A stretch of 64,000 bases of DNA. It comes from Halalkalibacter oceani. GTDB taxonomy: Bacteria > Bacillota > Bacilli > Bacillales > Bacillaceae_D. Below are positions 1-64,000 of the stretch, one piece after another. A program made the translations under genes and the position numbers. Within the stretch, counting starts at the first letter, position 1, and each line of letters begins with the position of its first letter. The DNA is taken from assembly GCF_023715605.1 (NCBI RefSeq), contig NZ_JAMBOL010000003.1, positions 1-64,000 on the forward strand, given 5' to 3'. The notes beneath the pieces are model-generated. The model worked only from the letters and a program-made list of their open reading frames with translations, had not been told where the DNA came from and did not search any database.

Positions 1-133
1 TCCCCTGTAAGAAATTTTAATTCGTTCTACTTCTATCCAGTAGTACTGGTGAGATTACTATTTGGTGTTAGTGAAATTTGGAGAATACACGAGTATTAGC
101 GAGAAAATTAAACTTTATTGAGGGAGGGAATCA

Positions 134-1711
134 ATGGTTACAAACCGCATAACAAATACAAGTTTTGAAGCGGACACGTTATCACCCTGGGTTTCACTAA
201 ATGGGACAATCATAAATAATGAAAGTCATTCAGGGTTTCGCGCAGTCCAATTAAGCGGAGGAATGACAAACTCATTTGTTTACCAAACTGTTCCTGTTTC
301 TCCTGGTGAAAGCTTTGAGCTTATTGTCTCACTTGCCAAAGTAGGAGACATGCCGGCACCGCCCATGACATTGGCGATTAATTACTACGACAATGCTTTC
401 AATTTTATGGATTATGGCATCATCACTCATGTAGATGTCGACAGAATACCGAATGTCGAAAACGATACTTGGATTGAAGTCTATCAAACCAGTTTGCCGG
501 CGCCAGCAGGAGCGGCACAAGCCTTAATTCTCATTAACACATTACCCGCGGAAGGCTCAGCAGATGTAATCGTAGATGACATTTCGTTACTGACAGGTAC
601 TGGGAACGGCATTGGAGTTACGGGACCAACCGGACCTCAAGGTCCCCAAGGAATTCAAGGGCCGATTGGTCCGCAGGGAATTCAAGGACCTGCCGGGCCA
701 ACTGGTGTTCCCGGAGTTACAGGACCTGCCGGACCAGCGGGTATCACCGGACCTATGGGCGCTACTGGACCGCCTGGGATAGCAGGGGTCACTGGGCCTG
801 CCGGCACCACAGGTGTTACCGGACCGCCTGGTATTACCGGGGTCACTGGAGTTACAGGGGCCACGGGTGCGCCAGGACCAGCTGGAATGACGGGAGTTAC
901 TGGAATAACTGGGGCTACCGGAGTAACTGGAGTGACGGGAATTATCGGACCTACGGGAGTCACGGGCGCGACAGGCGTTACAGGAGCGACAGGAATGACG
1001 GGACCGACGGGGGCCACCGGACCAGCTGGAGTGACGGGGATAACAGGAGCTACCGGAGTTACGGGGCCTACGGGAGTCACCGGACCAACAGGAGCCACTG
1101 GAGTTACTGGAGTCACAGGAATTACCGGACCAACAGGAGCTACTGGTCCAACTGGTGTTACGGGCGCGACAGGGGCTACCGGACCGGCAGGAGCGGGTGG
1201 AGGATTAATTACCTTCGCTTCAGGTGATACCGTATCACTTACTACTAACAGTACAGGGGAATCCGCCACTGTTTTGGCTTCAGGGTTTGGCAACTTTAGC
1301 CCTTCTATGACCGTTACAGGAGGAACTACTTTCAGTTTTCCATCAGGCGAGGCTTTTTCCTTTGTCATGCCATTTGATGCTACTGTTGATAGTATATATA
1401 TGTCTGTAACGAATCTGGCCTTTACTCCACCTTCGGGTCAACAGATTTTCCCATATGTTGCTTTAGCCACTGCACCTTCAGGCAGCAACACATTCACCAT
1501 ACTTCCTGAGACACAAACTTTTGTCACTACGCCATACATGGGGGGGACAGCTTATCCGGCAAATACAATTTTAGCTGGTGAGCTAACTGGAATTGGTGAA
1601 ACCATCCCTGCTGGCACAAGAGTTGCGATCGTTTGCGGTTTTGAAACGACCGGGTCTCCACTCGCAGCTTCTTATCTCTTTTATTATACAGGCGGGATTT
1701 CCTTAAGTTAA
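134..1711 (+). CDS. Collagen-like exosporium protein with BclB-type C-terminal domain
   Basis: 525-residue protein in three parts. Residues 1-155 form a beta-rich, carbohydrate-binding-like N-terminal domain; about 161-355 is an uninterrupted run of roughly 65 Gly-X-Y triplets dominated by GVTGPTG/GATG units; about 358-525 is a globular C-terminal domain resembling the BclB/exosporium C-terminal family, as trimeric collagen-like spore filaments have. The threonine-rich Y positions are typical of O-glycosylated spore-surface collagens. There is no Sec signal peptide, as expected for a protein assembled on the forespore from the mother cell. The ATG has an AGGGAGG ribosome site 8 bases upstream. 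The N-terminal domain is unlike the short exosporium leader of BclA, so the targeting mode is open. Collagen nature is certain from sequence; exosporium location is inferred. Confidence 0.85.
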
Positions 1712-1727
1712 ATCCAGCCTGCTAAAA

Positions 1728-1758
1728 AAGTCTCTGCAATTATGCGGAGACTTCTTTT
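1728..1758 (+). terminator. Rho-independent terminator of the collagen-like gene
   Basis: Arms AAGTCTC and GAGACTT with an inner GCA/TGC pairing enclose a small loop and are followed by CTTTTAT. It lies 17 bases after the stop codon. Confidence 0.8.
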
Positions 1759-1857
1759 ATGAGCCTTACCAGACTTTAACGATTGCCCATTTTATTTGCA
1801 GAAGGAAATAAACGTAAAGAAAAGAAGTATACAAAGTGAAAAATATGGTGGTCCGCT

Positions 1858-2177
1858 ATGAAATTCAAAAACGTCATATTAATAACTGCCCTATGTGTGG
1901 TTCTCGTAATCGGGGCTGGAGTTTTGTTTGAACCATCTCCCAAAGTAGGGAGATTGATGAAGCGACCGCTGCCGTAGAAGCCGGATCAGTCGGGATTGAT
2001 AGTAACGGAATCGTCACCATTCATTATCAGGGCAAGAAATTTATCACAACGGTGGAAGAGCTCGACGCACATGATGGAACATATACGATGACAGATGAAA
2101 ACGAAAATCCAATCATGATGGCAATCATTGATCCTGACAATCTGGACCAGCTTAGGTTTGAACATTTTACTGAATGA
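1858..2177 (+). pseudogene. Frameshifted small membrane-anchored protein
   Basis: The ATG at 1858 follows a GGTGG ribosome site and opens a frame with a hydrophobic N-terminal anchor (residues 5-24), then stops at a TAG near 1975. A different frame on the same strand continues without a stop from about 1940 to the TGA at 2175-2177 and reads as a plausible soluble domain (...EAGSVGIDSNGIVTIHYQGK...). Joining the two needs a one-base change around 1948-1960 and would give a protein of about 105 residues with one N-terminal transmembrane or signal segment. I do not recognise the family. The stop overlaps an in-frame ATG of the next gene. It may be a real frameshift mutation or a sequencing error. 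Confidence 0.55.
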
Positions 2178-2203
2178 TTTCAAAAAGGAAGGGAAGGGAT
2201 TCT

Positions 2204-2662
2204 TTGAGTTCTTATCCAAAATTGCCGCTTACTGCAGCAGAAAAAGCAACATTGAAAAAAGAAAAAGTGAAAAGATGCGATATCCATAGTTTTCGCCCTG
2301 ATCAACTGGCTAATCTGCTACATATTCCTGTTGAACGAGCAAAAACGTTAAAAGGCCTGGCTGAATTTCAAACGGTACCGTCGATTGGTCCCAAATTAGC
2401 TGAAAAGCTATTGTATCAATTAAACATCTTTTCCTTATATGAAATTAAAGATAAAAACGGAGCTGAACTTTTCGATGAGTTAGAACAGCACTTAGGAGTA
2501 TGGACGGACGCTTGTGTCGAGGATCAATTACGTTGCGTAATTCACTACGCGAACCATCCGAATAGTCAGAAGCAATGGTTTGATTTCACTGAGCAACGAA
2601 AGAAGGAGCGGGACATAACAGGCTATCCGACCAACCGCCCGCAAACAGCCTGGTATAAGTAG
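2204..2662 (+). CDS. Helix-hairpin-helix protein, Cdd1 / pathogenicity-locus family
   Basis: 152 residues. The centre holds a helix-hairpin-helix segment (residues about 40-80, ...QTVPSIGPKLAEKL...) and the tail has the conserved TGYPTNRPQTAWYK-type ending of the small Cdd1 family, presumed DNA-associated but of unknown function. I chose the TTG at 2204 because AAGGAAGGG lies at the right distance upstream; an in-frame ATG at 2174 overlaps the preceding stop and has no ribosome site. The frame ends before a bidirectional hairpin. Family assignment rests on the HhH core and C-terminal motif; the biochemical role is unknown. Confidence 0.75.
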   Translation: MSSYPKLPLTAAEKATLKKEKVKRCDIHSFRPDQLANLLHIPVERAKTLKGLAEFQTVPSIGPKLAEKLLYQLNIFSLYEIKDKNGAELFDELEQHLGVWTDACVEDQLRCVIHYANHPNSQKQWFDFTEQRKKERDITGYPTNRPQTAWYK

Positions 2663-2690
2663 ACGATCAGGCTCTGATGTTGTTTATCCC

Positions 2691-2732
2691 AAAAGTTGGG
2701 TCCCAAAAGGAACAAAGGGACTCAGCTTTTTT
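2691..2732. terminator. Hairpin terminator after the HhH gene
   Basis: AAAAGTTGGGTCCC pairs with GGGACTCAGCTTTT (two G-U pairs) around a 12-base loop and ends in a run of T. It is T-flanked on one side and A-flanked on the other, so it could work in both directions. Confidence 0.7.
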
Positions 2733-2812
2733 GTCAGCCAGGAATGGACGCAAACAATAATAAGGCAAATGTCATCACGATAACAATAACAGTTCCTACC
2801 TCTCCTAAAACG

Positions 2813-3106
2813 ATGAGAAAAGGCCATCATTTAAAGAACCGCAAAGTCGCTTTAGCTGTTTCGGCCGGGATCAGGAAAGCTGATTATAGCGAGGAGGGGA
2901 GATATCGTTATACGCTCGAGCAGCTGTTGATTCCATTTGAAACGACATTCTTTTATTGCCAGGCTGATTACCGGTCCGTCTATGCATTTTACGGAACTGA
3001 GCACGCACCGGGAGCAACTGAGGAAGAAGAATTGAAGCCTAAACGTGACACCCTTAGCCGAAGCGCAAACGAATATCTTGCTTTCATTGAAGGAATGGTG
3101 AAATAA
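2813..3106 (+). pseudogene. C-terminal fragment of a flavodoxin-fold NAD(P)H oxidoreductase
   Basis: From about 2828 the frame encodes the C-terminal half of the Flavodoxin_2 (YwrO/KefF/MdaB-like) quinone reductases: a beta strand KVALAVSAG, a YTLEQLL helix, a PFETTFFYCQADY strand and a YAFYG motif close to the end. The N-terminal half carrying the FMN phosphate loop is absent; the open frame runs upstream only into the hairpin at 2691-2732 and reads there as low-complexity sequence. The usual length is 170-200 residues and about 95 remain. The opposite strand just upstream encodes a 28-residue hydrophobic stretch ending in a stop, which suggests this is a deletion junction between two former genes. 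Confidence 0.7.
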
Positions 3107-3197
3107 AAAACATGGATGATTTTTCTTAAGTGATTGTGATACACTAAGTTTACCAGTTTAGTTAATCCGTCTGTGCAGAAGAAAGGAGTATCCAGTT

Positions 3198-3263
3198 ATG
3201 AAGAAAAGATCGCTTAAAGAATTATCCTCCGGTTATGGATACTCCACTGCTGTTTTCTTTTAG
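3198..3263 (+). CDS. Possible 21-residue leader peptide upstream of ridA-like gene
   Basis: ATG at 3198 is preceded by AAAGGAG with 9-base spacing and followed by 20 codons and TAG. The peptide begins MKKRSLKELSS. Twenty bases later another potential GTG start (3285) encodes the similar MSKKRSLEKQQ in frame with the RidA-like gene, so the peptide may be a duplicated start region or a leader. Only the ribosome site and this resemblance support it. Confidence 0.3.
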   Translation: MKKRSLKELSSGYGYSTAVFF

Positions 3264-3344
3264 AAATCTCTTCAAGGGTGAAGTGTGTCTAAAAAGAGGT
3301 CGCTGGAGAAGCAGCAGAATTTTTCTAAAGACGGGAGAATATCA

Positions 3345-3743
3345 ATGGATAACAATAAAATCACGCGAAAAAACCCGGCCAATATGCCGGAACCGGTCGG
3401 CAATTACACACATATTACAAAAATTCCAAGAGGCGCGGAATTATTCGTGACATCCGGGCAAGTCGGTGTCGATCAAAACGGACAATTCCCTGACAAAATG
3501 AATGAACAAATCCAGCATACCTTTGCCAACATTCGAAAAGTCTTGGCAGCGGAAGGATTGAGCTCGAAAGATATTATTAAAGTGAATATTTGGGCGGTAG
3601 AGCCGATTGATTGGGATTTCCTCTATTCAGAGTGGGAACAGCTGTTTAGCAGCGAATATCCGGCGATGACGGTAGCCTATATTACGGCGTTAGGGCTGCC
3701 TGAAATTAAGATAGAAATCGAAATATGGGCAGCTAAAGCTTAA
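3345..3743 (+). CDS. RidA (YjgF/YER057c/UK114) family enamine/imine deaminase-like protein
   Basis: 132 residues, the family's usual length. RidA proteins are trimers that hydrolyse reactive 2-aminoacrylate and related enamines made by PLP enzymes. The family landmarks are a Gly-X-V strand in LFVTSGQVGVDQNG, an NIRKVLAAEG helix, KVNIWA, and a C-terminal PEIKIEIEIWA strand. The arginine that usually binds the substrate carboxylate, near position 105 of canonical members, is not obvious, so this may be one of the non-deaminase subfamilies. Start ATG 3345 has a GACGGGAG ribosome site; an in-frame GTG at 3285 would add 20 residues. It ends at a terminator shared with the convergent hxlR gene. Confidence 0.85.
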   Translation: MDNNKITRKNPANMPEPVGNYTHITKIPRGAELFVTSGQVGVDQNGQFPDKMNEQIQHTFANIRKVLAAEGLSSKDIIKVNIWAVEPIDWDFLYSEWEQLFSSEYPAMTVAYITALGLPEIKIEIEIWAAKA

Positions 3744-3763
3744 ACGACAGCCACACTTCATCC

Positions 3764-3804
3764 AAACATGGAACCTTTCTATTTTAAGGGTTCCATGTTT
3801 TTTT
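3764..3804. terminator. Bidirectional terminator between ridA-like and hxlR-like genes
   Basis: AAACATGGAACC pairs with GGTTCCATGTTT around a 13-base loop, followed by T7. The last codons and stop of the minus-strand hxlR gene lie inside the hairpin. Confidence 0.85.
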
Positions 3805-4135
3805 CTCCCCATTCACACATCATATCGAGAATCGGGAGAAGCGAGCGGCCGCGCTCAGATAATGAATATTCAACCTTTGGCGGAATATGTGGGAATTCTT
3901 CCCGCCTAATCAGGCCATCTGCTTCCAATTCTTTTAGCATGACGCTCAGTGTTTTGAACGAAATCGTTTCGATCTTGCGCTGTAACTCATTGAATCTCAT
4001 AACTTTATTTTCCGCCAGCCAGTACAAAATCACCATTTTATATTTGCCGCCTATTAAAGACAATGTATAACCAAACCCGGTTTTCTTTATCTCCACACGT
4101 GATGGCACACAGGTTTCTATCGTTTCATTTTTCAT
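3779..4135 (-). CDS. HxlR-family winged-helix transcription regulator
   Basis: 118 residues with the HxlR layout: an N-terminal cysteine (C9), an ALSLIGGKYKMVILYWLAE-like first helix, the MRFNELQRKIETISFKTLSVMLKELEADGLI helix-turn-helix and the VEYSLSERGRSL wing. HxlR proteins usually act as dimeric sensors of electrophiles or oxidants and control a divergent neighbour, which here is the ECF sigma gene starting at 4269. The ATG has AAGGAGC nine bases upstream. The gene ends inside the bidirectional terminator. Confidence 0.88.
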   Translation of the reverse strand: MKNETIETCVPSRVEIKKTGFGYTLSLIGGKYKMVILYWLAENKVMRFNELQRKIETISFKTLSVMLKELEADGLIRREEFPHIPPKVEYSLSERGRSLLPILDMMCEWGEKNMEPLK

Positions 4136-4268
4136 CTAAATCCGCTCCTTCGGGAAGTTCTGCTATTAATTTAACTATTGAATTGCCAGCTGTGATTATT
4201 CTTTCTTTTGTTTAAACTTGTGTATAGGATGATTATTGAAGGACAAAAAAGGGGAGAGGCATGTAATC

Positions 4269-5159
4269 ATGAACGAACAAATGTCAGAAATAGATGCTCT
4301 TTATCAAACATATCAACCATTTCTCTTTTCTATTGCCTATCGGATGCTTGGAACGATTACCGATGCTGAGGATGTCGTACAGGACTTATTTTTGAACTTC
4401 ACACCAGATCTTACTCAAATTAATGACATGAAAGCATACCTTGCCAAAATGATCACAAACCGTTGTTTAAATTTCCTGAATTCCGCCAGGTACAAAAGAG
4501 AAATATATACAGGACCCTGGCTTCCCGAACCCCAGGTACATTCAACAGAGCACCCTTTGGATAAAATAATCAACGATGAAGCTGTCTCTTATGCGTTTCT
4601 CGTTATAATGGAGCAGCTCTCACCGGCAGAACGAGCAATCTTTATTTTTAGAGAAGCACTATGTTACAGCTATAAGGAAATTGCTGAAGTTATCGGAAAA
4701 TCTGAAGCAAACTGCCGAAAAATCCACAGCCGGGCAAAAAAGAAATTAGCAGGTCAATGGCCCCTTTCCACCGGCAAAGCCGAAAAGCATAATCATCTTG
4801 TCAAAACATTTATCAAGGCTTCAACGACCGGAGAGATGTCTGAGCTGATCGAGGCTCTGTCAGAAGATGTAATAGTCGTAACTGATGGGGGCGGCAAAGT
4901 TACTTCTGCATTGAACCCGATATACAGCAAAACAAATGTCGCTGCCTTTTTATTGGGCATTAGCAAAAAAGGTGCTTTCAAAGGAAAGCTTATGCCTGTG
5001 AAAGTCAATGACCGTCCAGGTATACTTCAAATCATCGATGGTGAGCCCAGTCATGTAATCAGTTTTACTTTGGATAAAAACGAGAAATATATTGAAAGAA
5101 TTTATATTGTACTCAACCCTGATAAATTAAGTCATATTGCTATTTCCGGGTTGTCATAA
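4269..5159 (+). CDS. ECF41-type RNA polymerase sigma factor with fused SnoaL-like domain
   Basis: 296 residues. Residues about 10-75 hold sigma region 2 (FLFSIAYRMLGTITDAEDVVQD...), about 110-165 hold region 4 with its helix-turn-helix (YSYKEIAEVIGKSEANCRKIHSRAKKKL), and the last 120 residues form the SnoaL/NTF2-like extension that defines ECF41/SigJ factors. In that group the extension takes over both activation and inhibition of core binding, replacing a separate anti-sigma factor. The neighbour at 5401 is a carboxymuconolactone-decarboxylase protein, the partner family typical of ECF41, with a matching promoter. ATG 4269 follows GGGGAGAGG; the longer TTG start at 4236 has no ribosome site. 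The inducing signal is unknown. Confidence 0.92.
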   Translation: MNEQMSEIDALYQTYQPFLFSIAYRMLGTITDAEDVVQDLFLNFTPDLTQINDMKAYLAKMITNRCLNFLNSARYKREIYTGPWLPEPQVHSTEHPLDKIINDEAVSYAFLVIMEQLSPAERAIFIFREALCYSYKEIAEVIGKSEANCRKIHSRAKKKLAGQWPLSTGKAEKHNHLVKTFIKASTTGEMSELIEALSEDVIVVTDGGGKVTSALNPIYSKTNVAAFLLGISKKGAFKGKLMPVKVNDRPGILQIIDGEPSHVISFTLDKNEKYIERIYIVLNPDKLSHIAISGLS

Positions 5160-5160
5160 A

Positions 5161-5290
5161 GGGGCTGGGACAAAAGGTTGCTTTTTTACCTTTTTCCCAG
5201 CCCCTAAGCTATGAGTGGAGCCGCCACGATCTTTAAAAGCCCGATGTGAGTGGGTTTCTCACAACGGGATTGCGGCGATTTAAGCCATTG
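5161..5290 (+). repeat. Composite dispersed repeat: hairpin terminator plus GTGAG...CTCAC unit
   Basis: 5161-5204 is a strong hairpin (GGGGCTGGGA...TCCCAGCCCC) with the internal core CAAAAGGTTGCTTTTTTACC, placed as terminator right after the sigma gene. It continues into a second inverted unit, TGTGAGTGGGTTTCTCACAACGGG embedded in a longer conserved block. A related copy of the whole composite is at 49391-49508, and hairpin-only relatives are at 44844-44885 and 48844-48890. Confidence 0.7.
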
Positions 5291-5330
5291 CTGTTCCATG
5301 CTAATTAGTTTTGTCTGATCCTCTTTTTTG

Positions 5331-5357
5331 TGTCACACAATCATCCTCTATTTTGTC
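5331..5357 (+). promoter_or_regulatory. ECF41-dependent promoter of the carboxymuconolactone-decarboxylase gene
   Basis: TGTCACA at 5331-5337, a 16-base spacer, then TGTC at 5354-5357. The published ECF41 target motif is TGTCACA around -35 and CGTC around -10 with about 16 bases between. The site is 44 bases before the start codon of the partner gene and directly downstream of the sigma gene. Confidence 0.8.
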
Positions 5358-5400
5358 TTGATTAGTGAAAGACCAAAATAAAGCACTGGAGGAATGTAAG

Positions 5401-5862
5401 ATGAAACAGCGTGTCAATTATTTCAAGACTAACCCGAAGGTTTTACAGTTAATGCTTCAATTGGAGGAGTATAAGAAAACGACCGGATTTGACAGCAAAC
5501 TAATCGAATTGATTAAAATCCGCGCCTCTCAAATCAACGGCTGCGGCTTTTGCCTCGATATGCATACGAAAGATGCCCGGGCAATCGGTGAAACCGAGCA
5601 AAGAATCTATTGCTTGAGCGCATGGCGCGAAACACCCTTTTATTCAGAAAGAGAGAGGGCTGTTCTTGAATTGACTGAAGCAGTCACTACTATTTCAGCG
5701 GGCGGAGTGCCGGATGAAGTGTATGAAAGGGTCCGCAAGCATTTTGATGAAACGCAATATATCGACCTTGTCGCTATTATGATTACGATTAACGGCTGGA
5801 ATCGATTAGCCCTTGCAGCGCAACTGCTTCCGGGAGATTACGAGGCTCAAGCGGTTAAATAA
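5401..5862 (+). CDS. Carboxymuconolactone decarboxylase / AhpD-like protein (ECF41 target)
   Basis: 153 residues with the AhpD-like core: LIKIRASQINGCGFCLDMHTKDA carries the CxxC redox pair (C46, C49) and the following histidine that acts in peroxidase or proton-relay chemistry. The family covers alkylhydroperoxidase D-like disulfide reductases and true decarboxylases; CxxC plus histidine favours the redox type. The ATG at 5401 has GGAGG eight bases upstream, so the longer GTG frame at 5365 is not used. Its ECF41-type promoter and adjacency to the ECF41 sigma gene mark it as that factor's direct target. The substrate is unknown. Confidence 0.88.
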   Translation: MKQRVNYFKTNPKVLQLMLQLEEYKKTTGFDSKLIELIKIRASQINGCGFCLDMHTKDARAIGETEQRIYCLSAWRETPFYSERERAVLELTEAVTTISAGGVPDEVYERVRKHFDETQYIDLVAIMITINGWNRLALAAQLLPGDYEAQAVK

Positions 5863-5896
5863 GGATGAGGAGGTTGGATCGCTTTTCGTAACCTTA

Positions 5897-5932
5897 ACAA
5901 GCCCTCATCTCAACAATGAGGTGAGGGCTTGT
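5897..5932. terminator. Terminator hairpin between the AhpD-like gene and the ABC exporter
   Basis: ACAAGCCCTCATCTC pairs with GAGGTGAGGGCTTGT across the loop AACAAT. Little T-run follows on the plus strand, but the stem is long and separates convergent genes. Confidence 0.65.
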
Positions 5933-5997
5933 ATAACTCGAGTTATCAACTTCATGTAACTGGCTAAGATGGTTGTGGCAAATCTCCCATGGAATTA

Positions 5998-6699
5998 TTA
6001 CTTTTGCTCAGCAAATCTCCACCATGCAACAGTACCGACAAACCCTGCTATTCCCGTAGTGACAAGAATTGAGATGCTGATGAATCCGATATCAGTTCCG
6101 GTTAGAAGCAGCACCGGTATAGTCCAGGGGAAATAAGGGCCGATCCCCAGCTGCATGACTACATTGGAAACAATAACGATGACAAACGTCAGCCCGATCG
6201 GGGCGAGGTAACCTTTGGTAACATTTGCTAATAAAGCGCTCGTTGTACTGACCACTGTAATCAATAGCGATATCGTCATGAAAGTTGAAAAGATACCTAA
6301 AATAAAAGGTAACGAACCATCACTGACTCCAAGGAGGATTCCCGCTCCTACGAGTACCAAAAAGGAAAAAATCGCCAAAAGCACATTCCACATTGTAATA
6401 ACGATGAATTTAGACAACACACTATACCATTTCGAAATCGGCTTGACGAGAAGATCCTTGATCGTGTTGTCCGTGTACTCCCGTCCAAAGACCCATGCGG
6501 ATGTAAAGGAAAATCCAACCACCAGCAAGGAAGCGATGGAACCAAGCAAACCTGAAAAATAGGTCTCCCAATTGTCCCCAGAACTATTGAAGAAACCGAC
6601 CATTGCAGGCAAGATTGCAAATGCCGCAAGGATAACCCAAAACACCGTGGAACGCCAGACTTTACGTACTTCATTATGAATAAAGGAAAGTATATTCAT
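5998..6699 (-). CDS. ABC-2 type transporter permease
   Basis: 233 residues with six predicted transmembrane helices, an N-terminal NEVRKVWRSTVFW amphipathic start and a conserved cytoplasmic EYTDNTIKDLL motif after helix 2. These are typical of ABC-2 permeases related to NatB/BcrB/YtrC that export peptides, antibiotics or ions. It overlaps the ATPase gene by 4 bases and forms an exporter with it. The adjacent divergent two-component system suggests induction by a cell-envelope stress or antimicrobial. The substrate cannot be read from sequence. Confidence 0.88.
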   Translation of the reverse strand: MNILSFIHNEVRKVWRSTVFWVILAAFAILPAMVGFFNSSGDNWETYFSGLLGSIASLLVVGFSFTSAWVFGREYTDNTIKDLLVKPISKWYSVLSKFIVITMWNVLLAIFSFLVLVGAGILLGVSDGSLPFILGIFSTFMTISLLITVVSTTSALLANVTKGYLAPIGLTFVIVIVSNVVMQLGIGPYFPWTIPVLLLTGTDIGFISISILVTTGIAGFVGTVAWWRFAEQK

Positions 6700-7640
6700 G
6701 ATTGAATCCTCCCTGCCGTACGAATAGCTCGCAGAAAATAACCTTCCAGATCTTCAGTTACAATACTCAAATGTGTAGGAGGCTGATTGAAGCGCACTAA
6801 CAGCTCCGCAAGCTTTTCAGGCTGTGCTATCGCTCGGGCTTCCGTAAGTTCTAGACGTCCGTCAGCTGTATTCTTGACATCATATCCATGCTCCGTGAGA
6901 ATACGCTGCATCGTGCTTTGATCGCGTCCATTTAGAACCAAACGTTTTTCAAGCGACTGCTGCAGCTGATTCATTTTCATATCCTGGATCAGCTGTCCTT
7001 GGTGCATAATCCCGATGCGGTCGACCAATTTGGCCAGTTCCTCCAACAGATGGCTCGATATGAATATCGTAACGCCAAAGTTTCTTGATAAATCAAACAG
7101 CAGCTCTCTGATCTCAACGACACTGGCCGGATCAAGACCGTTAGTCGGTTCATCGAGAATCAAAATTTCCGGGTTATGAATCAAAGCCTTCGCCAATCCA
7201 ATCCGCTGCTTGTTCCCTAAAGAAAGATTTTTGGCTTTTTTGTTTTTATGAATATCGAGACCAAGCTTCTGAAGCACACGGTCAATGGACTTGTGATCAG
7301 TAATCAATTGCATTCTGCGTGCAATATCCAGGTTTTCCATTACCGTCAGCTCCGGATAGAAAGTTGCTTCCTCCAAATATCCTACTTTGTCCCATAGTTG
7401 ATAGTTGCCGAAATCAACCTTGCTGCCCAACATGTAGATGCTGCCGGAGGACGGTTTAAGCAACGACAGAAGCATCTTGATGGTCGTTGTTTTGCCGGCC
7501 CCGTTCAAACCGAGAAAGCCGAAGATCTCCCCGCTGTTTACTTCAAGCGAAAGGTCGCTGACGGCGCGGTATGAGCCAAAGCTTTTGCTAACATCTTCCA
7601 ACTGTATTGCAGAGGAGATGCCTGTTTTATTTTTACTCAT
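6696..7640 (-). CDS. ABC exporter ATP-binding protein (BcrA/NatA type)
   Basis: 314 residues. It has Walker A GLNGAGKTT (about residue 43), an LSLGNKQRIGLAKAL signature, Walker B LILDEPTNGLDP and a switch histidine in ISSHLLEE. About 90 residues after the nucleotide-binding domain resemble the C-terminal extension of bacitracin- and lantibiotic-immunity ATPases. The ATG at 7640 follows AGGAGTGG. It is first in a two-gene operon with the ABC-2 permease and is divergent from the response regulator at 7807, an arrangement seen for TCS-controlled resistance exporters. Confidence 0.93.
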   Translation of the reverse strand: MSKNKTGISSAIQLEDVSKSFGSYRAVSDLSLEVNSGEIFGFLGLNGAGKTTTIKMLLSLLKPSSGSIYMLGSKVDFGNYQLWDKVGYLEEATFYPELTVMENLDIARRMQLITDHKSIDRVLQKLGLDIHKNKKAKNLSLGNKQRIGLAKALIHNPEILILDEPTNGLDPASVVEIRELLFDLSRNFGVTIFISSHLLEELAKLVDRIGIMHQGQLIQDMKMNQLQQSLEKRLVLNGRDQSTMQRILTEHGYDVKNTADGRLELTEARAIAQPEKLAELLVRFNQPPTHLSIVTEDLEGYFLRAIRTAGRIQS

Positions 7641-7806
7641 CAGATAACCACTCCTAACTTTTAATTTTCCACTCTGTGACTTTGTGTGAAGCCTACCTGC
7701 ACTCTAATTTTCAAACATCAACTGAACCTCAATTTTTACGTCGCAGCATTGTTGATATTCAGTTTATCTTTCAGGAGTATACTAGTAGAAAAGGGGGAGA
7801 CAGACA

Positions 7807-8481
7807 GTGTTTGACATTTTAGTGGTCGAAGATGATATCAATACTCAAAAGCTGATGTGTGCCGTGCTAAGACATGGGGGCTATAACGCTTATACTGCAA
7901 AAAATGGACTTGAGGCGTTGAGCAGGATGGAGACACGCCGCTTTGATTTGATTGTGCTGGATTTGATGATGCCCGGAATGGATGGTTATCAGCTGTGCAA
8001 TGAATTGCGCGGTACGGGAGACGACATCCCGATTCTGATGGTGACTGCCACTCATGAAATCACAGATAAACATAAAGGATTTCTTGCGGGTACAGATGAT
8101 TACATGACGAAGCCGTTTGATGAGCAGGAAATGTTATTCCGCATCAAGGCACTGCTGCGCAGGGCGCAAATTGCCACTGAGCACAAACTTGTACTGGGGG
8201 AAACGACTTTGGATTACAACACCCTTATGGTCACAAGAGGAGCCGTACAAACGGTTCTGCCCCCGAAGGAGTTTTATCTGCTGTTTAAGCTGTTGAGCTA
8301 TCCCAACAAGATTTTTACCCGGCTTCAGCTAATTGAAGATATTTGGGGCCTGGAATCAGAATCCGATGACCATACGTTGAATGTCCATATCAACCGATTA
8401 CGTGACAAATTCAAAGACAACCCAGGCTTTGAAATCGTCACTGTGCGCGGGCTCGGTTATAAAATGGTAAAACGTGTATGA
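7807..8481 (+). CDS. OmpR-family response regulator
   Basis: 224 residues. The receiver domain (1-115) carries the acidic pair D9/D10, phospho-acceptor D52 in VLDLMMPGMDG, T80 and K102 (TKPF). A winged-helix DNA-binding domain follows (about 125-222; KEFYLLFKLLSYPNKIFTR...). The GTG start at 7807 follows AAGGGGGAGA. It overlaps the kinase gene by 4 bases, so the pair is translationally coupled. It probably regulates the divergent ABC exporter; the intergenic region is 166 bases and I found no confident direct-repeat operator. Confidence 0.93.
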   Translation: MFDILVVEDDINTQKLMCAVLRHGGYNAYTAKNGLEALSRMETRRFDLIVLDLMMPGMDGYQLCNELRGTGDDIPILMVTATHEITDKHKGFLAGTDDYMTKPFDEQEMLFRIKALLRRAQIATEHKLVLGETTLDYNTLMVTRGAVQTVLPPKEFYLLFKLLSYPNKIFTRLQLIEDIWGLESESDDHTLNVHINRLRDKFKDNPGFEIVTVRGLGYKMVKRV

Positions 8482-9536
8482 AATCACTCAAAGAGATCTT
8501 CCCGAAAAAAATCAGTCTTGCGTTTTCCTTAGTGGCTCTCGTTTTTTTTGTGATGGTTTTGTCTATCTTATCTGCAGGCTTGTTTGCTTTCTTACTGAAT
8601 TGGCTTGAAGTAATTGACCTGAATCAGTCGGATCCAAAACGTGGTATTTATGTATTGCTGTACATTAGTATTTTTCTTGGTGTTGTGATCGCAGCACTGC
8701 TGAGCCGGCGATCCGTCAAACCGATTCGGGATATGATGAAAGCGACCAACAAGGTGGCCAAAGGTGATTTCTCAGTTGAGGTAAAGGGTAGTTATGTTTT
8801 TGAACTGGATACACTGGCCGCGAGCTTTAACAAAATGGTAAAGGAACTGCAAGGAATTGAAACTTTGCGCGCTGATTTCGTGCGAAACTTTTCCCATGAA
8901 TTCAAAACTCCGATCGTCTCCATCAGCGGTTTTGCTAAATTATTGAAAGAGGGCAGCCTCAGTGAGAAAGAGAAACAGGAATACCTGAATAGTATCATTC
9001 AAGAATCCGAACGTTTGGTTGACCTTTCCACCAGCATTCTTAATTTGTCAAAGGTAGAAAATATTGAAATTATCAGCGAAAAGACAATCTACCGTCTCGA
9101 TGAGCAAGTACGGCTGGCGATCTTGATGTTGGAACCGAAATGGAGCGCCAAAAATCTTCACATGGATGTTGAACTGGAGGATGACATTGACATTCTTGGT
9201 GCCAAAAACTTAATTCAACAGATTTGGCTCAATCTTCTCGACAATGCAATTAAGCATACGGACAGCGACGGAATAGTGAAAATCGGTTTATGGACGAATG
9301 GACGAAAAGTTACCTTTCGGCTCGAGGATAATGGATGCGGCATGAATGATCAAACGTTGAGCCGCATATATGATAAGTTTTATCAGGGAGATACTTCCCA
9401 TTCAATGACAGGAAACGGACTCGGATTAACAATCGTTAAAAGGATTGTCGATCTTTGCGGCGGTACGATTGACGTGCAAAGCGAGCTCGGAAAAGGGACT
9501 GTTTTTACGATCATACTGCCGTTGGAAAAGCATTAA
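8478..9536 (+). CDS. HAMP-containing sensor histidine kinase
   Basis: 352 residues. Two transmembrane helices (about 15-40 and 57-76) enclose a very short extracellular loop of about 16 residues, followed by HAMP (77-128), a dimerisation domain with H140 in NFSHEFKTP, and N, G1 and G2 boxes (NLLDNAIKH, EDNGCGM, GNGLGLTIV). The tiny extracellular loop is the hallmark of intramembrane-sensing kinases that detect envelope stress, often through a partner ABC transporter. The divergent exporter at 5998-7640 is the natural partner. Confidence 0.93.
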   Translation: MKSLKEIFPKKISLAFSLVALVFFVMVLSILSAGLFAFLLNWLEVIDLNQSDPKRGIYVLLYISIFLGVVIAALLSRRSVKPIRDMMKATNKVAKGDFSVEVKGSYVFELDTLAASFNKMVKELQGIETLRADFVRNFSHEFKTPIVSISGFAKLLKEGSLSEKEKQEYLNSIIQESERLVDLSTSILNLSKVENIEIISEKTIYRLDEQVRLAILMLEPKWSAKNLHMDVELEDDIDILGAKNLIQQIWLNLLDNAIKHTDSDGIVKIGLWTNGRKVTFRLEDNGCGMNDQTLSRIYDKFYQGDTSHSMTGNGLGLTIVKRIVDLCGGTIDVQSELGKGTVFTIILPLEKH

Positions 9537-9685
9537 AAACGCTGAAAATTGGATTGTATCGATAATCGCGGGAAGGGGGGATAAGAGACACCAGGGTAAG
9601 AAATTATGGCACTAACAGAGGGGGCGATCTCGTTCTTCTTGATAAATCGAAGTTGGATCATATTGGCAAAAATTCTACTTACAAT

Positions 9686-9731
9686 TAAAAGCTGGGGGAA
9701 AGTTACTCATCTTCTATCGAATATTCCCCCA
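9686..9731 (-). terminator. Probable terminator of the COG0523-like gene
   Basis: On the minus strand TGGGGGAA and TTCCCCCA pair around a 23-base loop, followed by GCTTTTAATT. It starts just after the stop of the minus-strand gene. The rest of 9537-9737 shows no coding or regulatory signal. Confidence 0.5.
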
Positions 9732-9737
9732 TAATCT

Positions 9738-10739
9738 TTAGGATGTGACCGTCGTTCTCAGACAAGCCTCTATTTTCTTTTGAATGTCATTCCTATCAAG
9801 CTCTTCTCCAATAAAAAGGAACTCAGAAAATACATCAGATGACCACGACGGCATGTGAAAGGTATGAAGCCGGATCGACGCACCTATCTGGGAGATCTCA
9901 TAGAGTTCCTCGCTGCCTGGGTTATAGCATCTTCCTTTCATTCGGAACACTTCATTTGGAAATTGTTCAAATAAACGTTCTAAATGAGAGAGGTCAATTG
10001 GATACTTGCTTTTATAAACATATGTATCGATTCCATAGTGTCCTAACATCACTAATTTGCTTCTGGACTCAAATAAATTGATTTGGTCATCAAAGAGGGA
10101 AGACACTGAATCAATACGATATGCTGCATTCCTGTTTTCATTAAACCGAAGGAACTCTTCGAAAGTGATGACAGCTGATTGTGGCTGCAAGTTCCTGATA
10201 AAAGAAAAGATCGCACCCGCTTGTTCATAGGATACGCTTTCCGCATGACATATAACAATGGTATCGGCCGCTTCTAATTGATAAATAAGTGCTTCTCCCA
10301 ATGTATAGTTTGAATCGGGTTGGACGGATATTTCATGTTCCGAAAAATAAGAAAACCAGAATTCTCTCGCATCTACAAGATGGATATGAGATTTCAGCTT
10401 TGTATATTTTAATTTAGAGGACCATACTTCTGAAAGAGTTGCTGCTGAAAGGGGGAAGACATCCACTACAATTTCATCGATATGATTTCTTATCTCTTCG
10501 TTCAGAAGCAATGTATGCAAATCATCCATATTGTTTATTTCTATATCATGGACAGCTTCTCCCATTATAGTTGTTAGTGGAAAGAGATCATCAACCTTTT
10601 CGGTTAATTTACTATTGGTTGGCCGGTAAAGTACGTAACCCATTTTTTTTGATTGATTTCTTTCCATTTCTTTTATTAATAAGCCTTTATCCTTTAAAGA
10701 AAAGCCTGTTAATAAAGTGAAAGGTAGTTGTTTTTCCAC
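9738..10739 (-). CDS. COG0523/CobW-like protein lacking GTPase motifs
   Basis: 333 residues. The fold outline follows COG0523 metallochaperones: a LLTGF strand at the N-terminus, an IHLVDAREFW segment in the place of the VVTVVDA strand, and a C-terminal CobW_C-like part (EVFRMKGRCY...SEFLFIGEELDRNDIQKKIEAC) that closely matches the neighbouring GTPases. The Walker A GFLGxGKTT is replaced by GFSLKDKGL, the CxCC metal motif is missing and no NKxD base-recognition motif is visible. It is therefore probably not a GTPase. Start GTG 10739 has AAGGATG upstream. A Zur box lies about 70 bases upstream. It may be a regulatory or scaffold partner of the two intact COG0523 proteins. Confidence 0.65.
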   Translation of the reverse strand: MEKQLPFTLLTGFSLKDKGLLIKEMERNQSKKMGYVLYRPTNSKLTEKVDDLFPLTTIMGEAVHDIEINNMDDLHTLLLNEEIRNHIDEIVVDVFPLSAATLSEVWSSKLKYTKLKSHIHLVDAREFWFSYFSEHEISVQPDSNYTLGEALIYQLEAADTIVICHAESVSYEQAGAIFSFIRNLQPQSAVITFEEFLRFNENRNAAYRIDSVSSLFDDQINLFESRSKLVMLGHYGIDTYVYKSKYPIDLSHLERLFEQFPNEVFRMKGRCYNPGSEELYEISQIGASIRLHTFHMPSWSSDVFSEFLFIGEELDRNDIQKKIEACLRTTVTS

Positions 10740-10807
10740 GCATTACACATCCTTCAGAGTTGACCTTTACGACTACGTTCGATTTTAGCAGCAGAAGTCA
10801 CATTTGA

Positions 10808-10828
10808 AAATAGTAATTATTACGATTT
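10808..10828. promoter_or_regulatory. Zur box 1
   Basis: Near-palindromic AAATAGTAATTATTACGATT plus T fits the Bacillus Zur consensus (AAATCGTAATnATTACGATTT) with one half-site change. It lies between the COG0523-like gene (minus) and the sufU-like gene (plus). Its surroundings (10801-10855) resemble the hemB promoter region at 22066-22113. Confidence 0.75.
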
Positions 10829-10938
10829 AAAAAATATCATAAAGGAAAGTTGAAATGAAGTAAAGTGAACGGATAAAAAATAGTAACGATTTTTGTTCAA
10901 TTAGACTTATTCAAAAAAAATGTGTATATTAGAAGTAT

Positions 10939-10959
10939 AAATCGTAATGGTTATGATTT
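10939..10959 (+). promoter_or_regulatory. Zur box 2 overlapping the sufU-like start region
   Basis: AAATCGTAATGGTTATGATT plus T, a 21-base palindrome of the Zur type, 10 bases downstream of a TATATT -10-like element. Binding would cover the transcription start. Confidence 0.8.
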
Positions 10960-11423
10960 GTTCTTTTGAAGGAGGGATTCCTATCCTGGACCAGCTATAT
11001 CGGCAACTTGTAATGGATCATTCGAAAAATAGACGAAATCATCGGAAAATAGAAGGAGACAAGGTGCTGCAAAAACATTATAAAAACCCGACCTGCGGTG
11101 ATGTAATGACTCTTTTTATACAGCTGTCTGATAAACGCACAATAGAAGATATTTCGTTTGTTGGGGAAGGGTGCAGTATAAGCATGGCATCAGCATCGAT
11201 GATGACGGGCCTGTTAAAAGGAGCTTCCCTAAAGGAGGCTTCACAATTGCGGCATGCGATGGAAAAAATGATTCGGGAAGGTGATATTCCGGAAGATGTC
11301 GATTTAGGAGATGCCTTAGCGTTGGAAGGTGTGCATAAATTAAAAGCTCGCCACAATTGTGCGTTAATGACTTGGCAGGCTCTTGATCGTACTTTAGATG
11401 ATTATGAGGAGTATAGCAAGTAG
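10947..11423 (+). CDS. SufU-like zinc-dependent Fe-S assembly sulfurtransferase (Zur-regulated paralogue)
   Basis: SufU accepts persulfide from the cysteine desulfurase SufS through a zinc site. The homologous part starts LDQLYRQLVMDHSKNRRN and carries the three cysteine ligands: NPTCGD, EGCSISMASASMM and HNCAL; the aspartate of the first motif is also kept. The family length is about 145 residues. The start is uncertain: the only ATG codons upstream (10947, 10953) are inside the Zur box without a ribosome site, while an excellent AAGGAGG at 10968-10974 precedes in-frame non-standard codons, with CTG 10986 matching the usual N-terminus. I give the longest frame. A zinc enzyme under zinc-starvation control suggests prioritised supply of Fe-S assembly. 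Confidence 0.85.
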   Translation: MVMICSFEGGIPILDQLYRQLVMDHSKNRRNHRKIEGDKVLQKHYKNPTCGDVMTLFIQLSDKRTIEDISFVGEGCSISMASASMMTGLLKGASLKEASQLRHAMEKMIREGDIPEDVDLGDALALEGVHKLKARHNCALMTWQALDRTLDDYEEYSK

Positions 11424-11516
11424 AGGTGTCGTTTTTTTTCAAGAAGCTTATTTGAGTTTTCTTTAGTCGTGCAAGCGGATGTGATAACAGAAGATCAATG
11501 GCTAATTAGCAGGAAA

Positions 11517-11537
11517 AACAGTAATGATTACGATTAT
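11517..11537 (+). promoter_or_regulatory. Zur box 3
   Basis: AACAGTAATGATTACGATTA plus T. The core GTAATGATTACGA is a perfect match to the central Zur palindrome. It precedes an AAGGAGG ribosome site and a decayed reading frame, and lies upstream of the COG0523 gene at 11778. Confidence 0.8.
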
Positions 11538-11555
11538 CAAAAAGGAGGCCTGAAA

Positions 11556-11733
11556 GTGAGTGTGGAGTAATATTTTGCTAAACACGTATTTTGAAACCGC
11601 AATTAAAAAAGGACAAGTTTACTATGATCGCTACTCTAAACCTGGTGCGGATACTCTGAAGCAATAGAATATCCGACTTTGGGAAGAAGCGAGTTTAAGT
11701 GGATTTGCGCTTGCTATGAAAAAAAGATATTGA
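11556..11733 (+). pseudogene. Decayed small gene behind Zur box 3
   Basis: GTG 11556 follows AAGGAGG at ideal spacing but stops after four codons. Another frame, possibly from TTG 11575 behind GGAG, encodes LNTYFETAIKKGQVYYDRYS and on to a TAG at 11665, then continues in the same frame as NIRLWEEASLSGFALAMKKRY to TGA 11731. The composition looks protein-like. This reads as a small Zur-controlled gene broken by at least one frameshift and one nonsense codon. I do not recognise the family. Confidence 0.4.
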
Positions 11734-11777
11734 ACCTATTGTAACGGTGGGATAGGGGATTGGAGGAAGGAGCATCC

Positions 11778-12752
11778 ATGTTGGACATCCGAAAAGCTGA
11801 TATCTATATACTGACCGGGTTTTTAGGCAGTGGAAAAAGCACTCTGTTAACCAGGCTGTTACAAACAGAAAAAGAAAGGGGGAGACGCGCCGCAGTATTG
11901 ATGAACGAATTGGGCGAAATGAGTATTGATTCCAGTATTGTCCCACCTGGTACCCCATTGCTCGAACTGTTGAATGGCTGTATTTGTTGCACAATAAATG
12001 CTGAATTAAGCTACCAATTAAAGTTGTTGCTGGAAGAACATGAACTGGATGCTATTTATATCGAAGCAACAGGAGCAGCCCATCCGATTGAGGTGATTGA
12101 TGCATGTACCCATCCGATGCTGGCGAATAAGGTGAAAATCAAGGCTGTTATTACGCATGTCGACGTGATGGCGTGGAAATATGGAAAAATGAGTCTCAAA
12201 GTGAAAAAGCTGCTTAAAGAGCAGGTGAAATTTGCTGACATTCTCGTGCTGAACAAAACGGATGAATTGGAAGCCAATGAATTATCATCTTTGATGAAAG
12301 ACATTAAAACGATTAACTCGCAGGCAAAGCTGATTCCTACAACCTTCTCACAAGTCGCCCCTGACCTTTTATATGAGCGGAGCAATATAAGCAGAGGAAC
12401 AGACCAGAATCGCTCTCACGATTCTTCTCATGGAGCACATGTTCATTACGATCTGCATTTGCATACGTTTCATTACCGATTAACAGCTGCCCTTGATCGG
12501 GTCAGCTTCACAAATTGGATAAAAACAATTCCCGGTCAACTGTATCGGGCAAAAGGATTTGTAGCATTTACAGAGACGCCGGGTCTGTTTTTATTCAACT
12601 ATTCTTATGGAGAACCAATCTTCGAACGCGTTCCCGCGCAGAGCTTTGAACCCGTTCTCGTTTTTATCGGGGACGATCTCGATCATCAAAAGATGGAAGC
12701 TGATTTACTCAAATTACAAGCTGAACCTGACTTTTATAACAAGGAGAGATGA
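11778..12752 (+). CDS. COG0523 (CobW-like) GTPase, putative zinc metallochaperone A
   Basis: 324 residues. Walker A GFLGSGKS at 14-21, metal-binding CICC at 68-71, switch II-region IEATGAAHP, guanine-specificity NKTD near 162, a histidine-rich linker (HDSSHGAHVHYDLHLH) and a CobW_C domain (RAKGFVAFTETPGLFLFNYS). COG0523 proteins couple GTP hydrolysis to metal transfer into client enzymes and the Zur-controlled ones act in zinc starvation. ATG 11778 has GGAAGGAG. TGAAG instead of TGLAxP in switch II and the short His linker separate it from its downstream paralogue, so the two may serve different clients. Confidence 0.92.
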   Translation: MLDIRKADIYILTGFLGSGKSTLLTRLLQTEKERGRRAAVLMNELGEMSIDSSIVPPGTPLLELLNGCICCTINAELSYQLKLLLEEHELDAIYIEATGAAHPIEVIDACTHPMLANKVKIKAVITHVDVMAWKYGKMSLKVKKLLKEQVKFADILVLNKTDELEANELSSLMKDIKTINSQAKLIPTTFSQVAPDLLYERSNISRGTDQNRSHDSSHGAHVHYDLHLHTFHYRLTAALDRVSFTNWIKTIPGQLYRAKGFVAFTETPGLFLFNYSYGEPIFERVPAQSFEPVLVFIGDDLDHQKMEADLLKLQAEPDFYNKER

Positions 12753-12755
12753 CAA

Positions 12756-13754
12756 TTGGATATGATCAAACAAGTGCCTGTGACGGTGATAACCGGGTTT
12801 CTCGGAGCGGGCAAGACAACGCTGCTTAATCATCTTCTGACGGCAGATCATGGCAAAAAAATAGCCGTTATTGTAAACGAATTTGGAGAAGTTGGGATTG
12901 ATAATCAATTAGTAGTTGGCGCAGAAGAAGAAATTTTTGAAATGAATAATGGGTGCATTTGTTGTACAGTTCGAGGTGATTTAATCAGAATTCTTACTGA
13001 TCTCATGAAAGCAAAACTAAATCCGCTCGAGCCGAAAGTCGACTTTGACCGGATTGTAATAGAAACAACGGGATTAGCTGAACCCGCTCCCGTTATTCAA
13101 ACCTTTTTTGTCGATGAGGCGATGACGCGATTCTATCAAATCGATTCAGTCGTAACCGTAGTGGATGCCAAACATGCCAATCAGCAGCTTGACCAGGCCC
13201 ATGAAGCACAGGAGCAAGTTGCATTCGCTGACATCATCCTACTGAACAAAGTCGACCTTGTCAGCGCGGAAGAAGTAAATGGACTCGAAAAACGATTACG
13301 TCACATGAATCCATCGGTCAAGATGTTCAAAACAGAAAATTCAAAGATCGAGCTTGATAAGATTTTAGATATCCATACATTTGATCTGGATAAAAAATTA
13401 GAGGTGGATCCGGACTTTTTAACTGATGACCACCATGACCATGAGCATGATGATCAAGTAACGTCTTTCGTATTAAGGGAGGAGCGCCCTTTAAACTTAG
13501 ATAAGCTCGAAAAAATGGTCACTCATTGGATTAATGATTACGGAACGGAGATGTATCGCTACAAAGGCATTTTGAATATAAAAGGAATGACTGAAAGAGT
13601 CGTATTTCAAGGTATCCATATGCTGTTTGCTTCAACAGTCGACCGCGAGTGGACAGATACGGACACAAAGCTCAGTGAAATTGTTGTGATTGGAAAAAAT
13701 TTAGATCAACGCCACTTTCAAACACAGTTTGCAGAGTGTGTGGAAATCGACTGA
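12756..13754 (+). CDS. COG0523 (CobW-like) GTPase, putative zinc metallochaperone B
   Basis: 332 residues with Walker A GFLGAGKT (14-21), CICC (67-70), [16 protein letters not shown], a His/Asp-rich metal-binding stretch ([10 protein letters not shown]) and a CobW_C domain. It is close to the YciC/ZagA-type family of Zur-induced zinc metallochaperones; ZagA delivers zinc to folate synthesis (FolE) in B. subtilis. TTG 12756 has AGGAGAG at 7 bases; an ATG at 12762 is too far from it. It follows metallochaperone A by 3 bases and is followed by zur in one operon. Confidence 0.93.
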
Positions 13755-13771
13755 AGAGAAGGGAGGATCTC

Positions 13772-14179
13772 ATGAATAGTACGACCGCACTGGATATTCT
13801 AGCGAAGAAAGGCTATAAAATCACAGATAAAAGAGAAAAGATAGCGCAAATTTTCTGGAAGAATAATCGCTTTTTATCAGCCAGAGCCGTTCACAATGTC
13901 ATGAAAGTGGATTCTCCCAGTTTAAGTCTTGATACGGTGTATCGAAATATTAGGTTATTTGAAGAGCTCGGCATTTTGGAGGCAACCGAATTAAACAGAG
14001 AAAAGCATTATCGTTTTACATGCACGGATCACCATCATCCGCTGATTTGCATTCATTGCGGCACAGTGAAAAAAATAGATATTTGCCCAATGGATCACTT
14101 GTTTGACTTGCCCGAAGGCTTCCTCGTTACGGGCCATAAATTTGAGATCTATGGCCACTGTAGCGACTGCCATTCATAA
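13772..14179 (+). CDS. zur: Zinc uptake regulator Zur (Fur family)
   Basis: 135 residues. A winged helix (about 10-80; SLSLDTVYRNIRLFEELGILE) is followed by the metal-binding half with HHH at 87-89 and two CxxC pairs, C93/C96 and C130/C133, which form the structural zinc site. The Fur-type protein sits at the end of an operon of zinc metallochaperones and the surroundings carry five Zur-like palindromes, which points to Zur rather than Fur or PerR. ATG 13772 follows GGGAGG; the longer frame overlaps the previous gene. In such operons Zur is self-repressed through the upstream box. Confidence 0.9.
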   Translation: MNSTTALDILAKKGYKITDKREKIAQIFWKNNRFLSARAVHNVMKVDSPSLSLDTVYRNIRLFEELGILEATELNREKHYRFTCTDHHHPLICIHCGTVKKIDICPMDHLFDLPEGFLVTGHKFEIYGHCSDCHS

Positions 14180-14188
14180 GTAATCGGT

Positions 14189-14237
14189 AAAAAAGCTGCT
14201 GAAAAAGAACGATTTTCACTTTTTCAGCAGCTTTTTT
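14189..14237. terminator. Terminator after zur
   Basis: AAAAAAGCTGCTGAAAAAG pairs exactly with CTTTTTCAGCAGCTTTTTT around an 11-base loop and works for both the zur operon and the convergent methyltransferase gene. Confidence 0.9.
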
Positions 14238-14278
14238 GATATATACCTTCACTAGCTAAATTCAAATTATTAATACCA

Positions 14279-15028
14279 TCACTTTATTCCGGTTATCGAA
14301 AAAGAAGGGATCGATTTGTAGGCGATTTGTTCTGCTTCCGTATAAACCCGCTTGTCAAAGTCTTGTCTGATTTTAATATGGCGGAAGCCTAATTGAAATA
14401 AAATAGCGCGGTCCCATTCAGGCCGCATTGCATACGTCATTGGCAAATAAGTTGAAATTTCGTCTCCTTCTTTGAAAAGCTCTTCCTCCTTATATTGTGG
14501 AAACCCGTGCTTTATTGCCTCTTGAACATCCTTTTGATACATTTCACCGTACTGTTCATTGGCAATGGGTAGATTCCAATTCGCATCGAAAATGATCAGC
14601 TTTCCGTCTTTCTTCAACCATTTGTGCCAGTCAGAGTACACTTTTTCCGGCCGATGTAATGTCCAGGTTACATTGCGTGAGAGGATGATATCAAACGTAT
14701 TCACAGGGTTAAAGGAGGAATCTCCGGTTACATGAATAAATTGCGGCTGTACGTGTGCTAATGCACTGTTCTTTTTTGCTGTTTCGATCATCTCTTTAGA
14801 AAAGTCAATCCCGGTTACCTGATGGCCCATCTGCGACAATATGATCGAGAAAAAGCCTGGTCCGGTTCCAACATCCAATATTTGAAGTGATCGCCGATCA
14901 TCGGCGAGGTGCTCCTTTAGCAGGCTTTGCCAAGCCTCTTTTTTAAAGCTATGCAGCTCTTCTTGAATAATGTCATCATAAATGACTGCACTTTTATTCC
15001 AATAATCCTGATGTTTTATTTCATCCAT
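14279..15028 (-). CDS. Class I SAM-dependent methyltransferase, divergent from Zur-controlled importer
   Basis: 249 residues. The SAM-binding motif I is ILDVGTGPGFF (50-60), with the acidic residue of motif II in VTGIDFS and a WTLHRPEKVYSDWHKWLKKDG post-motif. The substrate is unknown; the fold matches small-molecule methyltransferases. It is transcribed away from the importer at 15133-19995 and the 104 bases between contain a Zur box, so both sides could be induced by zinc starvation. The link suggests modification of a zinc-binding solute, but no dedicated biosynthetic enzymes such as nicotianamine synthase or opine dehydrogenase are present. Confidence 0.85.
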   Translation of the reverse strand: MDEIKHQDYWNKSAVIYDDIIQEELHSFKKEAWQSLLKEHLADDRRSLQILDVGTGPGFFSIILSQMGHQVTGIDFSKEMIETAKKNSALAHVQPQFIHVTGDSSFNPVNTFDIILSRNVTWTLHRPEKVYSDWHKWLKKDGKLIIFDANWNLPIANEQYGEMYQKDVQEAIKHGFPQYKEEELFKEGDEISTYLPMTYAMRPEWDRAILFQLGFRHIKIRQDFDKRVYTEAEQIAYKSIPSFSITGIK

Positions 15029-15052
15029 AGGGCACGCTCCTTTGTAAATAAC

Positions 15053-15080
15053 TGTTGACTTTTAAAATAATTACTCTATT
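15053..15080 (+). promoter_or_regulatory. SigA-type promoter of the importer operon
   Basis: TTGACT, a 16-base spacer, then TATTAT, directly followed by Zur box 4. Position and sequence fit a vegetative promoter that Zur would block at the transcription start. Confidence 0.55.
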
Positions 15081-15085
15081 ATTTT

Positions 15086-15106
15086 AAACGTAATGATTCC
15101 TATTTT
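15086..15106. promoter_or_regulatory. Zur box 4 in the methyltransferase/importer divergent region
   Basis: AAACGTAATGATTCCTATTT plus T. The left half matches the Zur half-site (CGTAATGATT); the right half is diverged (CCTATTTT against ACGATTT). It is the weakest of the five boxes but sits exactly where repression of the importer promoter is expected. Confidence 0.55.
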
Positions 15107-15132
15107 CAATAAAAGATTCAGGAGGATGCATC

Positions 15133-16719
15133 ATGAAGAGTAAAGGTTACTATTTTGTTTTGATGGCATTTATTTTATTTTTTACAGGAGCCTGTTCCGA
15201 AAAAGAGAATGCAGCAGAAGAGACGGCATTACATGAAGATTCACAGACGATACAGGTTGCGATTGCGACTGACACGGGAGCGGATAAGCTTGATGCCGCT
15301 TCGTATGATGGAGCGATGTCGGCCTATACAGCTATTTATGAACCGTTGGTTGAATATGGACCAAAGGGGGACATACAACCGGCTCTTGCTCAAGCTTGGG
15401 AACTATCTGAAGATGGCAAGCAGTATACTTTTTATTTACGCGAGGATGTTTATTTTTCAGATGGATCGAAAATGGATAGTGACGCTGTGCTCTTTTCGAT
15501 TAACCGCTGGAAAGGAAAACAGGAGCATGATTGGTTAAAAACAGCGTCTACGTTGCAAACTGTCGAAAAAATAGATGATTATACGATCAAGCTTACGTTT
15601 TCAGAACCAAGTGCTGACATTTTAAATGAATTAACTGCTGCCCGTCCTTTACGGATCATGAGCCCAAATGCAGTAGAGCCTGCCGGTGATCCAGATGGAG
15701 AGTTTGTCAACGCAATTGGAACGGGACCGTTTCAAATCGACGATTACCTAAAAGATAAAGAAACAACGTTCATCCCAAATCCAAACTATTGGGGAGAAAA
15801 AGCGCAAATCGAGAAAATGGTCTGGAGGGTCATCCCGGATCCGGAAACTCGGTCCTTAGCCCTGCAGGAAGGCAGTATCCAATTGGCCGGGGGAGAAATG
15901 AGCAAAATCCCGTACCAGGCTTTACGTACTTTTAAAGATGATGATCAGTTCAAGGTCGAGTCTAAGCCCGGAACGATGAACTACTTTCTCGTAATGAACA
16001 ACGGAAGAGAGCCGCTACAGGATGTAAAAGTACGACAAGCCTTAAATTTTGCGATTGATAAAGAAAGCCTTGCGAATGAGTTGCTTGATAAAAATGGAAA
16101 CGCGGCAAAAGGCTTATTTGCCGAAACAGTCCCTTTTGTAAACGAACAGAACAGTCCTGGATACGCTTATGATTTAGATAAGGCAAAAGAGTTGTTGAGA
16201 GAGGCTGGATATGGGGAGGATGACAATCAGCTAAAGCTAAAACTTGTTTTGCAAACAGAAGAATTTCCAGAGTGGAAACAAATTGCTGAAATGATTCAAA
16301 GTGATTTTAATCAGGCTGGAATTGAAGTGACACTGGATAGTATGGAATCGGCAGCTTATTACGATAACCTATGGGAAAAGCAGGACTACGATCTTTTTAT
16401 CTATCGTACATACGCAGACGGGCTGAACCCTCAAGGCTTCCTTGATGCACTTTTTACAATCAATGAACAGGGGACGGGAGTGGGCTTTACTGATCCGACA
16501 CTTTCAGAGCATATTCACGAGGCCGCAAAAGCGCTAAGCGACGAGGATCGCCAAGCTGCCTATAATACAGTGCTATCTTATATGCATGACAATGCCGTAA
16601 CGGTACCTTTGTTCTATCCAAATGAAATTGTGGTCCGTGACGCGGGACTGGAAGGGTTCGGCTGGGGTGCCATTAGTGATCACCCTGTACGATGGAATAA
16701 GCTGAAAAAGGAAAATTAA
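15133..16719 (+). CDS. Solute-binding lipoprotein, Opp/Nik/Cnt family
   Basis: 528 residues. A lipoprotein signal ends at lipobox FTGAC (C21). The mature part is an SBP_bac_5 domain with the typical YEPLVEYGPKGDIQPALAQAWELSEDGKQYTFYLREDVYFSDG start and GTGPF motif. This family binds oligopeptides, nickel-histidine or metallophore complexes (CntA, NikA). Location behind a Zur box favours a zinc complex as cargo. The start has AGGAGG at 8 bases. It is the first of five genes with spacing or overlaps below 10 bases. Confidence 0.9.
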   Translation: MKSKGYYFVLMAFILFFTGACSEKENAAEETALHEDSQTIQVAIATDTGADKLDAASYDGAMSAYTAIYEPLVEYGPKGDIQPALAQAWELSEDGKQYTFYLREDVYFSDGSKMDSDAVLFSINRWKGKQEHDWLKTASTLQTVEKIDDYTIKLTFSEPSADILNELTAARPLRIMSPNAVEPAGDPDGEFVNAIGTGPFQIDDYLKDKETTFIPNPNYWGEKAQIEKMVWRVIPDPETRSLALQEGSIQLAGGEMSKIPYQALRTFKDDDQFKVESKPGTMNYFLVMNNGREPLQDVKVRQALNFAIDKESLANELLDKNGNAAKGLFAETVPFVNEQNSPGYAYDLDKAKELLREAGYGEDDNQLKLKLVLQTEEFPEWKQIAEMIQSDFNQAGIEVTLDSMESAAYYDNLWEKQDYDLFIYRTYADGLNPQGFLDALFTINEQGTGVGFTDPTLSEHIHEAAKALSDEDRQAAYNTVLSYMHDNAVTVPLFYPNEIVVRDAGLEGFGWGAISDHPVRWNKLKKEN

Positions 16720-16722
16720 CAA

Positions 16723-17664
16723 ATGGGCCGCATTATTGCTAGAAGAGTCCCTATTATCATTCTCTCCCTGTTTCTGTTAAGTATGTTTTTGTTTTTTCTT
16801 GTACGCTTCATTCCGGGATCACCAGAAATGGTGATTCTTTTACAGCGTGGGGGATCAGTAAATGAGGAAGAGCTTAACGAAATAAGGAGAGAATTGGGAC
16901 TGGATGCATCCTTGTTTCAGCAATATTGGGAGTGGATAGGAAATTTGGCGCGGCTCGACTTTGGTCTCTCCTATCAATCCGGCCTACCGGTTATGGAGGA
17001 AATTGGCTCCCGATCGGGGCATTCTTTAAGCCTTATTTTGATTTCCTTAATTGGTTCCATTACTGTCGGAATGCTTCTGGCGTTCTTTGCCGCTCTGTAT
17101 AAAGATAGCAAATGGGATGTATGGGTGCGGAACATAGCCATTTTCCTCTCTTCACTTCCTACTTATTTCATCAGTTTATTGCTTGTGCTTTTTTTCTCGA
17201 TTCATTTGAGGCTGTTACCTGTTTTTGGGAATGATTCCTCGGTTCATTTTATTTTGCCTGTTGCTACGATTAGTCTGTCTCTCGTCGCGATGTTTGTTCC
17301 GTTATTCAGGCAAATCTTTGGAGAAGTGATGGGAAGTTTGTATTTTGAAGCGATGAGGGCGAGAGGGGCAAAGCGGCTCAGTTTATATGGCACATCATTA
17401 CTCAAGCCGAGTATCCACGGGATGTTAACAATAATCGCTTCGAGTACCGGTTCACTTTGGGGCGCGATTATCGTCACGGAGAATATCTTTGCCTTACCCG
17501 GGCTTGGCAGTTATATTATTAGCTCGATTTCGGCAAGAGACTACTCAGTTATCATTGGATTTACGATGAGCATGGCGTTTTTTACGATGATCCTTTACTT
17601 GATAATCGACTTGCTGCTATATATGGTCGACCCGAGAAAGGGGATACGGGAAGAAAATGATTAA
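16723..17664 (+). CDS. Importer permease, DppB/NikB/CntB type
   Basis: 313 residues with six transmembrane helices, a conserved FLVRFIPGSPE periplasmic start, an FRQIFGEVMGSLYFEAMRARGAKRLSL EAA-loop for the ATPase and VDPRKGIREEN at the C-terminus. It begins 3 bases after the lipoprotein gene and overlaps the next permease by 8 bases. It forms the membrane channel with the DppC-like subunit. Confidence 0.92.
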   Translation: MGRIIARRVPIIILSLFLLSMFLFFLVRFIPGSPEMVILLQRGGSVNEEELNEIRRELGLDASLFQQYWEWIGNLARLDFGLSYQSGLPVMEEIGSRSGHSLSLILISLIGSITVGMLLAFFAALYKDSKWDVWVRNIAIFLSSLPTYFISLLLVLFFSIHLRLLPVFGNDSSVHFILPVATISLSLVAMFVPLFRQIFGEVMGSLYFEAMRARGAKRLSLYGTSLLKPSIHGMLTIIASSTGSLWGAIIVTENIFALPGLGSYIISSISARDYSVIIGFTMSMAFFTMILYLIIDLLLYMVDPRKGIREEND

Positions 17665-18454
17665 GATAGAGAAATCACGATGGAGGCGGCCGGCCCTTTG
17701 TTGTGCACTATTGCTGATGGCTATTGTGATCGCTATGATCGTCACCCCCTATGATCCTTATCATGTCGATGTTTCAAACAAGCTTCAAAAGCCAAGCTCC
17801 CTTCACTGGTTCGGAACAGATCATCTCGGCCGTGATGTACTGACCAGATTAGTATACGGGGCGCCGTTTACTTTACTTTTTCCTTTTCTTGTCTTAGTCA
17901 TTTCTGCTATCATCGGTAGTCTGTTTGGACTTGTTAGCAGCTATGTAGGAGGGAAGGTGGATAGCGCGATGACTGCTGTGATGGATGCGTTCAGCTCGAT
18001 TCCGAACCTGCTTCTTGCGATTGCGATAACCGGCTTACTTGGTCCCGGCCTACTTAATACACTTCTGGCCACTTCGATTTCCTGGTGGGTTCAATATGCC
18101 CGAATTGTCCGGAGTGTCGGCATTACGATTCGCCGAGAGCCTTATATGCTTGCTGCACAATTAAGTGGCTCGTTTGGAGGCAAGCTGATCTATCGTCATT
18201 TGCTTCCGAATACGAAGCCGCTTGTGCGGGAGCTTTTCTTTTTAGATATGGGGGCTGTTATCCTGCTTATGTCAAGTCTGTCCTTTCTTGGTCTTGGCGC
18301 ACAGCCTCCGTTGGCGGAATGGGGGAGTATGATGTTCGATGGAAAAAGTTATTTACAGATCGCTCCTTGGATTACCCTGATTCCTGCAGCCGCCATTACC
18401 ATTTTCGTCATGCTCTTTTATTTGATCGGAAGGGGGTTACAGTCACGTGAATAG
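17657..18454 (+). CDS. Importer permease, DppC/NikC/CntC type
   Basis: 265 residues. It has the family hallmark HWFGTDHLGRDVLTRLVYG before the transmembrane region, SWWVQYARIVRSVGITIRREPYMLAAQLSGS as EAA loop and FLGLGAQPPLAEWG after it. Overlap with both neighbours shows translational coupling. The GADxPxAEWG-like end is shared with nickel and metallophore systems as well as dipeptide systems, so it does not decide the substrate. Confidence 0.92.
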   Translation: MIKIEKSRWRRPALCCALLLMAIVIAMIVTPYDPYHVDVSNKLQKPSSLHWFGTDHLGRDVLTRLVYGAPFTLLFPFLVLVISAIIGSLFGLVSSYVGGKVDSAMTAVMDAFSSIPNLLLAIAITGLLGPGLLNTLLATSISWWVQYARIVRSVGITIRREPYMLAAQLSGSFGGKLIYRHLLPNTKPLVRELFFLDMGAVILLMSSLSFLGLGAQPPLAEWGSMMFDGKSYLQIAPWITLIPAAAITIFVMLFYLIGRGLQSRE

Positions 18455-19262
18455 CAGCAACGCATTACTGGAAGTCAGCCGTCTTTCCGTTGATTTAGGG
18501 GAAAACCGGTTAATCGATGACGTGACCTTTAACATTAATAAAAATGAGGTTTTCTGTCTGGTTGGAGAATCGGGAAGCGGGAAGTCCCTTACTTCACGGG
18601 CGATTATGGGGCTGCTCGCTAAAAGAAAGTGGAACATTTCAGGAAACGTTCAACTGGAAGCATGCCCTTCAAATTTAACAACATTATCGGAAAAGCATTG
18701 GCAGGACATCCGCGGTAAACAAATCGCGATGATCTATCAGAATCCGACCCAGGCTCTTCATCCCTTCTTAAAGATCAAGTCACAAATGATCCAACAGCTT
18801 AAAAGCACAGGAATGAAAAGCAAGAAAGAAATGAACAACCGCATCCTGCAGCAATTAGATGATATGAACTTTCCTGAGCCCGATCAAATTGCCAACGCCT
18901 ACCCCTGCCAACTAAGCGGAGGGATGAATCAGCGGGTAATGATTGCGCTCGCGCTCTTAAGGAAGCCGCGCCTGTTAATCGCCGATGAACCGACCACTGG
19001 TCTTGATACCATTAACCAGCAGCTTATTATCAACAACTTATTACAGTTGAAGAAAAGGAACGGTATGTCGATCTTGTTTATCACACATGACTTGCGGTTG
19101 GTTAATAAGCTTGCAAATAAAGTAGCTGTCATGAGAAAGGGAAAAATTGTAGAGGCCGGCGCACTGACCAAGATAAAAAACGAACCGGACCATCCCTATA
19201 CAAAAGAATTATGGAAACAAATTCCCAGACTTTATGAAAGAAGGGAAGCCAGTGATCATTGA
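18447..19262 (+). CDS. Importer ATPase 1, DppD/NikD/CntD type
   Basis: 271 residues. Walker A GESGSGKS, Q-loop IYQNPTQAL, signature LSGGMNQRV, Walker B LLIADEPTTGLD and an ITHD switch. The C-terminal stretch HPYTKELWKQIPRL is the shortened oligopeptide-ATPase tail without the usual iron-sulfur cysteines seen in some Opp ATPases. It starts at GTG 18447 inside the end of the permease gene. Confidence 0.92.
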   Translation: MNSSNALLEVSRLSVDLGENRLIDDVTFNINKNEVFCLVGESGSGKSLTSRAIMGLLAKRKWNISGNVQLEACPSNLTTLSEKHWQDIRGKQIAMIYQNPTQALHPFLKIKSQMIQQLKSTGMKSKKEMNNRILQQLDDMNFPEPDQIANAYPCQLSGGMNQRVMIALALLRKPRLLIADEPTTGLDTINQQLIINNLLQLKKRNGMSILFITHDLRLVNKLANKVAVMRKGKIVEAGALTKIKNEPDHPYTKELWKQIPRLYERREASDH

Positions 19263-19995
19263 AGCGAAAAATTTGACGGCAGCCTATCAAAAAAAGAAAG
19301 TGCTGCACGATCTCTCTTTCACCTTGAAAAAAGGCGAGAAGCTCGGAATCGTTGGAGAATCAGGAAGTGGAAAAAGTACACTGACACGTGTCTTATCAGG
19401 GTTTCACCCTACAATAAAAGGAGAGCTGTCCATCCGAGAAAGACCCGTTCAAGCGACAGTTAAAGATCGAAGATGGTTGTGCAAGCTTGTTCAAGTAGTA
19501 TTTCAAGATCCTTTTTCCTCCTTGGATCCACAGCAAACGGTCCAACAAGTATTAGAGGAACCACTGCTTAATTTCTTCACCTTGACGAAAGAAGAGAGAA
19601 ACCAACAATTGTTGGAAATAGTAGAGGAAGTCAATTTAGAAAAGGATCTGTTAAAACAAAAAAGCAGGACGGTAAGCGGCGGCCAGGCACAGCGAATTTG
19701 CATAGCCCGCGCTTTGCTTGCCAGACCGGACATTTTAATTTGCGATGAACCTGTAACAAGCCTCGATATGATGACGCAAATAAAGATCCTAAATTTATTA
19801 AAAAAGATCGTTACGGAAAAGCAGCTGTCCATTGTATTTGTCTCCCATGATATTTCCTTAGTATTTGAATTGTGTGATACGGTTTTAGTGCTGAAGGACG
19901 GTAAAAAAATGGACTTCTTTAAAGCCGCCGATTGGCACCGGCCAGAACGAAGCAGCTATACAAATAAATTAATTCATTCAGTCCATTTAAAGTAA
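19252..19995 (+). CDS. Importer ATPase 2, DppF/NikE/CntF type
   Basis: 247 residues from GTG 19252, chosen because GAAGGGA lies 5-6 bases upstream; an ATG at 19234 inside the previous gene is an alternative. Walker A GESGSGKST, Q-loop VFQDPFSSLDP, signature VSGGQAQRI, Walker B ILICDEPVTSLD and SHD switch. At under 250 residues it lacks the long C-terminal peptide-transporter extension, as in NikE and CntF. It completes the five-gene importer. Confidence 0.92.
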   Translation: MIIEAKNLTAAYQKKKVLHDLSFTLKKGEKLGIVGESGSGKSTLTRVLSGFHPTIKGELSIRERPVQATVKDRRWLCKLVQVVFQDPFSSLDPQQTVQQVLEEPLLNFFTLTKEERNQQLLEIVEEVNLEKDLLKQKSRTVSGGQAQRICIARALLARPDILICDEPVTSLDMMTQIKILNLLKKIVTEKQLSIVFVSHDISLVFELCDTVLVLKDGKKMDFFKAADWHRPERSSYTNKLIHSVHLK

Positions 19996-20003
19996 TCATG
20001 ATT

Positions 20004-20039
20004 AAAAAAACCGGCACGCTCTTTAAAGGTGCCGGTTTT
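20004..20039 (+). terminator. Terminator of the importer operon
   Basis: AAAACCGGCAC and GGTGCCGGTTTT form a strong stem 8 bases after the last ATPase gene, ending in TTTTA. Confidence 0.88.
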
Positions 20040-20082
20040 ACAGACATAAGGTTAGAAGGTTGTGAGCTAGAAATTTTAATCA

Positions 20083-20694
20083 TTACAATATAGGCTTATG
20101 AACGACGGTTTGAATAACATGCCCCAAGCCCGTGTGTAAATTACCCTCATGACGTACAGCCTCGCCATAATAAAAATGTTTGAAATGCCAATCGGCAAAG
20201 ACGGTTAAAACTTCCTCAGGCGTGTAAAGTAAACGGATATCGTTTCCACCTCCACTTTGATAAGGGAGCTGTTGATCTGAGTAAACTTCCATAATATATG
20301 TACCACCGGGGCGCAGCATTTCTTTTATTCCATTCATTAGCTTTTTACGGGAATCGGCATCACTGATATGACCAAACACATTGAGTACGACGTCCCATTA
20401 CTGTTTCTTATAGTCGATTTCTTGAGTTAAATCAACCAACTCAGTTTTTACTTTTACATTTCTGGAATCAGCTAACTGGTGCATCTTGTCAAACCCCACA
20501 GTCGAATAATCCCATGCTGTGACACGATGACCTAATTGTGCTGCATAAACAGCGTTCCGACCTTCTCCCTCAGCAAGAGACAACACTTCACAAGAAGAAG
20601 GGAGGTCAGGTAAAACAGCTTGAACGAAGGCGTTAGGCTCAGTTCCATACACATACTCTTGCTTAGAAAAACGCTCATCCCATTGGTTGCTCAT
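20083..20694 (-). pseudogene. SAM-dependent methyltransferase (TehB-like) interrupted by an in-frame stop
   Basis: 203 residues if the stop is read through. The N-terminal 98 residues hold the SAM motif (CEVLSLAEGEGRNAVYAAQLG); then a TAA at 20398-20400 sits exactly between KKQ and WDVVLNVFGHI, which is the conserved post-motif strand, with no frame change. The C-terminal part continues to a normal end. Only one base change would restore the gene. It is third in a minus-strand group with GTP cyclohydrolase II and a PerR-like regulator. Confidence 0.8.
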
Positions 20695-20718
20695 TATTTT
20701 TTCCTCCTTTTCATATTG

Positions 20719-21168
20719 CTACATACGCTGGCTAGTTCCATATACAGGGGATGCTAGTTGACACGTTTTACAAATTCCATAAAACACCAAATGGTGATGG
20801 GTGATTTTATACTTTGTTCTTTTCGCTGCATACTGGTCAATTTCTTCTAAGTAGGGATAATGTAAGTCAACGACCTTCCCGCATGTCGTGCAAATAACAT
20901 GATAATGGTGATCTGTCACGGCATCATAATGTATCGTTTCACCGAAATTCAGCTCTTTTATTATTCCTTTCTTTTTTAAAGATCGAAGCGTGTTATAAAC
21001 TGTTGCATAGCTGACACTCGGAAAATCAACTTTCACTGATTGATACAATTCGTTCGCAGTCGGATGCTCTTTTTTTAGTAAGTTACGATAGATCGCCAGC
21101 CTTTGTGGAGTTATTCGTATTCCATTTGCTTTCAGCTTTGCCAAAGCTAATTCCGTCTGTTTTTCCAT
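20719..21168 (-). CDS. PerR-type Fur-family regulator
   Basis: 149 residues. A winged helix (ITPQRLAIYRNLL...SYATVYNTLRSLKKKGII) precedes a metal domain with H35, D82, H88, H90 and D101 at the positions of the five ligands of the PerR regulatory site; D101 rather than Glu is the PerR-typical choice. C93/C96 and C133/C136 form the structural zinc site. A peroxide sensor inside a zinc island is unexpected. It could be a second, zinc-sensitive branch linking oxidative stress to zinc release. It lies 12 bases after the GTP cyclohydrolase gene. Confidence 0.82.
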   Translation of the reverse strand: MEKQTELALAKLKANGIRITPQRLAIYRNLLKKEHPTANELYQSVKVDFPSVSYATVYNTLRSLKKKGIIKELNFGETIHYDAVTDHHYHVICTTCGKVVDLHYPYLEEIDQYAAKRTKYKITHHHLVFYGICKTCQLASPVYGTSQRM

Positions 21169-21180
21169 TTTCTTATATCC

Positions 21181-21957
21181 TTATTTACTCATGTTGCTAT
21201 AAGTAAAGTCTGGATTCGTTTCACTTTGAAGGTGGCCCGAGCGCTTAATTTTCGTTTGAATATATCGTTCGTTGTCTGGCGTAAGCGAACACCAAGCTGG
21301 GATCCGCTTGTTTATCCGAATTCCGGCCTGCTGAAGCTTTTCTAATTTATGCGGATTGTTCGTCATTAAATCGATCGGACGCTTCCGTAAAAACTTTAAA
21401 ATAGCCGCCGGTTCCTCATATGTTCGTAAATCGTCATCAAATCCGAGTGCTAGATTTGCTTCAACGGTATCCATACCCTGCTGTTGCAATAAATAGGCCA
21501 TTGCCTTATGAAATAATCCGATTCCTCTGCCTTCTTGATTGGCGATATAAAAAATCGCCCCACAGCCATGCTCCACAATCATCTGCTTCGCTTCTCTAAA
21601 TTGTTCCCCGCAATCACATTTTTGACTTCCGAAGACATCTCCTGTGTGGCAAATACTATGAAAACGAACAAAAGCCTGCTCCGCGTTTTCAAAATCTCCA
21701 TAAACCAACACGGATGATACCTGCTTATCCGCCATTGAATTTCCTTGTACTACTTTTATTGATTCCTGAACTGATAATTCCTTACATTCCTCTGTCTGAT
21801 GAATCCATGTGTACCAGTTGAACGAAACGGTTTTACCGTTTACATCAAGAGGAAGAGGAACAGGGCCTAACAGCAAAAGGCTGCCTGAGCGAGAAGACAC
21901 TTTGTTTAGATAGTTAGTTGCAATTTCGTCGTAATGCTTCATAGTAGACTTGGACAA
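21181..21957 (-). CDS. GTP cyclohydrolase II (RibA-type, stand-alone)
   Basis: 258 residues. The catalytic zinc ligands C103, C114 and C116 are in SICHTGDVFGSQKCDCGEQF, and NQEGRGIGL (140-148) binds GTP phosphates. The enzyme opens GTP for riboflavin synthesis. In Bacillus the housekeeping enzyme is fused to DHBP synthase, so this stand-alone copy with a divergent N-terminus (about 80 residues) is probably an extra copy. It is divergent from hemB with a Zur box in the 170-base gap, which suggests a zinc-starvation role although zinc ligands are intact. Confidence 0.88.
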   Translation of the reverse strand: MSKSTMKHYDEIATNYLNKVSSRSGSLLLLGPVPLPLDVNGKTVSFNWYTWIHQTEECKELSVQESIKVVQGNSMADKQVSSVLVYGDFENAEQAFVRFHSICHTGDVFGSQKCDCGEQFREAKQMIVEHGCGAIFYIANQEGRGIGLFHKAMAYLLQQQGMDTVEANLALGFDDDLRTYEEPAAILKFLRKRPIDLMTNNPHKLEKLQQAGIRINKRIPAWCSLTPDNERYIQTKIKRSGHLQSETNPDFTYSNMSK

Positions 21958-22033
21958 CTACGTTCTCTCCTTTATTTTGATCGAGGATCACGAGATTTGA
22001 TTTATTTCTCCCTTCCTTTTTCGAGTACGAACA

Positions 22034-22062
22034 TTGCGCTCCTCAACATATTTAGCTATAAT
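22034..22062 (+). promoter_or_regulatory. SigA-type promoter of hemB
   Basis: TTGCGC and TATAAT with 17-base spacing. Zur box 5 starts 10 bases after the -10 element and so covers the predicted transcription start. Confidence 0.65.
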
Positions 22063-22071
22063 TTAATTTGA

Positions 22072-22092
22072 AAATAGTAATCATTACGATTT
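22072..22092 (+). promoter_or_regulatory. Zur box 5 upstream of hemB
   Basis: AAATAGTAATCATTACGATT plus T. The inner TAATCATTA is perfectly symmetric. It differs from Zur box 1 by one base and shares the downstream context ATAAAGGAAAGT. Confidence 0.82.
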
Positions 22093-22127
22093 AACAATAA
22101 CTCATAAAGGAAAGTGGTGCAACATTA

Positions 22128-23117
22128 TTGAATCAAATTCTTTCATTTAAACGTCATCGCAGATTACGTTCATCGACATTTCTGAGAAATTTAGTGCAGG
22201 AGACCAGGCTTAGTACGGCGGATTTAATTTTTCCTCTTTTTGTACAAGAGGGGGTCAGCTTGAGAACAGAAGTACCTTCGATGCCTGGTGTGTACCAGCT
22301 GACAATCGATTTATTAGAACAGGAAGTGAGGGAGTTAAAACAACTGGGATTGAAAGCACTCCTTCTTTTTGGCATTCCAAGCTGGAAAGATGACCTCGCA
22401 ACTTCAGCGTATACAAAAGATGGAATTGTCCAACGAGCTATTCGACAAATAAAAGCTTTATATCCTGAATTGGTGGTTATTACGGATACATGCATTTGCC
22501 ACTACCAAACAGATGGACATTGTGGTATACCGGTTAACGGCAGAATCGATAACGATAAGTCATTAAACATTCATGCAAAAGTGGCCTTGTCACAAGCTGA
22601 GGCCGGGGCTGATATTTTAGCACCGTCAAGTATGATGGATGGGTTTGTCGCGTATATCCGTCATGCGTTGGATGAGCATGGTTACGAGAATGTTCCTATC
22701 ATGTCGTATGGAGTGAAGTATGCTTCAAGTTATTATGGACCTTTTCATGATGCAGCGGATAATTCACCAGCTTTTGGTGATCGGCGCACGTATCAGATGG
22801 ATCCGGCCAATCGTTTAGAGGCTTTTCGCGAAGCACAGTCAGATGTTGAAGAGGGGGCAGATTTTTTAATTATTAAGCCGGGATTTCCATATTTGGATAT
22901 TATCAGAGATATGCGCAATTCGTTCCATATTCCGCTCATCTCTTATCAAGTAAGCGGGGAGTATGCCCAAATAAAGGCTGCCGCGCAAAATGGTTGGATA
23001 GACGAAAGAAGCACTGTATTAGAAAGCATGATTTCAATGAAGCGGGCCGGTGCTGACCTTATTGTGACATACTTTGCAAAGGATATCGCAAGATTTCTTA
23101 TGGAGGAGAAAGAGTAA
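22128..23117 (+). CDS. hemB: Delta-aminolevulinic acid dehydratase (porphobilinogen synthase), zinc type
   Basis: 329 residues, normal length. HemB condenses two 5-aminolevulinates to porphobilinogen in heme synthesis. The catalytic zinc triad is present: C122, C124 and C132 in [14 protein letters not shown], which Mg-type enzymes lack. The lysine regions [15 protein letters not shown] and [13 protein letters not shown] are conserved. TTG 22128 follows AAAGTGGTG. No other heme genes are nearby, so this is likely an extra, Zur-controlled copy coupled to yidD by a one-base overlap of stop and start. Retention of the zinc ligands argues against a zinc-sparing substitute. Confidence 0.95.
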
Positions 23118-23362
23118 TGAAAAAGCTGGCTATTCTATTGATCCGTCCGTATCAAAAGGCGATATCGCCGCTGTTCCCACCAACTTGCAGATTTTATCCG
23201 ACATGCTCACACTACGGAATAGAAGCTTTTCAAAGATTTGGCTTTCTAAAAGGCGGTTGGCTGCTTACAAAGCGCTTACTGAAATGCCATCCCTTTCATC
23301 CAGGTGGGGTGGACCCCGTCCCGAAGAAAATAGATAAAAGAACCGGGAGAAGCTTCAGATGA
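23117..23362 (+). CDS. yidD: YidD membrane protein insertion efficiency factor
   Basis: 81 residues with the family core [20 protein letters not shown], the conserved [11 protein letters not shown] cysteine and [12 protein letters not shown] near the end. YidD is a small membrane-surface protein that assists YidC-dependent insertion. The ATG overlaps the hemB stop. Its link to zinc is by operon only; a YidD family gene lies near zinc-regulated ribosomal genes in other bacilli as well. The 290 bases that follow contain a short open stretch ending FPDHFEWL but nothing I can call a gene. Confidence 0.92.
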
Positions 23363-23652
23363 ACCGACCGTATGAAGTTCGCTTTGACTCTTTCCGATAG
23401 TGTGTTTCCAGTCAAAAAGGATTTTTTGTTGCAGGAGCAAGTGATGATCAAGTAGTTAAACGCTTCCCCGATCATTTTGAGTGGCTCTGAATTTTATGTA
23501 CCTGCAAATTTCCTCTTTAAGCTTCTGAAAGCCTTTCCTTTTATTGATAATAAAGGATATAGTGGAGGTGAGGGCATTTCTCGATATGTTTTGTATCTAT
23601 TTATATGAAACGAATCAAAGCAGCTTCATCCCATTCAAAAAGGGAGGGTAGC

Positions 23653-24846
23653 ATGTACAGGCATGTAAATTCAAAAACGTATACGATGGCAGCGGGTCAT
23701 TTGTTTTGCGACATGAATCAAGGAGCTCTTCCGGCCATATTACCTTTTTTAATTTTGAATTACGGGTTTAGTTACACGGCGGCCGCCGGCTTAATCTTGG
23801 CGGCAAATATCATATCTTCTATCTTTCAACCTTTAATAGGGCTATACTCCGACAAGGCATCTAAAGGCTGGATGGTTCCACTGGGATTGCTGCTCAGCGG
23901 CGGGGGCTTAGCGGCTATCGGTTTTTTATCGAATTATTGGCTTATTTTTATTTCGGTTATGATGAGCGGGCTTGGCATCGCCATCTTCCATCCCGAAGCA
24001 GCAAAGACCGTCCACATGACATCAGGTGAACAGAAAGCCACAAGCATGAGTGTTTTTTCATTGGGAGGCACAATGGGCTTTGCGCTTGGCCCCATTGTTG
24101 TCACTGTCTCTGTTCTTCTATGGGGGCTCCAAGGGCTTCTTACATTAATCATCCCTGCTATTAGCATGGGCTTGATTACGATGAGACCGCTAAACAAACC
24201 TGTTACGAAAAACGATGGTATGGAAAAGAAGGAACGTACGCGTCCTGATGAAATCAAAATCGATCAGTGGAAGCCATTTTCCCTTTTAAGCATTGTTCTT
24301 TGTGTTCGTTCGATCGTGTTTTATGGCTTAAACACGTTTATTCCACTTCTTTGGGTTTCTGTTTTCCTTCAATCGGGCAGTTCAGGCAATGTCTTATTGA
24401 GTCTGTTTTTATTGTTCGGCGCGCTGGGAACGATAATGGGCGGAAGAATAGCTGATACATACGGACTTGTTAAACTTATTCGAATAAGCTTTGCCCTATT
24501 AGTGCCCATCCTGTTTCTCCTGTCGGCAACCGATTCACCACTTCTAGCAGGAGGATTCATCCTATTAGCGGGGATCTTTATTTTTATGCCCTACAGTTCA
24601 ATGGTCGTCTTAGGGCAAAAATATTTGCCAAACAGGCTTGGTCTGGCTTCAGGAATTACGCTTGGGGTTGCAGTAAGTGCAGGGGGAATTTTCGCGCCAG
24701 TATTAGGCAGAATCGCTGACAGCTACGGCATCCAAACCGTCTTGTTGGTTTTATCCTGTATATCGATCATTTCCATGCTATTTTCTTATACACTTTCTGT
24801 AGATAAAAAGCCTGCCGTCAACTCACGGTCAGTAACCGAACGTTAA
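23653..24846 (+). CDS. MFS efflux transporter, fosmidomycin-resistance (Fsr) family
   Basis: 397 residues with twelve transmembrane helices and the Fsr-type N-terminus GHLFCDMNQGALPAILPFL, motif A-like GLYSDKASKGW and a second-half GGRIADTYG repeat. Fsr members extrude fosmidomycin and other small drugs. ATG 23653 follows GGGAGG at 6 bases; a longer frame from 23605 has no ribosome site. The gene's last codons lie within its terminator hairpin. Confidence 0.9.
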   Translation: MYRHVNSKTYTMAAGHLFCDMNQGALPAILPFLILNYGFSYTAAAGLILAANIISSIFQPLIGLYSDKASKGWMVPLGLLLSGGGLAAIGFLSNYWLIFISVMMSGLGIAIFHPEAAKTVHMTSGEQKATSMSVFSLGGTMGFALGPIVVTVSVLLWGLQGLLTLIIPAISMGLITMRPLNKPVTKNDGMEKKERTRPDEIKIDQWKPFSLLSIVLCVRSIVFYGLNTFIPLLWVSVFLQSGSSGNVLLSLFLLFGALGTIMGGRIADTYGLVKLIRISFALLVPILFLLSATDSPLLAGGFILLAGIFIFMPYSSMVVLGQKYLPNRLGLASGITLGVAVSAGGIFAPVLGRIADSYGIQTVLLVLSCISIISMLFSYTLSVDKKPAVNSRSVTER

Positions 24847-24856
24847 CGGCAGGCTT
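24808..24856. terminator. Bidirectional terminator at the end of the Fsr-like gene
   Basis: AAGCCTGCCGTCAAC and GTTAACGGCAGGCTT form a 15-bp stem with one mismatch. It separates the MFS gene from the convergent small-peptide genes. Confidence 0.85.
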
Positions 24857-24876
24857 CTCATGCCTCAAGATGCTTA

Positions 24877-25089
24877 TTATAAAGCGTAGTAATAAATGCC
24901 CCCGTTGGAATCCATATACAGACCCGTTGGGATATCCGACTGGCCATTTCCTGGTGAGTAATACAGCTGCGAGCAGCAGGAGGAGCCGTCATTCCACCAA
25001 TAGCTGAAACCACTTGCGGAAGCGCTGGAGGCAAACAAGGTCAAACTAAGAATCGCCGCTCCAACAAGCAACATCAGTTTTTTTCTCAT
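24877..25089 (-). CDS. Small secreted peptide A (paralogue of the next gene)
   Basis: 70 residues from the second of two adjacent ATG codons (25092 or 25089), behind GAGGTGA. An N-terminal signal peptide (MRKKLMLLVGAAILSLTLFA) with an ASSASA cleavage site is followed by a mature peptide of about 43 residues rich in Tyr, Ser and Gly: SGFSYWWNDGSSCCSQLYYS and further. The motif YW-x-NDGSS-x3-QLYY is shared with the tandem paralogue. This copy has a CC pair. I do not recognise the family; no immunity or modification gene is beside it. Confidence 0.72.
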   Translation of the reverse strand: MRKKLMLLVGAAILSLTLFASSASASGFSYWWNDGSSCCSQLYYSPGNGQSDIPTGLYMDSNGGIYYYAL

Positions 25090-25134
25090 CATTTTCACCT
25101 CATTGAAATTTTTGGCCCGATTCATTCTGATTGG

Positions 25135-25365
25135 TTAGTACGGAAGGTAGAAAATTTCATGCGTGGAGCTGAAGTCATAGATCGTGCCAGTGCCACCCAT
25201 ATAGTAAGGCAAGCCATAAGCACCACTTCCATCTGTATAGTACAATTGGTTCCAGGAACTGCTGCCGTCATTGAACCAATACGTGTAGTTAGCTGAAGCA
25301 CTGGAAGCGAAAAGAGCAAGCGAGAGCACGAGGATCAGAACAGTTACGATCATTTTCTTTCTCAC
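25135..25365 (-). CDS. Small secreted peptide B
   Basis: 76 residues from GTG 25365, which has a perfect AGGAGG eight bases upstream. The signal peptide ends ASSASA and the mature peptide begins NYTYWFNDGSSSWNQLYYTD, followed by a Gly/Tyr-rich tail. It shares signal peptide and core motif with peptide A but has SW in place of CC. The two genes are 45 bases apart and may form one transcript. Function unknown; a matrix, bacteriocin-like or signalling peptide are possibilities. Confidence 0.75.
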   Translation of the reverse strand: MRKKMIVTVLILVLSLALFASSASANYTYWFNDGSSSWNQLYYTDGSGAYGLPYYMGGTGTIYDFSSTHEIFYLPY

Positions 25366-25739
25366 AGGATCAACCTCCTTTCCCGTAATATACCTGCTTT
25401 TTATACTCAAATCATAATCAAATGCTCACATACTCACAAGGGTAGATAGTCGTTTAAACGACGGGGCTTTCCTACCGAGAAAACCATTACGTATGGTGAA
25501 AAGAAGGAAAAGGAAGGCCGCTCCAATCCTTCTACCTATTCCAAATGTCTGATAATTCCGAATTGTCGTTTATGAAAATAAAGGCCCGAATAGGTTCGCT
25601 TGTGCTAAACATGTCTACTATTCGGGCTTCAGCTTAAGAGGCTCAATGACAGGTGGAGAGAAGTTGAATGACAGATAAGAATGTGCAAGAATATGGATAT
25701 CCACGAAAGAGGAAGCTACTAGACGAGGAGGCAGCATTC
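25366..25739. other. Intergenic region with palindrome and hairpin
   Basis: It holds a perfect 14-base palindrome GTCGTTTAAACGAC at 25449-25462 upstream of the secreted-peptide genes, and a hairpin GCCCGAATAG/CTATTCGGGC at 25584-25627 that could end a transcript. An alternative ATG start of the SRPBCC gene is at 25668. No gene is supported in the rest. Confidence 0.5.
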
Positions 25740-26216
25740 ATGAGTACGTACGGCAATCTTGAGGAGAAAGAGGGAAGACCTGTTTTGGTTTTTCAGCGCA
25801 ACTATTCATTTAGCCCTGAAAAGGTATTTCGTTTTATCACAGAGCCTGATTATTTTACCCAATGGTACCCCTTCGCAACTGGAGAGATGGATCTTACCAT
25901 TGGTGGAAAGATAACATTCGATGATGGGGAAGGGTCACTTTATGAGGCTGTGATTACCGAATTCCATCCTCCCCATGCCATTTCTTTTCAAGAAATCGAT
26001 GATTTGCTGGAGATCCAGATCGATGCCACGGAGCAAGGATCGACCTTGACGTTCAGGCATACGTTTGATGATCGCGAAATGGCGTTATATACGGCCGCCG
26101 GATGGCACAGATGCCTCGATGTCCTCGGCCAATTAATCGATGGTCGCGCAATAGAATGGCCAGATAATGCCCTGGAACTGCGTGAATTCTACAAAAAGAA
26201 ATTTATGCAGCCATAA
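25740..26216 (+). CDS. SRPBCC / AHSA1-type START-like domain protein
   Basis: 158 residues of one AHSA1 domain: RNYSFSPEKVFRFITEPDYFTQWYPF at the N-terminus, GGKITFDDGEG in the sheet and AAGWHRCLDVLGQL in the C-terminal helix. Such proteins have a hydrophobic ligand pocket; ligands are mostly unknown. I prefer ATG 25740 (GAGGAGG at 8 bases) because family members usually begin MSTYGxLEExxGRP; ATG 25668, also with a ribosome site, would add 24 charged residues. Confidence 0.85.
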   Translation: MSTYGNLEEKEGRPVLVFQRNYSFSPEKVFRFITEPDYFTQWYPFATGEMDLTIGGKITFDDGEGSLYEAVITEFHPPHAISFQEIDDLLEIQIDATEQGSTLTFRHTFDDREMALYTAAGWHRCLDVLGQLIDGRAIEWPDNALELREFYKKKFMQP

Positions 26217-26346
26217 TCCATTGCGATCCGTTTGATCAAACGTGTGTAAGCATGGTATAAGTGTAAAGAGGCAAGGGTGGTTTGCCTTTAATTTTGGGAT
26301 AAGGGGTTTACTGTTCATCCCATCATGAGAGGAATGGAAGTTTAGG

Positions 26347-27336
26347 ATGAACGATAATTTTTGGCGTGATTTACCACGACCTTTTTTTATACTGGCACCA
26401 ATGGAAGAAGTGACGGATGTTGTGTTTCGTCATGTTGTGAGCGCAGCGGCCAGACCTGATGTGTTTTTTACGGAGTTCACAAACAGTGATAGCTATTGTC
26501 ATCCAGAGGGAAAACAAAGCGTGCGCGGGCGTTTGACGTATACTGAGGATGAACAGCCGATTGTCGCTCATATATGGGGAGATAAGCCTGAAAGCTTTCG
26601 CGAAATGAGCATTGGGATGGCAGAGCTTGGGTTCAAGGGGCTTGATATTAACATGGGATGTCCCGTGCCTAATGTCACCCAGCATGGAAAGGGAAGCGGC
26701 CTTATTCGCCGGCCGGAAGTGGCAGCAGAATTAATCCAGGCTGCCAAAGCAGGGGGATTGCCCGTAAGTGTCAAAACCCGACTTGGGTACACCGATGTAG
26801 ACGAGTGGCGCGATTGGCTGACGCATATTTTGAAACAGGATATTGTCAATCTTTCCATTCATCTGCGGACAAGAGCGGAAATGAGCAAAGCGGATGCTCA
26901 TTGGGAGCTGATTCCCGAGATTAAGAAGCTCCGCGATCAGATAGCACCCAATACGCTCTTGACGATCAATGGCGATATTCCGGATCGTCAAACCGGGTTG
27001 AAGCTCGCCCGCCAATATGATATTGACGGGGTTATGATTGGCCGCGGCATTTTCGCCAATCCATTTGCCTTTGAAACGGAGCCGAAAGAGCATAGCAGCA
27101 AGGAATTGCTTGATCTTTTGCGCTTGCATCTCGACCTCCATGATCAATACGCAGATTTGGGCCTGCGGCCGTTTAAAGCTCTTCATCGCTTTTTTAAGAT
27201 CTATGTCAAAGGATTTCGCGGCGCAAGCGGCTTACGAAATCAGCTCATGAACACAGAGTCAACAGAGGAAGTCCGCGACATGCTCGATCGCTTTGAAGCA
27301 AGTCAGCTTGAAGAAATGGACATTCACTCCTCATAA
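26347..27336 (+). CDS. tRNA-dihydrouridine synthase
   Basis: 329 residues. FMN-dependent TIM-barrel enzyme that reduces uridines of tRNA. The N-terminal [12 protein letters not shown], catalytic C105 in NMGCPVPNV, the KTRLGY phosphate loop and the [16 protein letters not shown]-binding end are present, followed by the helical tRNA-binding domain. It resembles the DusC-like Bacillus copies rather than the DusB copy next to folK. Monocistronic, closed by a terminator. Confidence 0.92.
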
Positions 27337-27350
27337 AAGCGAACAGTTAC

Positions 27351-27400
27351 TTGGCTGGTGGAAAGCCGGTGTTGAACCGGATTCCTGCCAGTCAATTTTG
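27351..27400 (+). terminator. Terminator of the dus gene
   Basis: Two-part stem: outer TTGGCTGGTGGAA with TTCCTGCCAGTCAA (wobble and one bulge), inner GCCGG with CCGG; TTTTGG follows. Confidence 0.65.
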
Positions 27401-27490
27401 GTTTCTGCGGTTGATTAGGCATGAATAGGAAACGATAGGAAACGTATTTCAGCCATTATCCTCCATTCGCCCTTATCTTAATAAGAAAAA

Positions 27491-27880
27491 TTAATCTTTC
27501 TTCATGCATACCATTAAATAAAAACCAAGAAAAATGAGCATAAATTGTTCTATTAATCCGCTATTAATATTAGTATATCTAATGGTTCCAAAGCTAATCA
27601 GTAGAGTTACCGTAATGGTGATGGTAAACGGAATGACTCCACCTAGTACGAACTGCAAGAAATGAAAGCGCCACGTACCATTTTTTTCTTTTTCCCGGAT
27701 CAGAAGGAAGGATCCCAAAGAAATCCCAAAAAATATATGAACGAAACAGGAGGTAATAACCATTAAGTTTTGTTCAGGGTCATCAAAGCTTAAGGGCATT
27801 CGATTTCTCCATTCTAATAACCAGCCTAATAAAAAGACAAATAATGTAAGGGAAATTGGATAAAGAAAATTTCGATACAT
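27491..27880 (-). CDS. Hypothetical membrane protein
   Basis: 129 residues with about four transmembrane helices (starting LYPISLTLFVFLLGWLLEW) and a basic loop REKEKNGTWRFHF between helices 2 and 3. ATG 27880 has GGAGTGA five bases upstream; the longer frame to 27919 lacks a ribosome site. No family recognised. It is separate from the upstream lipoprotein gene by 100 bases on the same strand and may be co-transcribed. Confidence 0.65.
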   Translation of the reverse strand: MYRNFLYPISLTLFVFLLGWLLEWRNRMPLSFDDPEQNLMVITSCFVHIFFGISLGSFLLIREKEKNGTWRFHFLQFVLGGVIPFTITITVTLLISFGTIRYTNINSGLIEQFMLIFLGFYLMVCMKKD

Positions 27881-27980
27881 ACGATCACTCCAGCTTAAAA
27901 ATTTGAAACAAGAGGACAAGTAGTCACAGCATCCAATTAGATCAACGTAAAAAAGAGAATTATTCCAGTCAATTTCTATT

Positions 27981-28451
27981 TCATTCTGTTTTTCCTTCTT
28001 GAAAGGAGGCTAAAGTATCGCCTAATTTAATCTGTTCAGCTTTTTTTATAAGGTCGCTATTCATTTGGATAAGAAAGAGTTTGGTGACGGCGTCATCCGT
28101 GCAATGATCCCTTTGCGCCTCAAGTTGCAAATCAATGAGTGCGGCTTCTTCCGCAAAAGACACTTCTTTAATGTTTTTAGGACAAGTAGAAGATTCTAGT
28201 GTTTCCACATATATAAACCCTTGATCTTCCCAATTGTTTTTGTCAACATCAGTAAGGCTTTGAGGAAGAAAAATAGCCAAAGCCTCCCGATCTAAAATTT
28301 TTTGAGCGTACAAGCTGTCATGTCCTATAAGCTGCACATCCACAGGTGAGAGATGGTTTTCTAAAATGATGACATTCGCTTCTTGCTGTTGCGTGCTGCA
28401 TGCTGAAAGAAACACGATCACTGTCAAATAAAACGAGAAGACTTTTTTCAC
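27981..28451 (-). CDS. Hypothetical lipoprotein
   Basis: 156 residues. Signal peptide MKKVFSFYLTVIVFLSAC with lipobox LSAC (C18), then a soluble domain of mixed alpha/beta character with two further cysteines. GTG 28451 has AAGGAGG at 7 bases; ATG 28457 would be directly on the ribosome site. Family not recognised. Confidence 0.68.
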   Translation of the reverse strand: MKKVFSFYLTVIVFLSACSTQQQEANVIILENHLSPVDVQLIGHDSLYAQKILDREALAIFLPQSLTDVDKNNWEDQGFIYVETLESSTCPKNIKEVSFAEEAALIDLQLEAQRDHCTDDAVTKLFLIQMNSDLIKKAEQIKLGDTLASFQEGKTE

Positions 28452-28781
28452 TGTCATCCTCCTTATTTACGCTTTGCTTTATATCATAGCATTTAATAAA
28501 GGATAACTTTTTGAAAGTTAGTATATTTTATTTTATCGGGGAAGCAAGAAAATGGCGGATATGCTGTGCGAATTTTTGCTCCTGAGAATAATACAAAATT
28601 CTGTCTGGAGACAGTCGGCTTTCAAACCATTGTCCGCATGCTATTTGCTTTGTAATAGTGGGTGGTATTACCTAATCAAACTGAATTATTTGAGAAGAAG
28701 AGACCTGCTTGTTAGCAGGTCTGAGAAGATATGGCATTGCCGTCCGTTTTGGCCATCCTTAGCATGGCGTACAATATATTT
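28452..28781. other. Intergenic region with possible gene remnant
   Basis: A plus-strand frame without start (28515-28655) reads GGYAVRIFAPENNTKFCLET and VGFQTIVRMLFAL, resembling the last strand and helix of an acetyltransferase-like protein, and ends in TAA. A hairpin AGACCTGC/GCAGGTCT lies at 28702-28723. No complete gene is visible. Confidence 0.35.
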
Positions 28782-29537
28782 TTAGAGCAAATGTCCGCCT
28801 GATGCTTCAATGTCCTGGGCTGTAACCCAGCCGAAATCATCGGACAATAGGTTTACAATGACCTTGGCCAGATCTTCGGGTTTGCCGATTCTGCCGAATG
28901 CAGACTGTTCTGCCAGAGGCTGGATGAATTCCGGATGTTTATCGAATGCTCCATCGCCGAAATTGCTGTGCGTAGGGCCAGGAGAAACGGCGTTAACCCG
29001 AATTTTGCGTGGCGCAAGCTCTTTGGCGATGTACCGGGTCCACGAAGAGAATGCTGCTTTTAATGAGCCATATGCGGAGTAGCCGGGAAAGGATTGGTTC
29101 TTGGCTGTGCTTGTCGTATTTACGATGGCCCCGGCATCATCCATGAACCGGACTAGATGCTGAGTTAAGAAAACAGGTCCTTTGAAGTTTGTATTAAGAA
29201 TCTTGTCGAAATACTCTTCGCTCATATCAGCGAACAACATTGGACCACCAACACCACCGTTATTGACTAAATAATCAAAAGTCGTTCTGTTCCAAATTTC
29301 CTGGAGGCTCTTTTGAACTTCCAGAACGAACCCTTCGAATGACGATAGGTGGGACAGATCCAGTTTTAGTGCTACTGCCCGAACTTCTTTGTTCTTCTCA
29401 ATTTCCTTAACGACAGCTTCCGCTCTGTCCTGATAGGAGTGGTATGTGAGAATGACGCCGACTCCACGTTTACCAAGCTCAAGCGCGGTTGCTTTTCCAA
29501 TGCCGTTACTTCCTCCGGTTACGATTGCGATTTTCAT
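28782..29537 (-). CDS. SDR-family oxidoreductase
   Basis: 251 residues. Classical short-chain dehydrogenase with TGGSNGIGKA cofactor loop (residues 7-16), NNGG, and a catalytic Ser-Tyr-Lys set in STAKNQSFPGYSAYGSLKAA (the Y and K are four residues apart). NADPH preference is suggested by the Tyr-His-Ser after strand 2. Substrate unknown. It is divergent from the AraC-type regulator at 29744, which probably controls it. Confidence 0.9.
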   Translation of the reverse strand: MKIAIVTGGSNGIGKATALELGKRGVGVILTYHSYQDRAEAVVKEIEKNKEVRAVALKLDLSHLSSFEGFVLEVQKSLQEIWNRTTFDYLVNNGGVGGPMLFADMSEEYFDKILNTNFKGPVFLTQHLVRFMDDAGAIVNTTSTAKNQSFPGYSAYGSLKAAFSSWTRYIAKELAPRKIRVNAVSPGPTHSNFGDGAFDKHPEFIQPLAEQSAFGRIGKPEDLAKVIVNLLSDDFGWVTAQDIEASGGHLL

Positions 29538-29743
29538 AATTATCCTCCTTTTTTGTTGTCGACCTAGCTTCCATTTTAGTCGTTTCTACTGATGCCAGAT
29601 AGATTCAATCCTGCCTTTTTATTGCCTAAAAACACCGATGATACGTCCAGATCATCCGGTCTACCCTATTAGGAGAGTTTAAAAATGCCGAATTGTTTCA
29701 GCGCTTTATTGAGGAATAGAAAGGCGTGTGATAGAATTTGCGT

Positions 29744-30631
29744 ATGAATAACGTTAAAAATGAAATTATCGATCTAATGAAAAGAGCAGGCACTCGACCA
29801 CTCGAAACTGGAGTGCCGGGGCTGAGCATGATTAAGGGAGACATTCCCGCACATCAACTCGCAGCGCTTTACAAGCCGATGATTGGTTTTACGGTTCAAG
29901 GAACAAAGATTCTTTCAATTGGGAATCGCAGCACTGCCTTGGAAGGCCCTTCCTATCATGTGCTTCCGCTACATGTTCCTGCAACGGGAAGTGTACATCA
30001 AGACCGTGATGGCCGTCCATATATGGCTCTCGGTCTTGAGTTGAATCAGCATGTTCTTCAGAGCTTATTAAGAGATCTTCCTGAAGATTTAGTGCCAATT
30101 GCTTCTGAACGGTTCGCCGCTTGTGAAATAGACATTGAATTGATGGAGGCTTGGCTTCGGTTATTGCGATTATCGAAAACACCAAGAGATATTCCGGCTC
30201 TTGCGCCAGCCTATGAACGAGAAATCCTTTATCGTGTTCTGATGGGCCCCCAAGGATGGTATTTGAGGCAGCTTGGCTTGCGGGAAAGCAATTTCTCCAA
30301 GATTTCTCAGACTGTTCAATGGCTTCGCGATAATTATAAGAAGCCAATATCCATCGGCGAGATGGCATCAAAATCCGGTATGGCTATCAATACGTTTCAC
30401 CGTCATTTTAAACAGGCAACGGGTTTAAGTCCGATTCAATTTCAAAAGCAATTACGGCTACTGGAGGCTAGAAACCTCATTGCATTTGAAGGCTATGCAG
30501 TAGCCAGTGCCGCATATGAAGTTGGTTACCAGAGTCCTTCACAGTTTAACCGAGAGTACTCCCGCTTCTTCGGTACATCGCCAGCTCGGGATACCGAGAA
30601 ACTAAGACGAATCGAAGGCGCAAGAGATTAG
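29744..30631 (+). CDS. AraC-family transcription regulator with AraC_N cupin-like domain
   Basis: 295 residues. The N-terminal domain (about 20-170) carries the family landmarks YKPMIGFTVQGTKILSIGNR and HVPATGSVHQDRDGRPYMAL; the C-terminal part has two helix-turn-helix units (ISIGEMASKSGMAINTFHRHFKQATG and VASAAYEVGYQSPSQFNREYSRFFG). Members with this N-terminus control adjacent oxidoreductases, matching the divergent SDR gene. The start is ATG 29744; no good ribosome site is visible, so the TTG at 29738 remains possible. Confidence 0.88.
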   Translation: MNNVKNEIIDLMKRAGTRPLETGVPGLSMIKGDIPAHQLAALYKPMIGFTVQGTKILSIGNRSTALEGPSYHVLPLHVPATGSVHQDRDGRPYMALGLELNQHVLQSLLRDLPEDLVPIASERFAACEIDIELMEAWLRLLRLSKTPRDIPALAPAYEREILYRVLMGPQGWYLRQLGLRESNFSKISQTVQWLRDNYKKPISIGEMASKSGMAINTFHRHFKQATGLSPIQFQKQLRLLEARNLIAFEGYAVASAAYEVGYQSPSQFNREYSRFFGTSPARDTEKLRRIEGARD

Positions 30632-30805
30632 CCTCGGTTTCGTAAACAGGGAAATCAGACAAAGAGAATGGCAATTCCATTCAAATTGCGGAACTGAGGA
30701 ATTTGAGGAAATGGGATCGAGCGGCTTATTTATCCGGCCTACCATTAGCCCAAAAATATATTCTGTAGAAAAAGGGGTTGAAATTATTGGAAAGGTCAGT
30801 TACAT

Positions 30806-30823
30806 TAGTAATTGATCAATAAC
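30806..30823. promoter_or_regulatory. Putative TetR operator 1
   Basis: GTAATTGATCAATAAC 40 bases before the tetR start, sharing ATTGATCAAT with operator 3 and the outer ATTGAT/ATCAAT halves with operator 2. Confidence 0.55.
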
Positions 30824-30862
30824 ATTTTTTCCGTTAAATTAAAGTACAGGAGAGTTTATATC

Positions 30863-31384
30863 ATGGTTAAACCGAAGTGGGAAAGCCGTAAAGAAGAAAT
30901 CCTTGAAGCTGGTTTAGAAGTGTTTGCGAATCGAGGGTATTACAATACAACGACTGCACATATCGCAGAAAAAGCAGGCATTTCCCAGCCCTACGTATTT
31001 CGTTTTTTTAAAACAAAGGAAGATTTATTTATTGCAGCTTTGGAAAGAGCTTTTGAGAGAATTCTTAACACATTTCACAATGTTGAAGCCGCTCACGAAG
31101 AAGTGGGTAAAGAGATGGTTAAAGCCTATGAAGAATTAATGGTATCTAATCCTAATGAAGTGGCGTTGCAAGTAATCGCGATTTCAATCACAGAAGAAGC
31201 CATTCAAAAAGTAGTAAAATCAGGATTGGTTCGTATGAGGAATATCTTTTTGGAAAAATTCAAGCAAGCAGGAATAGACGAAGCAGAAAGAAACGCTACA
31301 TTCTCAATTGCAATGGGCATGCTCTGTAATATTTCTTATTTCTTAGATCTTCCTGAGTTCTTTGGCGATATGCCAAAGAACTAA
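30863..31384 (+). CDS. TetR-family transcription regulator
   Basis: 173 residues. HTH at about 25-48 (TTAHIAEKAGISQPYVFRFFKTKEDLF) and a helical ligand domain. ATG 30863 has AGGAGAG at 7 bases. Repeats of the ATTGAT-ATCAAT palindrome lie before this gene and before each downstream start, so it probably represses itself and the following oxidoreductase. Two former neighbours between 31500 and 31770 are decayed. Confidence 0.9.
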   Translation: MVKPKWESRKEEILEAGLEVFANRGYYNTTTAHIAEKAGISQPYVFRFFKTKEDLFIAALERAFERILNTFHNVEAAHEEVGKEMVKAYEELMVSNPNEVALQVIAISITEEAIQKVVKSGLVRMRNIFLEKFKQAGIDEAERNATFSIAMGMLCNISYFLDLPEFFGDMPKN

Positions 31385-31444
31385 CCGATAGATAATCGTT
31401 GAAAAATTTAAAAAGACTGCTGTAGTTTATTTTCTGCATATTTG

Positions 31445-31462
31445 TTATTGATTAATCAATAA
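31445..31462. promoter_or_regulatory. Putative TetR operator 2
   Basis: TTATTGATTAATCAATAA is a perfect 18-base palindrome. A ribosome site and an ATG that stops after four codons (31514-31528) follow, which looks like the start of a deleted gene. Confidence 0.6.
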
Positions 31463-31603
31463 AATTTTAACTGATGATAATGCAGAGAAGATGAATAAGA
31501 AGGAGGACAATCAATGAACAGTTCTTAATGGCTTTACCCTTTGCTTGTTGAACCATTCAGGTAAACGTAATCCAATCAATCAATAAAAAAGGAGTGTGAA
31601 AGA

Positions 31604-31771
31604 ATGAATACTGGTGTTCACCCTCATACCAAATCAAATGAGCGCAGCCCGAAACGATGGCTTGCTCTTGTATTTCTTGCTTTAGCTCAATTCTTAGAAT
31701 CATTAAATCCAGGAACATTCATACGCCGGTTAATTATTGATCAATCACTAATAAAGGAGTTAGTAAAATGA
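31604..31771 (+). pseudogene. N-terminal remnant of an MFS multidrug transporter
   Basis: ATG 31604 follows GGAG at 9 bases. The first 36 codons (...SNERSPKRWLALVFLALAQFL) read like the cytoplasmic start and first helix of DHA2/EmrB-type drug pumps; the frame then leaves the family and stops at the start codon of the next gene. About 95% of the transporter is deleted. It lies between TetR-type operators, suggesting the locus once encoded a TetR-controlled drug pump. Confidence 0.6.
31730..31750. promoter_or_regulatory. Putative TetR operator 3
   Basis: TTAATTATTGATCAATCACT immediately upstream of the ribosome site of the epimerase-like gene; contains the palindrome ATTGATCAAT also found in operator 1. 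A half-matching ATCAATCAATAA is at 31575-31586. Confidence 0.55.
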
Positions 31772-32730
31772 AAAAAGCGATTGTTTTAGGGGCAACTGGA
31801 GCGACGGGGCAAGTCATCATAACTGAACTATTAGCAAAAGACATCCAAGTTGTTGCTTTTGCACGCACTGAGACAAAATTAAAGGAATTAATGAAAAAGC
31901 ATCAGTATGATCAGAGATTGTCCTACAAAGTTGGAGATATATTTGATTATCAACAAATTGTAGCCGCAGCAGAAGGGGCAGAAATACTATTTCTCTGTTC
32001 TGGTGTGGCGTATCAGGAAATGGAAGAGAAACTTCTTTTGTTTGGAGAAAGTGCGATGAAAGCTGCCGATAGTTTAGGAGCTAAAATCGTCGTTGTTGAT
32101 GGAATTTACGTGTATGGATACCAAATTGCGAAAGGGAATGAAAGTCATCCTAAACACCCCCATACGAAAAAGGGAAAGCTAAGGGTAGATTACGAGAAGT
32201 TAATATTCAGTAACAAATGGCAAAACGCTAAAGCTTTAATTGTGAGACTTCCGGATTATTACGGAGCAACCTCCCAAGGCTCATACATGCAGCCAACATT
32301 AGAAGGGATGGCAAATAAAAAAGTATCGATCTTTTTTGGCAACCTGAAAACTCCGAGGGAATATGTCTATTTACCGGATGCAGGCAAAATGATTGTGAAT
32401 ATAGCGGAGAAAGATGATGCATACGGAGAGAACTGGAATATACCCGGAGCTGGGCTGATTTCGGGCAAAGAAATCATCGAGATCGCTCGTGAGGTAACGA
32501 GTAACCGTAAAATGGTCATTCCATTGACTAAAACTACCGTTCGTTTTATGGGGTTGTTTAGTTCATTTATGAGAGAAGTCGTTGAAATTATGTACCTTAC
32601 AAAAGAAGGATTTGTATTAAGCGGAGAAAAATACGAAAATCGTATCGGCCCGATACCGGCCACCCCTTATAGGCAAGGGATTGAGGAAACGTTACGCGTT
32701 TTAATGAATCGTAAAATCGATAAAAAATGA
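31768..32730 (+). CDS. NAD(P)-dependent epimerase/dehydratase-like protein
   Basis: 320 residues. Rossmann start KAIVLGATGATGQVI (GxTGxxG), an atypical SDR with VVDGIYVYG followed by no clear YxxxK, and a long C-terminal substrate domain. It matches atypical extended SDRs of the NmrA/epimerase group; the catalytic tyrosine is not certain. ATG 31768 has AAGGAG. The preceding palindromes suggest TetR control. Confidence 0.85.
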   Translation: MKKAIVLGATGATGQVIITELLAKDIQVVAFARTETKLKELMKKHQYDQRLSYKVGDIFDYQQIVAAAEGAEILFLCSGVAYQEMEEKLLLFGESAMKAADSLGAKIVVVDGIYVYGYQIAKGNESHPKHPHTKKGKLRVDYEKLIFSNKWQNAKALIVRLPDYYGATSQGSYMQPTLEGMANKKVSIFFGNLKTPREYVYLPDAGKMIVNIAEKDDAYGENWNIPGAGLISGKEIIEIAREVTSNRKMVIPLTKTTVRFMGLFSSFMREVVEIMYLTKEGFVLSGEKYENRIGPIPATPYRQGIEETLRVLMNRKIDKK

Positions 32731-32741
32731 TTGGTGGCTTC

Positions 32742-32776
32742 TTGGGTGTACGCGTAACTATATCGGGCACACCCAA
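32742..32776 (+). terminator. Terminator of the epimerase-like gene
   Basis: TTGGGTGT and ACACCCAA around a 19-base loop, 11 bases after the stop. The T-run is weak (GTGCTTCTT). Confidence 0.6.
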
Positions 32777-32960
32777 GAGTGCTTCTTATGATGGGAATGT
32801 CTCCTGTTCGCTTCTTTAGATATGAAACTTACGCGCAGGTTAGTGGAAAAGTAAGAATGTTTATCGTATTTGGACCCATATTTTTATTAATTGTCTTTCA
32901 GCTTTTGTTTCACTAACGGCGGCTTAACCTTAAGAAAAAATAGGTAGGCGTTAGGCGATA

Positions 32961-33065
32961 ATGAAAAAACTTATTATTGATGATGGTTTATTGCTTATCG
33001 ATATGGAAGTGCTATTTAATAAAAAATCTCTTCATTTACAACGTATGTTAGGTGATACTGGTTAA
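32961..33065 (+). pseudogene. Truncated retropepsin-like aspartic protease
   Basis: 34 codons ending RMLGDTG then TAA. The segment fits the N-terminal strand of the small bacterial retropepsin-like family, in which an [IL]IDTG[AS] motif carries the catalytic aspartate at this place. The stop directly after DTG removes the rest. No ribosome site is clear. The surrounding 32779-33161 has no other gene; it contains one copy of the AGTTTACATAATATAT motif. Confidence 0.45.
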
Positions 33066-33119
33066 AGTAACAGTTGCTTATGTAGAGAAGAAGGAAGACG
33101 AAAAATAAAATCATTTTTT

Positions 33120-33140
33120 AGTTTACATAATATATATTAT
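33120..33140. repeat. AGTTTACATAATATAT motif, copy 1
   Basis: AGTTTACATAATATATATTA followed by T. Same element as at 33714, 35601 and 49253; this copy is not just upstream of an intact gene. Confidence 0.45.
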
Positions 33141-33161
33141 CGGAATCAATTACGATTTCTT

Positions 33162-33210
33162 ATTTTCTGTCTCAATCACGAAGTTAACTTATGTTTTTGA
33201 GACAGAAAAT
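33162..33210 (-). terminator. Terminator of the YdjM-like gene
   Basis: ATTTTCTGTCTCAA and TTGAGACAGAAAAT form a perfect 14-bp stem with a 21-base loop, one base after the minus-strand stop codon. Confidence 0.8.
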
Positions 33211-33211
33211 G

Positions 33212-33691
33212 TTAAACAGCGAGCAATGCGACTGTAAGAAAAAGTAAACTTACGCCAATTATCGTTTCGCCTAGCTTAGATCCTGTGTGGTTATGTAATG
33301 GCAATTGAAAGCTCGTTTGCAATGGATACAGCAATTTCACTCCGCGCGGCGTCATCGCATCAAGAATGATATGACTGATCACTCCTGCCAGAATGCCGGC
33401 TTGAAGATCTGCTGCAAAGCCAAATGACAATTGATTTAACAGCCAGGCCAAACCGATGACAAAAAGCAAGCTGTGTGTGATCGCACGATGGCCAAAAACG
33501 CGGTGAATGCTTTTTGAAATGATCGGTATCCGTCTTCCGAGCATCGATTTCGGATGGCAAATATCCGGTATGATGGCGCCGATTAGTGCTGAGCTGTAAA
33601 AGATCATCGGCTGTTGTACTGAAATGTCAAATCCTTGTGTTGTGATGACAGCGGCTGCCAGGCCGCCGATTATATGCGTTGTTCCCTTCAT
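33212..33691 (-). CDS. YdjM-family membrane-bound metal-dependent hydrolase
   Basis: 159 residues, four hydrophobic segments. The family signature histidines and acids are present: THIIGG at the N-terminus, IPDICHPKS, FGHRAITHSLL and SHIILDAMTPRGVKLLYP. YdjM/DUF457 proteins are inner-membrane metal-dependent hydrolases of unknown substrate, SOS-regulated in E. coli. No LexA box is seen here. The promoter region carries the AGTTTACATAATATAT motif 23 bases upstream of the start. Confidence 0.88.
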   Translation of the reverse strand: MKGTTHIIGGLAAAVITTQGFDISVQQPMIFYSSALIGAIIPDICHPKSMLGRRIPIISKSIHRVFGHRAITHSLLFVIGLAWLLNQLSFGFAADLQAGILAGVISHIILDAMTPRGVKLLYPLQTSFQLPLHNHTGSKLGETIIGVSLLFLTVALLAV

Positions 33692-33713
33692 CTTTCCACC
33701 TCGATGTTTCTTT

Positions 33714-33734
33714 AGTTTACATAATATATTTATC
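33714..33734. repeat. AGTTTACATAATATAT motif, copy 2, at the YdjM-like promoter
   Basis: AGTTTACATAATATATTTAT followed by C. On the minus strand it reads as a -10-like ATATTATGTAAACT element 23 bases before the start codon. Confidence 0.5.
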
Positions 33735-33822
33735 TGTTACTAAATGCCAACAGAAAACAACATTATACCTTATTTTTTCTTTGTTAATAAAGTGCCTTTT
33801 TGATCAAGTTTAAAAAAGCCTC

Positions 33823-33868
33823 AAACAAAGCCTCCACCCTTTTTGCTCGTCGGGTGAAGGCTTTGTTT
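33823..33868. terminator. Terminator of the isopropylmalate-dehydrogenase-like gene
   Basis: AAACAAAGCC and GGCTTTGTTT with inner CACCC/GGGTG pairing, four bases from the minus-strand stop. Confidence 0.85.
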
Positions 33869-33872
33869 CCCT

Positions 33873-34985
33873 TTATAGTAGCTGGGCATGTGCTTTCATT
33901 TGGGCAATAATGTTCTCGGCCACTTCTGCCGTTGTGCTTGTTCCACCAATATCGACCGTTTTTACACCGCGTTTGACTGTTCTGGCAACCGCTTGCTCAA
34001 TCAATTCGCCGGCTTTTTTCGCTTCCGGGCAGCTATGCTGATCACTCAGCCAATCGAGCATCATGCTTCCTGATAAAATTGTTGCCAGCGGATTGGCGAT
34101 TCCTTTGCCGGCAATCGTTGGCGCAGAGCCGTGAGCTGGTTGAAACATCGCGTGGTTATGACCGATATCTCCTGATGGCGCCATCCCCATCCCGCCTACT
34201 AATGCTGCTGCTAAATCAGAAATAATATCACCGAACTGATTTTCGGTTACGATAATATCATAATTTTGCGGCTGCTGCACCATTAACAACGTCATCGCAT
34301 CAATTAAAACGTGGTCCCTCTCCACCTGCCCCTCGTAACGATCGGCGACATCATGAAAGACTTTATTGAAAAAGGCCATCGAACGAAAGACGTTGCTTTT
34401 ATCCGTACATGTGACGACCCGCTTCTGGTCTAAAAGGCGACCGCCGCGTTTTAAAGCAAGCTGAAAGCCCATATCAACAATTTTTTCGGTCCCTTTTCTT
34501 GTGATCACCATCGTATCTGTGGCGACTTCATCTGAAACGAGCGTGCCACCTCCGTAGGAAGCGAACAAACCTTCGATGTTTTCCCGCAGCACAACAAAGT
34601 CAATGTTCTCCATATCACGCAGCGGGCTGTCAATTCCTTTATATAATTTGATCGGACGAACTCCCGCGAATAAATCTAAATCAAAGCGAAGCTTAAACAT
34701 CACCTGTCCGCTGACTTCCGGCCCTCCGGGGAATTCCCGGACATCAGGTAGTCCGATTGCTCCTAAATAGATCGCATCACTTGACCGGCACGCCTCAAAG
34801 GTTGCTTCCGGTAAAGCGGTGCCGGTCCGTTTATGGTGCTCGGCTCCTGCGTCAAAGTGAGCAAAATCAAGCTCAAAGCCAGAAACGATTTCTTCAGCGG
34901 CCTTTAAGACGCTGACGCCCGCCTCCATTATTTCTTTCCCGATGCCATCACCTGGTAACACTGCAATTGAAAACCTCACTCTCAT
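33873..34985 (-). CDS. Isocitrate/isopropylmalate dehydrogenase family enzyme (tartrate/malate-type)
   Basis: 370 residues. A beta-decarboxylating dehydrogenase: PGDGIGKEI at the N-terminus, arginines in FKLRFDLDLFAGVRP binding the substrate carboxylates, DAMTLLMVQQPQNYDIIVTENQFGDIISD metal site and GSAPTIAGKGIANP near the end. It differs from LeuB in the substrate loop (VVLRENIEGLF instead of the Leu/Glu-rich LeuB loop) and no leu genes are adjacent, so it is probably a tartrate/D-malate or homoisocitrate-type enzyme. Its upstream region carries a half-conserved CodY box. Exact substrate unknown. Confidence 0.88.
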   Translation of the reverse strand: MRVRFSIAVLPGDGIGKEIMEAGVSVLKAAEEIVSGFELDFAHFDAGAEHHKRTGTALPEATFEACRSSDAIYLGAIGLPDVREFPGGPEVSGQVMFKLRFDLDLFAGVRPIKLYKGIDSPLRDMENIDFVVLRENIEGLFASYGGGTLVSDEVATDTMVITRKGTEKIVDMGFQLALKRGGRLLDQKRVVTCTDKSNVFRSMAFFNKVFHDVADRYEGQVERDHVLIDAMTLLMVQQPQNYDIIVTENQFGDIISDLAAALVGGMGMAPSGDIGHNHAMFQPAHGSAPTIAGKGIANPLATILSGSMMLDWLSDQHSCPEAKKAGELIEQAVARTVKRGVKTVDIGGTSTTAEVAENIIAQMKAHAQLL

Positions 34986-35029
34986 TCCCCATTTCTATTA
35001 GTCTTTACGATCACTTCTCATTATTACAG

Positions 35030-35044
35030 AATTTTCTGAATTAA
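35030..35044. promoter_or_regulatory. Possible CodY box
   Basis: AATTTTCTGAATTAA matches 11 of 15 positions of AATTTTCWGAAAATT; it lies 45 bases upstream of the isopropylmalate-dehydrogenase-like start. A single imperfect site, so tentative. Confidence 0.3.
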
Positions 35045-35108
35045 TAAACCAATATTTTACTTGTATTGAATGAAAAATAAAGCAGGCAGCCAAAGGGGCA
35101 GATCCTTT

Positions 35109-35552
35109 TTAGTTTCGCCTGGCTGACTGCGATAATGATAATGCGGAAAAGCTGTACTGGAGAAGGGTTTGTACTACTAGAAAAAGCAGCGCACCTGGAA
35201 TCGTCAATGAAAGAAAGACAGCTTGTGATAGCAAAGAAAGCGCGAGACCGCCGACCAGCCCTATCCCTGCATATGCTGTGATGACGATCATAGCCTTCTT
35301 CATTCCTGCCCATTTCGTATAATAGGACAATCTATGATCGACCCAGGATGAGAGAATGGCTCCGAAAATAAAAAACAGAAAAAAGGCAGGGGGAAAGAGA
35401 AACGCAAATAAAGTCATAAATGAATGGTACAATACCTCGGCAGCCCTTTCATCCGGCGGTGTATAGCTGATCCATGACAGATAAACACTATAGGCGAGTG
35501 ATGAAATGATGACTGTCATGACTTTAATTAGTAGATTAAACCGTAAGTTCAT
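35109..35552 (-). CDS. Hypothetical four-helix membrane protein
   Basis: 147 residues with four transmembrane helices and short charged loops (VDHRLSYYTKWAGMKK). Family not recognised. The minus-strand hairpin GCAGTCAGCCA/TGGCTGCCTGC followed by TTTATTTTT (about 35078-35132) overlaps its last codons and ends the transcript. The AGTTTACATAATTATAT motif is 49 bases upstream of the start. Confidence 0.65.
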   Translation of the reverse strand: MNLRFNLLIKVMTVIISSLAYSVYLSWISYTPPDERAAEVLYHSFMTLFAFLFPPAFFLFFIFGAILSSWVDHRLSYYTKWAGMKKAMIVITAYAGIGLVGGLALSLLSQAVFLSLTIPGALLFLVVQTLLQYSFSALSLSQSARRN

Positions 35553-35600
35553 CTAAGCCCTCCTTCTTTCCCGTAGTTATAACGTTATTTCTCACTATAT

Positions 35601-35620
35601 AGTTTACATAATTATATTAT
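35601..35620. repeat. AGTTTACATAATATAT motif, copy 3, upstream of the four-helix protein
   Basis: AGTTTACATAATTATATTAT. It is between the parC terminator and the minus-strand gene at 35109-35552. Confidence 0.45.
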
Positions 35621-35636
35621 GTGTTACCTGCATAAA

Positions 35637-35670
35637 GGCAGGCGCTCCACTTTAGATGGAAGCGCCTGCC
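35637..35670 (-). terminator. Terminator of the parE-parC operon
   Basis: GGCAGGCGCT and AGCGCCTGCC form a perfect stem 20 bases beyond the parC stop. Confidence 0.85.
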
Positions 35671-35690
35671 TGAGAATGAAAAATATCGGT

Positions 35691-38129
35691 TTACTCCGTT
35701 CCAGCCTGCACATGGCGCCATACGTCCACGACTTCTCCGTCCGTTGCCTGATCAATCACGAAGGAACCGTTGTTGTAGCGGTCACTGTTACGGTAGTCTT
35801 TCGGCTGAATGTCCACCGTTGTTCCTTTGCTCGTGAGGACAGTGTAACGCTCATCTGACTGGACAACCCGACGGCACGCAATAACGCGGTGCGGATTGGA
35901 TTTTAACTCACGCAGCATCACGAGACCACGTTTCGCGCGTGAGGACTTGTCGAATTCCGTAATCGCCATTTTCTTCACGGCGCCACGGTGGGTGACGACG
36001 AGCAATTCCACTTTATCATCGAGAGTAAAGGTAGAGGCGTCGACAAGCTGGTCACCGTCTTTTAAATTAATCGCCTTTACCCCGGCGGCACGCTGACCGA
36101 CAAGGTTCACTTCTTCTTCGCGGAACCATAGTCCGTAGCCAAACTTTGTTGCTAAAAAGAGTTCCTGGTGACCATCTGTTTTGTGAACGGCGACGACTTC
36201 ATCGTTAGCCTTCAGCTTCAGAGCCATCAGCGGCTTAGAGAATCGCTGCGCCTGATAGAGCGAGAGCTGCGAGCGCTTCGCCATGCCGTCTTTCGTAATA
36301 AAGAGGAGCGATTGTTCTTCTGTAAACTGCTGGATCGGGATCGCCTCAATGATTTCATCGTCGCGCTCGATGCCGGAAACAAGATTGGCGACATGCTGGG
36401 CGTTATCCTTCCATCGAATATCCGGCAGCTGATGAACCGGAACATAGAGATAGTTTCCAAGCTTCGTAAAGAGCAGCAGCGTATCCGTCGTGTTCATGTC
36501 ATAGCGGCCAAGCAGATAGTCGCCTTCCTTCATACCCGGAGCTTCTCCACTAGATGCCGTATACGAACGGATGCTCGTCCGCTTTACATAGCCCTCCTTC
36601 GTCACGGTCACGACGACGTCCTCAGAGGCAATGAGCACTTCCATATTGATTTTAAGCTCCTCGACCTCTTCCTTAATGACAGTGCGCCGTGAATCGGCGT
36701 ATTTTTTCTTAATCGCCAGCAGGCTTTTTTTGATAACGGAAATCAGCTTCTTCTCGCTCGCCAAAATCGCTTCAAGCTCATGAATGCGACGTTCAAGCTC
36801 CGCCGCTTCTTCCTCGAGAGTCGTAATGTCTGTATTCGTCAACCGGTAAAGCTGCAAGGTGACGATCGCCTCGGCCTGCTCTTCCGTAAAAGCAAACTGT
36901 TCAATTAAATTATGTTTAGCATCCTTCTTGTCGGCTGAGGCCCGGATCGTGGCGATCACTTCATCAAGAATCGAAATCGCCTTAATCAGCCCGTGCACGA
37001 TATGCTGGCGGTCCTGAGCTTTTTTCAAGTCATAATGAGCCCGTCTCGTAAACACGAGCTTTTGATGATCAATATAGGCTTGAATTAGTGCTTGCAGCCC
37101 CATCAGCTTCGGCGCTTTATTGTGAATCGCGACCATATTAAAGTTATAGGTCACTTGCAGATCGGTATTTTTATATAAATAATGTAAAATCGCTTCGGCA
37201 TCGGCTTCTTTCTTTAATTCGACAACGATACGCAAGCCGGTACGATCGGTCTCATCCCGAACCTCGGCAATCCCGTCGACTTTTTTATCGAAACGAAGCT
37301 CGTCCATTTTCTTCACAAGGTTCGCTTTTACGACTTCAAATGGAATTTCTGTAATGACAATCTGTGAGCGCCCGCCCCGTACTTCCTCAACTTCCGTTTT
37401 CGCGCGGACGATCACCTTGCCTTTTCCTGTCTGGTACGCCTGGCGGATGCCGTCAATGCCCTGGACAATACCGCCGGTCGGAAAATCAGGCCCTTTTATC
37501 ACCGTCAGCAAATCGTCAAGCGTCGTTGACGGCCGCTCCATCTGCATAATGACGCCATCGATGACCTCACCTAAATGGTGGGGCGGAATATCGGTCGCAT
37601 AACCGGCAGAGATCCCTGTCGAGCCGTTGACGAGCAGGTTCGGAAACATGGCCGGAAGAACGACCGGCTCCTCTTCTGAGTCATCAAAGTTCGGAATGAA
37701 TTCGACTGTATCACGGTCAATATCACGCAGCAGTTCAGAGGCGATCGCAGATAAACGCGCTTCCGTGTAACGCATCGCCGCCGGCGGATCACCGTCGACG
37801 GAGCCGTTATTTCCGTGCATGTCAACAAGCAGGTTGCGCACCTTCCAATCCTGACTCATCCGGATCATCGCTTCATAAACCGAGGAATCGCCGTGCGGAT
37901 GATAATTCCCGATCACGTTCCCGACGGTTTTGGCCGATTTACGGAAAGGCTTATCCGCCGTGTTTCCGTCCTTATGCATCGCATATAAAATTCGGCGCTG
38001 CACCGGCTTAAGTCCGTCGCGTGCATCCGGCAGGGCTCGTTCCTGGATAATATATTTACTGTAGCGGCCAAAACGGTCGCCAATGACTTCTTCAAAAGGA
38101 AGATCTAAGTAACGCTCTGTTTGTGCCAA
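35691..38129 (-). CDS. parC: DNA topoisomerase IV subunit A
   Basis: 812 residues. ParC cuts and rejoins DNA for decatenation of sister chromosomes. The catalytic tyrosine is Y121 in [11 protein letters not shown]; the quinolone-resistance region around 80-90 ([12 protein letters not shown]) is of wild-type form. The C-terminal beta-pinwheel repeats ([53 protein letters not shown]) are complete and lack the GyrA-box, which separates it from GyrA. It starts 2 bases after parE. Confidence 0.98.
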
Positions 38130-38131
38130 GC

Positions 38132-40160
<2,029 letters not shown>

Positions 40161-40241
40161 TATTTGTCATTCGTTCTACCTTGCTTTTACTATTGTAGCG
40201 ATTATTTCAATATTCGCAACCGCCAATCGCACGTTCCACTT

Positions 40242-40264
40242 AAAAAAACCGCATAGCGGCTTTT
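40242..40264 (-). terminator. Small A/T-flanked hairpin between parE and the CoA-binding gene
   Basis: On the minus strand AAGCCGC-TAT-GCGGTTTTTTT forms a compact terminator. It lies 130 bases beyond the terminator of the CoA-binding gene; a short transcript between the two cannot be excluded. Confidence 0.55.
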
Positions 40265-40396
40265 CTTGGAAGCGGCATGCAGAGCCGTTACATCGGTAGA
40301 GGTTGGCTGCAAACAGGGGTCTTTCAGCCATTTGGGTCACATGCCAAGCCGATGCTCTTCCTCGAACCAGTCCGAAAATGTAATCCTTTCTCAGCT

Positions 40397-40439
40397 TAAA
40401 AAAACTCTCGAAAAGATCAGAGACAGATCTTTCGAGAGC
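40397..40439 (-). terminator. Terminator of the CoA-binding gene
   Basis: CTCTCGAAAGATCTG and its near-complement CAGATC(T)TTTCGAGAG pair and are followed on the minus strand by TTTTTTTAAG. Confidence 0.88.
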
Positions 40440-40447
40440 ATTTTCGG

Positions 40448-40861
40448 TTATTTCCACTTCGCATGCTCAACCTTAATACAGCGATTCATGACACTGATAA
40501 TACCATGCTCCTGAAGAATGTCAAAGGCTTCCTGGCTCTCAAGCCCAAGCTGAGCCCAAAACACCTTCGCACCGACCTCGGCCGTTTCTTTGGCCACTTC
40601 AGGCAAGTATTCACTGCGGCGAAACACATTAACGATGTCAATCTCCCCGTCGATGTCTTTCAAGGAAGACACAGCCTTGACCCCTAATATTTCATCTGCT
40701 GTTGGGTTAACCGGAATAATGTCATAGCCGGCTTTTTGCATCGCTTCTGATACCATATAGGAAGTCCGCTCCGGCTTATCCGATAAGCCGACAACCGCAA
40801 TTCGTTTGTTTGTCGCTAAAATTTCCTTGATTTCCTGATCACTTGGATTTTGAATGCTCAT
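40448..40861 (-). CDS. yneT: CoA-binding domain protein, YneT/YccU family
   Basis: 137 residues, a single Rossmann-type CoA-binding domain: KRIAVVGLSDKPERTSYMVSEAMQKAGYDIIPVNP at the N-terminus and the family ending MNRCIKVEHAKW. ATG 40861 follows AAGGAGC. yneT is the neighbour of parE in B. subtilis, which supports the identification. Function unknown; family members bind CoA and may regulate acyl metabolism. Confidence 0.88.
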   Translation of the reverse strand: MSIQNPSDQEIKEILATNKRIAVVGLSDKPERTSYMVSEAMQKAGYDIIPVNPTADEILGVKAVSSLKDIDGEIDIVNVFRRSEYLPEVAKETAEVGAKVFWAQLGLESQEAFDILQEHGIISVMNRCIKVEHAKWK

Positions 40862-40950
40862 CTTTCCAGCTCCTTCGTCATCTTCTTCTATCCTACACTG
40901 TTCTCCATCAGCCTCTGACATTCCTGCTACGACGGTGGAAAATCATGCTT

Positions 40951-42480
40951 TTATTTAATATATCCCTTTTCCTGTAAAAAATCACGTGCGACAGCTTCCG
41001 GGTCAGCATCCTCATAGTCGACTGCATAATTCAACTGCCGGATCTCCTCCTCCGTCACCGCTCCAGCCAGACGTTCAAGCGGAGCTTCTATTTCCGGATA
41101 GCGCAACAGCGTATCCTCGCGCACAAGCGCCCCTCCCTGGTAAGGAGGAAACAGCTGGCGGTCATCCTCCAGCACATGCAATTCATATTCAACGAGCTCC
41201 GGATCGGTCGAATAGGCATCAATCAGCTGCACCTCCCCGGAAACGAGTGCTCTGGCGCGCAAGGCGGCATCCATCGTCTGAACATCGGCAAATTCAAAGC
41301 CGTACACCTCGGAAAAACCAGCGTAGCCGTCCTGTCGATCAATGAATTCAAAAGTAAAGCCGGCGACGAGCTGATCGCGATACGGCTCAAGCTCTGAAAT
41401 CGTCTGCACACCAGTTTCTTCAGCAAATTCCTTCGTTACAGCGATCGCATATGTATTCTGATACGCCATCGGTTCAAGAAAGACGAGCCCGTCCGCCTCA
41501 TAAATCTCATCGCGTGCTTCCTCGTAGGCGGTGCGTGGATCATAGCTGAATTCCGTCTTTTGAAGAATGCCGCTTAAAATGGTGCCGGAGAATTCAAGAT
41601 AAAGATCAATGTCACCAACTTTCAACGCGTTAAAGACGATATCGGTGCCACCAAGCCCCGACTGAACAGCGACATTCAAGTCCGTTTCTTCCTCAATTAA
41701 CAGCTTGTATAGATTGGCGACGATCGCCGGCTCTGCCTGAAGTTTTCCACCGATGACGATATCCGTTCCACTCTCCTCCGTAAACAACAGCGGAACGACG
41801 ATCAACGCCACTGCACATGTAAGCAGACCAATGATCGGCTTATACGAGGCTCCTTTCGTCCGCTTTTCCGTGATACGCAATACAAGGTCGAACCCTAAGG
41901 CGAGCAGCGCTGCCGGAATTGCGCCGAGCAGGATGTACTCATTGTTCGCCCGCTGGATGCCGATCATAATCAAATCACCTAGACCGCCGGCCCCGATTAA
42001 CGCCGCCAGCGTCGCCGTACCGACAATCAGCACCATTGAAGTGCGGATACCGGCCATCACCGTCGGCATCGCCAGTGGCAGCTCGACCTTCAGCAAGCGG
42101 TGACGCCAATTCATTCCCATCCCTGTCGCCGCTTCACGGATCGCCGGATCGACTTCATTTATGCCGGTATACGTGTTGCGGAGAATCGGCAACAAAGCAT
42201 AAATCGTCAGGGCGATAATCGCCGGCGTTGGCCCGATCCCGACGAGCAGAATCATAAAGCCGAGGAGCGCCAGGCTTGGAATCGTCTGCAGGACGGCTGT
42301 CACGCCGATGACCCATTCTGCATAACGCGGATAACGGGAGAGGACAATCCCTAAGGGGACGGCGATGAAAACAGCGCATAAAAGGGACAGAAGTGATAAT
42401 TGCATATGCTGCCATAAGGACGACCATAGCAACTCCTGCCGCATAACAAACAAGTCCTGTAACCGCTGGATCGCTTCCAT
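40951..42480 (-). CDS. opuFB: Osmolyte ABC transporter permease fused to substrate-binding domain (OpuF type)
   Basis: 509 residues. Residues 1-210 form an OpuBB/OpuCB-type permease with the EAA loop EAATGMGMNWRHRLLKVELPLAMPTVMAGIRTS; after one further helix (about 215-232) comes an extracellular glycine-betaine-binding domain (235-505) with aromatic residues forming the cation cage. This permease-binding-protein fusion is the hallmark of OpuF, which imports glycine betaine and related compatible solutes, in place of the separate OpuCC lipoprotein. The ATG has AAGGAGGTG and shares one base with the end of the ATPase gene. Confidence 0.92.
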   Translation of the reverse strand: MEAIQRLQDLFVMRQELLWSSLWQHMQLSLLSLLCAVFIAVPLGIVLSRYPRYAEWVIGVTAVLQTIPSLALLGFMILLVGIGPTPAIIALTIYALLPILRNTYTGINEVDPAIREAATGMGMNWRHRLLKVELPLAMPTVMAGIRTSMVLIVGTATLAALIGAGGLGDLIMIGIQRANNEYILLGAIPAALLALGFDLVLRITEKRTKGASYKPIIGLLTCAVALIVVPLLFTEESGTDIVIGGKLQAEPAIVANLYKLLIEEETDLNVAVQSGLGGTDIVFNALKVGDIDLYLEFSGTILSGILQKTEFSYDPRTAYEEARDEIYEADGLVFLEPMAYQNTYAIAVTKEFAEETGVQTISELEPYRDQLVAGFTFEFIDRQDGYAGFSEVYGFEFADVQTMDAALRARALVSGEVQLIDAYSTDPELVEYELHVLEDDRQLFPPYQGGALVREDTLLRYPEIEAPLERLAGAVTEEEIRQLNYAVDYEDADPEAVARDFLQEKGYIK

Positions 42481-43409
42481 CAGGCACCTCCTTTGGCGAG
42501 ATGGTAGGCAAAGTCTTTATATGTAATTCGACCGACCACGTCCGCCCCTTCTATGACATACAGCTCCGGTTCACCGGCCAGACGTTCATACACTTCATGC
42601 AGCGGCGCATCAATTGAAATTGTGCTTAAGTCTTTTGCGATCCTCTCCTCCAGAGGAGTCATCAGCTGACGCAGCGTCACCGGTGCTTGGCGGTTGCCGA
42701 TAAATTCTGCGACGAAGTCATTTGCCGGCTCCTTCTGCAGCTGGGCCGGCGTGCCGACCTGCACCACGTTGCCATCCTTCATAATACAGAGGCGATCCCC
42801 GAGCTTCAGCGCTTCCTCCATGTCGTGTGTCACGAACAATATCGTTTTTCGAATTGACTGTTGGAGCCGCTTAATGTCATCCTGCAGCTGCTCGCGGCTG
42901 ATTGGATCCAACGCGCTAAACGGCTCGTCCATCAGCAATATATCCGGATCAGCCGCCAGCGCTCTGGCGACGCCGACGCGCTGCTGCTGGCCGCCGGACA
43001 ATTCCCGCGGATAGCGGTGACGAAATTGAGCCGGAGCAAGTCCGATCAGCGTCAGCAACTGATCGATTCGTTCGTCAATCGCCCGCTTCGACCATTTTTT
43101 CAGCTCAGGTACAACAGCAATGTTTTCGGCAACGGTCATCGTTGGAAATAACGCAATTTGCTGCAGCACATACCCGATGTTCCAGCGCAGATGATCGATG
43201 TTCACATCGGCGATGTTTTTCTGCTGAATCGAGACACTCCCTTCACTTGGCTCGATTAAGCGGTTCACCATTTTCATTGTCGTCGTTTTTCCACAGCCTG
43301 AAGGGCCGATCAAGACAAAGCATTCCCCCGCCTCAATCGTCATATTGAGCTGCTTCACCGCGACGGTTCCATCCGGATAGGCCTTTGTTACATTTTTAAA
43401 TGTGATCAT
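42480..43409 (-). CDS. opuFA: Osmolyte ABC transporter ATPase (OpuF/OpuC type)
   Basis: 309 residues from ATG 43409; a longer ATG at 43439 is possible. Walker A GPSGCGKTT, signature LSGGQQQRV, Walker B LLMDEPFSALDP, and a C-terminal CBS-like segment (about 245-305, ...DLSTISIDAPLHEVYERL...). In OpuA-type transporters a CBS pair senses ionic strength; only one CBS-like unit is visible here. It forms a two-gene importer with opuFB. Confidence 0.92.
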   Translation of the reverse strand: MITFKNVTKAYPDGTVAVKQLNMTIEAGECFVLIGPSGCGKTTTMKMVNRLIEPSEGSVSIQQKNIADVNIDHLRWNIGYVLQQIALFPTMTVAENIAVVPELKKWSKRAIDERIDQLLTLIGLAPAQFRHRYPRELSGGQQQRVGVARALAADPDILLMDEPFSALDPISREQLQDDIKRLQQSIRKTILFVTHDMEEALKLGDRLCIMKDGNVVQVGTPAQLQKEPANDFVAEFIGNRQAPVTLRQLMTPLEERIAKDLSTISIDAPLHEVYERLAGEPELYVIEGADVVGRITYKDFAYHLAKGGA

Positions 43410-43635
43410 AAAATGACGTACACTCCCTTTACCTAACATCCTACGTTTTATACCCTTTTTCCTGAATCGTAAGCCTGTGAATCATTCCCATTTGTTTGCC
43501 GACTTTCCGTTATGATTGACGAAAAAACAAAAAACAAACGGAATAATATGGGATTGTACCATTATTTACGCTATAATAGAATACAAGAAAAGGAATGAGG
43601 ATAAAAAAAGCCGCATTCTAAAAAGGAATGATCAC

Positions 43636-44328
43636 TTGGAGACAAAGAAAAAGCAGGTTGAAATCGCAAGCAGAATCGGGAAGGTGCTGCGCGATCACTT
43701 CGGGAAAGGACCAGAAGGCGTATTCGTCAGTATATCCGAGCCGTTTGTGACGATTTTTCTCCGGCGCTTCATTGCCCCGATGGAACAAGTGTTGCTTGAG
43801 CAAAACGATCTTCTGACGATCCAACAGACGAGAGACAAAATGATGGATCGTCTCCTTCCCGAGATCGCTGCAATTATTGAAGAAAGCACGGGAGTCGTCG
43901 TTGATGAGCTTTACTATGATTGGACGCTGGAGCAATACTCGGGTCTGCTCTGCGGGATTTCGCATCAAGATGCTGATAGGAGCGTTTATACATATCCGAA
44001 TAGCGAACTCGTCAATGAGGAAGTAGGACATATTACGAAAAAGGCGGAAAAGCTCCCCGATCAAGTGGCTTCCTATTTACTCAATCCGCGCACGCTTGTC
44101 ATCATCCGCCACGGCATTCTCGTCGAGATCGAGAAGGAGCTGATTGAGCTCGGGTTTGAGGAGCAGCTCACCTTGGCGAAGCGCAGGCTGGAAAAAGCGT
44201 TGCTGACAAAAAGCAAGGAGCAGTTTGAGATTTATCTGGAGGCCCAGGTGGAAGACATTTTTGTCAACTGGGATTTTCACGCCGATAAAAGCATTATCGT
44301 CTTCATTTTAACTCCTAACAAGCTATAA
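43636..44328 (+). CDS. MpsC-family (DUF2294) protein, two tandem domains
   Basis: 230 residues from TTG 43636 (AAAGGAA at 7 bases; upstream ATG/TTG codons lack a ribosome site). The first half carries the family core FGKGPEGVFVSISEPFVTIFLRRF and the helix LLTIQQTRDKMMDRLLPEIAAIIEESTG; the second half has a weaker related copy. The domain is named for MpsC of the staphylococcal sodium-driven bicarbonate/membrane-potential system, but most Bacillus members stand alone and their role is unclear. Confidence 0.8.
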   Translation: METKKKQVEIASRIGKVLRDHFGKGPEGVFVSISEPFVTIFLRRFIAPMEQVLLEQNDLLTIQQTRDKMMDRLLPEIAAIIEESTGVVVDELYYDWTLEQYSGLLCGISHQDADRSVYTYPNSELVNEEVGHITKKAEKLPDQVASYLLNPRTLVIIRHGILVEIEKELIELGFEEQLTLAKRRLEKALLTKSKEQFEIYLEAQVEDIFVNWDFHADKSIIVFILTPNKL

Positions 44329-44361
44329 TGGCGGCAATGAGCTAGAAACAAAGCTAGTCAT

Positions 44362-44408
44362 AAGCCAAAAAGAAGGTACTAGGCGACCTTCTTTTTGGCT
44401 TTTTTTAT
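44362..44408 (+). terminator. Terminator of the MpsC-family gene
   Basis: AAGCCAAAAAGAAGGT and ACCTTCTTTTTGGCTT form a perfect 16-bp stem followed by T6. Confidence 0.93.
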
Positions 44409-44439
44409 TTTCCCAACTGGCACTTATGGAGGTTATACG

Positions 44440-44829
44440 ATGACTACATTCACTCTTACACTTACGACAAAAGCTGATATTGTCAACGCACGAAACAAAA
44501 TAAGACAGGCTGCTGAAGAAATCGGCTTCTCTCCCATTGACCGAACGAAGGTCGTGACAGCCATCTCCGAGCTCACACGAACAGTGATTCGTCATGCGGC
44601 TGGCGCGACGATGATGGTGCAGCTGCTCGACGAGCTTGAAAAAACCGGAATGAGGATTACCGTGACAATCAATGACAGTCCCGCCCATATCCCGGAAAAA
44701 CCATCAGCACTCCGCTCGATCCTCGACGAAGAGCTGCATCATGTGAAGCGGCTGATGAATACATACGCGATTACCGCTGATCCTGAAAAAGGAATCACGA
44801 TCAGTACCGGAAAATGGGCGTTGAAATAG
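44440..44829 (+). CDS. RsbT-like anti-sigma regulatory factor (GHKL kinase)
   Basis: 129 residues. A single HATPase_c domain of the RsbW/RsbT serine-kinase type: N-box region AISELTRTVIRHA (Asn replaced by Thr/Arg-rich residues), then TVTINDSPAHIPE in place of the usual DxGPG motif, and a short C-terminal GKWALK strand. The missing canonical G1 glycine motif suggests weak or altered ATP binding. ATG 44440 has GGAGG. No partner RsbS/RsbV or sigma gene is beside it. Confidence 0.75.
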   Translation: MTTFTLTLTTKADIVNARNKIRQAAEEIGFSPIDRTKVVTAISELTRTVIRHAAGATMMVQLLDELEKTGMRITVTINDSPAHIPEKPSALRSILDEELHHVKRLMNTYAITADPEKGITISTGKWALK

Positions 44830-44843
44830 GGCTTGTGTGTGGG

Positions 44844-44885
44844 GGCTTGGGCAAAAGGTTGTTTTTTTACCCTTTTGCCCAAGCC
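44844..44885. repeat. Hairpin repeat, copy after the RsbT-like gene
   Basis: GGCTTGGGCAAAAGG and CCCTTTTGCCCAAGCC flank TTGTTTTTTTA. The core GGCAAAAGGTTGTTTTTTTA is identical to the copy at 48844-48890 in reverse orientation and close to that at 5161. It serves as terminator. Confidence 0.8.
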
Positions 44886-44898
44886 TGATTTTTTTACG

Positions 44899-44940
44899 AA
44901 ATAACGTTCCATGAAATATCAATTTCACAGAATGTTATTT
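44899..44940. promoter_or_regulatory. 42-bp imperfect palindrome upstream of xerS
   Basis: Two 19-base arms (44899-44917 AAATAACGTTCCATGAAAT and 44922-44940 ATTTCACAGAATGTTATTT) differ at three positions and are separated by ATCA. It ends 30 bases before the recombinase start. Size and place fit either a recombinase core site or an autoregulatory operator. Confidence 0.6.
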
Positions 44941-44970
44941 TTGCGTTAAACTGGTAAAGAGGTGAATAAG

Positions 44971-46062
44971 ATGTCGCTATTTGCAAAACTAAATCGCATG
45001 CCACAAACAGAGGAACACGAGCATTTTTCCTCGAAGCTACAGCTTCTCTCCACATTTAAAAAAGCAGGCGAGCTGCCCGGCTTTGTCCAGGATTACTTGC
45101 TGAGCCGGCTGGCGCTCGGCTATTCCCCGGCGACGATTCAGCGCTATATTTATGATTTCTGCTTTTTCTTTTCCTATGTGAAACAGGCAACCGGTTCGAG
45201 TGAGGCTGATATGTCCTCCCTCACTCTTGATGATTTCCTCCAGCTGCAAAAGGACGGGATTGAGCATTATTTATCGTACCTCGCCCTGGAAGTTGAAAAT
45301 GAAGCGCGGACAATTAACCGCAAGCTGTCAGTCCTGCAATCGCTGTTTGATTATTTGATAAAAAAAGGAAAGACGGAAACCAACCCAGTACTGGCAGTGA
45401 AACGGCCAAAAATCGGCAAAAAGGAGCCGGTTTATTTGACGAAGGAGGAGATGCGCCAGTTTTTCAAGCAGCTCGATGCCGAGTTGCCGACAGGTACGAG
45501 CGAACGCCAAAAACGCTACCATCAATACTTGAAGGAGCGTGATTTCCTCGTGATTCATCTGCTTGTCTTTACCGGCTTGCGGATTTCCGAGCTTGCTTCC
45601 CTAAGGCTGAAACAGGTACAATTTGAACGAAGGACGATTCTCGTTCACGGCAAAGGAAACAAAGAGCGCACCGTCCCTCTATCTGTGGAAACGATTAACC
45701 TTATAAGGCGCTACCTGGAATCCCTGCCGAAAAAAAGCCGGCCCGCTCACGGCGAGGACCCCCTGCTAGTCGGCTATGATTTCAAAACAGGCGCGTATCT
45801 GCCTGGCGTTACGGTCAGCGCACTGCAAAAGATGCTTCAGCGCCAGCTGAAAAAAGCGGCCCGCTCGATTCCTTCTTTACAGACAAAACCGATTTCCGCT
45901 CATAAGCTGCGTCATACATTCGCCACAGCGCTGATTGAGCAGGGGGTCGATGTGCTGACGGTGCAAAGCCTGCTCGGTCATGAGACGGTCGCGACAACGC
46001 AAGTATATGCCCATGTTCAAAACAAGGCCCGCGAAAAAGCGATTGAGCAGCTTTCGTTTTGA
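44971..46062 (+). CDS. xerS: Tyrosine recombinase XerS
   Basis: 363 residues, longer than XerC/XerD (about 300) and equal to XerS. An N-terminal SAM-like core-binding domain (30-150) precedes the catalytic domain with the full set R204, K228, H311, R314, H337 and nucleophile Y346. XerS acts alone on a dif site, usually located next to its gene, to resolve chromosome dimers. ATG 44971 with AGAGGTGA; the GTG at 44962 overlaps the ribosome site. The palindrome upstream is a candidate site. It could alternatively be a third, accessory Xer protein beside XerC/D. Confidence 0.88.
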   Translation: MSLFAKLNRMPQTEEHEHFSSKLQLLSTFKKAGELPGFVQDYLLSRLALGYSPATIQRYIYDFCFFFSYVKQATGSSEADMSSLTLDDFLQLQKDGIEHYLSYLALEVENEARTINRKLSVLQSLFDYLIKKGKTETNPVLAVKRPKIGKKEPVYLTKEEMRQFFKQLDAELPTGTSERQKRYHQYLKERDFLVIHLLVFTGLRISELASLRLKQVQFERRTILVHGKGNKERTVPLSVETINLIRRYLESLPKKSRPAHGEDPLLVGYDFKTGAYLPGVTVSALQKMLQRQLKKAARSIPSLQTKPISAHKLRHTFATALIEQGVDVLTVQSLLGHETVATTQVYAHVQNKAREKAIEQLSF

Positions 46063-46080
46063 CATTGAGGAGGAGTTTGC

Positions 46081-46785
46081 ATGAATGATATTTTTGCCTA
46101 TGACAGCAGCTATTATGAACCGGCGCTTTTTCTGTCGCCGGCCCATCTTTGGATTTTATTATGTTTTGTCTTGTTTCTGATCCTTTATTACCGCTGGCAC
46201 GCCACACCCGTCGTGCAGTGCTACGGGCGCTGGATCATCCTGGCGATATTGCTCGTATCTGAGCTGAGCCTGCTACTTTGGACATTACTCGCGACGACAT
46301 GGGATGTCCGCTATCATCTTCCCTTTCAGCTTTGTACGATCAGCCTGTACGTGTGTATGCTGATGCTTTTTCAGAAAAGCCGAGGCCTGTTTGAAATCGT
46401 TTATTTTTTCGGTCTTGCCGGCGCTCTTCAAGCAATCCTTACGCCTGATTTATTTTATACGTTCCCTCATTATCGCTTTCTGCACTTTTTTATCGCTCAT
46501 TTTGCGATCATTACGGCGATTTTGCATATGGTGTGGGTGGAACGGTTCACCATCAGAGCGGTGGCGATCATCAAGTCCTTTCTCGTTTTAAACGGCTTTG
46601 CGCTGGTCGCCTTTCTCGTCAACCTCTGGACAGGTGCCAATTATATGTTTCTCGCCAGAAAACCGGTCAATGGCAGCATCCTTGATTTTCTTGCGCCTTA
46701 CCCGTGGTACATTCTTCAGCTTGAGCTCATTGCCCTGCTGATGTTCGGCCTGCTTTATCTGCCATTTCTTAAAAAAAGAGGCTGA
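46081..46785 (+). CDS. ywaF: YwaF-family integral membrane protein (TIGR02206)
   Basis: 234 residues, seven transmembrane helices. The family pattern is clear: FLSPAHLWILL, YHLPFQLCTISLYVCMLML (histidine in helix 3), FGLAGALQAILTPDL, HYRFLHFFIAHFAIITAILHMVW and ANYMFLARKPVNGSILDFLAPYPWYI. Function unknown. AGGAGGAG precedes the ATG. It is 18 bases after xerS and likely co-transcribed. Confidence 0.9.
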   Translation: MNDIFAYDSSYYEPALFLSPAHLWILLCFVLFLILYYRWHATPVVQCYGRWIILAILLVSELSLLLWTLLATTWDVRYHLPFQLCTISLYVCMLMLFQKSRGLFEIVYFFGLAGALQAILTPDLFYTFPHYRFLHFFIAHFAIITAILHMVWVERFTIRAVAIIKSFLVLNGFALVAFLVNLWTGANYMFLARKPVNGSILDFLAPYPWYILQLELIALLMFGLLYLPFLKKRG

Positions 46786-46803
46786 CTTAAATAAAGTCAG
46801 CCC
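46780..46803. terminator. Terminator between ywaF and the M32 peptidase gene
   Basis: GGCTGACTT-AAAT-AAGTCAGCC hairpin at the ywaF stop; a second small stem AAGCCGT/ACGGCTT follows at 46806-46822 for the convergent gene. Confidence 0.75.
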
Positions 46804-46839
46804 CGAAAGCCGTAGGACGGCTTCGCATTTCTTTCTCTG

Positions 46840-48360
46840 TTATGACAGCTGGTAGAGCCGGCTGTATTTTTCGGTTAAATAATTGATCAGCGGCTTCGCA
46901 TCAATTCCTCCGCCTGTAATTGAGCGGATCAGCTCGGCTGGCTGCTTGAGCTTTCCGTACTGGTGAACATTCGTCTTCAGCCAGTCGCGAATCGGTGCAA
47001 AATCGCCTGAGCGGACGAGCTGATCAAACTGCGGCAGCTCTCCTGCAAGCGCTTCTTTTACTTGCGCGGCATAAATATAGCCGAGCGCGTAGGATGGAAA
47101 ATAACCGAATGCCCCAAACGACCAATGAACATCCTGCAGCACTCCTTCTCCGTCGTTTTCCGGTCGAATCCCTATATATTGTTCCATCTTCTCATTCCAC
47201 GCCGCCGGCAAATCCTTTACGTCAAGCGAACCTTCCATCAACGCTTTTTCAAGCTCGTAGCGGATGATGATGTGGAGGCAGTACGTTAATTCATCGCTTT
47301 CAATCCGGATGAGCGACGGCTTCGCTTCATTGACGGCGAAGTAAAAATCCTCAAGCGAAACAGAAGAAAATTGCTCACTGCTGTATTGCTTTAGCAAATC
47401 ATAATGCCGTTCCCAAAAGCCAACGTGCTGACCGACGAATTTTTCCCAGAAAAGCGACTGCGATTCATGGATGCCCATTGACGTGCCGTCACATAGCGGC
47501 GTGCCGATCAGCTCCTGTGAAATGTTTTGCTCATACAGCGCATGACCGCATTCATGAATCGTGCCAAACAAGGCGACGCGGAAATCGTTCTCCTTGTATT
47601 TTGTCGTAATCCGCACATCATTCGGATTAATGCCAATCGCAAACGGATGCACCGTCTCATCAAGGCGGCCGGCCGAGAAATCATAGCCGATCTTCTCCAA
47701 TATCGCCAAGCTTAGTTCCTTTTGCTTTTCCTTTGGAAATGAGTGAAACAGAAAATCCGTCTGCGGCTGATGCGCTGATTCCGTCACCCGCTTAACGAGC
47801 GGAATTAAGGCGTCACGCAGCTCAGCAAACACTTGATCGAGCGTCGCGACAAACACACCAGGCTCATAATCATCAAGCAGCGTATTATACGGATGCTCCT
47901 CGTATCCCCAATAGCCGATGAATTTCTTTTTAAAGGCGACCAGTTTCTCCAGATTCGGCTGGAACATCGCAAAGTCCGCTTTTTCCTTCGCTTCTTCCCA
48001 AAGCGTTTCTGTTTGCGACTGGAGCAGGACATATTCCTTGAACTCCTCTTTCGGTATTTTTACATTTCGTTCGAATTCCTTGTGACACTCATCAACCGTT
48101 TTCCGAGTCACCTCTGAAAGAGTGGCATACAGCGCTTCTTCCCGTAATTGACCGAGGTACTCCGCCATTTCCTCGGAAGTTGAAAGGGCAAACACCTCCG
48201 CGGATAACGTCGCGATGACTTCCGAGCGCTGCGCCATTCCTTTCTTTGGCGCGCCGGTTCGTGAATCCCAGGCGAGCAAAGCCAATGCTTGCTTGTAATC
48301 TTCTATTTTTTTCACGAACTGACGAAAATCCGTCTCAAGCTGAGCGTTATGTTCCGGCAT
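46840..48360 (-). CDS. M32-family metallocarboxypeptidase (Taq-type)
   Basis: 506 residues. Zinc site HECGHALYEQ (HExxH with a third ligand glutamate in HESQSLFWE), DxRIT motif NDVRITTKYKEND and GxxQDxHW motif GVLQDVHWSFGAFGYFPSYALG typical of M32 (YpwA in B. subtilis). Cytosolic exopeptidase that removes C-terminal residues with broad specificity. ATG 48360 has AAGGTGG eight bases upstream. Confidence 0.95.
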   Translation of the reverse strand: MPEHNAQLETDFRQFVKKIEDYKQALALLAWDSRTGAPKKGMAQRSEVIATLSAEVFALSTSEEMAEYLGQLREEALYATLSEVTRKTVDECHKEFERNVKIPKEEFKEYVLLQSQTETLWEEAKEKADFAMFQPNLEKLVAFKKKFIGYWGYEEHPYNTLLDDYEPGVFVATLDQVFAELRDALIPLVKRVTESAHQPQTDFLFHSFPKEKQKELSLAILEKIGYDFSAGRLDETVHPFAIGINPNDVRITTKYKENDFRVALFGTIHECGHALYEQNISQELIGTPLCDGTSMGIHESQSLFWEKFVGQHVGFWERHYDLLKQYSSEQFSSVSLEDFYFAVNEAKPSLIRIESDELTYCLHIIIRYELEKALMEGSLDVKDLPAAWNEKMEQYIGIRPENDGEGVLQDVHWSFGAFGYFPSYALGYIYAAQVKEALAGELPQFDQLVRSGDFAPIRDWLKTNVHQYGKLKQPAELIRSITGGGIDAKPLINYLTEKYSRLYQLS

Positions 48361-48484
48361 CTTATGTCCCACCTTTTCCAATTGTTTCTTCTGCCATCAT
48401 AACGAGATCACCGGAAATAATCAATCTCTTTCTCGTCCTTGGCGCAATATGCTATGCTAAGAAGAACATAAGGAGGAGAATGTG

Positions 48485-48787
48485 ATGAAGCTTACGATTA
48501 CCGATTCGGCAGCTGCCTTATATATTAGAGAAATTCCGCTCCACCCGGGAGATACGCTCCGCCTGTACGTCCGGGTTGGCGGCGTCGGCTCCGGCGGGTT
48601 TTCTGTCGGCGTGATGAAGGAAAGACCGCAGCCAACATCCTATTTAGTGGAGAAAGAGGATGTGACCTTTTTTGTGAACGAAGATGATTTCTGGTATTTA
48701 GACGGAATGGTGATTGATTATGAGGAGGATTCCGGCTACCTTGATTTCAGTCATCCAACGTATAAAGAAATTCATCATCCGGAATGA
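48485..48787 (+). CDS. yneR: HesB/YneR-family small protein
   Basis: 100 residues. HesB-like fold with LRLYVRVGGVGSGGFSVGV and the C-terminal DYEEDSGYLDFSHPTYKEIHHP. It lacks the three cysteines that bind Fe-S clusters in IscA/SufA, as other YneR proteins do, so it is not expected to carry a cluster. AAGGAGGAG lies upstream of ATG 48485. It is monocistronic and divergent from the M32 gene. Confidence 0.85.
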   Translation: MKLTITDSAAALYIREIPLHPGDTLRLYVRVGGVGSGGFSVGVMKERPQPTSYLVEKEDVTFFVNEDDFWYLDGMVIDYEEDSGYLDFSHPTYKEIHHPE

Positions 48788-48843
48788 AAGCAAAACGGAA
48801 TGAGACAAAAATCTTCAAACAACGGATAAGCTTTTTCCTGCGA

Positions 48844-48890
48844 AAGAGGCTCGGCAAAAGATAAAAAAACAACCTTTTGCCGAGCCTCTT
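48844..48890. repeat. Hairpin repeat, inverted copy
   Basis: AAGAGGCTCGGCAAAAG pairs perfectly with CTTTTGCCGAGCCTCTT. Read on the minus strand the loop is GTTGTTTTTTTAT, matching the copy at 44844-44885. It separates the convergent yneR and DUF2564 genes. Confidence 0.8.
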
Positions 48891-48913
48891 GCAATGAGGA
48901 AGCCAATCGATGG

Positions 48914-49186
48914 CTACTCTTTATCTTTTGCTTCCTTCAATTGATGATCGGCTTTGGCCAATAATTCCTCTGACATCTCAAAAAAGTGCTGATCGACTCC
49001 CGTCTCAAACGCAGTCGCTTTTTTCAGCTGATTCCGTGCATCCTGGAGCGCGTTCGTCGCTGCTTCCAGCTGCTCCTCATCCATGCTTCTTGTCGCCTGA
49101 CCAACCATATGCTCAGCCGATTGAATCGCAAGCTCAATCTGCTTTAGCTCGTCGTATTCATTCTGACCTAAGTCCCGCTGCTTCAT
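48914..49186 (-). CDS. DUF2564-like small acidic helical protein
   Basis: 90 residues, all-helical, rich in Glu, Gln and Ala with heptad-like spacing (KQIELAIQSAEHMVGQATRSMDEEQL). It resembles the Bacillus DUF2564 family of two-helix proteins with unknown function. GGAGGGA precedes the ATG. The AGTTTACATAATATAT-like motif is 67 bases upstream. Confidence 0.65.
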   Translation of the reverse strand: MKQRDLGQNEYDELKQIELAIQSAEHMVGQATRSMDEEQLEAATNALQDARNQLKKATAFETGVDQHFFEMSEELLAKADHQLKEAKDKE

Positions 49187-49252
49187 TGGATCTCCCTCCT
49201 TTTCTCATTTCCTTCCTTGCTAAGTGTTTCCAACCTGAACGAAAACATGCAT

Positions 49253-49273
49253 TGTTAACATAATATAATTATC
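49253..49273. repeat. AGTTTACATAATATAT-like motif, copy 4
   Basis: TGTTAACATAATATAATTAT followed by C, upstream of the minus-strand DUF2564-like gene. Differs at the second base of the conserved block. Confidence 0.35.
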
Positions 49274-49390
49274 GTTCATTTATAAACAAACCCGGGTATC
49301 TTCACCGTAGTCTTATGACCTAATCATTTCCCCCACTTAAGTACCATTATGCATAAATGCAGGTAAATGTCACTAGAAAAAGCAAAAGAA

Positions 49391-49508
49391 ACGAGACAAA
49401 AGAGGTGCTTTTTTTCTTTTATCAAGCTCGAGGCAATAAGCCACGACCTTAAAGCCCATTGTGAGAGCTTCTCACAACGGGCTTGGGGCGAGTGGAACTA
49501 TTGCAGTT
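49391..49508 (+). repeat. Composite dispersed repeat, degenerate second copy
   Basis: GAGACAAAAGAGGTGCTTTT... (decayed hairpin unit) is followed by GCCACGACCTTAAAGCCCAT, then TGTGAGAGCTTCTCACAACG and on to 49508, which aligns with 5222-5290. It occupies most of the 350-base gap between the DUF2564 gene and yoaT; nothing else is seen there besides the motif at 49253. Confidence 0.65.
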
Positions 49509-49537
49509 GGATGACTTCTGCTCCCTATCCAGCCGTC

Positions 49538-50344
49538 TTATTGAATTTTTTGCTTGACCTGCTTTAATGTCGCTACTATCAAAAAGCTGACTATCACTAA
49601 TAAAAGCCACGAACTGACCTTTCCAAGATGAACAAGACTCCAGGCTTCGGTTTGGTTCGGATATTCCCACGCCCCGAAAAAGGTCGCAATATTCTCGGCG
49701 ATCCAGATAAAAAATCCAATCAGCACGAAAGAAAGGGCGATCGGCATCCGATAACTGGTCCCGTTAACATTGTATCTCACCCATGACCGCCAAAAAACGA
49801 TAATCACAAGGGCAGATAGCCACCAGCGAACGTCAACCCAATAATGATGGGTGAAGAAATTCAAATAGATCGCAGCGGCGAGCGGGACAACAAGGATAAA
49901 CGGAGGCCAGTTTATGAGGTCGACATGTAATCTTCTCCACGCCTGACAGAGATAGCTCGCAACACTGGCGTACATGAATCCGCTGTACAACGGAACGTCG
50001 AAAATTTTGACATAGCCCTCCTCCGGATAAGACCAGGAACCCATATGTACCTTGAAGATTTCCAAAGTGAGACCGATAAGGTGAAACAAGGTGATCACCT
50101 TAAGTTCGTCCCGCGTTTCAAGCCCTGAACGTACCATCCACCATTGCATCAGAAGGCAAATGAGTAGCAGCCAGTCATAGCGCGGCAGCCAAGGCAGTGA
50201 AATCCATTGCGTTATCGCGAGAGAAGCAAAAATTACAACAGGAAACAAACATGATAACGCCTGCTCCCAGCCAAAACGAACGAGCTGTTTTCCCATTCTA
50301 ACGAGTTGCGGCTCGACGTATTCTTTTTCACGGATTACTTGCAT
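49538..50344 (-). CDS. yoaT: DUF817-family membrane protein (YoaT)
   Basis: 268 residues with eight predicted transmembrane helices and the DUF817 motifs EIFKVHMGSWSYPEEGYVKIFDVPLYSGFMYASVASY and IWIAENIATFFGAWEYPNQ. The order yoaS-yozG-yoaT on the minus strand is as in B. subtilis. ATG 50344 with AAAAGGGGAG. Function unknown. Confidence 0.9.
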   Translation of the reverse strand: MQVIREKEYVEPQLVRMGKQLVRFGWEQALSCLFPVVIFASLAITQWISLPWLPRYDWLLLICLLMQWWMVRSGLETRDELKVITLFHLIGLTLEIFKVHMGSWSYPEEGYVKIFDVPLYSGFMYASVASYLCQAWRRLHVDLINWPPFILVVPLAAAIYLNFFTHHYWVDVRWWLSALVIIVFWRSWVRYNVNGTSYRMPIALSFVLIGFFIWIAENIATFFGAWEYPNQTEAWSLVHLGKVSSWLLLVIVSFLIVATLKQVKQKIQ

Positions 50345-50363
50345 GAATAGCTCCCCTTTTCTC

Positions 50364-50585
50364 TTACTTCTCTTCGCCTTCATCACTCCGGTATTCCAGA
50401 ATGTCTCCCGGCTGACAGTCCAAAGCCTTACAAATTGCCTCTAATGTTGATAAGCGAATTGCCTTCGCCTTGCCATTTTTCAAAATAGAAAGATTCGCCA
50501 TCGTGATCCCGACCTTTTCCGAAAGCTCGGTCACGCTCATTTTCCTCTTTGCCAGCATGACATCAATATTAATAATAATCGCCAT
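50364..50585 (-). CDS. yozG: Cro/CI-type HTH regulator (YozG)
   Basis: 73 residues, a single XRE helix-turn-helix of the small YozG type: VTELSEKVGITMANLSILKNGKAKAIRLSTLEAICKALDCQPGDIL. ATG 50585 with GAGGTGA. Such regulators pair with DUF2975 membrane proteins, as here with yoaS immediately upstream, suggesting a membrane-linked regulatory pair. Confidence 0.92.
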   Translation of the reverse strand: MAIIINIDVMLAKRKMSVTELSEKVGITMANLSILKNGKAKAIRLSTLEAICKALDCQPGDILEYRSDEGEEK

Positions 50586-50595
50586 CTTCTTCACC

Positions 50596-51078
50596 TCAGA
50601 CCGTTAAATCATTTTCTGATTTTATCTGCACAGCTTCCTGTAAAAGCCTCTGCAGGACAGCAGCAAACACGGCAATCACCGCTGAGGCAAAAATGATGAC
50701 CAGCCCAATTACGATAATCCCCGGGGCATCATCTACTTCAGCCACAAGGAAAAAAAGCGGCATGCCCGCCAGATAAAAAATGCTGAGTATCATTGCACAA
50801 TACTTAATTTTCTTTAAGGCAGTCACCGATAATTCCGAAAATGCTTTGTTCCTGTCAATATAGCTTAGCAATTTAATCGCTTGATAAAGCGCTCCATAAA
50901 ACGGAATGGCCGTCATATAGAAAAAAATAAAAACAAAATAATTCACATACGCTATTGTCGGAAGCAGCTGCGCGGCAAACTGCGCAATCTCAGGGACGAG
51001 AAAAATGCATAAAGCAAGCACAGGAACGCCAATCAGAATAACAGCGATTCTTAAAAAGAGCGTTGTTCCTTGTTTCAT
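50596..51078 (-). CDS. yoaS: DUF2975-family membrane protein (YoaS)
   Basis: 160 residues and four transmembrane helices; the motif KLLSYIDRNKAFSELSVTALKKIKYCA between helices 2 and 3 is the DUF2975 signature. ATG 51078 has AGAGGTG at 7 bases. It is the first gene of the yoaS-yozG-yoaT operon. Confidence 0.9.
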   Translation of the reverse strand: MKQGTTLFLRIAVILIGVPVLALCIFLVPEIAQFAAQLLPTIAYVNYFVFIFFYMTAIPFYGALYQAIKLLSYIDRNKAFSELSVTALKKIKYCAMILSIFYLAGMPLFFLVAEVDDAPGIIVIGLVIIFASAVIAVFAAVLQRLLQEAVQIKSENDLTV

Positions 51079-51281
51079 CAAAAAGCACCTCTCTTCATAA
51101 TTTCAATAAAACTATACCATTCGATTTATCGTTTTGCAATAAATAAATATTGATTTTTATAATAATATTATTGTTATATTTTGTTCTTTTGGCAAAAATT
51201 CAACATTGTGAAATGTAGGCAGCACATTCGCTTACGTTTCCTATATATTAGATATATCGTTAAATTCAGGGAGCTGTAGAT

Positions 51282-52094
51282 ATGCAAAATGAACTACAAT
51301 CGAACTGCTCAGACTGCTTCGGTCTGTGTTGTGTAGCATTACCTTATATGAAATCAAATGACTTCCCCTATAATAAGGACGGTGGACAACCTTGTCAGCA
51401 CCTTGAGACAAATCACCTCTGTTCCATTCATGACTCCTTACGGGATAATGGATTTAATGGCTGCGTCAGCTACGAATGTTTTGGAGCCGGACAGAAAGTA
51501 TCACAACTTCTATATAAGCGCCGAGACTGGCGCGAACATACGAGCATCAAAAAAGAAATGTTTGCTGTCTTTCCAATTGTTCAGCAGTTCCATGAGATGC
51601 TTGTATATTTACAACAATCACTTGAGGTGGAAGAAGCGCAGGATTTGAAAGAGGAGATTAGACATTTCTACGATATGACTGAGGAGTTAACATTAAAAGC
51701 ACCTGATGAAATCATAAGTCTTGACCTGTCCTTACATAGAAGCAAAGTTAATCCTCTTTTCTTGAAGGTGAGCGAATTATACCGTTCAAACTATCAAAAA
51801 CTTACCCGCTTACCAGAAAAATATAAGCGCCCGGACTATATCGGGGTCAACCTAAAAGGGCTGGACTTCAGAGGAGAAAGTTTCAGAGGGAAATGGCTTA
51901 TGGCCGCAAACTTCAGTCACAGTGATTTGCGAAGAGTTGATTTTATCGGCGCCGATATGAGAGATACTGATTTCAGCAATGCTAATTTAGCAGAGGCTCT
52001 TTACCTTACTCAAGCACAAGTCAATTCAGCTAAAGGGAATCTTGCCACTGTCTTACCCCACTATTTAAATAGACCGGAACACTGGCAACGCTAG
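51282..52094 (+). CDS. Pentapeptide-repeat protein with N-terminal cysteine cluster
   Basis: 270 residues. Residues 1-75 contain nine cysteines (CSDCFGLCC, PCQHLETNHLCSIH, GCVSYECF), resembling the CxBx/YkgJ putative metal-chelating motif; 80-190 is a helical linker; about 192-245 has pentapeptide repeats A(D/N)Lxx (VNLKGLDFRGESFRG, ANFSHSDLRRVDFIGADMRDTDFSNANLAEAL). The number of repeats, about ten, gives a short right-handed beta-helix. No ribosome site is strong (CAGGGAG). Terminator at 52128. Function unknown. Confidence 0.8.
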   Translation: MQNELQSNCSDCFGLCCVALPYMKSNDFPYNKDGGQPCQHLETNHLCSIHDSLRDNGFNGCVSYECFGAGQKVSQLLYKRRDWREHTSIKKEMFAVFPIVQQFHEMLVYLQQSLEVEEAQDLKEEIRHFYDMTEELTLKAPDEIISLDLSLHRSKVNPLFLKVSELYRSNYQKLTRLPEKYKRPDYIGVNLKGLDFRGESFRGKWLMAANFSHSDLRRVDFIGADMRDTDFSNANLAEALYLTQAQVNSAKGNLATVLPHYLNRPEHWQR

Positions 52095-52127
52095 ACATTT
52101 TTTAAGTTTGCCTTCCAGCTCTTCTAT

Positions 52128-52163
52128 AAAAAAACACCTTCCAGGTTTTTGAAGGTGTTTTTT
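52128..52163 (+). terminator. Terminator of the pentapeptide-repeat gene
   Basis: AAAAAACACCTTC and GAAGGTGTTTTTT form a perfect stem around CAGGTTTTT. Confidence 0.92.
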
Positions 52164-52165
52164 CC

Positions 52166-52405
52166 GAACGACGATTAATTGTTCAACTGCATTCGCTTGC
52201 TGATCACGCCAGATGGCGACCCCCTAGGCAATACCCTAACTACCCAAACAGTTACTTAATTCATGTAGGTACTGGTGGACTTGCTACTGCAATAGGCGTT
52301 TTCTTCATTCCGACTTTAATGGCGGATAACATCAATCGATACTATTTGAAGCAACGAGAAGGATTGATAACGGTGGACAAATCAAAGAAATACTTGCCAT
52401 GGTGA
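52166..52405 (+). pseudogene. N-terminal fragment of a YIEGIA-like membrane protein
   Basis: An open frame without start codon directly behind the terminator. From about 52226 it reads RQYPNYPNSYLIHVGTGGLA and TAIGVFFIPTLMADN, close to the RQYPTYPHGKVIHLALG-type first part of YIEGIA proteins, and ends at TGA 52403 in the middle of the family length. Both the 5' end and more than half of the 3' part are missing. Confidence 0.5.
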
Positions 52406-52593
52406 CAACAGACAAAAAACGTTATTTAGGGGGGGTTCCTCTAGCAAAAGACCAGGAAGAATTAATCGAAGTATTTTTAGCAGATATCTTAGAACTGAAA
52501 AGTGGAGATCTTATAATCATTAAAAATAACATTTCAACTACAGCCAACGATCACATAAGAAATCGAAGGTGCCCAAAAGTCAACGCTCTTTAG
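52399..52593 (+). pseudogene. Capping-subunit-like partner of YIEGIA, altered ends
   Basis: The frame reads ILAMVTTDKKRYLGGVPLAK and DQEELIEVFLADILELKSGDLIII, similar to the small 'capping complex subunit for YIEGIA' proteins (about 60 residues ending near the GD-hydrophobic strand). It overlaps the YIEGIA fragment by 7 bases, has no ribosome site at its first ATG (52399) and runs on about 20 residues past the usual end. Probably a remnant of the YIEGIA gene pair. Confidence 0.45.
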
Positions 52594-52600
52594 GCACCCT
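52567..52600. terminator. Hairpin at the end of the YIEGIA remnants and rlmL
   Basis: GGTGCC and GGCACC around a 19-base loop, between convergent frames. Confidence 0.5.
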
Positions 52601-52614
52601 CATCTTCATCGATT

Positions 52615-53763
52615 TCAATTTTCACTCACTCGCGCTGGTTTTGGTCCGAAGAATTGATAGTAGTCGGTTTTTAAATTTCCGTTGTAGAGCTTTCGCTTTT
52701 TGGATGCTTTTTTGCCGTACAGCTCCTCGAAGCCTTCATGGGAGGTCAGCATATAAATCGACCATGTTGGCAAGTGCTGCTGAAATACGTCTCCCATATC
52801 ACGGTAAAGCTGCTCAACTTCCGCTCTTTCCCCAAGACGTTCGCCGTACGGGGGATTGCCTACCAAAATGCCGAACTCGCCCCGGTGTCTGAAATCTTTG
52901 ACCTGCATTTGCTTAAAGGTGAGTAAATCAGCAAAGCCGGCTTCCTGGGCGTTATTTTGCGCGAGCTCAACGCTGCGGTGGTCAATATCGCTGCCAAGAA
53001 TATCGAGCGGCTGATCGTAATTCGCCAGGTCCTCGACTTCCTGTCTTGCTTCATTCCAGCGATTTTCCCCGATCCAATGCCAGCTCTCCGAAACAAATTC
53101 CCGATTAAAGCCGGGAGCGATGTTTTGCCCGATCATCGCCGCTTCGATCGGCAGCGTACCTGAACCGCAGAAAGGATCGGCAAATGGACGATCCGGCTTC
53201 CATGGTGTCAGCATAATCATCGCCGCCGCGAGCGTCTCCTTTAACGGAGCCTGATTGTGAAAGTATCGGTAGCCGCGCTTGTGCAGCCCTTCTCCGCTCG
53301 TGTCAATTGTTAGCGTCGCGATATCCTTATGGAGTGCGACTTCAATCCGGTAAAAAGGGCCATCCTCATCAAACCAGCCTCGTTTGTAGCGTTTTTTCAA
53401 GCTTTCGACAACCGCTTTTTTGACGATTGCCTGGCAATCGGAAACGCTGAACAGCTTGGACTTTACCGAGCGGCCGATAACCGGAAATTCAGCGTGGACA
53501 GGGATAAAATCGGCCCACGGCAGTGCTTTCGTCTTTTCAAATAATTCATCGAAGGTGAGAGCTTTAAATTCTCCGATCCTCACTTTGACGCGGTCTGCTG
53601 TCCGCAGCCACAGATTGGCGCGCGGGATCGCGGAAACATCCGCTGTGAAGGTCACCTTTCCATTGTCGACCTGGACATCTTCATAGCCCAATGCTTTTAC
53701 TTCGCGTGCAACGAGAGCTTCCAGCCCCATTGTCGCCGTGGCGATTAACGTTACTTTTTCCAT
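52615..53763 (-). CDS. rlmL: 23S rRNA guanine-N2 methyltransferase RlmL-type (YpsC)
   Basis: 382 residues: N-terminal ferredoxin-like and THUMP domains (1-160), then a methyltransferase with ADPFCGSGTLPIEAAMIG (SAM motif), GSDID and the catalytic NPPYGERLG. The Gram-positive short form has only the m2G domain, without the RlmK part of E. coli RlmKL. In B. subtilis ypsC is next to rnpB; here a three-gene ABC importer is between them. Confidence 0.93.
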   Translation of the reverse strand: MEKVTLIATATMGLEALVAREVKALGYEDVQVDNGKVTFTADVSAIPRANLWLRTADRVKVRIGEFKALTFDELFEKTKALPWADFIPVHAEFPVIGRSVKSKLFSVSDCQAIVKKAVVESLKKRYKRGWFDEDGPFYRIEVALHKDIATLTIDTSGEGLHKRGYRYFHNQAPLKETLAAAMIMLTPWKPDRPFADPFCGSGTLPIEAAMIGQNIAPGFNREFVSESWHWIGENRWNEARQEVEDLANYDQPLDILGSDIDHRSVELAQNNAQEAGFADLLTFKQMQVKDFRHRGEFGILVGNPPYGERLGERAEVEQLYRDMGDVFQQHLPTWSIYMLTSHEGFEELYGKKASKKRKLYNGNLKTDYYQFFGPKPARVSEN

Positions 53764-53875
53764 TATGTATAAACTCCTTACGTACTGGCATCATCCTCTT
53801 ATTATACAGGAAATAGGACGGGATACAACCAGCACGGAAACCTGTTGCTCATGTGCCGCTTTGCCGCACAAAAGT

Positions 53876-53913
53876 GCCCGGATAAAAAGGGGATTCCCCT
53901 TTTTATCCGGGCC
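53876..53913. terminator. Terminator of the ABC importer operon (53.9-55.8 kb)
   Basis: GCCCGGATAAAAAGGGG and CCCCTTTTTATCCGGGC form a perfect 17-bp stem with a minimal loop ATT. Confidence 0.85.
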
Positions 53914-53947
53914 ATCGTTTTCGACTTACATTCGTTTTTTCCGTTGC

Positions 53948-54742
53948 TTATGCCAAAACAGCGCGGTCGCTGTCCATTTGCTTGCCGCGGATTCGCTGGA
54001 ATTCCTTAAGCAGCTTTTCAATCGTTAATGTTTCCTTCGTTTCACTGTCGACATTCAGAATAATTTGCCCTTTATCCATCATAATCAGACGATTCCCGAG
54101 ATCGAGCGCCTGCTGCATATTATGCGTGACCATCAACGTCGTCAGCTGATACTTTTTCACGATGTCACGGGTCAGGTTTGTAATCAGCTCGGCTCTTGAC
54201 GGGTCAAGGGCAGCCGTATGCTCATCGAGAAGAAGAATCTTTGGTTCGGTGAACGTCGCCATTAACAACGATAATGCCTGACGCTCTCCCCCTGAAAGCA
54301 GACCGACCTTGGCGGAAAGCCGATTCTCCAAGCCAAGATTCAATGTTTCCAAATACTCACGGAAGAGATCTTTTCGTTTTTTGTTCACGCCTATTTTCAA
54401 CGTGCGCTTTTTGTTTCGCGAATAGGCGATCGCCAAGTTTTCTTCAATCGTCATCGTCGGTGCCGTACCAGCCATTGGATCCTGGAAGACCCGTCCGATC
54501 AACTGGGAACGTTTGTATTCAGGTAAGTATGTGACCTCTTTGTCAGCGATCTTCACTTCCCCCACATCCGGAGTCAAGGAGCCTGAGATGACGTTCATCA
54601 ACGTCGATTTCCCCGCTCCGTTACTGCCGATAATCGTTACGAAATCGCCTTTTTCAAGCGAGAGATTCGTATTCTGTAATGCTTTTTTCTCATCGGGCGT
54701 CCCTTCATTAAAGGTTAGTGAAATATCATGCAGATGAAGCAT
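53948..54742 (-). CDS. ABC importer ATPase (TrpXYZ-like / COG1101)
   Basis: 264 residues from ATG 54742 with AAAGGAGG; it overlaps the permease end by 17 bases. Walker A GSNGAGKST, signature LSGGERQAL, Walker B LLLDEHTAALDP with His in place of the usual Pro, a COG1101 trait. Works with the COG4120 permease and the COG2984 binding protein; in streptococci the homologous set imports tryptophan, but the binding pocket cannot be read here, so the cargo is open. Confidence 0.92.
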   Translation of the reverse strand: MLHLHDISLTFNEGTPDEKKALQNTNLSLEKGDFVTIIGSNGAGKSTLMNVISGSLTPDVGEVKIADKEVTYLPEYKRSQLIGRVFQDPMAGTAPTMTIEENLAIAYSRNKKRTLKIGVNKKRKDLFREYLETLNLGLENRLSAKVGLLSGGERQALSLLMATFTEPKILLLDEHTAALDPSRAELITNLTRDIVKKYQLTTLMVTHNMQQALDLGNRLIMMDKGQIILNVDSETKETLTIEKLLKEFQRIRGKQMDSDRAVLA

Positions 54743-55718
54743 GCTCGCCGCCTCCTTTGCGTGCCAGCTGTTTTTGCCGGCGTCTTTTCTTTTCTTTACG
54801 CGCCTCAATCAACTTCGGTGACACGAGTGCGGCAATGACGAGAATCGCGGTGATCAATCTCATATCTCCCGCTTCAAGGAAATCAACTCGTAATGCAAGG
54901 GTGACGACAATCCGGTAAATAATCGCTCCGCCGATCACGGCAAGCGTCGTGCGGAAAATCGTTTTCGTGCCGAATAATGCTTCCCCGATAATAACCGAAG
55001 CGAGACCGATAATGATCAGACCGATTCCCATCCCGGCATCGGCAAACCCGCCGAGCTGGGCGATAAACGCACCGGCTAAGGCAACTAGGCCGTTCGAAAG
55101 TCCAAGGCCGATGATAATATAGGAATCCGTATTCGCTGAGAAGCTACGGATCATTTTCTGGTTGTCACCAGTTGCCCGAAGTGCGAGCCCGGCTTCTGTT
55201 TTCAGGAAATAGTCGGCAGCAAACTTAATGATCAGCGTCACGATGATCATGAGCAGCAAAATCGACCATGTCCGTGGTGCTTGCGCAAGTCCGAGCATCT
55301 GCGTAAAGCTGTTCAGCGCATTGTCAATCCCGAGCGCTTCCCAAATGCCGGCGATCTGCCGAAAGACCGTTGGCTCGTTGATCAAGGACACATTCGGCTG
55401 ACCCATAATGCGCAGGTTAATCGAATAGAGCGCAATCATCATTAAAATCCCGGCAAGAAGCGGGTTGATTTTCCCTTTTGTGTGTAACAAGCCTGTGAAA
55501 CAGCCTGCGATAAAGCCGGCAATGGCTGCCAGCGCCGTCGCCACAAATGGATTGACTCCATTTACAATGGAAATCGCGGCTACGGCTGCTCCGGTAACAA
55601 AGCTGCCATCAACGGTTAAATCAGGGAAGTCCAATACGCGAAACGTTAAGTATACCCCTAGCGCCATAATGGCATAAATAATTCCAGATTCAACTGCGCT
55701 AAAAATAGATAAAAACAT
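54726..55718 (-). CDS. ABC importer permease (COG4120 / branched-chain-type fold)
   Basis: 330 residues, eight to nine transmembrane helices. FRVLDFPDLTVDGSFVTGAA at the N-terminus, TGLLHTKGKINPLLAGILMM and FFGTKT-like ATPase contact (GEALFGTKTIFRTT). The basic tail LIEARKEKKRRRQKQLARKG is cytoplasmic. ATG 55718 has GGGAGG at 4-5 bases. A promoter and a hairpin leader precede it, separating it from the binding-protein gene. Confidence 0.9.
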   Translation of the reverse strand: MFLSIFSAVESGIIYAIMALGVYLTFRVLDFPDLTVDGSFVTGAAVAAISIVNGVNPFVATALAAIAGFIAGCFTGLLHTKGKINPLLAGILMMIALYSINLRIMGQPNVSLINEPTVFRQIAGIWEALGIDNALNSFTQMLGLAQAPRTWSILLLMIIVTLIIKFAADYFLKTEAGLALRATGDNQKMIRSFSANTDSYIIIGLGLSNGLVALAGAFIAQLGGFADAGMGIGLIIIGLASVIIGEALFGTKTIFRTTLAVIGGAIIYRIVVTLALRVDFLEAGDMRLITAILVIAALVSPKLIEARKEKKRRRQKQLARKGGGEHASSA

Positions 55719-55744
55719 AGGAACCTCCCAATGTGCATGCAAAT

Positions 55745-55796
55745 CTCTTATTTCTGCGGACTGATTCTTTCGAGTTCAACCCGTGAGAAATAAGAG
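55745..55796 (-). promoter_or_regulatory. Hairpin leader before the importer permease gene
   Basis: CTCTTATTTCT and AGAAATAAGAG form a perfect 11-bp stem enclosing a 30-base loop in the 5' leader, 27 bases before the start codon. No known riboswitch class is recognised. It could be an attenuator, mRNA stabiliser or protein-binding site. Confidence 0.5.
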
Positions 55797-55819
55797 TTTC
55801 ATATAATCAATACAAATAT

Positions 55820-55847
55820 AGTTTACGCTATTCATCTTTAATGTCAA
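55820..55847 (-). promoter_or_regulatory. SigA-type promoter of the importer permease-ATPase unit
   Basis: On the minus strand TTGACA, 16-base spacer, TAAACT. A cre-like half site (GCGCTTACAT) lies just upstream at about 55861-55870. Confidence 0.6.
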
Positions 55848-55963
55848 TCATTCTATCCAGATGTAAGCGCTTCTTGACAAGGATTTCCTCAGACAGAAGT
55901 AAAAAGTGGGTCACCACACATAACATGCGGAACCTCGCTCTTCTTCACTCACTTCTGCTCCTT

Positions 55964-56007
55964 GAAAAAAACGGAAACCGACTTGCCGTACTGACAGGTC
56001 GGTCTCC
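55964..56007 (-). terminator. Terminator after the binding-lipoprotein gene
   Basis: Minus strand GGAGACCGAC / GTCGGTTTCC stem (one G-U) followed by GTTTTTTTC, 10 bases after the stop. Confidence 0.85.
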
Positions 56008-56017
56008 AACGTGCTCC

Positions 56018-57055
56018 TTATTCTGCCTCATAAAATTCGGCGATCTCATCCCATTCTGGATTCCATTCAACACCCTGCTCTTCCGCAGCTTCTTTGTTGA
56101 TGAGCAGCTGCATATTAGCAGGATATTCTACAGGAATTTCAGACGTTGCTTTTTCACCTGTAAGAATGTCCACCGCCATTTCACCTGTGCGGTAACCGAT
56201 TGAGTGGTAGTCAATTCCAAATGTCGCAAATCCGCCTCCAGCTAGGGAATCCGGCTCACCAACGACAAGTGGGATATCCTGTTCATTTGCAACACCGACA
56301 ACGGTTGCAAGCGCTGAAACAACGGTATTGTCCGTTACGATATAAAAGAGATCCACTTCGCTGACAAGCGACGCGGCTGCTTGTTGGACCTCGGCTGAAG
56401 TCGCTACTGTTCTCGTTACAAGCGAAAGGCTCGTTCCATCAGCAGCAGCCTGGACAGCTTCGATTTGGGCAACAGAGTTTGGCTCACCGGCGTTATAAAT
56501 CAAGCCGACCGTTGCATCGGCGAAATATTGATCAATAAAGTCAACGGTATTTTGGATGGCGTCAGGATGAAGATCTAGCACTCCTGTAATATTCTCTCCA
56601 GGCTGATCCATCGCTTCGACAAGTCCTGCTCCAACTGCATCTGTTACAGAAGTAAAGAGGATCGGAATATCATTTGTCGCTTGAAGGGCGCCTAATGCAC
56701 TTGGCGTCGAGTTGGCAAAAATGAGATCAACTTGATCGGCAACAAAGTTATTCGCAATCGCGCTCGTATTATTTTGATCGCCTTGCGCGCTTTGGAAATC
56801 ATACGTTACATCGAGACCGGCATCAGCAAGCGCTGCCTGAAAGCCTTCAAAAGCGGCATCCAGCGACGGATGTTCCACAATTTGTGTCGCACCGATTGTA
56901 AATTGAAGCGCTTCATCTGTTTCGGCAGTCTCTCCACCGCCCTCTGTCTCCTCAGGTGCATCCGTTGGTGCCTGCTCTGTTCCACCAGAGCCACAGGCGG
57001 TTAAACCAAGACCTAATACTGCAATACTCAACCAATGTTTCCATGTCTTTTTCAT
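56018..57055 (-). CDS. ABC importer substrate-binding lipoprotein (COG2984)
   Basis: 345 residues. Signal with lipobox LTAC (C21), a Glu/Thr/Gly-rich tether (residues 24-48) and a two-lobed binding domain (FTIGATQIVEHPSLDAAFEGF... DLIFANSTPSALGALQATNDIPILFTSVTDAVGAGLV). The domain family includes streptococcal TrpX. ATG 57055 follows AAAGGGGTTT. The own terminator and the separate promoter of the permease imply extra expression of the binding protein. Confidence 0.92.
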   Translation of the reverse strand: MKKTWKHWLSIAVLGLGLTACGSGGTEQAPTDAPEETEGGGETAETDEALQFTIGATQIVEHPSLDAAFEGFQAALADAGLDVTYDFQSAQGDQNNTSAIANNFVADQVDLIFANSTPSALGALQATNDIPILFTSVTDAVGAGLVEAMDQPGENITGVLDLHPDAIQNTVDFIDQYFADATVGLIYNAGEPNSVAQIEAVQAAADGTSLSLVTRTVATSAEVQQAAASLVSEVDLFYIVTDNTVVSALATVVGVANEQDIPLVVGEPDSLAGGGFATFGIDYHSIGYRTGEMAVDILTGEKATSEIPVEYPANMQLLINKEAAEEQGVEWNPEWDEIAEFYEAE

Positions 57056-57223
57056 AATCAAACCCCTTTAGTAATTTTCAAATAGTTTGGTATTATCTTA
57101 AAACAATATTAATCTAATATTTATCGTATGTAAACAAAAAAATTCATTGCTTTAAAGCGCTTCGGGAGTGATGCGTCACCGAGAAATGATTTTTCAGGAA
57201 AGATTTTTAAGCTTATTTTCGCA

Positions 57224-57264
57224 AAAAAACATCCCCAAAACTTGGTCTTTTGGGGATGTTTTTT
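57224..57264 (-). terminator. Terminator downstream of rnpB
   Basis: AAAAAACATCCCCAAAA and TTTTGGGGATGTTTTTT form a perfect 17-bp stem, about 110 bases after the rnpB 3' end. Confidence 0.88.
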
Positions 57265-57371
57265 AACGTCAAAAGGCCTGCCCTGAATGTCTCCATACAG
57301 GCAGGCGGCGCGAAGCATTTCGACGATGCTTGCACATTTGCTTACGTTGATGTTGTAAGTCGCTTTTGTTG

Positions 57372-57787
57372 CATCTCTTAAGCATTCGATAAGCCATGTT
57401 CTGTACCATTGTACTTCAAACGGTGATGAGCCTCGTACTCCGGTGGTAACCATCTATCTACAAAGAAATCTCTTTGTTCTTCCAGGCTGTTCATTTCCAG
57501 CCGGGAAAATGCCCCTACCATATTTTGGGTTTCTCGCTCGAGGGGTTTACCGCGTTCCACTCCACCCGTTTCCAGGCGGACTACGTCACTGTGGCACTTT
57601 CAAAGGGCTCACACCATATCACGAAGACGTAGGTGCTTCCCTTGCCGTTAGCCCAGTCGAAACCGGACTACCCTAGCTTATGAATTGGCTAGGCACGAAC
57701 ACTACGAGCATCTCAGCTCGTGCGAGCATGGACTTTCCTCTACATACTAACGCATGCAGCGGTTACCTGAATGCTTGAAGCAGTCTT
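57372..57787 (-). ncRNA. rnpB: RNase P RNA, Bacillus (B) type
   Basis: On the minus strand the universally conserved RNase P elements follow in order: GAGGAAAGTCCATGCTCGCA near the 5' end, the P4 strand GTGCCACAGTGACGTAG, GTGGAACGCGGTAAACCCCT (CR IV), GAGCGAGAAACCCAAAATAT and the 3' ACAGAACATGGCTTATCGAA with P1 pairing to the start. About 415 nucleotides, the B-type length. It processes tRNA 5' ends with RnpA. Ends are estimated from the P1 helix. ORFs predicted across it are spurious. Confidence 0.96.
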
Positions 57788-57835
57788 AAGCGACAAATTT
57801 AATTATATGCTAAAACGTCAGTCAAATCAATGGTA

Positions 57836-58246
57836 TTATTTAGCGTTCTCCCGAATCGCCCTTCTCGCCAGCTGGTCGGCGTCTTTATTTTGGTTACTTG
57901 GCACCCATTTCATAAAAAACAGATCAAATGTATCGATTTTTTCGAGCGCTTTGTGCAAATAAGGCTGGTAACGTTTATTTTTCACATAGCGCTTTTCAAC
58001 CGCCTCATCAATCAGCTTGGAATCGGTTCGAAATGAAACCATCGTCAAACCGCGCTCCAGACATAAATCAAGCGCTAGGAGCAGCGCTTCATACTCGGCC
58101 TCATGGTTCGATAACAAACCGAGGGGAATCGAATGATGCTCCACCTGTCCATTTTTATAATTAATAAAAATACCAGCGCCCGAGAAGCCGGGATTGCCAG
58201 CGCTGGCCCCATCGATATAGACATCAACCATTCTCTTTTCGCTCAC
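57836..58246 (-). CDS. RNase HI-like protein (YpeP/YpdQ family)
   Basis: 136 residues. RNase H fold with the acidic set in [32 protein letters not shown] and [11 protein letters not shown], so the active-site carboxylates appear complete. It degrades RNA of RNA-DNA hybrids if active; related B. subtilis paralogues show little activity. GTG 58246 overlaps the gpsB stop by 4 bases; an ATG at 58231 is an alternative. Confidence 0.88.
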
Positions 58247-58563
58247 TCGTAAAGCTTGCTCCCGAAAACCTTCTTCTCCAGATTTGAAAGTCGCTGAAGA
58301 ATGTCATAGTTTGTATTCCCGGCCGCCGGGGCCGGCGTTTGTCGCTGACTGCGTTCAGACAGCTTCTTTACCTCGCGCTTTAATTGGGCATTTTCTTGTT
58401 CCAGACTCGCTACCTTATTTTGAAAAGCTTCGTAGTCTTGGATAATAGCATCTAAAAATTTGTCTACCTCGTCAGGGCTATAGCCTCTCATACTTGTTTT
58501 GAAGTCTTTTTCCAAAATGTCCTTTGCTGTAAAACGAATATCCTGTTGATTCAATTTTATCAC
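58243..58563 (-). CDS. gpsB: Cell division regulator GpsB
   Basis: 106 residues. The DivIVA-like N-terminal domain has [32 protein letters not shown] (here [27 protein letters not shown]), followed by a coiled coil and a C-terminal [16 protein letters not shown] trimerisation helix. GpsB shuttles between septum and side wall and recruits class A PBPs. It precedes the RNase H-like gene and rnpB, as in B. subtilis. Confidence 0.96.
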
Positions 58564-58663
58564 CTCTACTATGCAGCATATATGTACAGCTTACTCTATT
58601 TTTTCAAAAGTTCTTGAACTTGTCAATTTGTCTTCGTAAGCGGGAGTTCCTTGTTCCACGCCT

Positions 58664-59218
58664 TTATTCCCAGCTTTGCTCGTCCGAAATGAGCAAATCC
58701 AGATCTTCAGGGGTAATAAAGTAGACCGGAAAGTCCTCGGTTTGCTGGCGTTTTTTGGCAACCTCCAAATAGTAATGGGGAGAGCCGATCTTCTCTTCAT
58801 CATACAGCAATAATAATCCTTCTGCTTTGCTAATAATAAATTCATTTTTCAACCGCAGCTGAGCCGGACTTTCATAAGGGCGCTTTGTAATGCTGTCGAC
58901 GAAGTCTGCTTTGGATAGCAGTTCCTGATAATACTGTTTCGTTGCCTCCTGCCAATTATCCTCCTGCTGCAAAAAAGGCGTCAATACAGCCAATTGCAGG
59001 GAGGGGAAATCATCCTTAAGCTGATAAACAACCTCGGCTGTCCATAACTCTACGCCCAGCTGTCCGCTAATAATCACCCACTCGAGCCCTTCATCGGCAA
59101 ATGCGCGCAGCCGCTGTTCAATTGCTTTCTTAATATAATAAATCCCTTGATGCTTTTGATCAAAAATACCTAATTCATGCGCTTTATAACCGGAAACAGC
59201 CAGTGTTTTCATAGTCAC
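58664..59218 (-). CDS. ypsA: YpsA (DUF1273, SLOG-like)
   Basis: 184 residues. Family start LAVSGYKAHELGIFD and IISGQLGVELWTAEV with a Rossmann-like nucleotide pocket (SLOG superfamily), then FVDSITKRPYESPAQLRLKNEFIISKAEGLLLLYD. In B. subtilis and S. aureus YpsA influences cell division through FtsZ, matching its position next to gpsB. ATG 59218 has AAAGGATG. Confidence 0.93.
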   Translation of the reverse strand: MTMKTLAVSGYKAHELGIFDQKHQGIYYIKKAIEQRLRAFADEGLEWVIISGQLGVELWTAEVVYQLKDDFPSLQLAVLTPFLQQEDNWQEATKQYYQELLSKADFVDSITKRPYESPAQLRLKNEFIISKAEGLLLLYDEEKIGSPHYYLEVAKKRQQTEDFPVYFITPEDLDLLISDEQSWE

Positions 59219-59227
59219 ATCCTTTCA

Positions 59228-59262
59228 AAAAAAGAGCAAACTGGTCTTCAGCCTGCTCTCTC
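59228..59262 (-). terminator. Terminator of cotD
   Basis: Minus strand GAGCAGGCTG...CAGTTTGCTC followed by TTTTTTTG, 16 bases after the cotD stop. Confidence 0.75.
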
Positions 59263-59278
59263 ACGTTTTGCTATTTAC

Positions 59279-59770
59279 TTAGCATCCACATGATTTATTG
59301 CCCTTCATGTTATTCATCGCACCCATGACAGGCGCATTCGCTTGGCTCATCGCGCCCATCACAGGTGCGTTTGCCTGGCTCATTGCTCCCATGACAGGGG
59401 CATTCGCTTGACTCATCGCACCCATCACAGGACCATTCATTCCCATTTGTCCCATCATATTCGGGCGTGGTGGTGTCATCGCGCCGGCTACCGGTGCTCC
59501 AAACCCTTGAGAAGGAGCAACAAACTGCTGGTTGCTGATTGTTTGATCAAAGGATTGAGTTTGCGGGAAGCTTTTCACATGCTTATACACATGGTTTGTC
59601 ACGTTTGTTGTATGCGTCGGATACACTTCTGGGACAATATATTCGCATGTTTTCTCTACGATATTGTGCTGTGTTGGGTGTACCTGAGCTGGCAGAACTT
59701 GTGTTGTCGTTGGCAATTGACAATGATTCGGTCTTGGCGGACAGTGATTTACTTTCGGTGGACAATGCAT
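59279..59770 (-). CDS. cotD: Spore coat protein CotD-like with tandem MGAMSQANAPV repeats
   Basis: 163 residues. The CotD N-terminus (MHCPPKVNHCPPRPNHCQLP, histidine- and proline-rich, then THTTNVTNHVYKHVKSFPQTQS) is followed by a Gly/Met/Pro-rich half with near-perfect 11-residue repeats MGAMSQANAPV (about 125-155), ending KSCGC. CotD is an inner-coat protein of the mother cell. The repeats are encoded by about 33-base DNA repeats at 59312-59420, which makes length polymorphism between strains likely. ATG with AAAGGAGG. Expected to depend on SigK. Confidence 0.88.
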   Translation of the reverse strand: MHCPPKVNHCPPRPNHCQLPTTTQVLPAQVHPTQHNIVEKTCEYIVPEVYPTHTTNVTNHVYKHVKSFPQTQSFDQTISNQQFVAPSQGFGAPVAGAMTPPRPNMMGQMGMNGPVMGAMSQANAPVMGAMSQANAPVMGAMSQANAPVMGAMNNMKGNKSCGC

Positions 59771-59877
59771 AAGTTTTATTTCCTCCTTTTATTGTGAGTC
59801 AATATTAACCTATGTTAGTCACTATGTAGTTGTACTAGTTGTTTCACCTATTTATAAGCAAATCATGCCGCTTCGTC

Positions 59878-59973
59878 TTATAGAAAGGCAAACGCCCCGT
59901 CGCGAATTTCACTCATCACAAACAACGTTAGGCCAATGATCACAAAAAACAATACTAATATGGTGCGATACAT
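59878..59973 (-). CDS. 31-residue single-helix membrane peptide
   Basis: ATG 59973 with AAAAGGATGAG upstream; MYRTILVLFFVIIGLTLFVM then SEIRDGAFAFL and stop. One transmembrane helix with a short acidic/basic tail. It is on the mrfA/mrfB strand between mrfB and cotD. Too short for homology; supported by ribosome site and a clean hydrophobic profile. Confidence 0.45.
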   Translation of the reverse strand: MYRTILVLFFVIIGLTLFVMSEIRDGAFAFL

Positions 59974-60140
59974 CTTCGTTCACTCATCCTTTTAATTGAT
60001 TTCGCTCATATTGTAAATGATTTTCAGCTCATTGACAATTGACTTTTTAAGGAAGAAAACTAGTCTTTATTGCGCGTTCACAAAATTGTTGATTTTTGTA
60101 GGAAAATCAGTCTTTTTGCGCTTCCCCAGGAAATAGCTTT

Positions 60141-61394
60141 TTATTTCTTTCCCGCCTTTTTCAATAAGCGCTCCATCCTTTGCCGAAGCTGGCGATGAAG
60201 CTGCTTTTGCTTTTCGTTGGCAGGTAAATGGCGCGCCGCAAGTTCACTATAATAAATCGCCTGTTCCGGGTCTTTCCTTTTATGCTCAGCCAGCTTTGCA
60301 CACTCAATCGCAGCTTCAAAGGAATGGGCGGATAACGAGGTGAGACGTTGAAAATGGAAAAATGCGTCTTCCCACTTTTCCTGCCGCTTTAACCCGGTCG
60401 CATAAGCAAAACGGGCGTGTTCAGCGATGTCATCATCTCCGTCAAGTAACTGAGCATACAGAGACGAAGCCAGCTCCCTCTCCCCTACCGCTTCATACCA
60501 GCGCGCGATTTCATAGGCTTCCCGCCGCGATGGCCGGCTCTCCTGCTGGAGCCAATCAAGCACGAGCATCGATTGACAGGCATATAACGTCATTAACGAA
60601 AGCACATCCCACTCATGGTGCTGGAAAATCCCTTTCATATAATCCGGATGCTGCTCCTGCAAAAAATCAAAATAAAGCATTGGCGCCATATAGCCCGGGG
60701 TATCTTCCACCCGCTCAAATTGCAGAACCTGTTCTTCAACGACAGAAAGCTTGCAGCTTGGCAATGCTTCCTTCCATAGTCTTCTCGCCGCATGTAATAA
60801 ATCAAAATGACCAAATTGAGGCAGCTTCGGCACCTGATCACGCACAAACGTGTGACGCGTTTTCACCTGCGGCCAATCGAACGATTTTCCGTTAAAGGTC
60901 ACAAGACTGCGCAAGTCTGTCACATCCGTTAAAAAATGATGGTATAGCGCCACCTCATGCTCCGGTCCAGGCAAAAAATATTGTTTGACGCGCACTTCTC
61001 CAGCTTCGATTTTCGCATAACCTAATAAAAAAATCGTATTGCCGGCTCCGCTGCTCAGGCCGGTCGTTTCCGTATCAAAGAACAACAGGTCATCCACTTG
61101 ACGACCTTTCGCCGACAGTGGATGATGCCATAGATGGTCCTGCCATCTAGCGACTGCCTCTTCCACGGCGCTGAAGCGAAATCGACCATGCTGATGGTTC
61201 AGCGAATACTGCTGATTCCTTACCAGCGTATATTCGTCCTCGAACCAATGAGCGCTTACTTGCCGCTCCTTCCATTCTTTTTCAAACGGCACTTTCTGCT
61301 GAGGAGAAACGGCGCCCTCACTGCCGACGGACGAAGGCTGTTTTTCCTGAAGCTGCAGATGCTGTTTCATCCGTTGAAGCTTTTGCTTCATCAT
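60141..61394 (-). CDS. mrfB: Mitomycin repair exonuclease MrfB (YprB)
   Basis: 417 residues. DnaQ-like exonuclease with FFDTETTGLSSGAGNTIFLLG (motif I), LVTFNGKSFDWPQVKTRH (motif II) and NEHEWDVLSLMTLYACQ-like motif III (FQHHEWDVLSLMTLY); the C-terminal 150 residues form TPR-like helices. MrfA and MrfB remove mitomycin C adducts in a UvrA-independent excision pathway of B. subtilis. The ATG overlaps the mrfA stop by 4 bases. Confidence 0.94.
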   Translation of the reverse strand: MMKQKLQRMKQHLQLQEKQPSSVGSEGAVSPQQKVPFEKEWKERQVSAHWFEDEYTLVRNQQYSLNHQHGRFRFSAVEEAVARWQDHLWHHPLSAKGRQVDDLLFFDTETTGLSSGAGNTIFLLGYAKIEAGEVRVKQYFLPGPEHEVALYHHFLTDVTDLRSLVTFNGKSFDWPQVKTRHTFVRDQVPKLPQFGHFDLLHAARRLWKEALPSCKLSVVEEQVLQFERVEDTPGYMAPMLYFDFLQEQHPDYMKGIFQHHEWDVLSLMTLYACQSMLVLDWLQQESRPSRREAYEIARWYEAVGERELASSLYAQLLDGDDDIAEHARFAYATGLKRQEKWEDAFFHFQRLTSLSAHSFEAAIECAKLAEHKRKDPEQAIYYSELAARHLPANEKQKQLHRQLRQRMERLLKKAGKK

Positions 61395-63679
61395 ACATGT
61401 CTCTCCTCTGCTTTGCGTAATAAGGAAATGAATCTTTTCACGAGCGCTTTTGTGTTAATTCCGCTGTCGGAAGCGGCACCGACACAGGACGGACAGCCAT
61501 GTTCGCACCGGCACGAATTCAGCAAATCATAAACTTGGGCAAGAATTGTCGGCAGGTGTCGATAAACCTCTTTCGCCAGCCCAATTCCCCCGGGATAACG
61601 ATCATAGAGAAAAATCGTCGGAAGCTCAGAATGCTCGGCCTTCATTTGCGGAACAACATGAAGGTCATGACGGTCACACATGACAAATACCGGCGCAACC
61701 TGCTGCAGAAGCTGAGCAAGCCCAGTCAATGCCTGGTCAAACGGCGCTTCGCCAAATTGCTCGACTATTTCACTGGAAAAGCTGATCCACATCGCACTTG
61801 TATGGAGCTCTTCTTCCGGCAGATGAATCGGGCCGGAGCCGATATTTTCAAAGGTTGAGAGCTTTATTTTCTTGAAAATCGTTGCCTTGGCGTTAACCAT
61901 TACATCCCCGTAATGAATGGTCGCCTCCGGCTCAGCGCGCTGCTCATCCTCTTCCAACACCCGAAGCTGCACAGCCAGATTCGCGTCGGTAAAATATTCA
62001 ACCGAAACTTCCCGGACGAACGCTTTTTTCTCCTCCCAGTCAAGATATTCCACCTGGTACTGCACCCCTTGATGAAGATAAATCGCCTCATCATGCAGCA
62101 AGGTCATCGCGCTGAAGCGGTCCATTTCCCCGATCACCCGGTGATGAGCGCGGTCGCTTTGGTCAATGATCACGACATTTTCCTGCGACGCCGAACGGAG
62201 GCTGATACCATGAGCCGGAAACGCGTCATTCATCCAGTACCATTTCTTCCCACGCTGATGCAGCACCTGCTCTTCCGCAAGAAACTCAAGAATATCGTCA
62301 AGCTCCACCCCGTCAAAGGTTTCTCCCTGCTTAAATGGCAGCTCATAGGCAGCGCATTTAATATGGTCAATCAAAATAATGAGATTGTCCGGATTGATCC
62401 GGGCCGATTCCGGGCTACGCTCAAAGAAATATTCCGGATGCTGGACAATATACTGATCAAGTGGGGTGGAACCCGCCACCATAATAATCACCGCTTCATT
62501 TTGCCGTCTGCCGGCCCGTCCGGCCTGTTGCCAGGCGCTGGCGACAGATCCCGGATAGCCGGTCATAATACATACCTGGAGCTGGCCGATATCGACGCCA
62601 AGCTCAAGCGCATTCGTGCTGACGACGCCGATAATCTCACCTTGACGCAAGCCCTGCTCAATTTCCCGCCGCTGCTTCGGTAAATAACCGCCGCGGTAGC
62701 CGCGGATCGATTTCGGGCCGAGTTCTTTTTCAACAAGAGCCTGCAAATGGCTTAAAATGATCTCCACCCGCACCCGGCTCCGGGCAAACACGATCGTCTG
62801 AATATGATTCTCGAGAAAACGTTTGGCGAGCATATTAACATCAACGGTCGCGCTCCGCCGGATATGCAGCGGCTCATTAATAATCGGCGGATTATAAAAG
62901 AGAAAATGCTTTTTCCCCTGGGGCGCCCCGTTTTGATCAATTAACCGCATCGGCTCACCTGTCAGTTGCTCAGCCAGCTCTTGCGGGTTGGCAATCGTTG
63001 CCGACGTACAAATAAATTGCGGGTCACTGCCATAAAAACGGGCAATCCGCTTCAAGCGGCGAAGGACATTGGCGACATGGCTGCCGAATACGCCGCGATA
63101 CGTATGCAATTCATCAATAACGATGTATTTCAAGTTCTCAAAAAACGCGACCCATTTCGTATGATGCGGCAAAATCGCCGAATGGAGCATATCGGGATTG
63201 GTAATTACAATATGACCTGCTTTCCGGACCGTTTGGCGAATCGTCGGTGCCGTATCGCCATCATACGTAAAACATCTTACCTTACCTCCCATTTCCTCTA
63301 TTACTTCATTAATCTCACTATTCTGGTCCTGCGCTAAAGCCTTCGTTGGAAATAAATAAAGCGCCCGGCTTTCCTCATCCTTTAAAATCTCCTCAAGAAC
63401 AGGCAGATTGTAGCACAGTGTTTTCCCGGAAGCGGTCGGAGTAACCGCCACAAAATTCTCCCCCCTGGCGGCATAGCTGACCGCCTCGTGCTGATGGAGG
63501 TAAAGCTCGGAAACTCCCCTCCGTTGTAAAGCCTGCTTTAAACGGTCATCGATAAATTCAGGAAACGGCCTGGTCCGTGCCGGCACTTCCTTCATTTCGC
63601 GCCAATGGACTATTCGCTCCTTAAAATCCTCACCATCTCGTAACTCAGCTAATAGCTGTTCTAACGTTTCTTTAAACAT
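61391..63679 (-). CDS. mrfA: DEAD/DEAH-box repair helicase MrfA (YprA)
   Basis: 762 residues. Helicase motifs: TPTASGKTLCYNLP (I), DELHTYRG (II, DELH), TSATIANP (III), GVVSTNALELGVDIG (V) and QQAGRAGRR (VI). The C-terminal zinc-binding domain carries four cysteines in NSCRCEHGCPSCVGA. It unwinds DNA 3'-5' in mitomycin adduct repair with MrfB. ATG 63679 has GAGGTGAG. A diverged LexA-type site is 35 bases upstream. Confidence 0.95.
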   Translation of the reverse strand: MFKETLEQLLAELRDGEDFKERIVHWREMKEVPARTRPFPEFIDDRLKQALQRRGVSELYLHQHEAVSYAARGENFVAVTPTASGKTLCYNLPVLEEILKDEESRALYLFPTKALAQDQNSEINEVIEEMGGKVRCFTYDGDTAPTIRQTVRKAGHIVITNPDMLHSAILPHHTKWVAFFENLKYIVIDELHTYRGVFGSHVANVLRRLKRIARFYGSDPQFICTSATIANPQELAEQLTGEPMRLIDQNGAPQGKKHFLFYNPPIINEPLHIRRSATVDVNMLAKRFLENHIQTIVFARSRVRVEIILSHLQALVEKELGPKSIRGYRGGYLPKQRREIEQGLRQGEIIGVVSTNALELGVDIGQLQVCIMTGYPGSVASAWQQAGRAGRRQNEAVIIMVAGSTPLDQYIVQHPEYFFERSPESARINPDNLIILIDHIKCAAYELPFKQGETFDGVELDDILEFLAEEQVLHQRGKKWYWMNDAFPAHGISLRSASQENVVIIDQSDRAHHRVIGEMDRFSAMTLLHDEAIYLHQGVQYQVEYLDWEEKKAFVREVSVEYFTDANLAVQLRVLEEDEQRAEPEATIHYGDVMVNAKATIFKKIKLSTFENIGSGPIHLPEEELHTSAMWISFSSEIVEQFGEAPFDQALTGLAQLLQQVAPVFVMCDRHDLHVVPQMKAEHSELPTIFLYDRYPGGIGLAKEVYRHLPTILAQVYDLLNSCRCEHGCPSCVGAASDSGINTKALVKRFISLLRKAEERHV

Positions 63680-63713
63680 CCGCTCACCTCACCAATCTCT
63701 TCCTCCATTGTAC

Positions 63714-63726
63714 CGAATGTTTGTTT
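63714..63726. promoter_or_regulatory. Weak LexA-like site upstream of mrfA
   Basis: CGAATGTTTGTTT follows CGAAC-N4-GTTY with one deviation in the left half-site. B. subtilis mrfAB is not known to be SOS-induced, so tentative. Confidence 0.3.
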
Positions 63727-63869
63727 GTTTTTCTAGAGGAACGGCTGGATAAAAATGACCGCTTTCAGCAGAACAGAGACTGGGACACAAAGTGTTCTGC
63801 AAATCCGGACGAATGACAGCGGGTATATCCTGAAATAAACAGTTCCTTCCACTCATTTTAGCTGAAAAA

Positions 63870-63904
63870 GCCCGTCGACCTCATTCACGGGAAGGTCGAC
63901 GGGC
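63870..63904 (-). terminator. Terminator of the gene at the right edge
   Basis: GCCCGTCGACC and GGTCGACGGGC form a perfect 11-bp stem, 14 bases after the minus-strand stop. Confidence 0.75.
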
Positions 63905-63918
63905 TGAAGCGTCATATG

Positions 63919-64000
63919 CTATGATCGGCTTTTTTCATAGAGCTTGACGTTGACATAAATGCTTTTTAACACAGGGGTTTCAATCTTATGGTGCTGTGCT
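63919..64000 (-). CDS. C-terminal end of a 2-dehydropantoate 2-reductase-like protein (partial)
   Basis: The last 26 codons before TAG read AQHHKIETPVLKSIYVNVKL and YEKSRS, fitting the ending of PanE/ApbA proteins (G-x-x-x-x-x-x-TP-hydrophobic-x-x-hydrophobic-Y-x-x-hydrophobic-K-x-YE). Only the end is in the window, so the call is provisional. Confidence 0.45.
   Translation of the reverse strand, partial: AQHHKIETPVLKSIYVNVKLYEKSRS

Follow-up and report, generated by a model that had tools for sequence, protein, structure and literature searches.

The gene at positions 9738–10739 on the minus strand of the window (the whole stretch of 64,000 nucleotides analyzed here), which we call psi, belongs to a family of COG0523-derived proteins whose consistent partner is rpsN2 and not the two neighboring COG0523 genes. 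We propose that psi is a zinc-starvation pseudo-GTPase that arose from a ZigA/ZagA-type protein, is tied to zinc-free ribosomes, and acts on 30S subunits containing RpsN2, a reading to which we give a probability of about one half. The gene and the parts of its product discussed below are the following.

9738..10739, minus strand: psi, COG0523-derived pseudo-GTPase of 333 aa (ORF, Pfam CobW_C, 18-member family)
9759..10031, minus strand: CobW_C domain of psi (Pfam)
10335..10361, minus strand: FWFSYFSEH loop of psi (alignment)
10380..10388, minus strand: HxH of psi, H118 and H120 (alignment)
10548..10550, minus strand: His64 of psi, near the lost CxCC (alignment)
10683..10709, minus strand: degenerate P-loop TGFSLKDKG, psi residues 11–19 (alignment)

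Motifs of the psi protein

The ORF has 333 codons and starts with GTG. Its CobW_C domain was recognized by Pfam with 53.5 bits (cut-off 22), and all 15 psi members of the scanned set matched the same domain. The PF02492 nucleotide-binding domain scored 16.3 bits in the window protein, under the cut-off of 20.7, and was matched at E ≤ 0.01 by 5 of the 15. When the protein was aligned with intact COG0523 proteins, the Walker A position read TGFSLKDKGL, in which GFSLKDKG fails the consensus G-x4-G-K-[ST], the CxCC position read -AVHDIEINN, and the NKxD position read DTIVICHAESVS (ICHAES). The first-pass annotation had described a protein that keeps CobW_C but lacks Walker A, CxCC, and NKxD, a description that Pfam, the alignment, and a motif scan all bear out.

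The scan covered the 18 intact psi members that were found, window included; none has CxCC, CxxC, or NKxD, and five (5/18) formally fit the Walker A consensus. Four of the 18 branch early (L051/L061, L052/L062, L053/L063, and L070/L078); they keep Walker A, and NKxN or NQxN replaces their NKxD. Walker A has been lost in 13 of the 14 derived members, the window protein among them, the exception being L050/L060, which still formally fits G-x4-G-K-T. As the early four are without CxCC and NKxD yet keep Walker A, loss of the metal motif and of the NKxD Asp seems to have preceded that of the P-loop.

Two residues of the former P-loop, G12 and K18, do not vary among the 18 intact homologues, and the window protein may therefore still bind phosphate. 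This loop, and the formal fit of L050/L060, would agree with a psi that keeps a cryptic nucleotide-dependent activity and works as a divergent metallochaperone. However, NKxD is gone throughout the family, CxCC occurs in no member, and the Walker B Glu is replaced in every derived member (by Asp in 13 of the 14 and by Thr in one), and we consider such an activity very unlikely.

Position 64 is His in 13/14 derived members and in one of the four early ones, while H118 and H120 are found in 14/14 derived members, in 0/4 early members, and in 0/3 aligned ZagA-type proteins. Since H64 lies at or near the lost CxCC, these three residues could form a candidate His site that was swapped in for the Cys site, in which case psi would be a zinc sensor or buffer working independently of the ribosome. 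This seems distinctly improbable to us: the four early members have neither the HxH nor CxCC but show the same linkage to rpsN2, which excludes a His metal site as the founding function of the family. Three residues of the FW loop, F127, W128, and S133, are invariant in the 18 psi proteins and common to the three aligned ZagA-type proteins. The psi proteins are acidic (pI 4.7–5.8 across 16 members) and therefore give no electrostatic hint of RNA binding.

Predicted fold

An AlphaFold2 model of psi, built from 15 family sequences that all lack CxCC and NKxD, had a pLDDT of 81.2 and a pTM of 0.82. The best solved structures matching it were three YjiA entries, whose TM-scores were just 0.40–0.42 (Foldseek E 6.8e-15 to 9.9e-14). 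Structural alignment with YjiA gave Z 13.6–14.1 over 278 residues with an rmsd of 7.5–8.1, and HypB came a close second (Z 12.9 and 12.8), over the first domain only. As the TM-scores are low and the rmsd is high, the two domains of psi are probably placed otherwise in the model than in YjiA. A phmmer search of the PDB sequences with psi returned no COG0523 protein (best E 0.014), and the profile made from the psi alignment recovered YjiA. The two-domain COG0523 fold of psi is thus a predicted rather than a solved one.

Distribution, descent, and selection

Four of the 22 psi copies found are broken (genomes G021, G023, G024, and G081; loci L042, L043/L137, L044, and L058); some of these are possibly assembly errors, the genomes being drafts and G021 only 91% complete. 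The distribution is patchy, with homologues at E ≤ 1e-15 in 13 of the 397 genomes sampled from the order. Nine genomes besides the window's had a psi-type match in a family sample of 41, and six of the nine copies were intact. Among 398 genomes of the class (profile, E ≤ 1e-25), psi-type proteins were found in the window genome, in one genome of the same genus, and in G579, which comes from another order; the remaining matches were open frames of 375–474 aa, and the seven of them that were fetched are ZagA-type.

A scan of named genomes with the psi alignment profile gave nine loci, eight of them intact, in Halalkalibacter, Alkalihalobacillus, Halalkalibacterium, Evansella, and one unclassified Bacillus. 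Six of the eight intact loci lie in genomes already present in the samples and two, both Evansella, are new. A single-sequence psi scan of the named genomes found nothing, and tblastn with psi against plasmids gave 11 records, none covering 80% of psi. Several host names suggest alkaliphiles, going by the names alone.

A maximum-likelihood tree was built from 45 COG0523-like proteins, and in it 16 psi rows (some of them near-copies, and without the later-found L135 and L136) made up one side of a 100/100 branch. In a second tree from which the derived members were left out, the four early psi rows grouped at 100/99 and fell inside the ZagA rows under a midpoint root that serves drawing only. 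Long-branch warnings concerned the cobW1-type rows in both trees and two early psi rows in the second. Descent of psi from a ZagA/ZigA-type COG0523 GTPase is likely, given this placement of the early members in the one midpoint-rooted tree, but not proven, in view of the nature of the root and the length of two early rows. The psi proteins measure 333–364 aa, compared with about 370–410 aa for the ZagA-type rows.

In the three closest psi pairs, dN/dS was 0.22, 0.47, and 0.29, and psi is under purifying selection in these close pairs of relatives. For the window copy dN/dS is uninformative, since it shares 48% identity with its nearest relative and dS, at 2.2, is saturated. Its end branch is 0.72 changes per site long, and the frame has stayed open along it.

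Linkage to rpsN2 and predicted Zur control

Leaving the window aside, psi is intact at 17 loci (L036–L041, L055–L057, L059–L063, L078, L135, and L136), and at every one of them it is immediately preceded by rpsN2 in the same orientation. The psi of Halalkalibacterium halodurans (L133) is the one at L041. Its product in these relatives is an 89-aa zinc-free S14 paralogue. The gap between the two genes is 4–99 nt across the 17 loci; the first start codon of psi at L056 overlaps with rpsN2, and a gap of 37 nt results if the start corresponding to that of L057 is taken. All 17 loci have a Zur-box-like palindrome in the 200 nt before rpsN2, scoring at least 16/20 at 16 loci and 15/20 at L062. These boxes were scored over 20 positions of a Bacillus consensus, and at the threshold of 16/20, base-shuffled copies of the 19 scanned stretches gave 0.0–0.2 hits each. 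In the relatives, rpsN2 and psi thus form an apparent operon, and psi is predicted to be under Zur control.

The two genes also occur together across genomes. In the order sample, rpsN2 was present in 12 of the 13 psi genomes vs 175 of 397 overall (Fisher p 3e-4, kinship uncorrected), at a strict threshold of E ≤ 1e-30 that may miss some copies. The sole psi genome of this sample without rpsN2, G024, carries only a C-terminal psi fragment. Likewise, rpsN2 was not detected in two of the four genomes with a broken psi vs 0/16 with an intact one (Fisher p 0.03, kinship uncorrected). The broken copies of G023 and G081 follow rpsN2 and those of G021 and G024 do not; a genome search gave no rpsN2 match at all in the latter two.

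Conversely, 163 of the 175 rpsN2 genomes of the order sample have no psi match, which means that psi is not generally required. Among 50 fetched rpsN2 loci, those without psi have a ZagA-type gene, unrelated genes, or nothing recognized downstream. With L091 left out of these 50, the RpsN2 motif LRKF[KR]L[SC]RI was found in 18/18 psi genomes vs 6 of 33 others, the 33 being the best matches to the window's own RpsN2, three of the six motif carriers belonging to the same genus, and the 89-column tree being poorly resolved; this hints at an RpsN2 subtype tied to psi genomes.

Other genes were seen beside those for ribosomal proteins. Elsewhere in the Bacillales, the genes downstream of rpsN2 encode a protein of 115–129 aa of one and the same type (L099, L105, L106, and L108) and/or a protein with a 'GGGIHG' motif (L085, L090, L105, and L108), which we take to be of the FAD type, and either could form another zinc-starvation pair with rpsN2. 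On the Streptomyces plasmid NZ_CP038146.1 (L138, 11809–13161), a 6-nt gap separates rpmF (L32) from a downstream gene for an intact ZigA-type GTPase, which makes another ribosomal-protein/COG0523 pair.

The psi locus in the window

The features upstream of psi in the window are the following.

10808..10828, minus strand: Zur box of psi (19/20 positions of the Bacillus consensus)
10836..10864, minus strand: promoter-like TTTACT-17-TATGAT, just upstream of the psi Zur box (sequence)
10939..10959, plus strand: Zur box of the divergent sufU-like gene (sequence)
10947..11423, plus strand: SufU paralogue, divergent from psi (TIGR01994, 168 bits)
11760..12752, plus strand: cobW1, COG0523 GTPase with intact Walker A, CxCC, and NKxD (Pfam, alignment)
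12756..13754, plus strand: cobW2, COG0523 GTPase with all three motifs intact (Pfam, alignment)

Here psi stands alone, divergent from the sufU-like gene and with no rpsN2 adjacent to it. The rpsN2 of this genome is on another contig, where a ZagA-type GTPase gene with an intact CxCC follows about 308 bp downstream, an arrangement that counts against the ribosomal reading. The layout of promoter-like site and Zur box in front of the window psi matches that of the rpsN2 promoters of relatives and is unlike the stretches upstream of the sufU-like and cobW1 genes of the window. When the interval between Zur box and psi was aligned to six relatives in search of a leftover of rpsN2, 0, 20, 0, 5, 1, and 16 of 300 shuffled middles scored at least as high as the observed one, and we claim no such leftover. 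The simplest history would be that the window psi lost an rpsN2 that formerly lay between the promoter and psi.

The first-pass annotation had seen in psi a dedicated pseudo-GTPase that regulates or bridges the products of cobW1 and cobW2. The first half of this idea is supported: structure prediction found a CobW-like fold (AlphaFold2, YjiA match), which leaves the pseudo-GTPase reading unrefuted, and the relatives are under purifying selection. The losses are also clade-wide, CxCC and NKxD being gone from all members over several genera, though Walker A is not among the losses in the four early ones. The second half is not supported by the gene neighborhoods, as both window-type neighbors are present at just 2 of the 17 other loci vs 17/17 for rpsN2, and 6 of the 17 fetched stretches (9–19 kb) are without any other COG0523 gene.

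The same counts bear on a more general form of the idea, in which psi, a dead relative, would be the regulatory partner of an active COG0523 GTPase of the ZagA or cobW1/cobW2 type and tune zinc delivery through mixed oligomers. The two-domain body kept in the psi model and the FW loop held in common with ZagA would suit such a partner, as would the further COG0523 genes that 11 of the 17 fetched stretches contain and the ZagA-type gene adjoining rpsN2 in the window genome. However, psi tracks rpsN2 in the order sample, and we think a partnership of this kind unlikely.

The isolated position of the window copy and its uninformative dN/dS might also suggest that psi is a functionless, decaying duplicate of a COG0523 GTPase, and the broken copies and patchy occurrence of the family point the same way. 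Against this, specific residues are conserved clade-wide over several genera, dN/dS is 0.22–0.47 in the closest pairs of relatives, and the window copy has kept its open frame over a long branch together with its Zur box and promoter-like site. With the same losses shared across several genera and purifying selection acting in the relatives, a decayed copy is disfavored, and we hold this explanation to be most improbable.

Several observations were made on the genes around psi. SufU copies 69–78% identical to that of the window lie near psi in L055, L061, L062, and L063; a zinc-regulated second SufU is unexpected, because SufU needs zinc. A gene for a Fur-family regulator (13736–14179, plus strand) directly follows cobW2, the listed ORF overlapping the cobW2 end, and may encode an additional zinc regulator for the island. 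At 15133–19995, a family-5 solute-binding protein gene is followed by apparent permease genes, with a weak Zur-like box at 15085. In L037, L038, L056, and L057, a binding-protein gene whose product is 27–30% identical starts divergently from the rpsN2-psi pair, and this system perhaps serves a zinc-chelate. Finally, a strong Zur-box-like palindrome (19/20) at 22072–22092 stands shortly before an ORF at 22128–23117 (plus strand), which is likely a further Zur target.

Proposed role of psi

In Bacillus subtilis, RpsN2 replaces the zinc-binding S14 in new 30S subunits. When zinc falls, Zur would leave its box and psi would be made, in the relatives together with RpsN2 from the apparent operon. 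With its two-domain COG0523 body kept and GTP hydrolysis presumably lost, psi would probably be a binding adaptor and not an enzyme, and would most likely engage 30S subunits or ribosomes that carry RpsN2. There it could act in the manner of mycobacterial Mrf and recruit a hibernation factor, or it could escort RpsN2 during 30S assembly; we regard the two as about equally likely. That psi works like Mrf is something we infer by analogy.

A further-reaching version would be that zinc-starved Bacillota, independently of Mrf, evolved a catalytically dead COG0523 GTPase of their own, which binds RpsN2 ribosomes and controls their hibernation or assembly, and that in the derived lineage the Cys switch gave way to a His site through which zinc, once it is available again, releases the protein. 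This version is speculative, and we would not expect it to hold in full.

Zinc-free spare ribosomal proteins are widespread, and the ribosomes built with them may need helper proteins outside mycobacteria too. The rpsN2-tied psi family would offer a concrete, testable Bacillota counterpart to Mrf, with living intermediates in which the metal motif is gone and the GTP-binding P-loop is still there. Zinc GTPases may have been converted repeatedly into non-catalytic partners of spare ribosomes. A literature search for the psi family among open-licence papers found no title.

Comparison with known systems

The closest functional parallel of psi, by analogy, is mycobacterial Mrf (MSMEG_6069, Rv0106; NF047431). 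Like psi, it is COG0523-like, and a passage of PMC2770081 describes Rv0106 as resembling COG0523 yet 'missing both GTPase motifs'. NCBIfam labels the Mrf family (NF047431) as GTPase, and the motif loss on the Mrf side is therefore documented for Rv0106 only. According to a part of PMC7174638, MSMEG_6069, a relative of Rv0106, belongs in M. smegmatis to a Zur-controlled cluster with zinc-free S18, S14, L33, L28, and L31. For psi, the corresponding features are a predicted Zur box and rpsN2 at 17/17 other loci, and the box only for the window copy. Mrf is described in a part of PMC13418864 as recruiting Mpy to zinc-free ribosomes and as having a zinc-binding CXXC that governs its stability, whereas psi has no CxxC in any of the 18 members. 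Unlike Mrf, psi is paired with rpsN2 in the loci seen, and its 12.8 bits, compared with a cut-off of 375, place it outside NF047431 by score.

The ZagA/YciC and ZigA proteins (NF038288), which are Zur-controlled zinc metallochaperone GTPases, are nearer to psi than Mrf by profile: at E ≤ 1, ZigA was matched by 15/15 scanned psi members and Mrf by 10/15. The window psi reached 41.1 bits with a cut-off of 600, which the motif-complete ZagA-type proteins of the window genome, with 532 and 535, do not reach either. The FW loop is shared with psi, and some rpsN2 genes have a ZagA-type gene behind them; in contrast to these proteins, psi lacks CxCC and NKxD, mostly lacks Walker A, and is shorter. 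Since its profile matches are nearer to ZigA than to Mrf, psi is suggested to originate from the ZigA/ZagA line separately from Mrf, as judged by profile scores, the trees holding no Mrf sequence. Among the plasmid matches listed (60 of 2120 and 60 of 1733 records), there was none with the name Mrf and none from Mycobacterium, and the Streptomyces plasmid match examined is ZigA-type. We read psi as an Mrf-like arrangement in the Bacillota, in an apparently independent lineage with evolutionary intermediates.

Structurally, the best match to the psi model over both domains is YjiA (PDB 1nij, 4ixm, and 4ixn), which differs from psi in being a zinc-binding GTPase and shares 16–18% identity with it.
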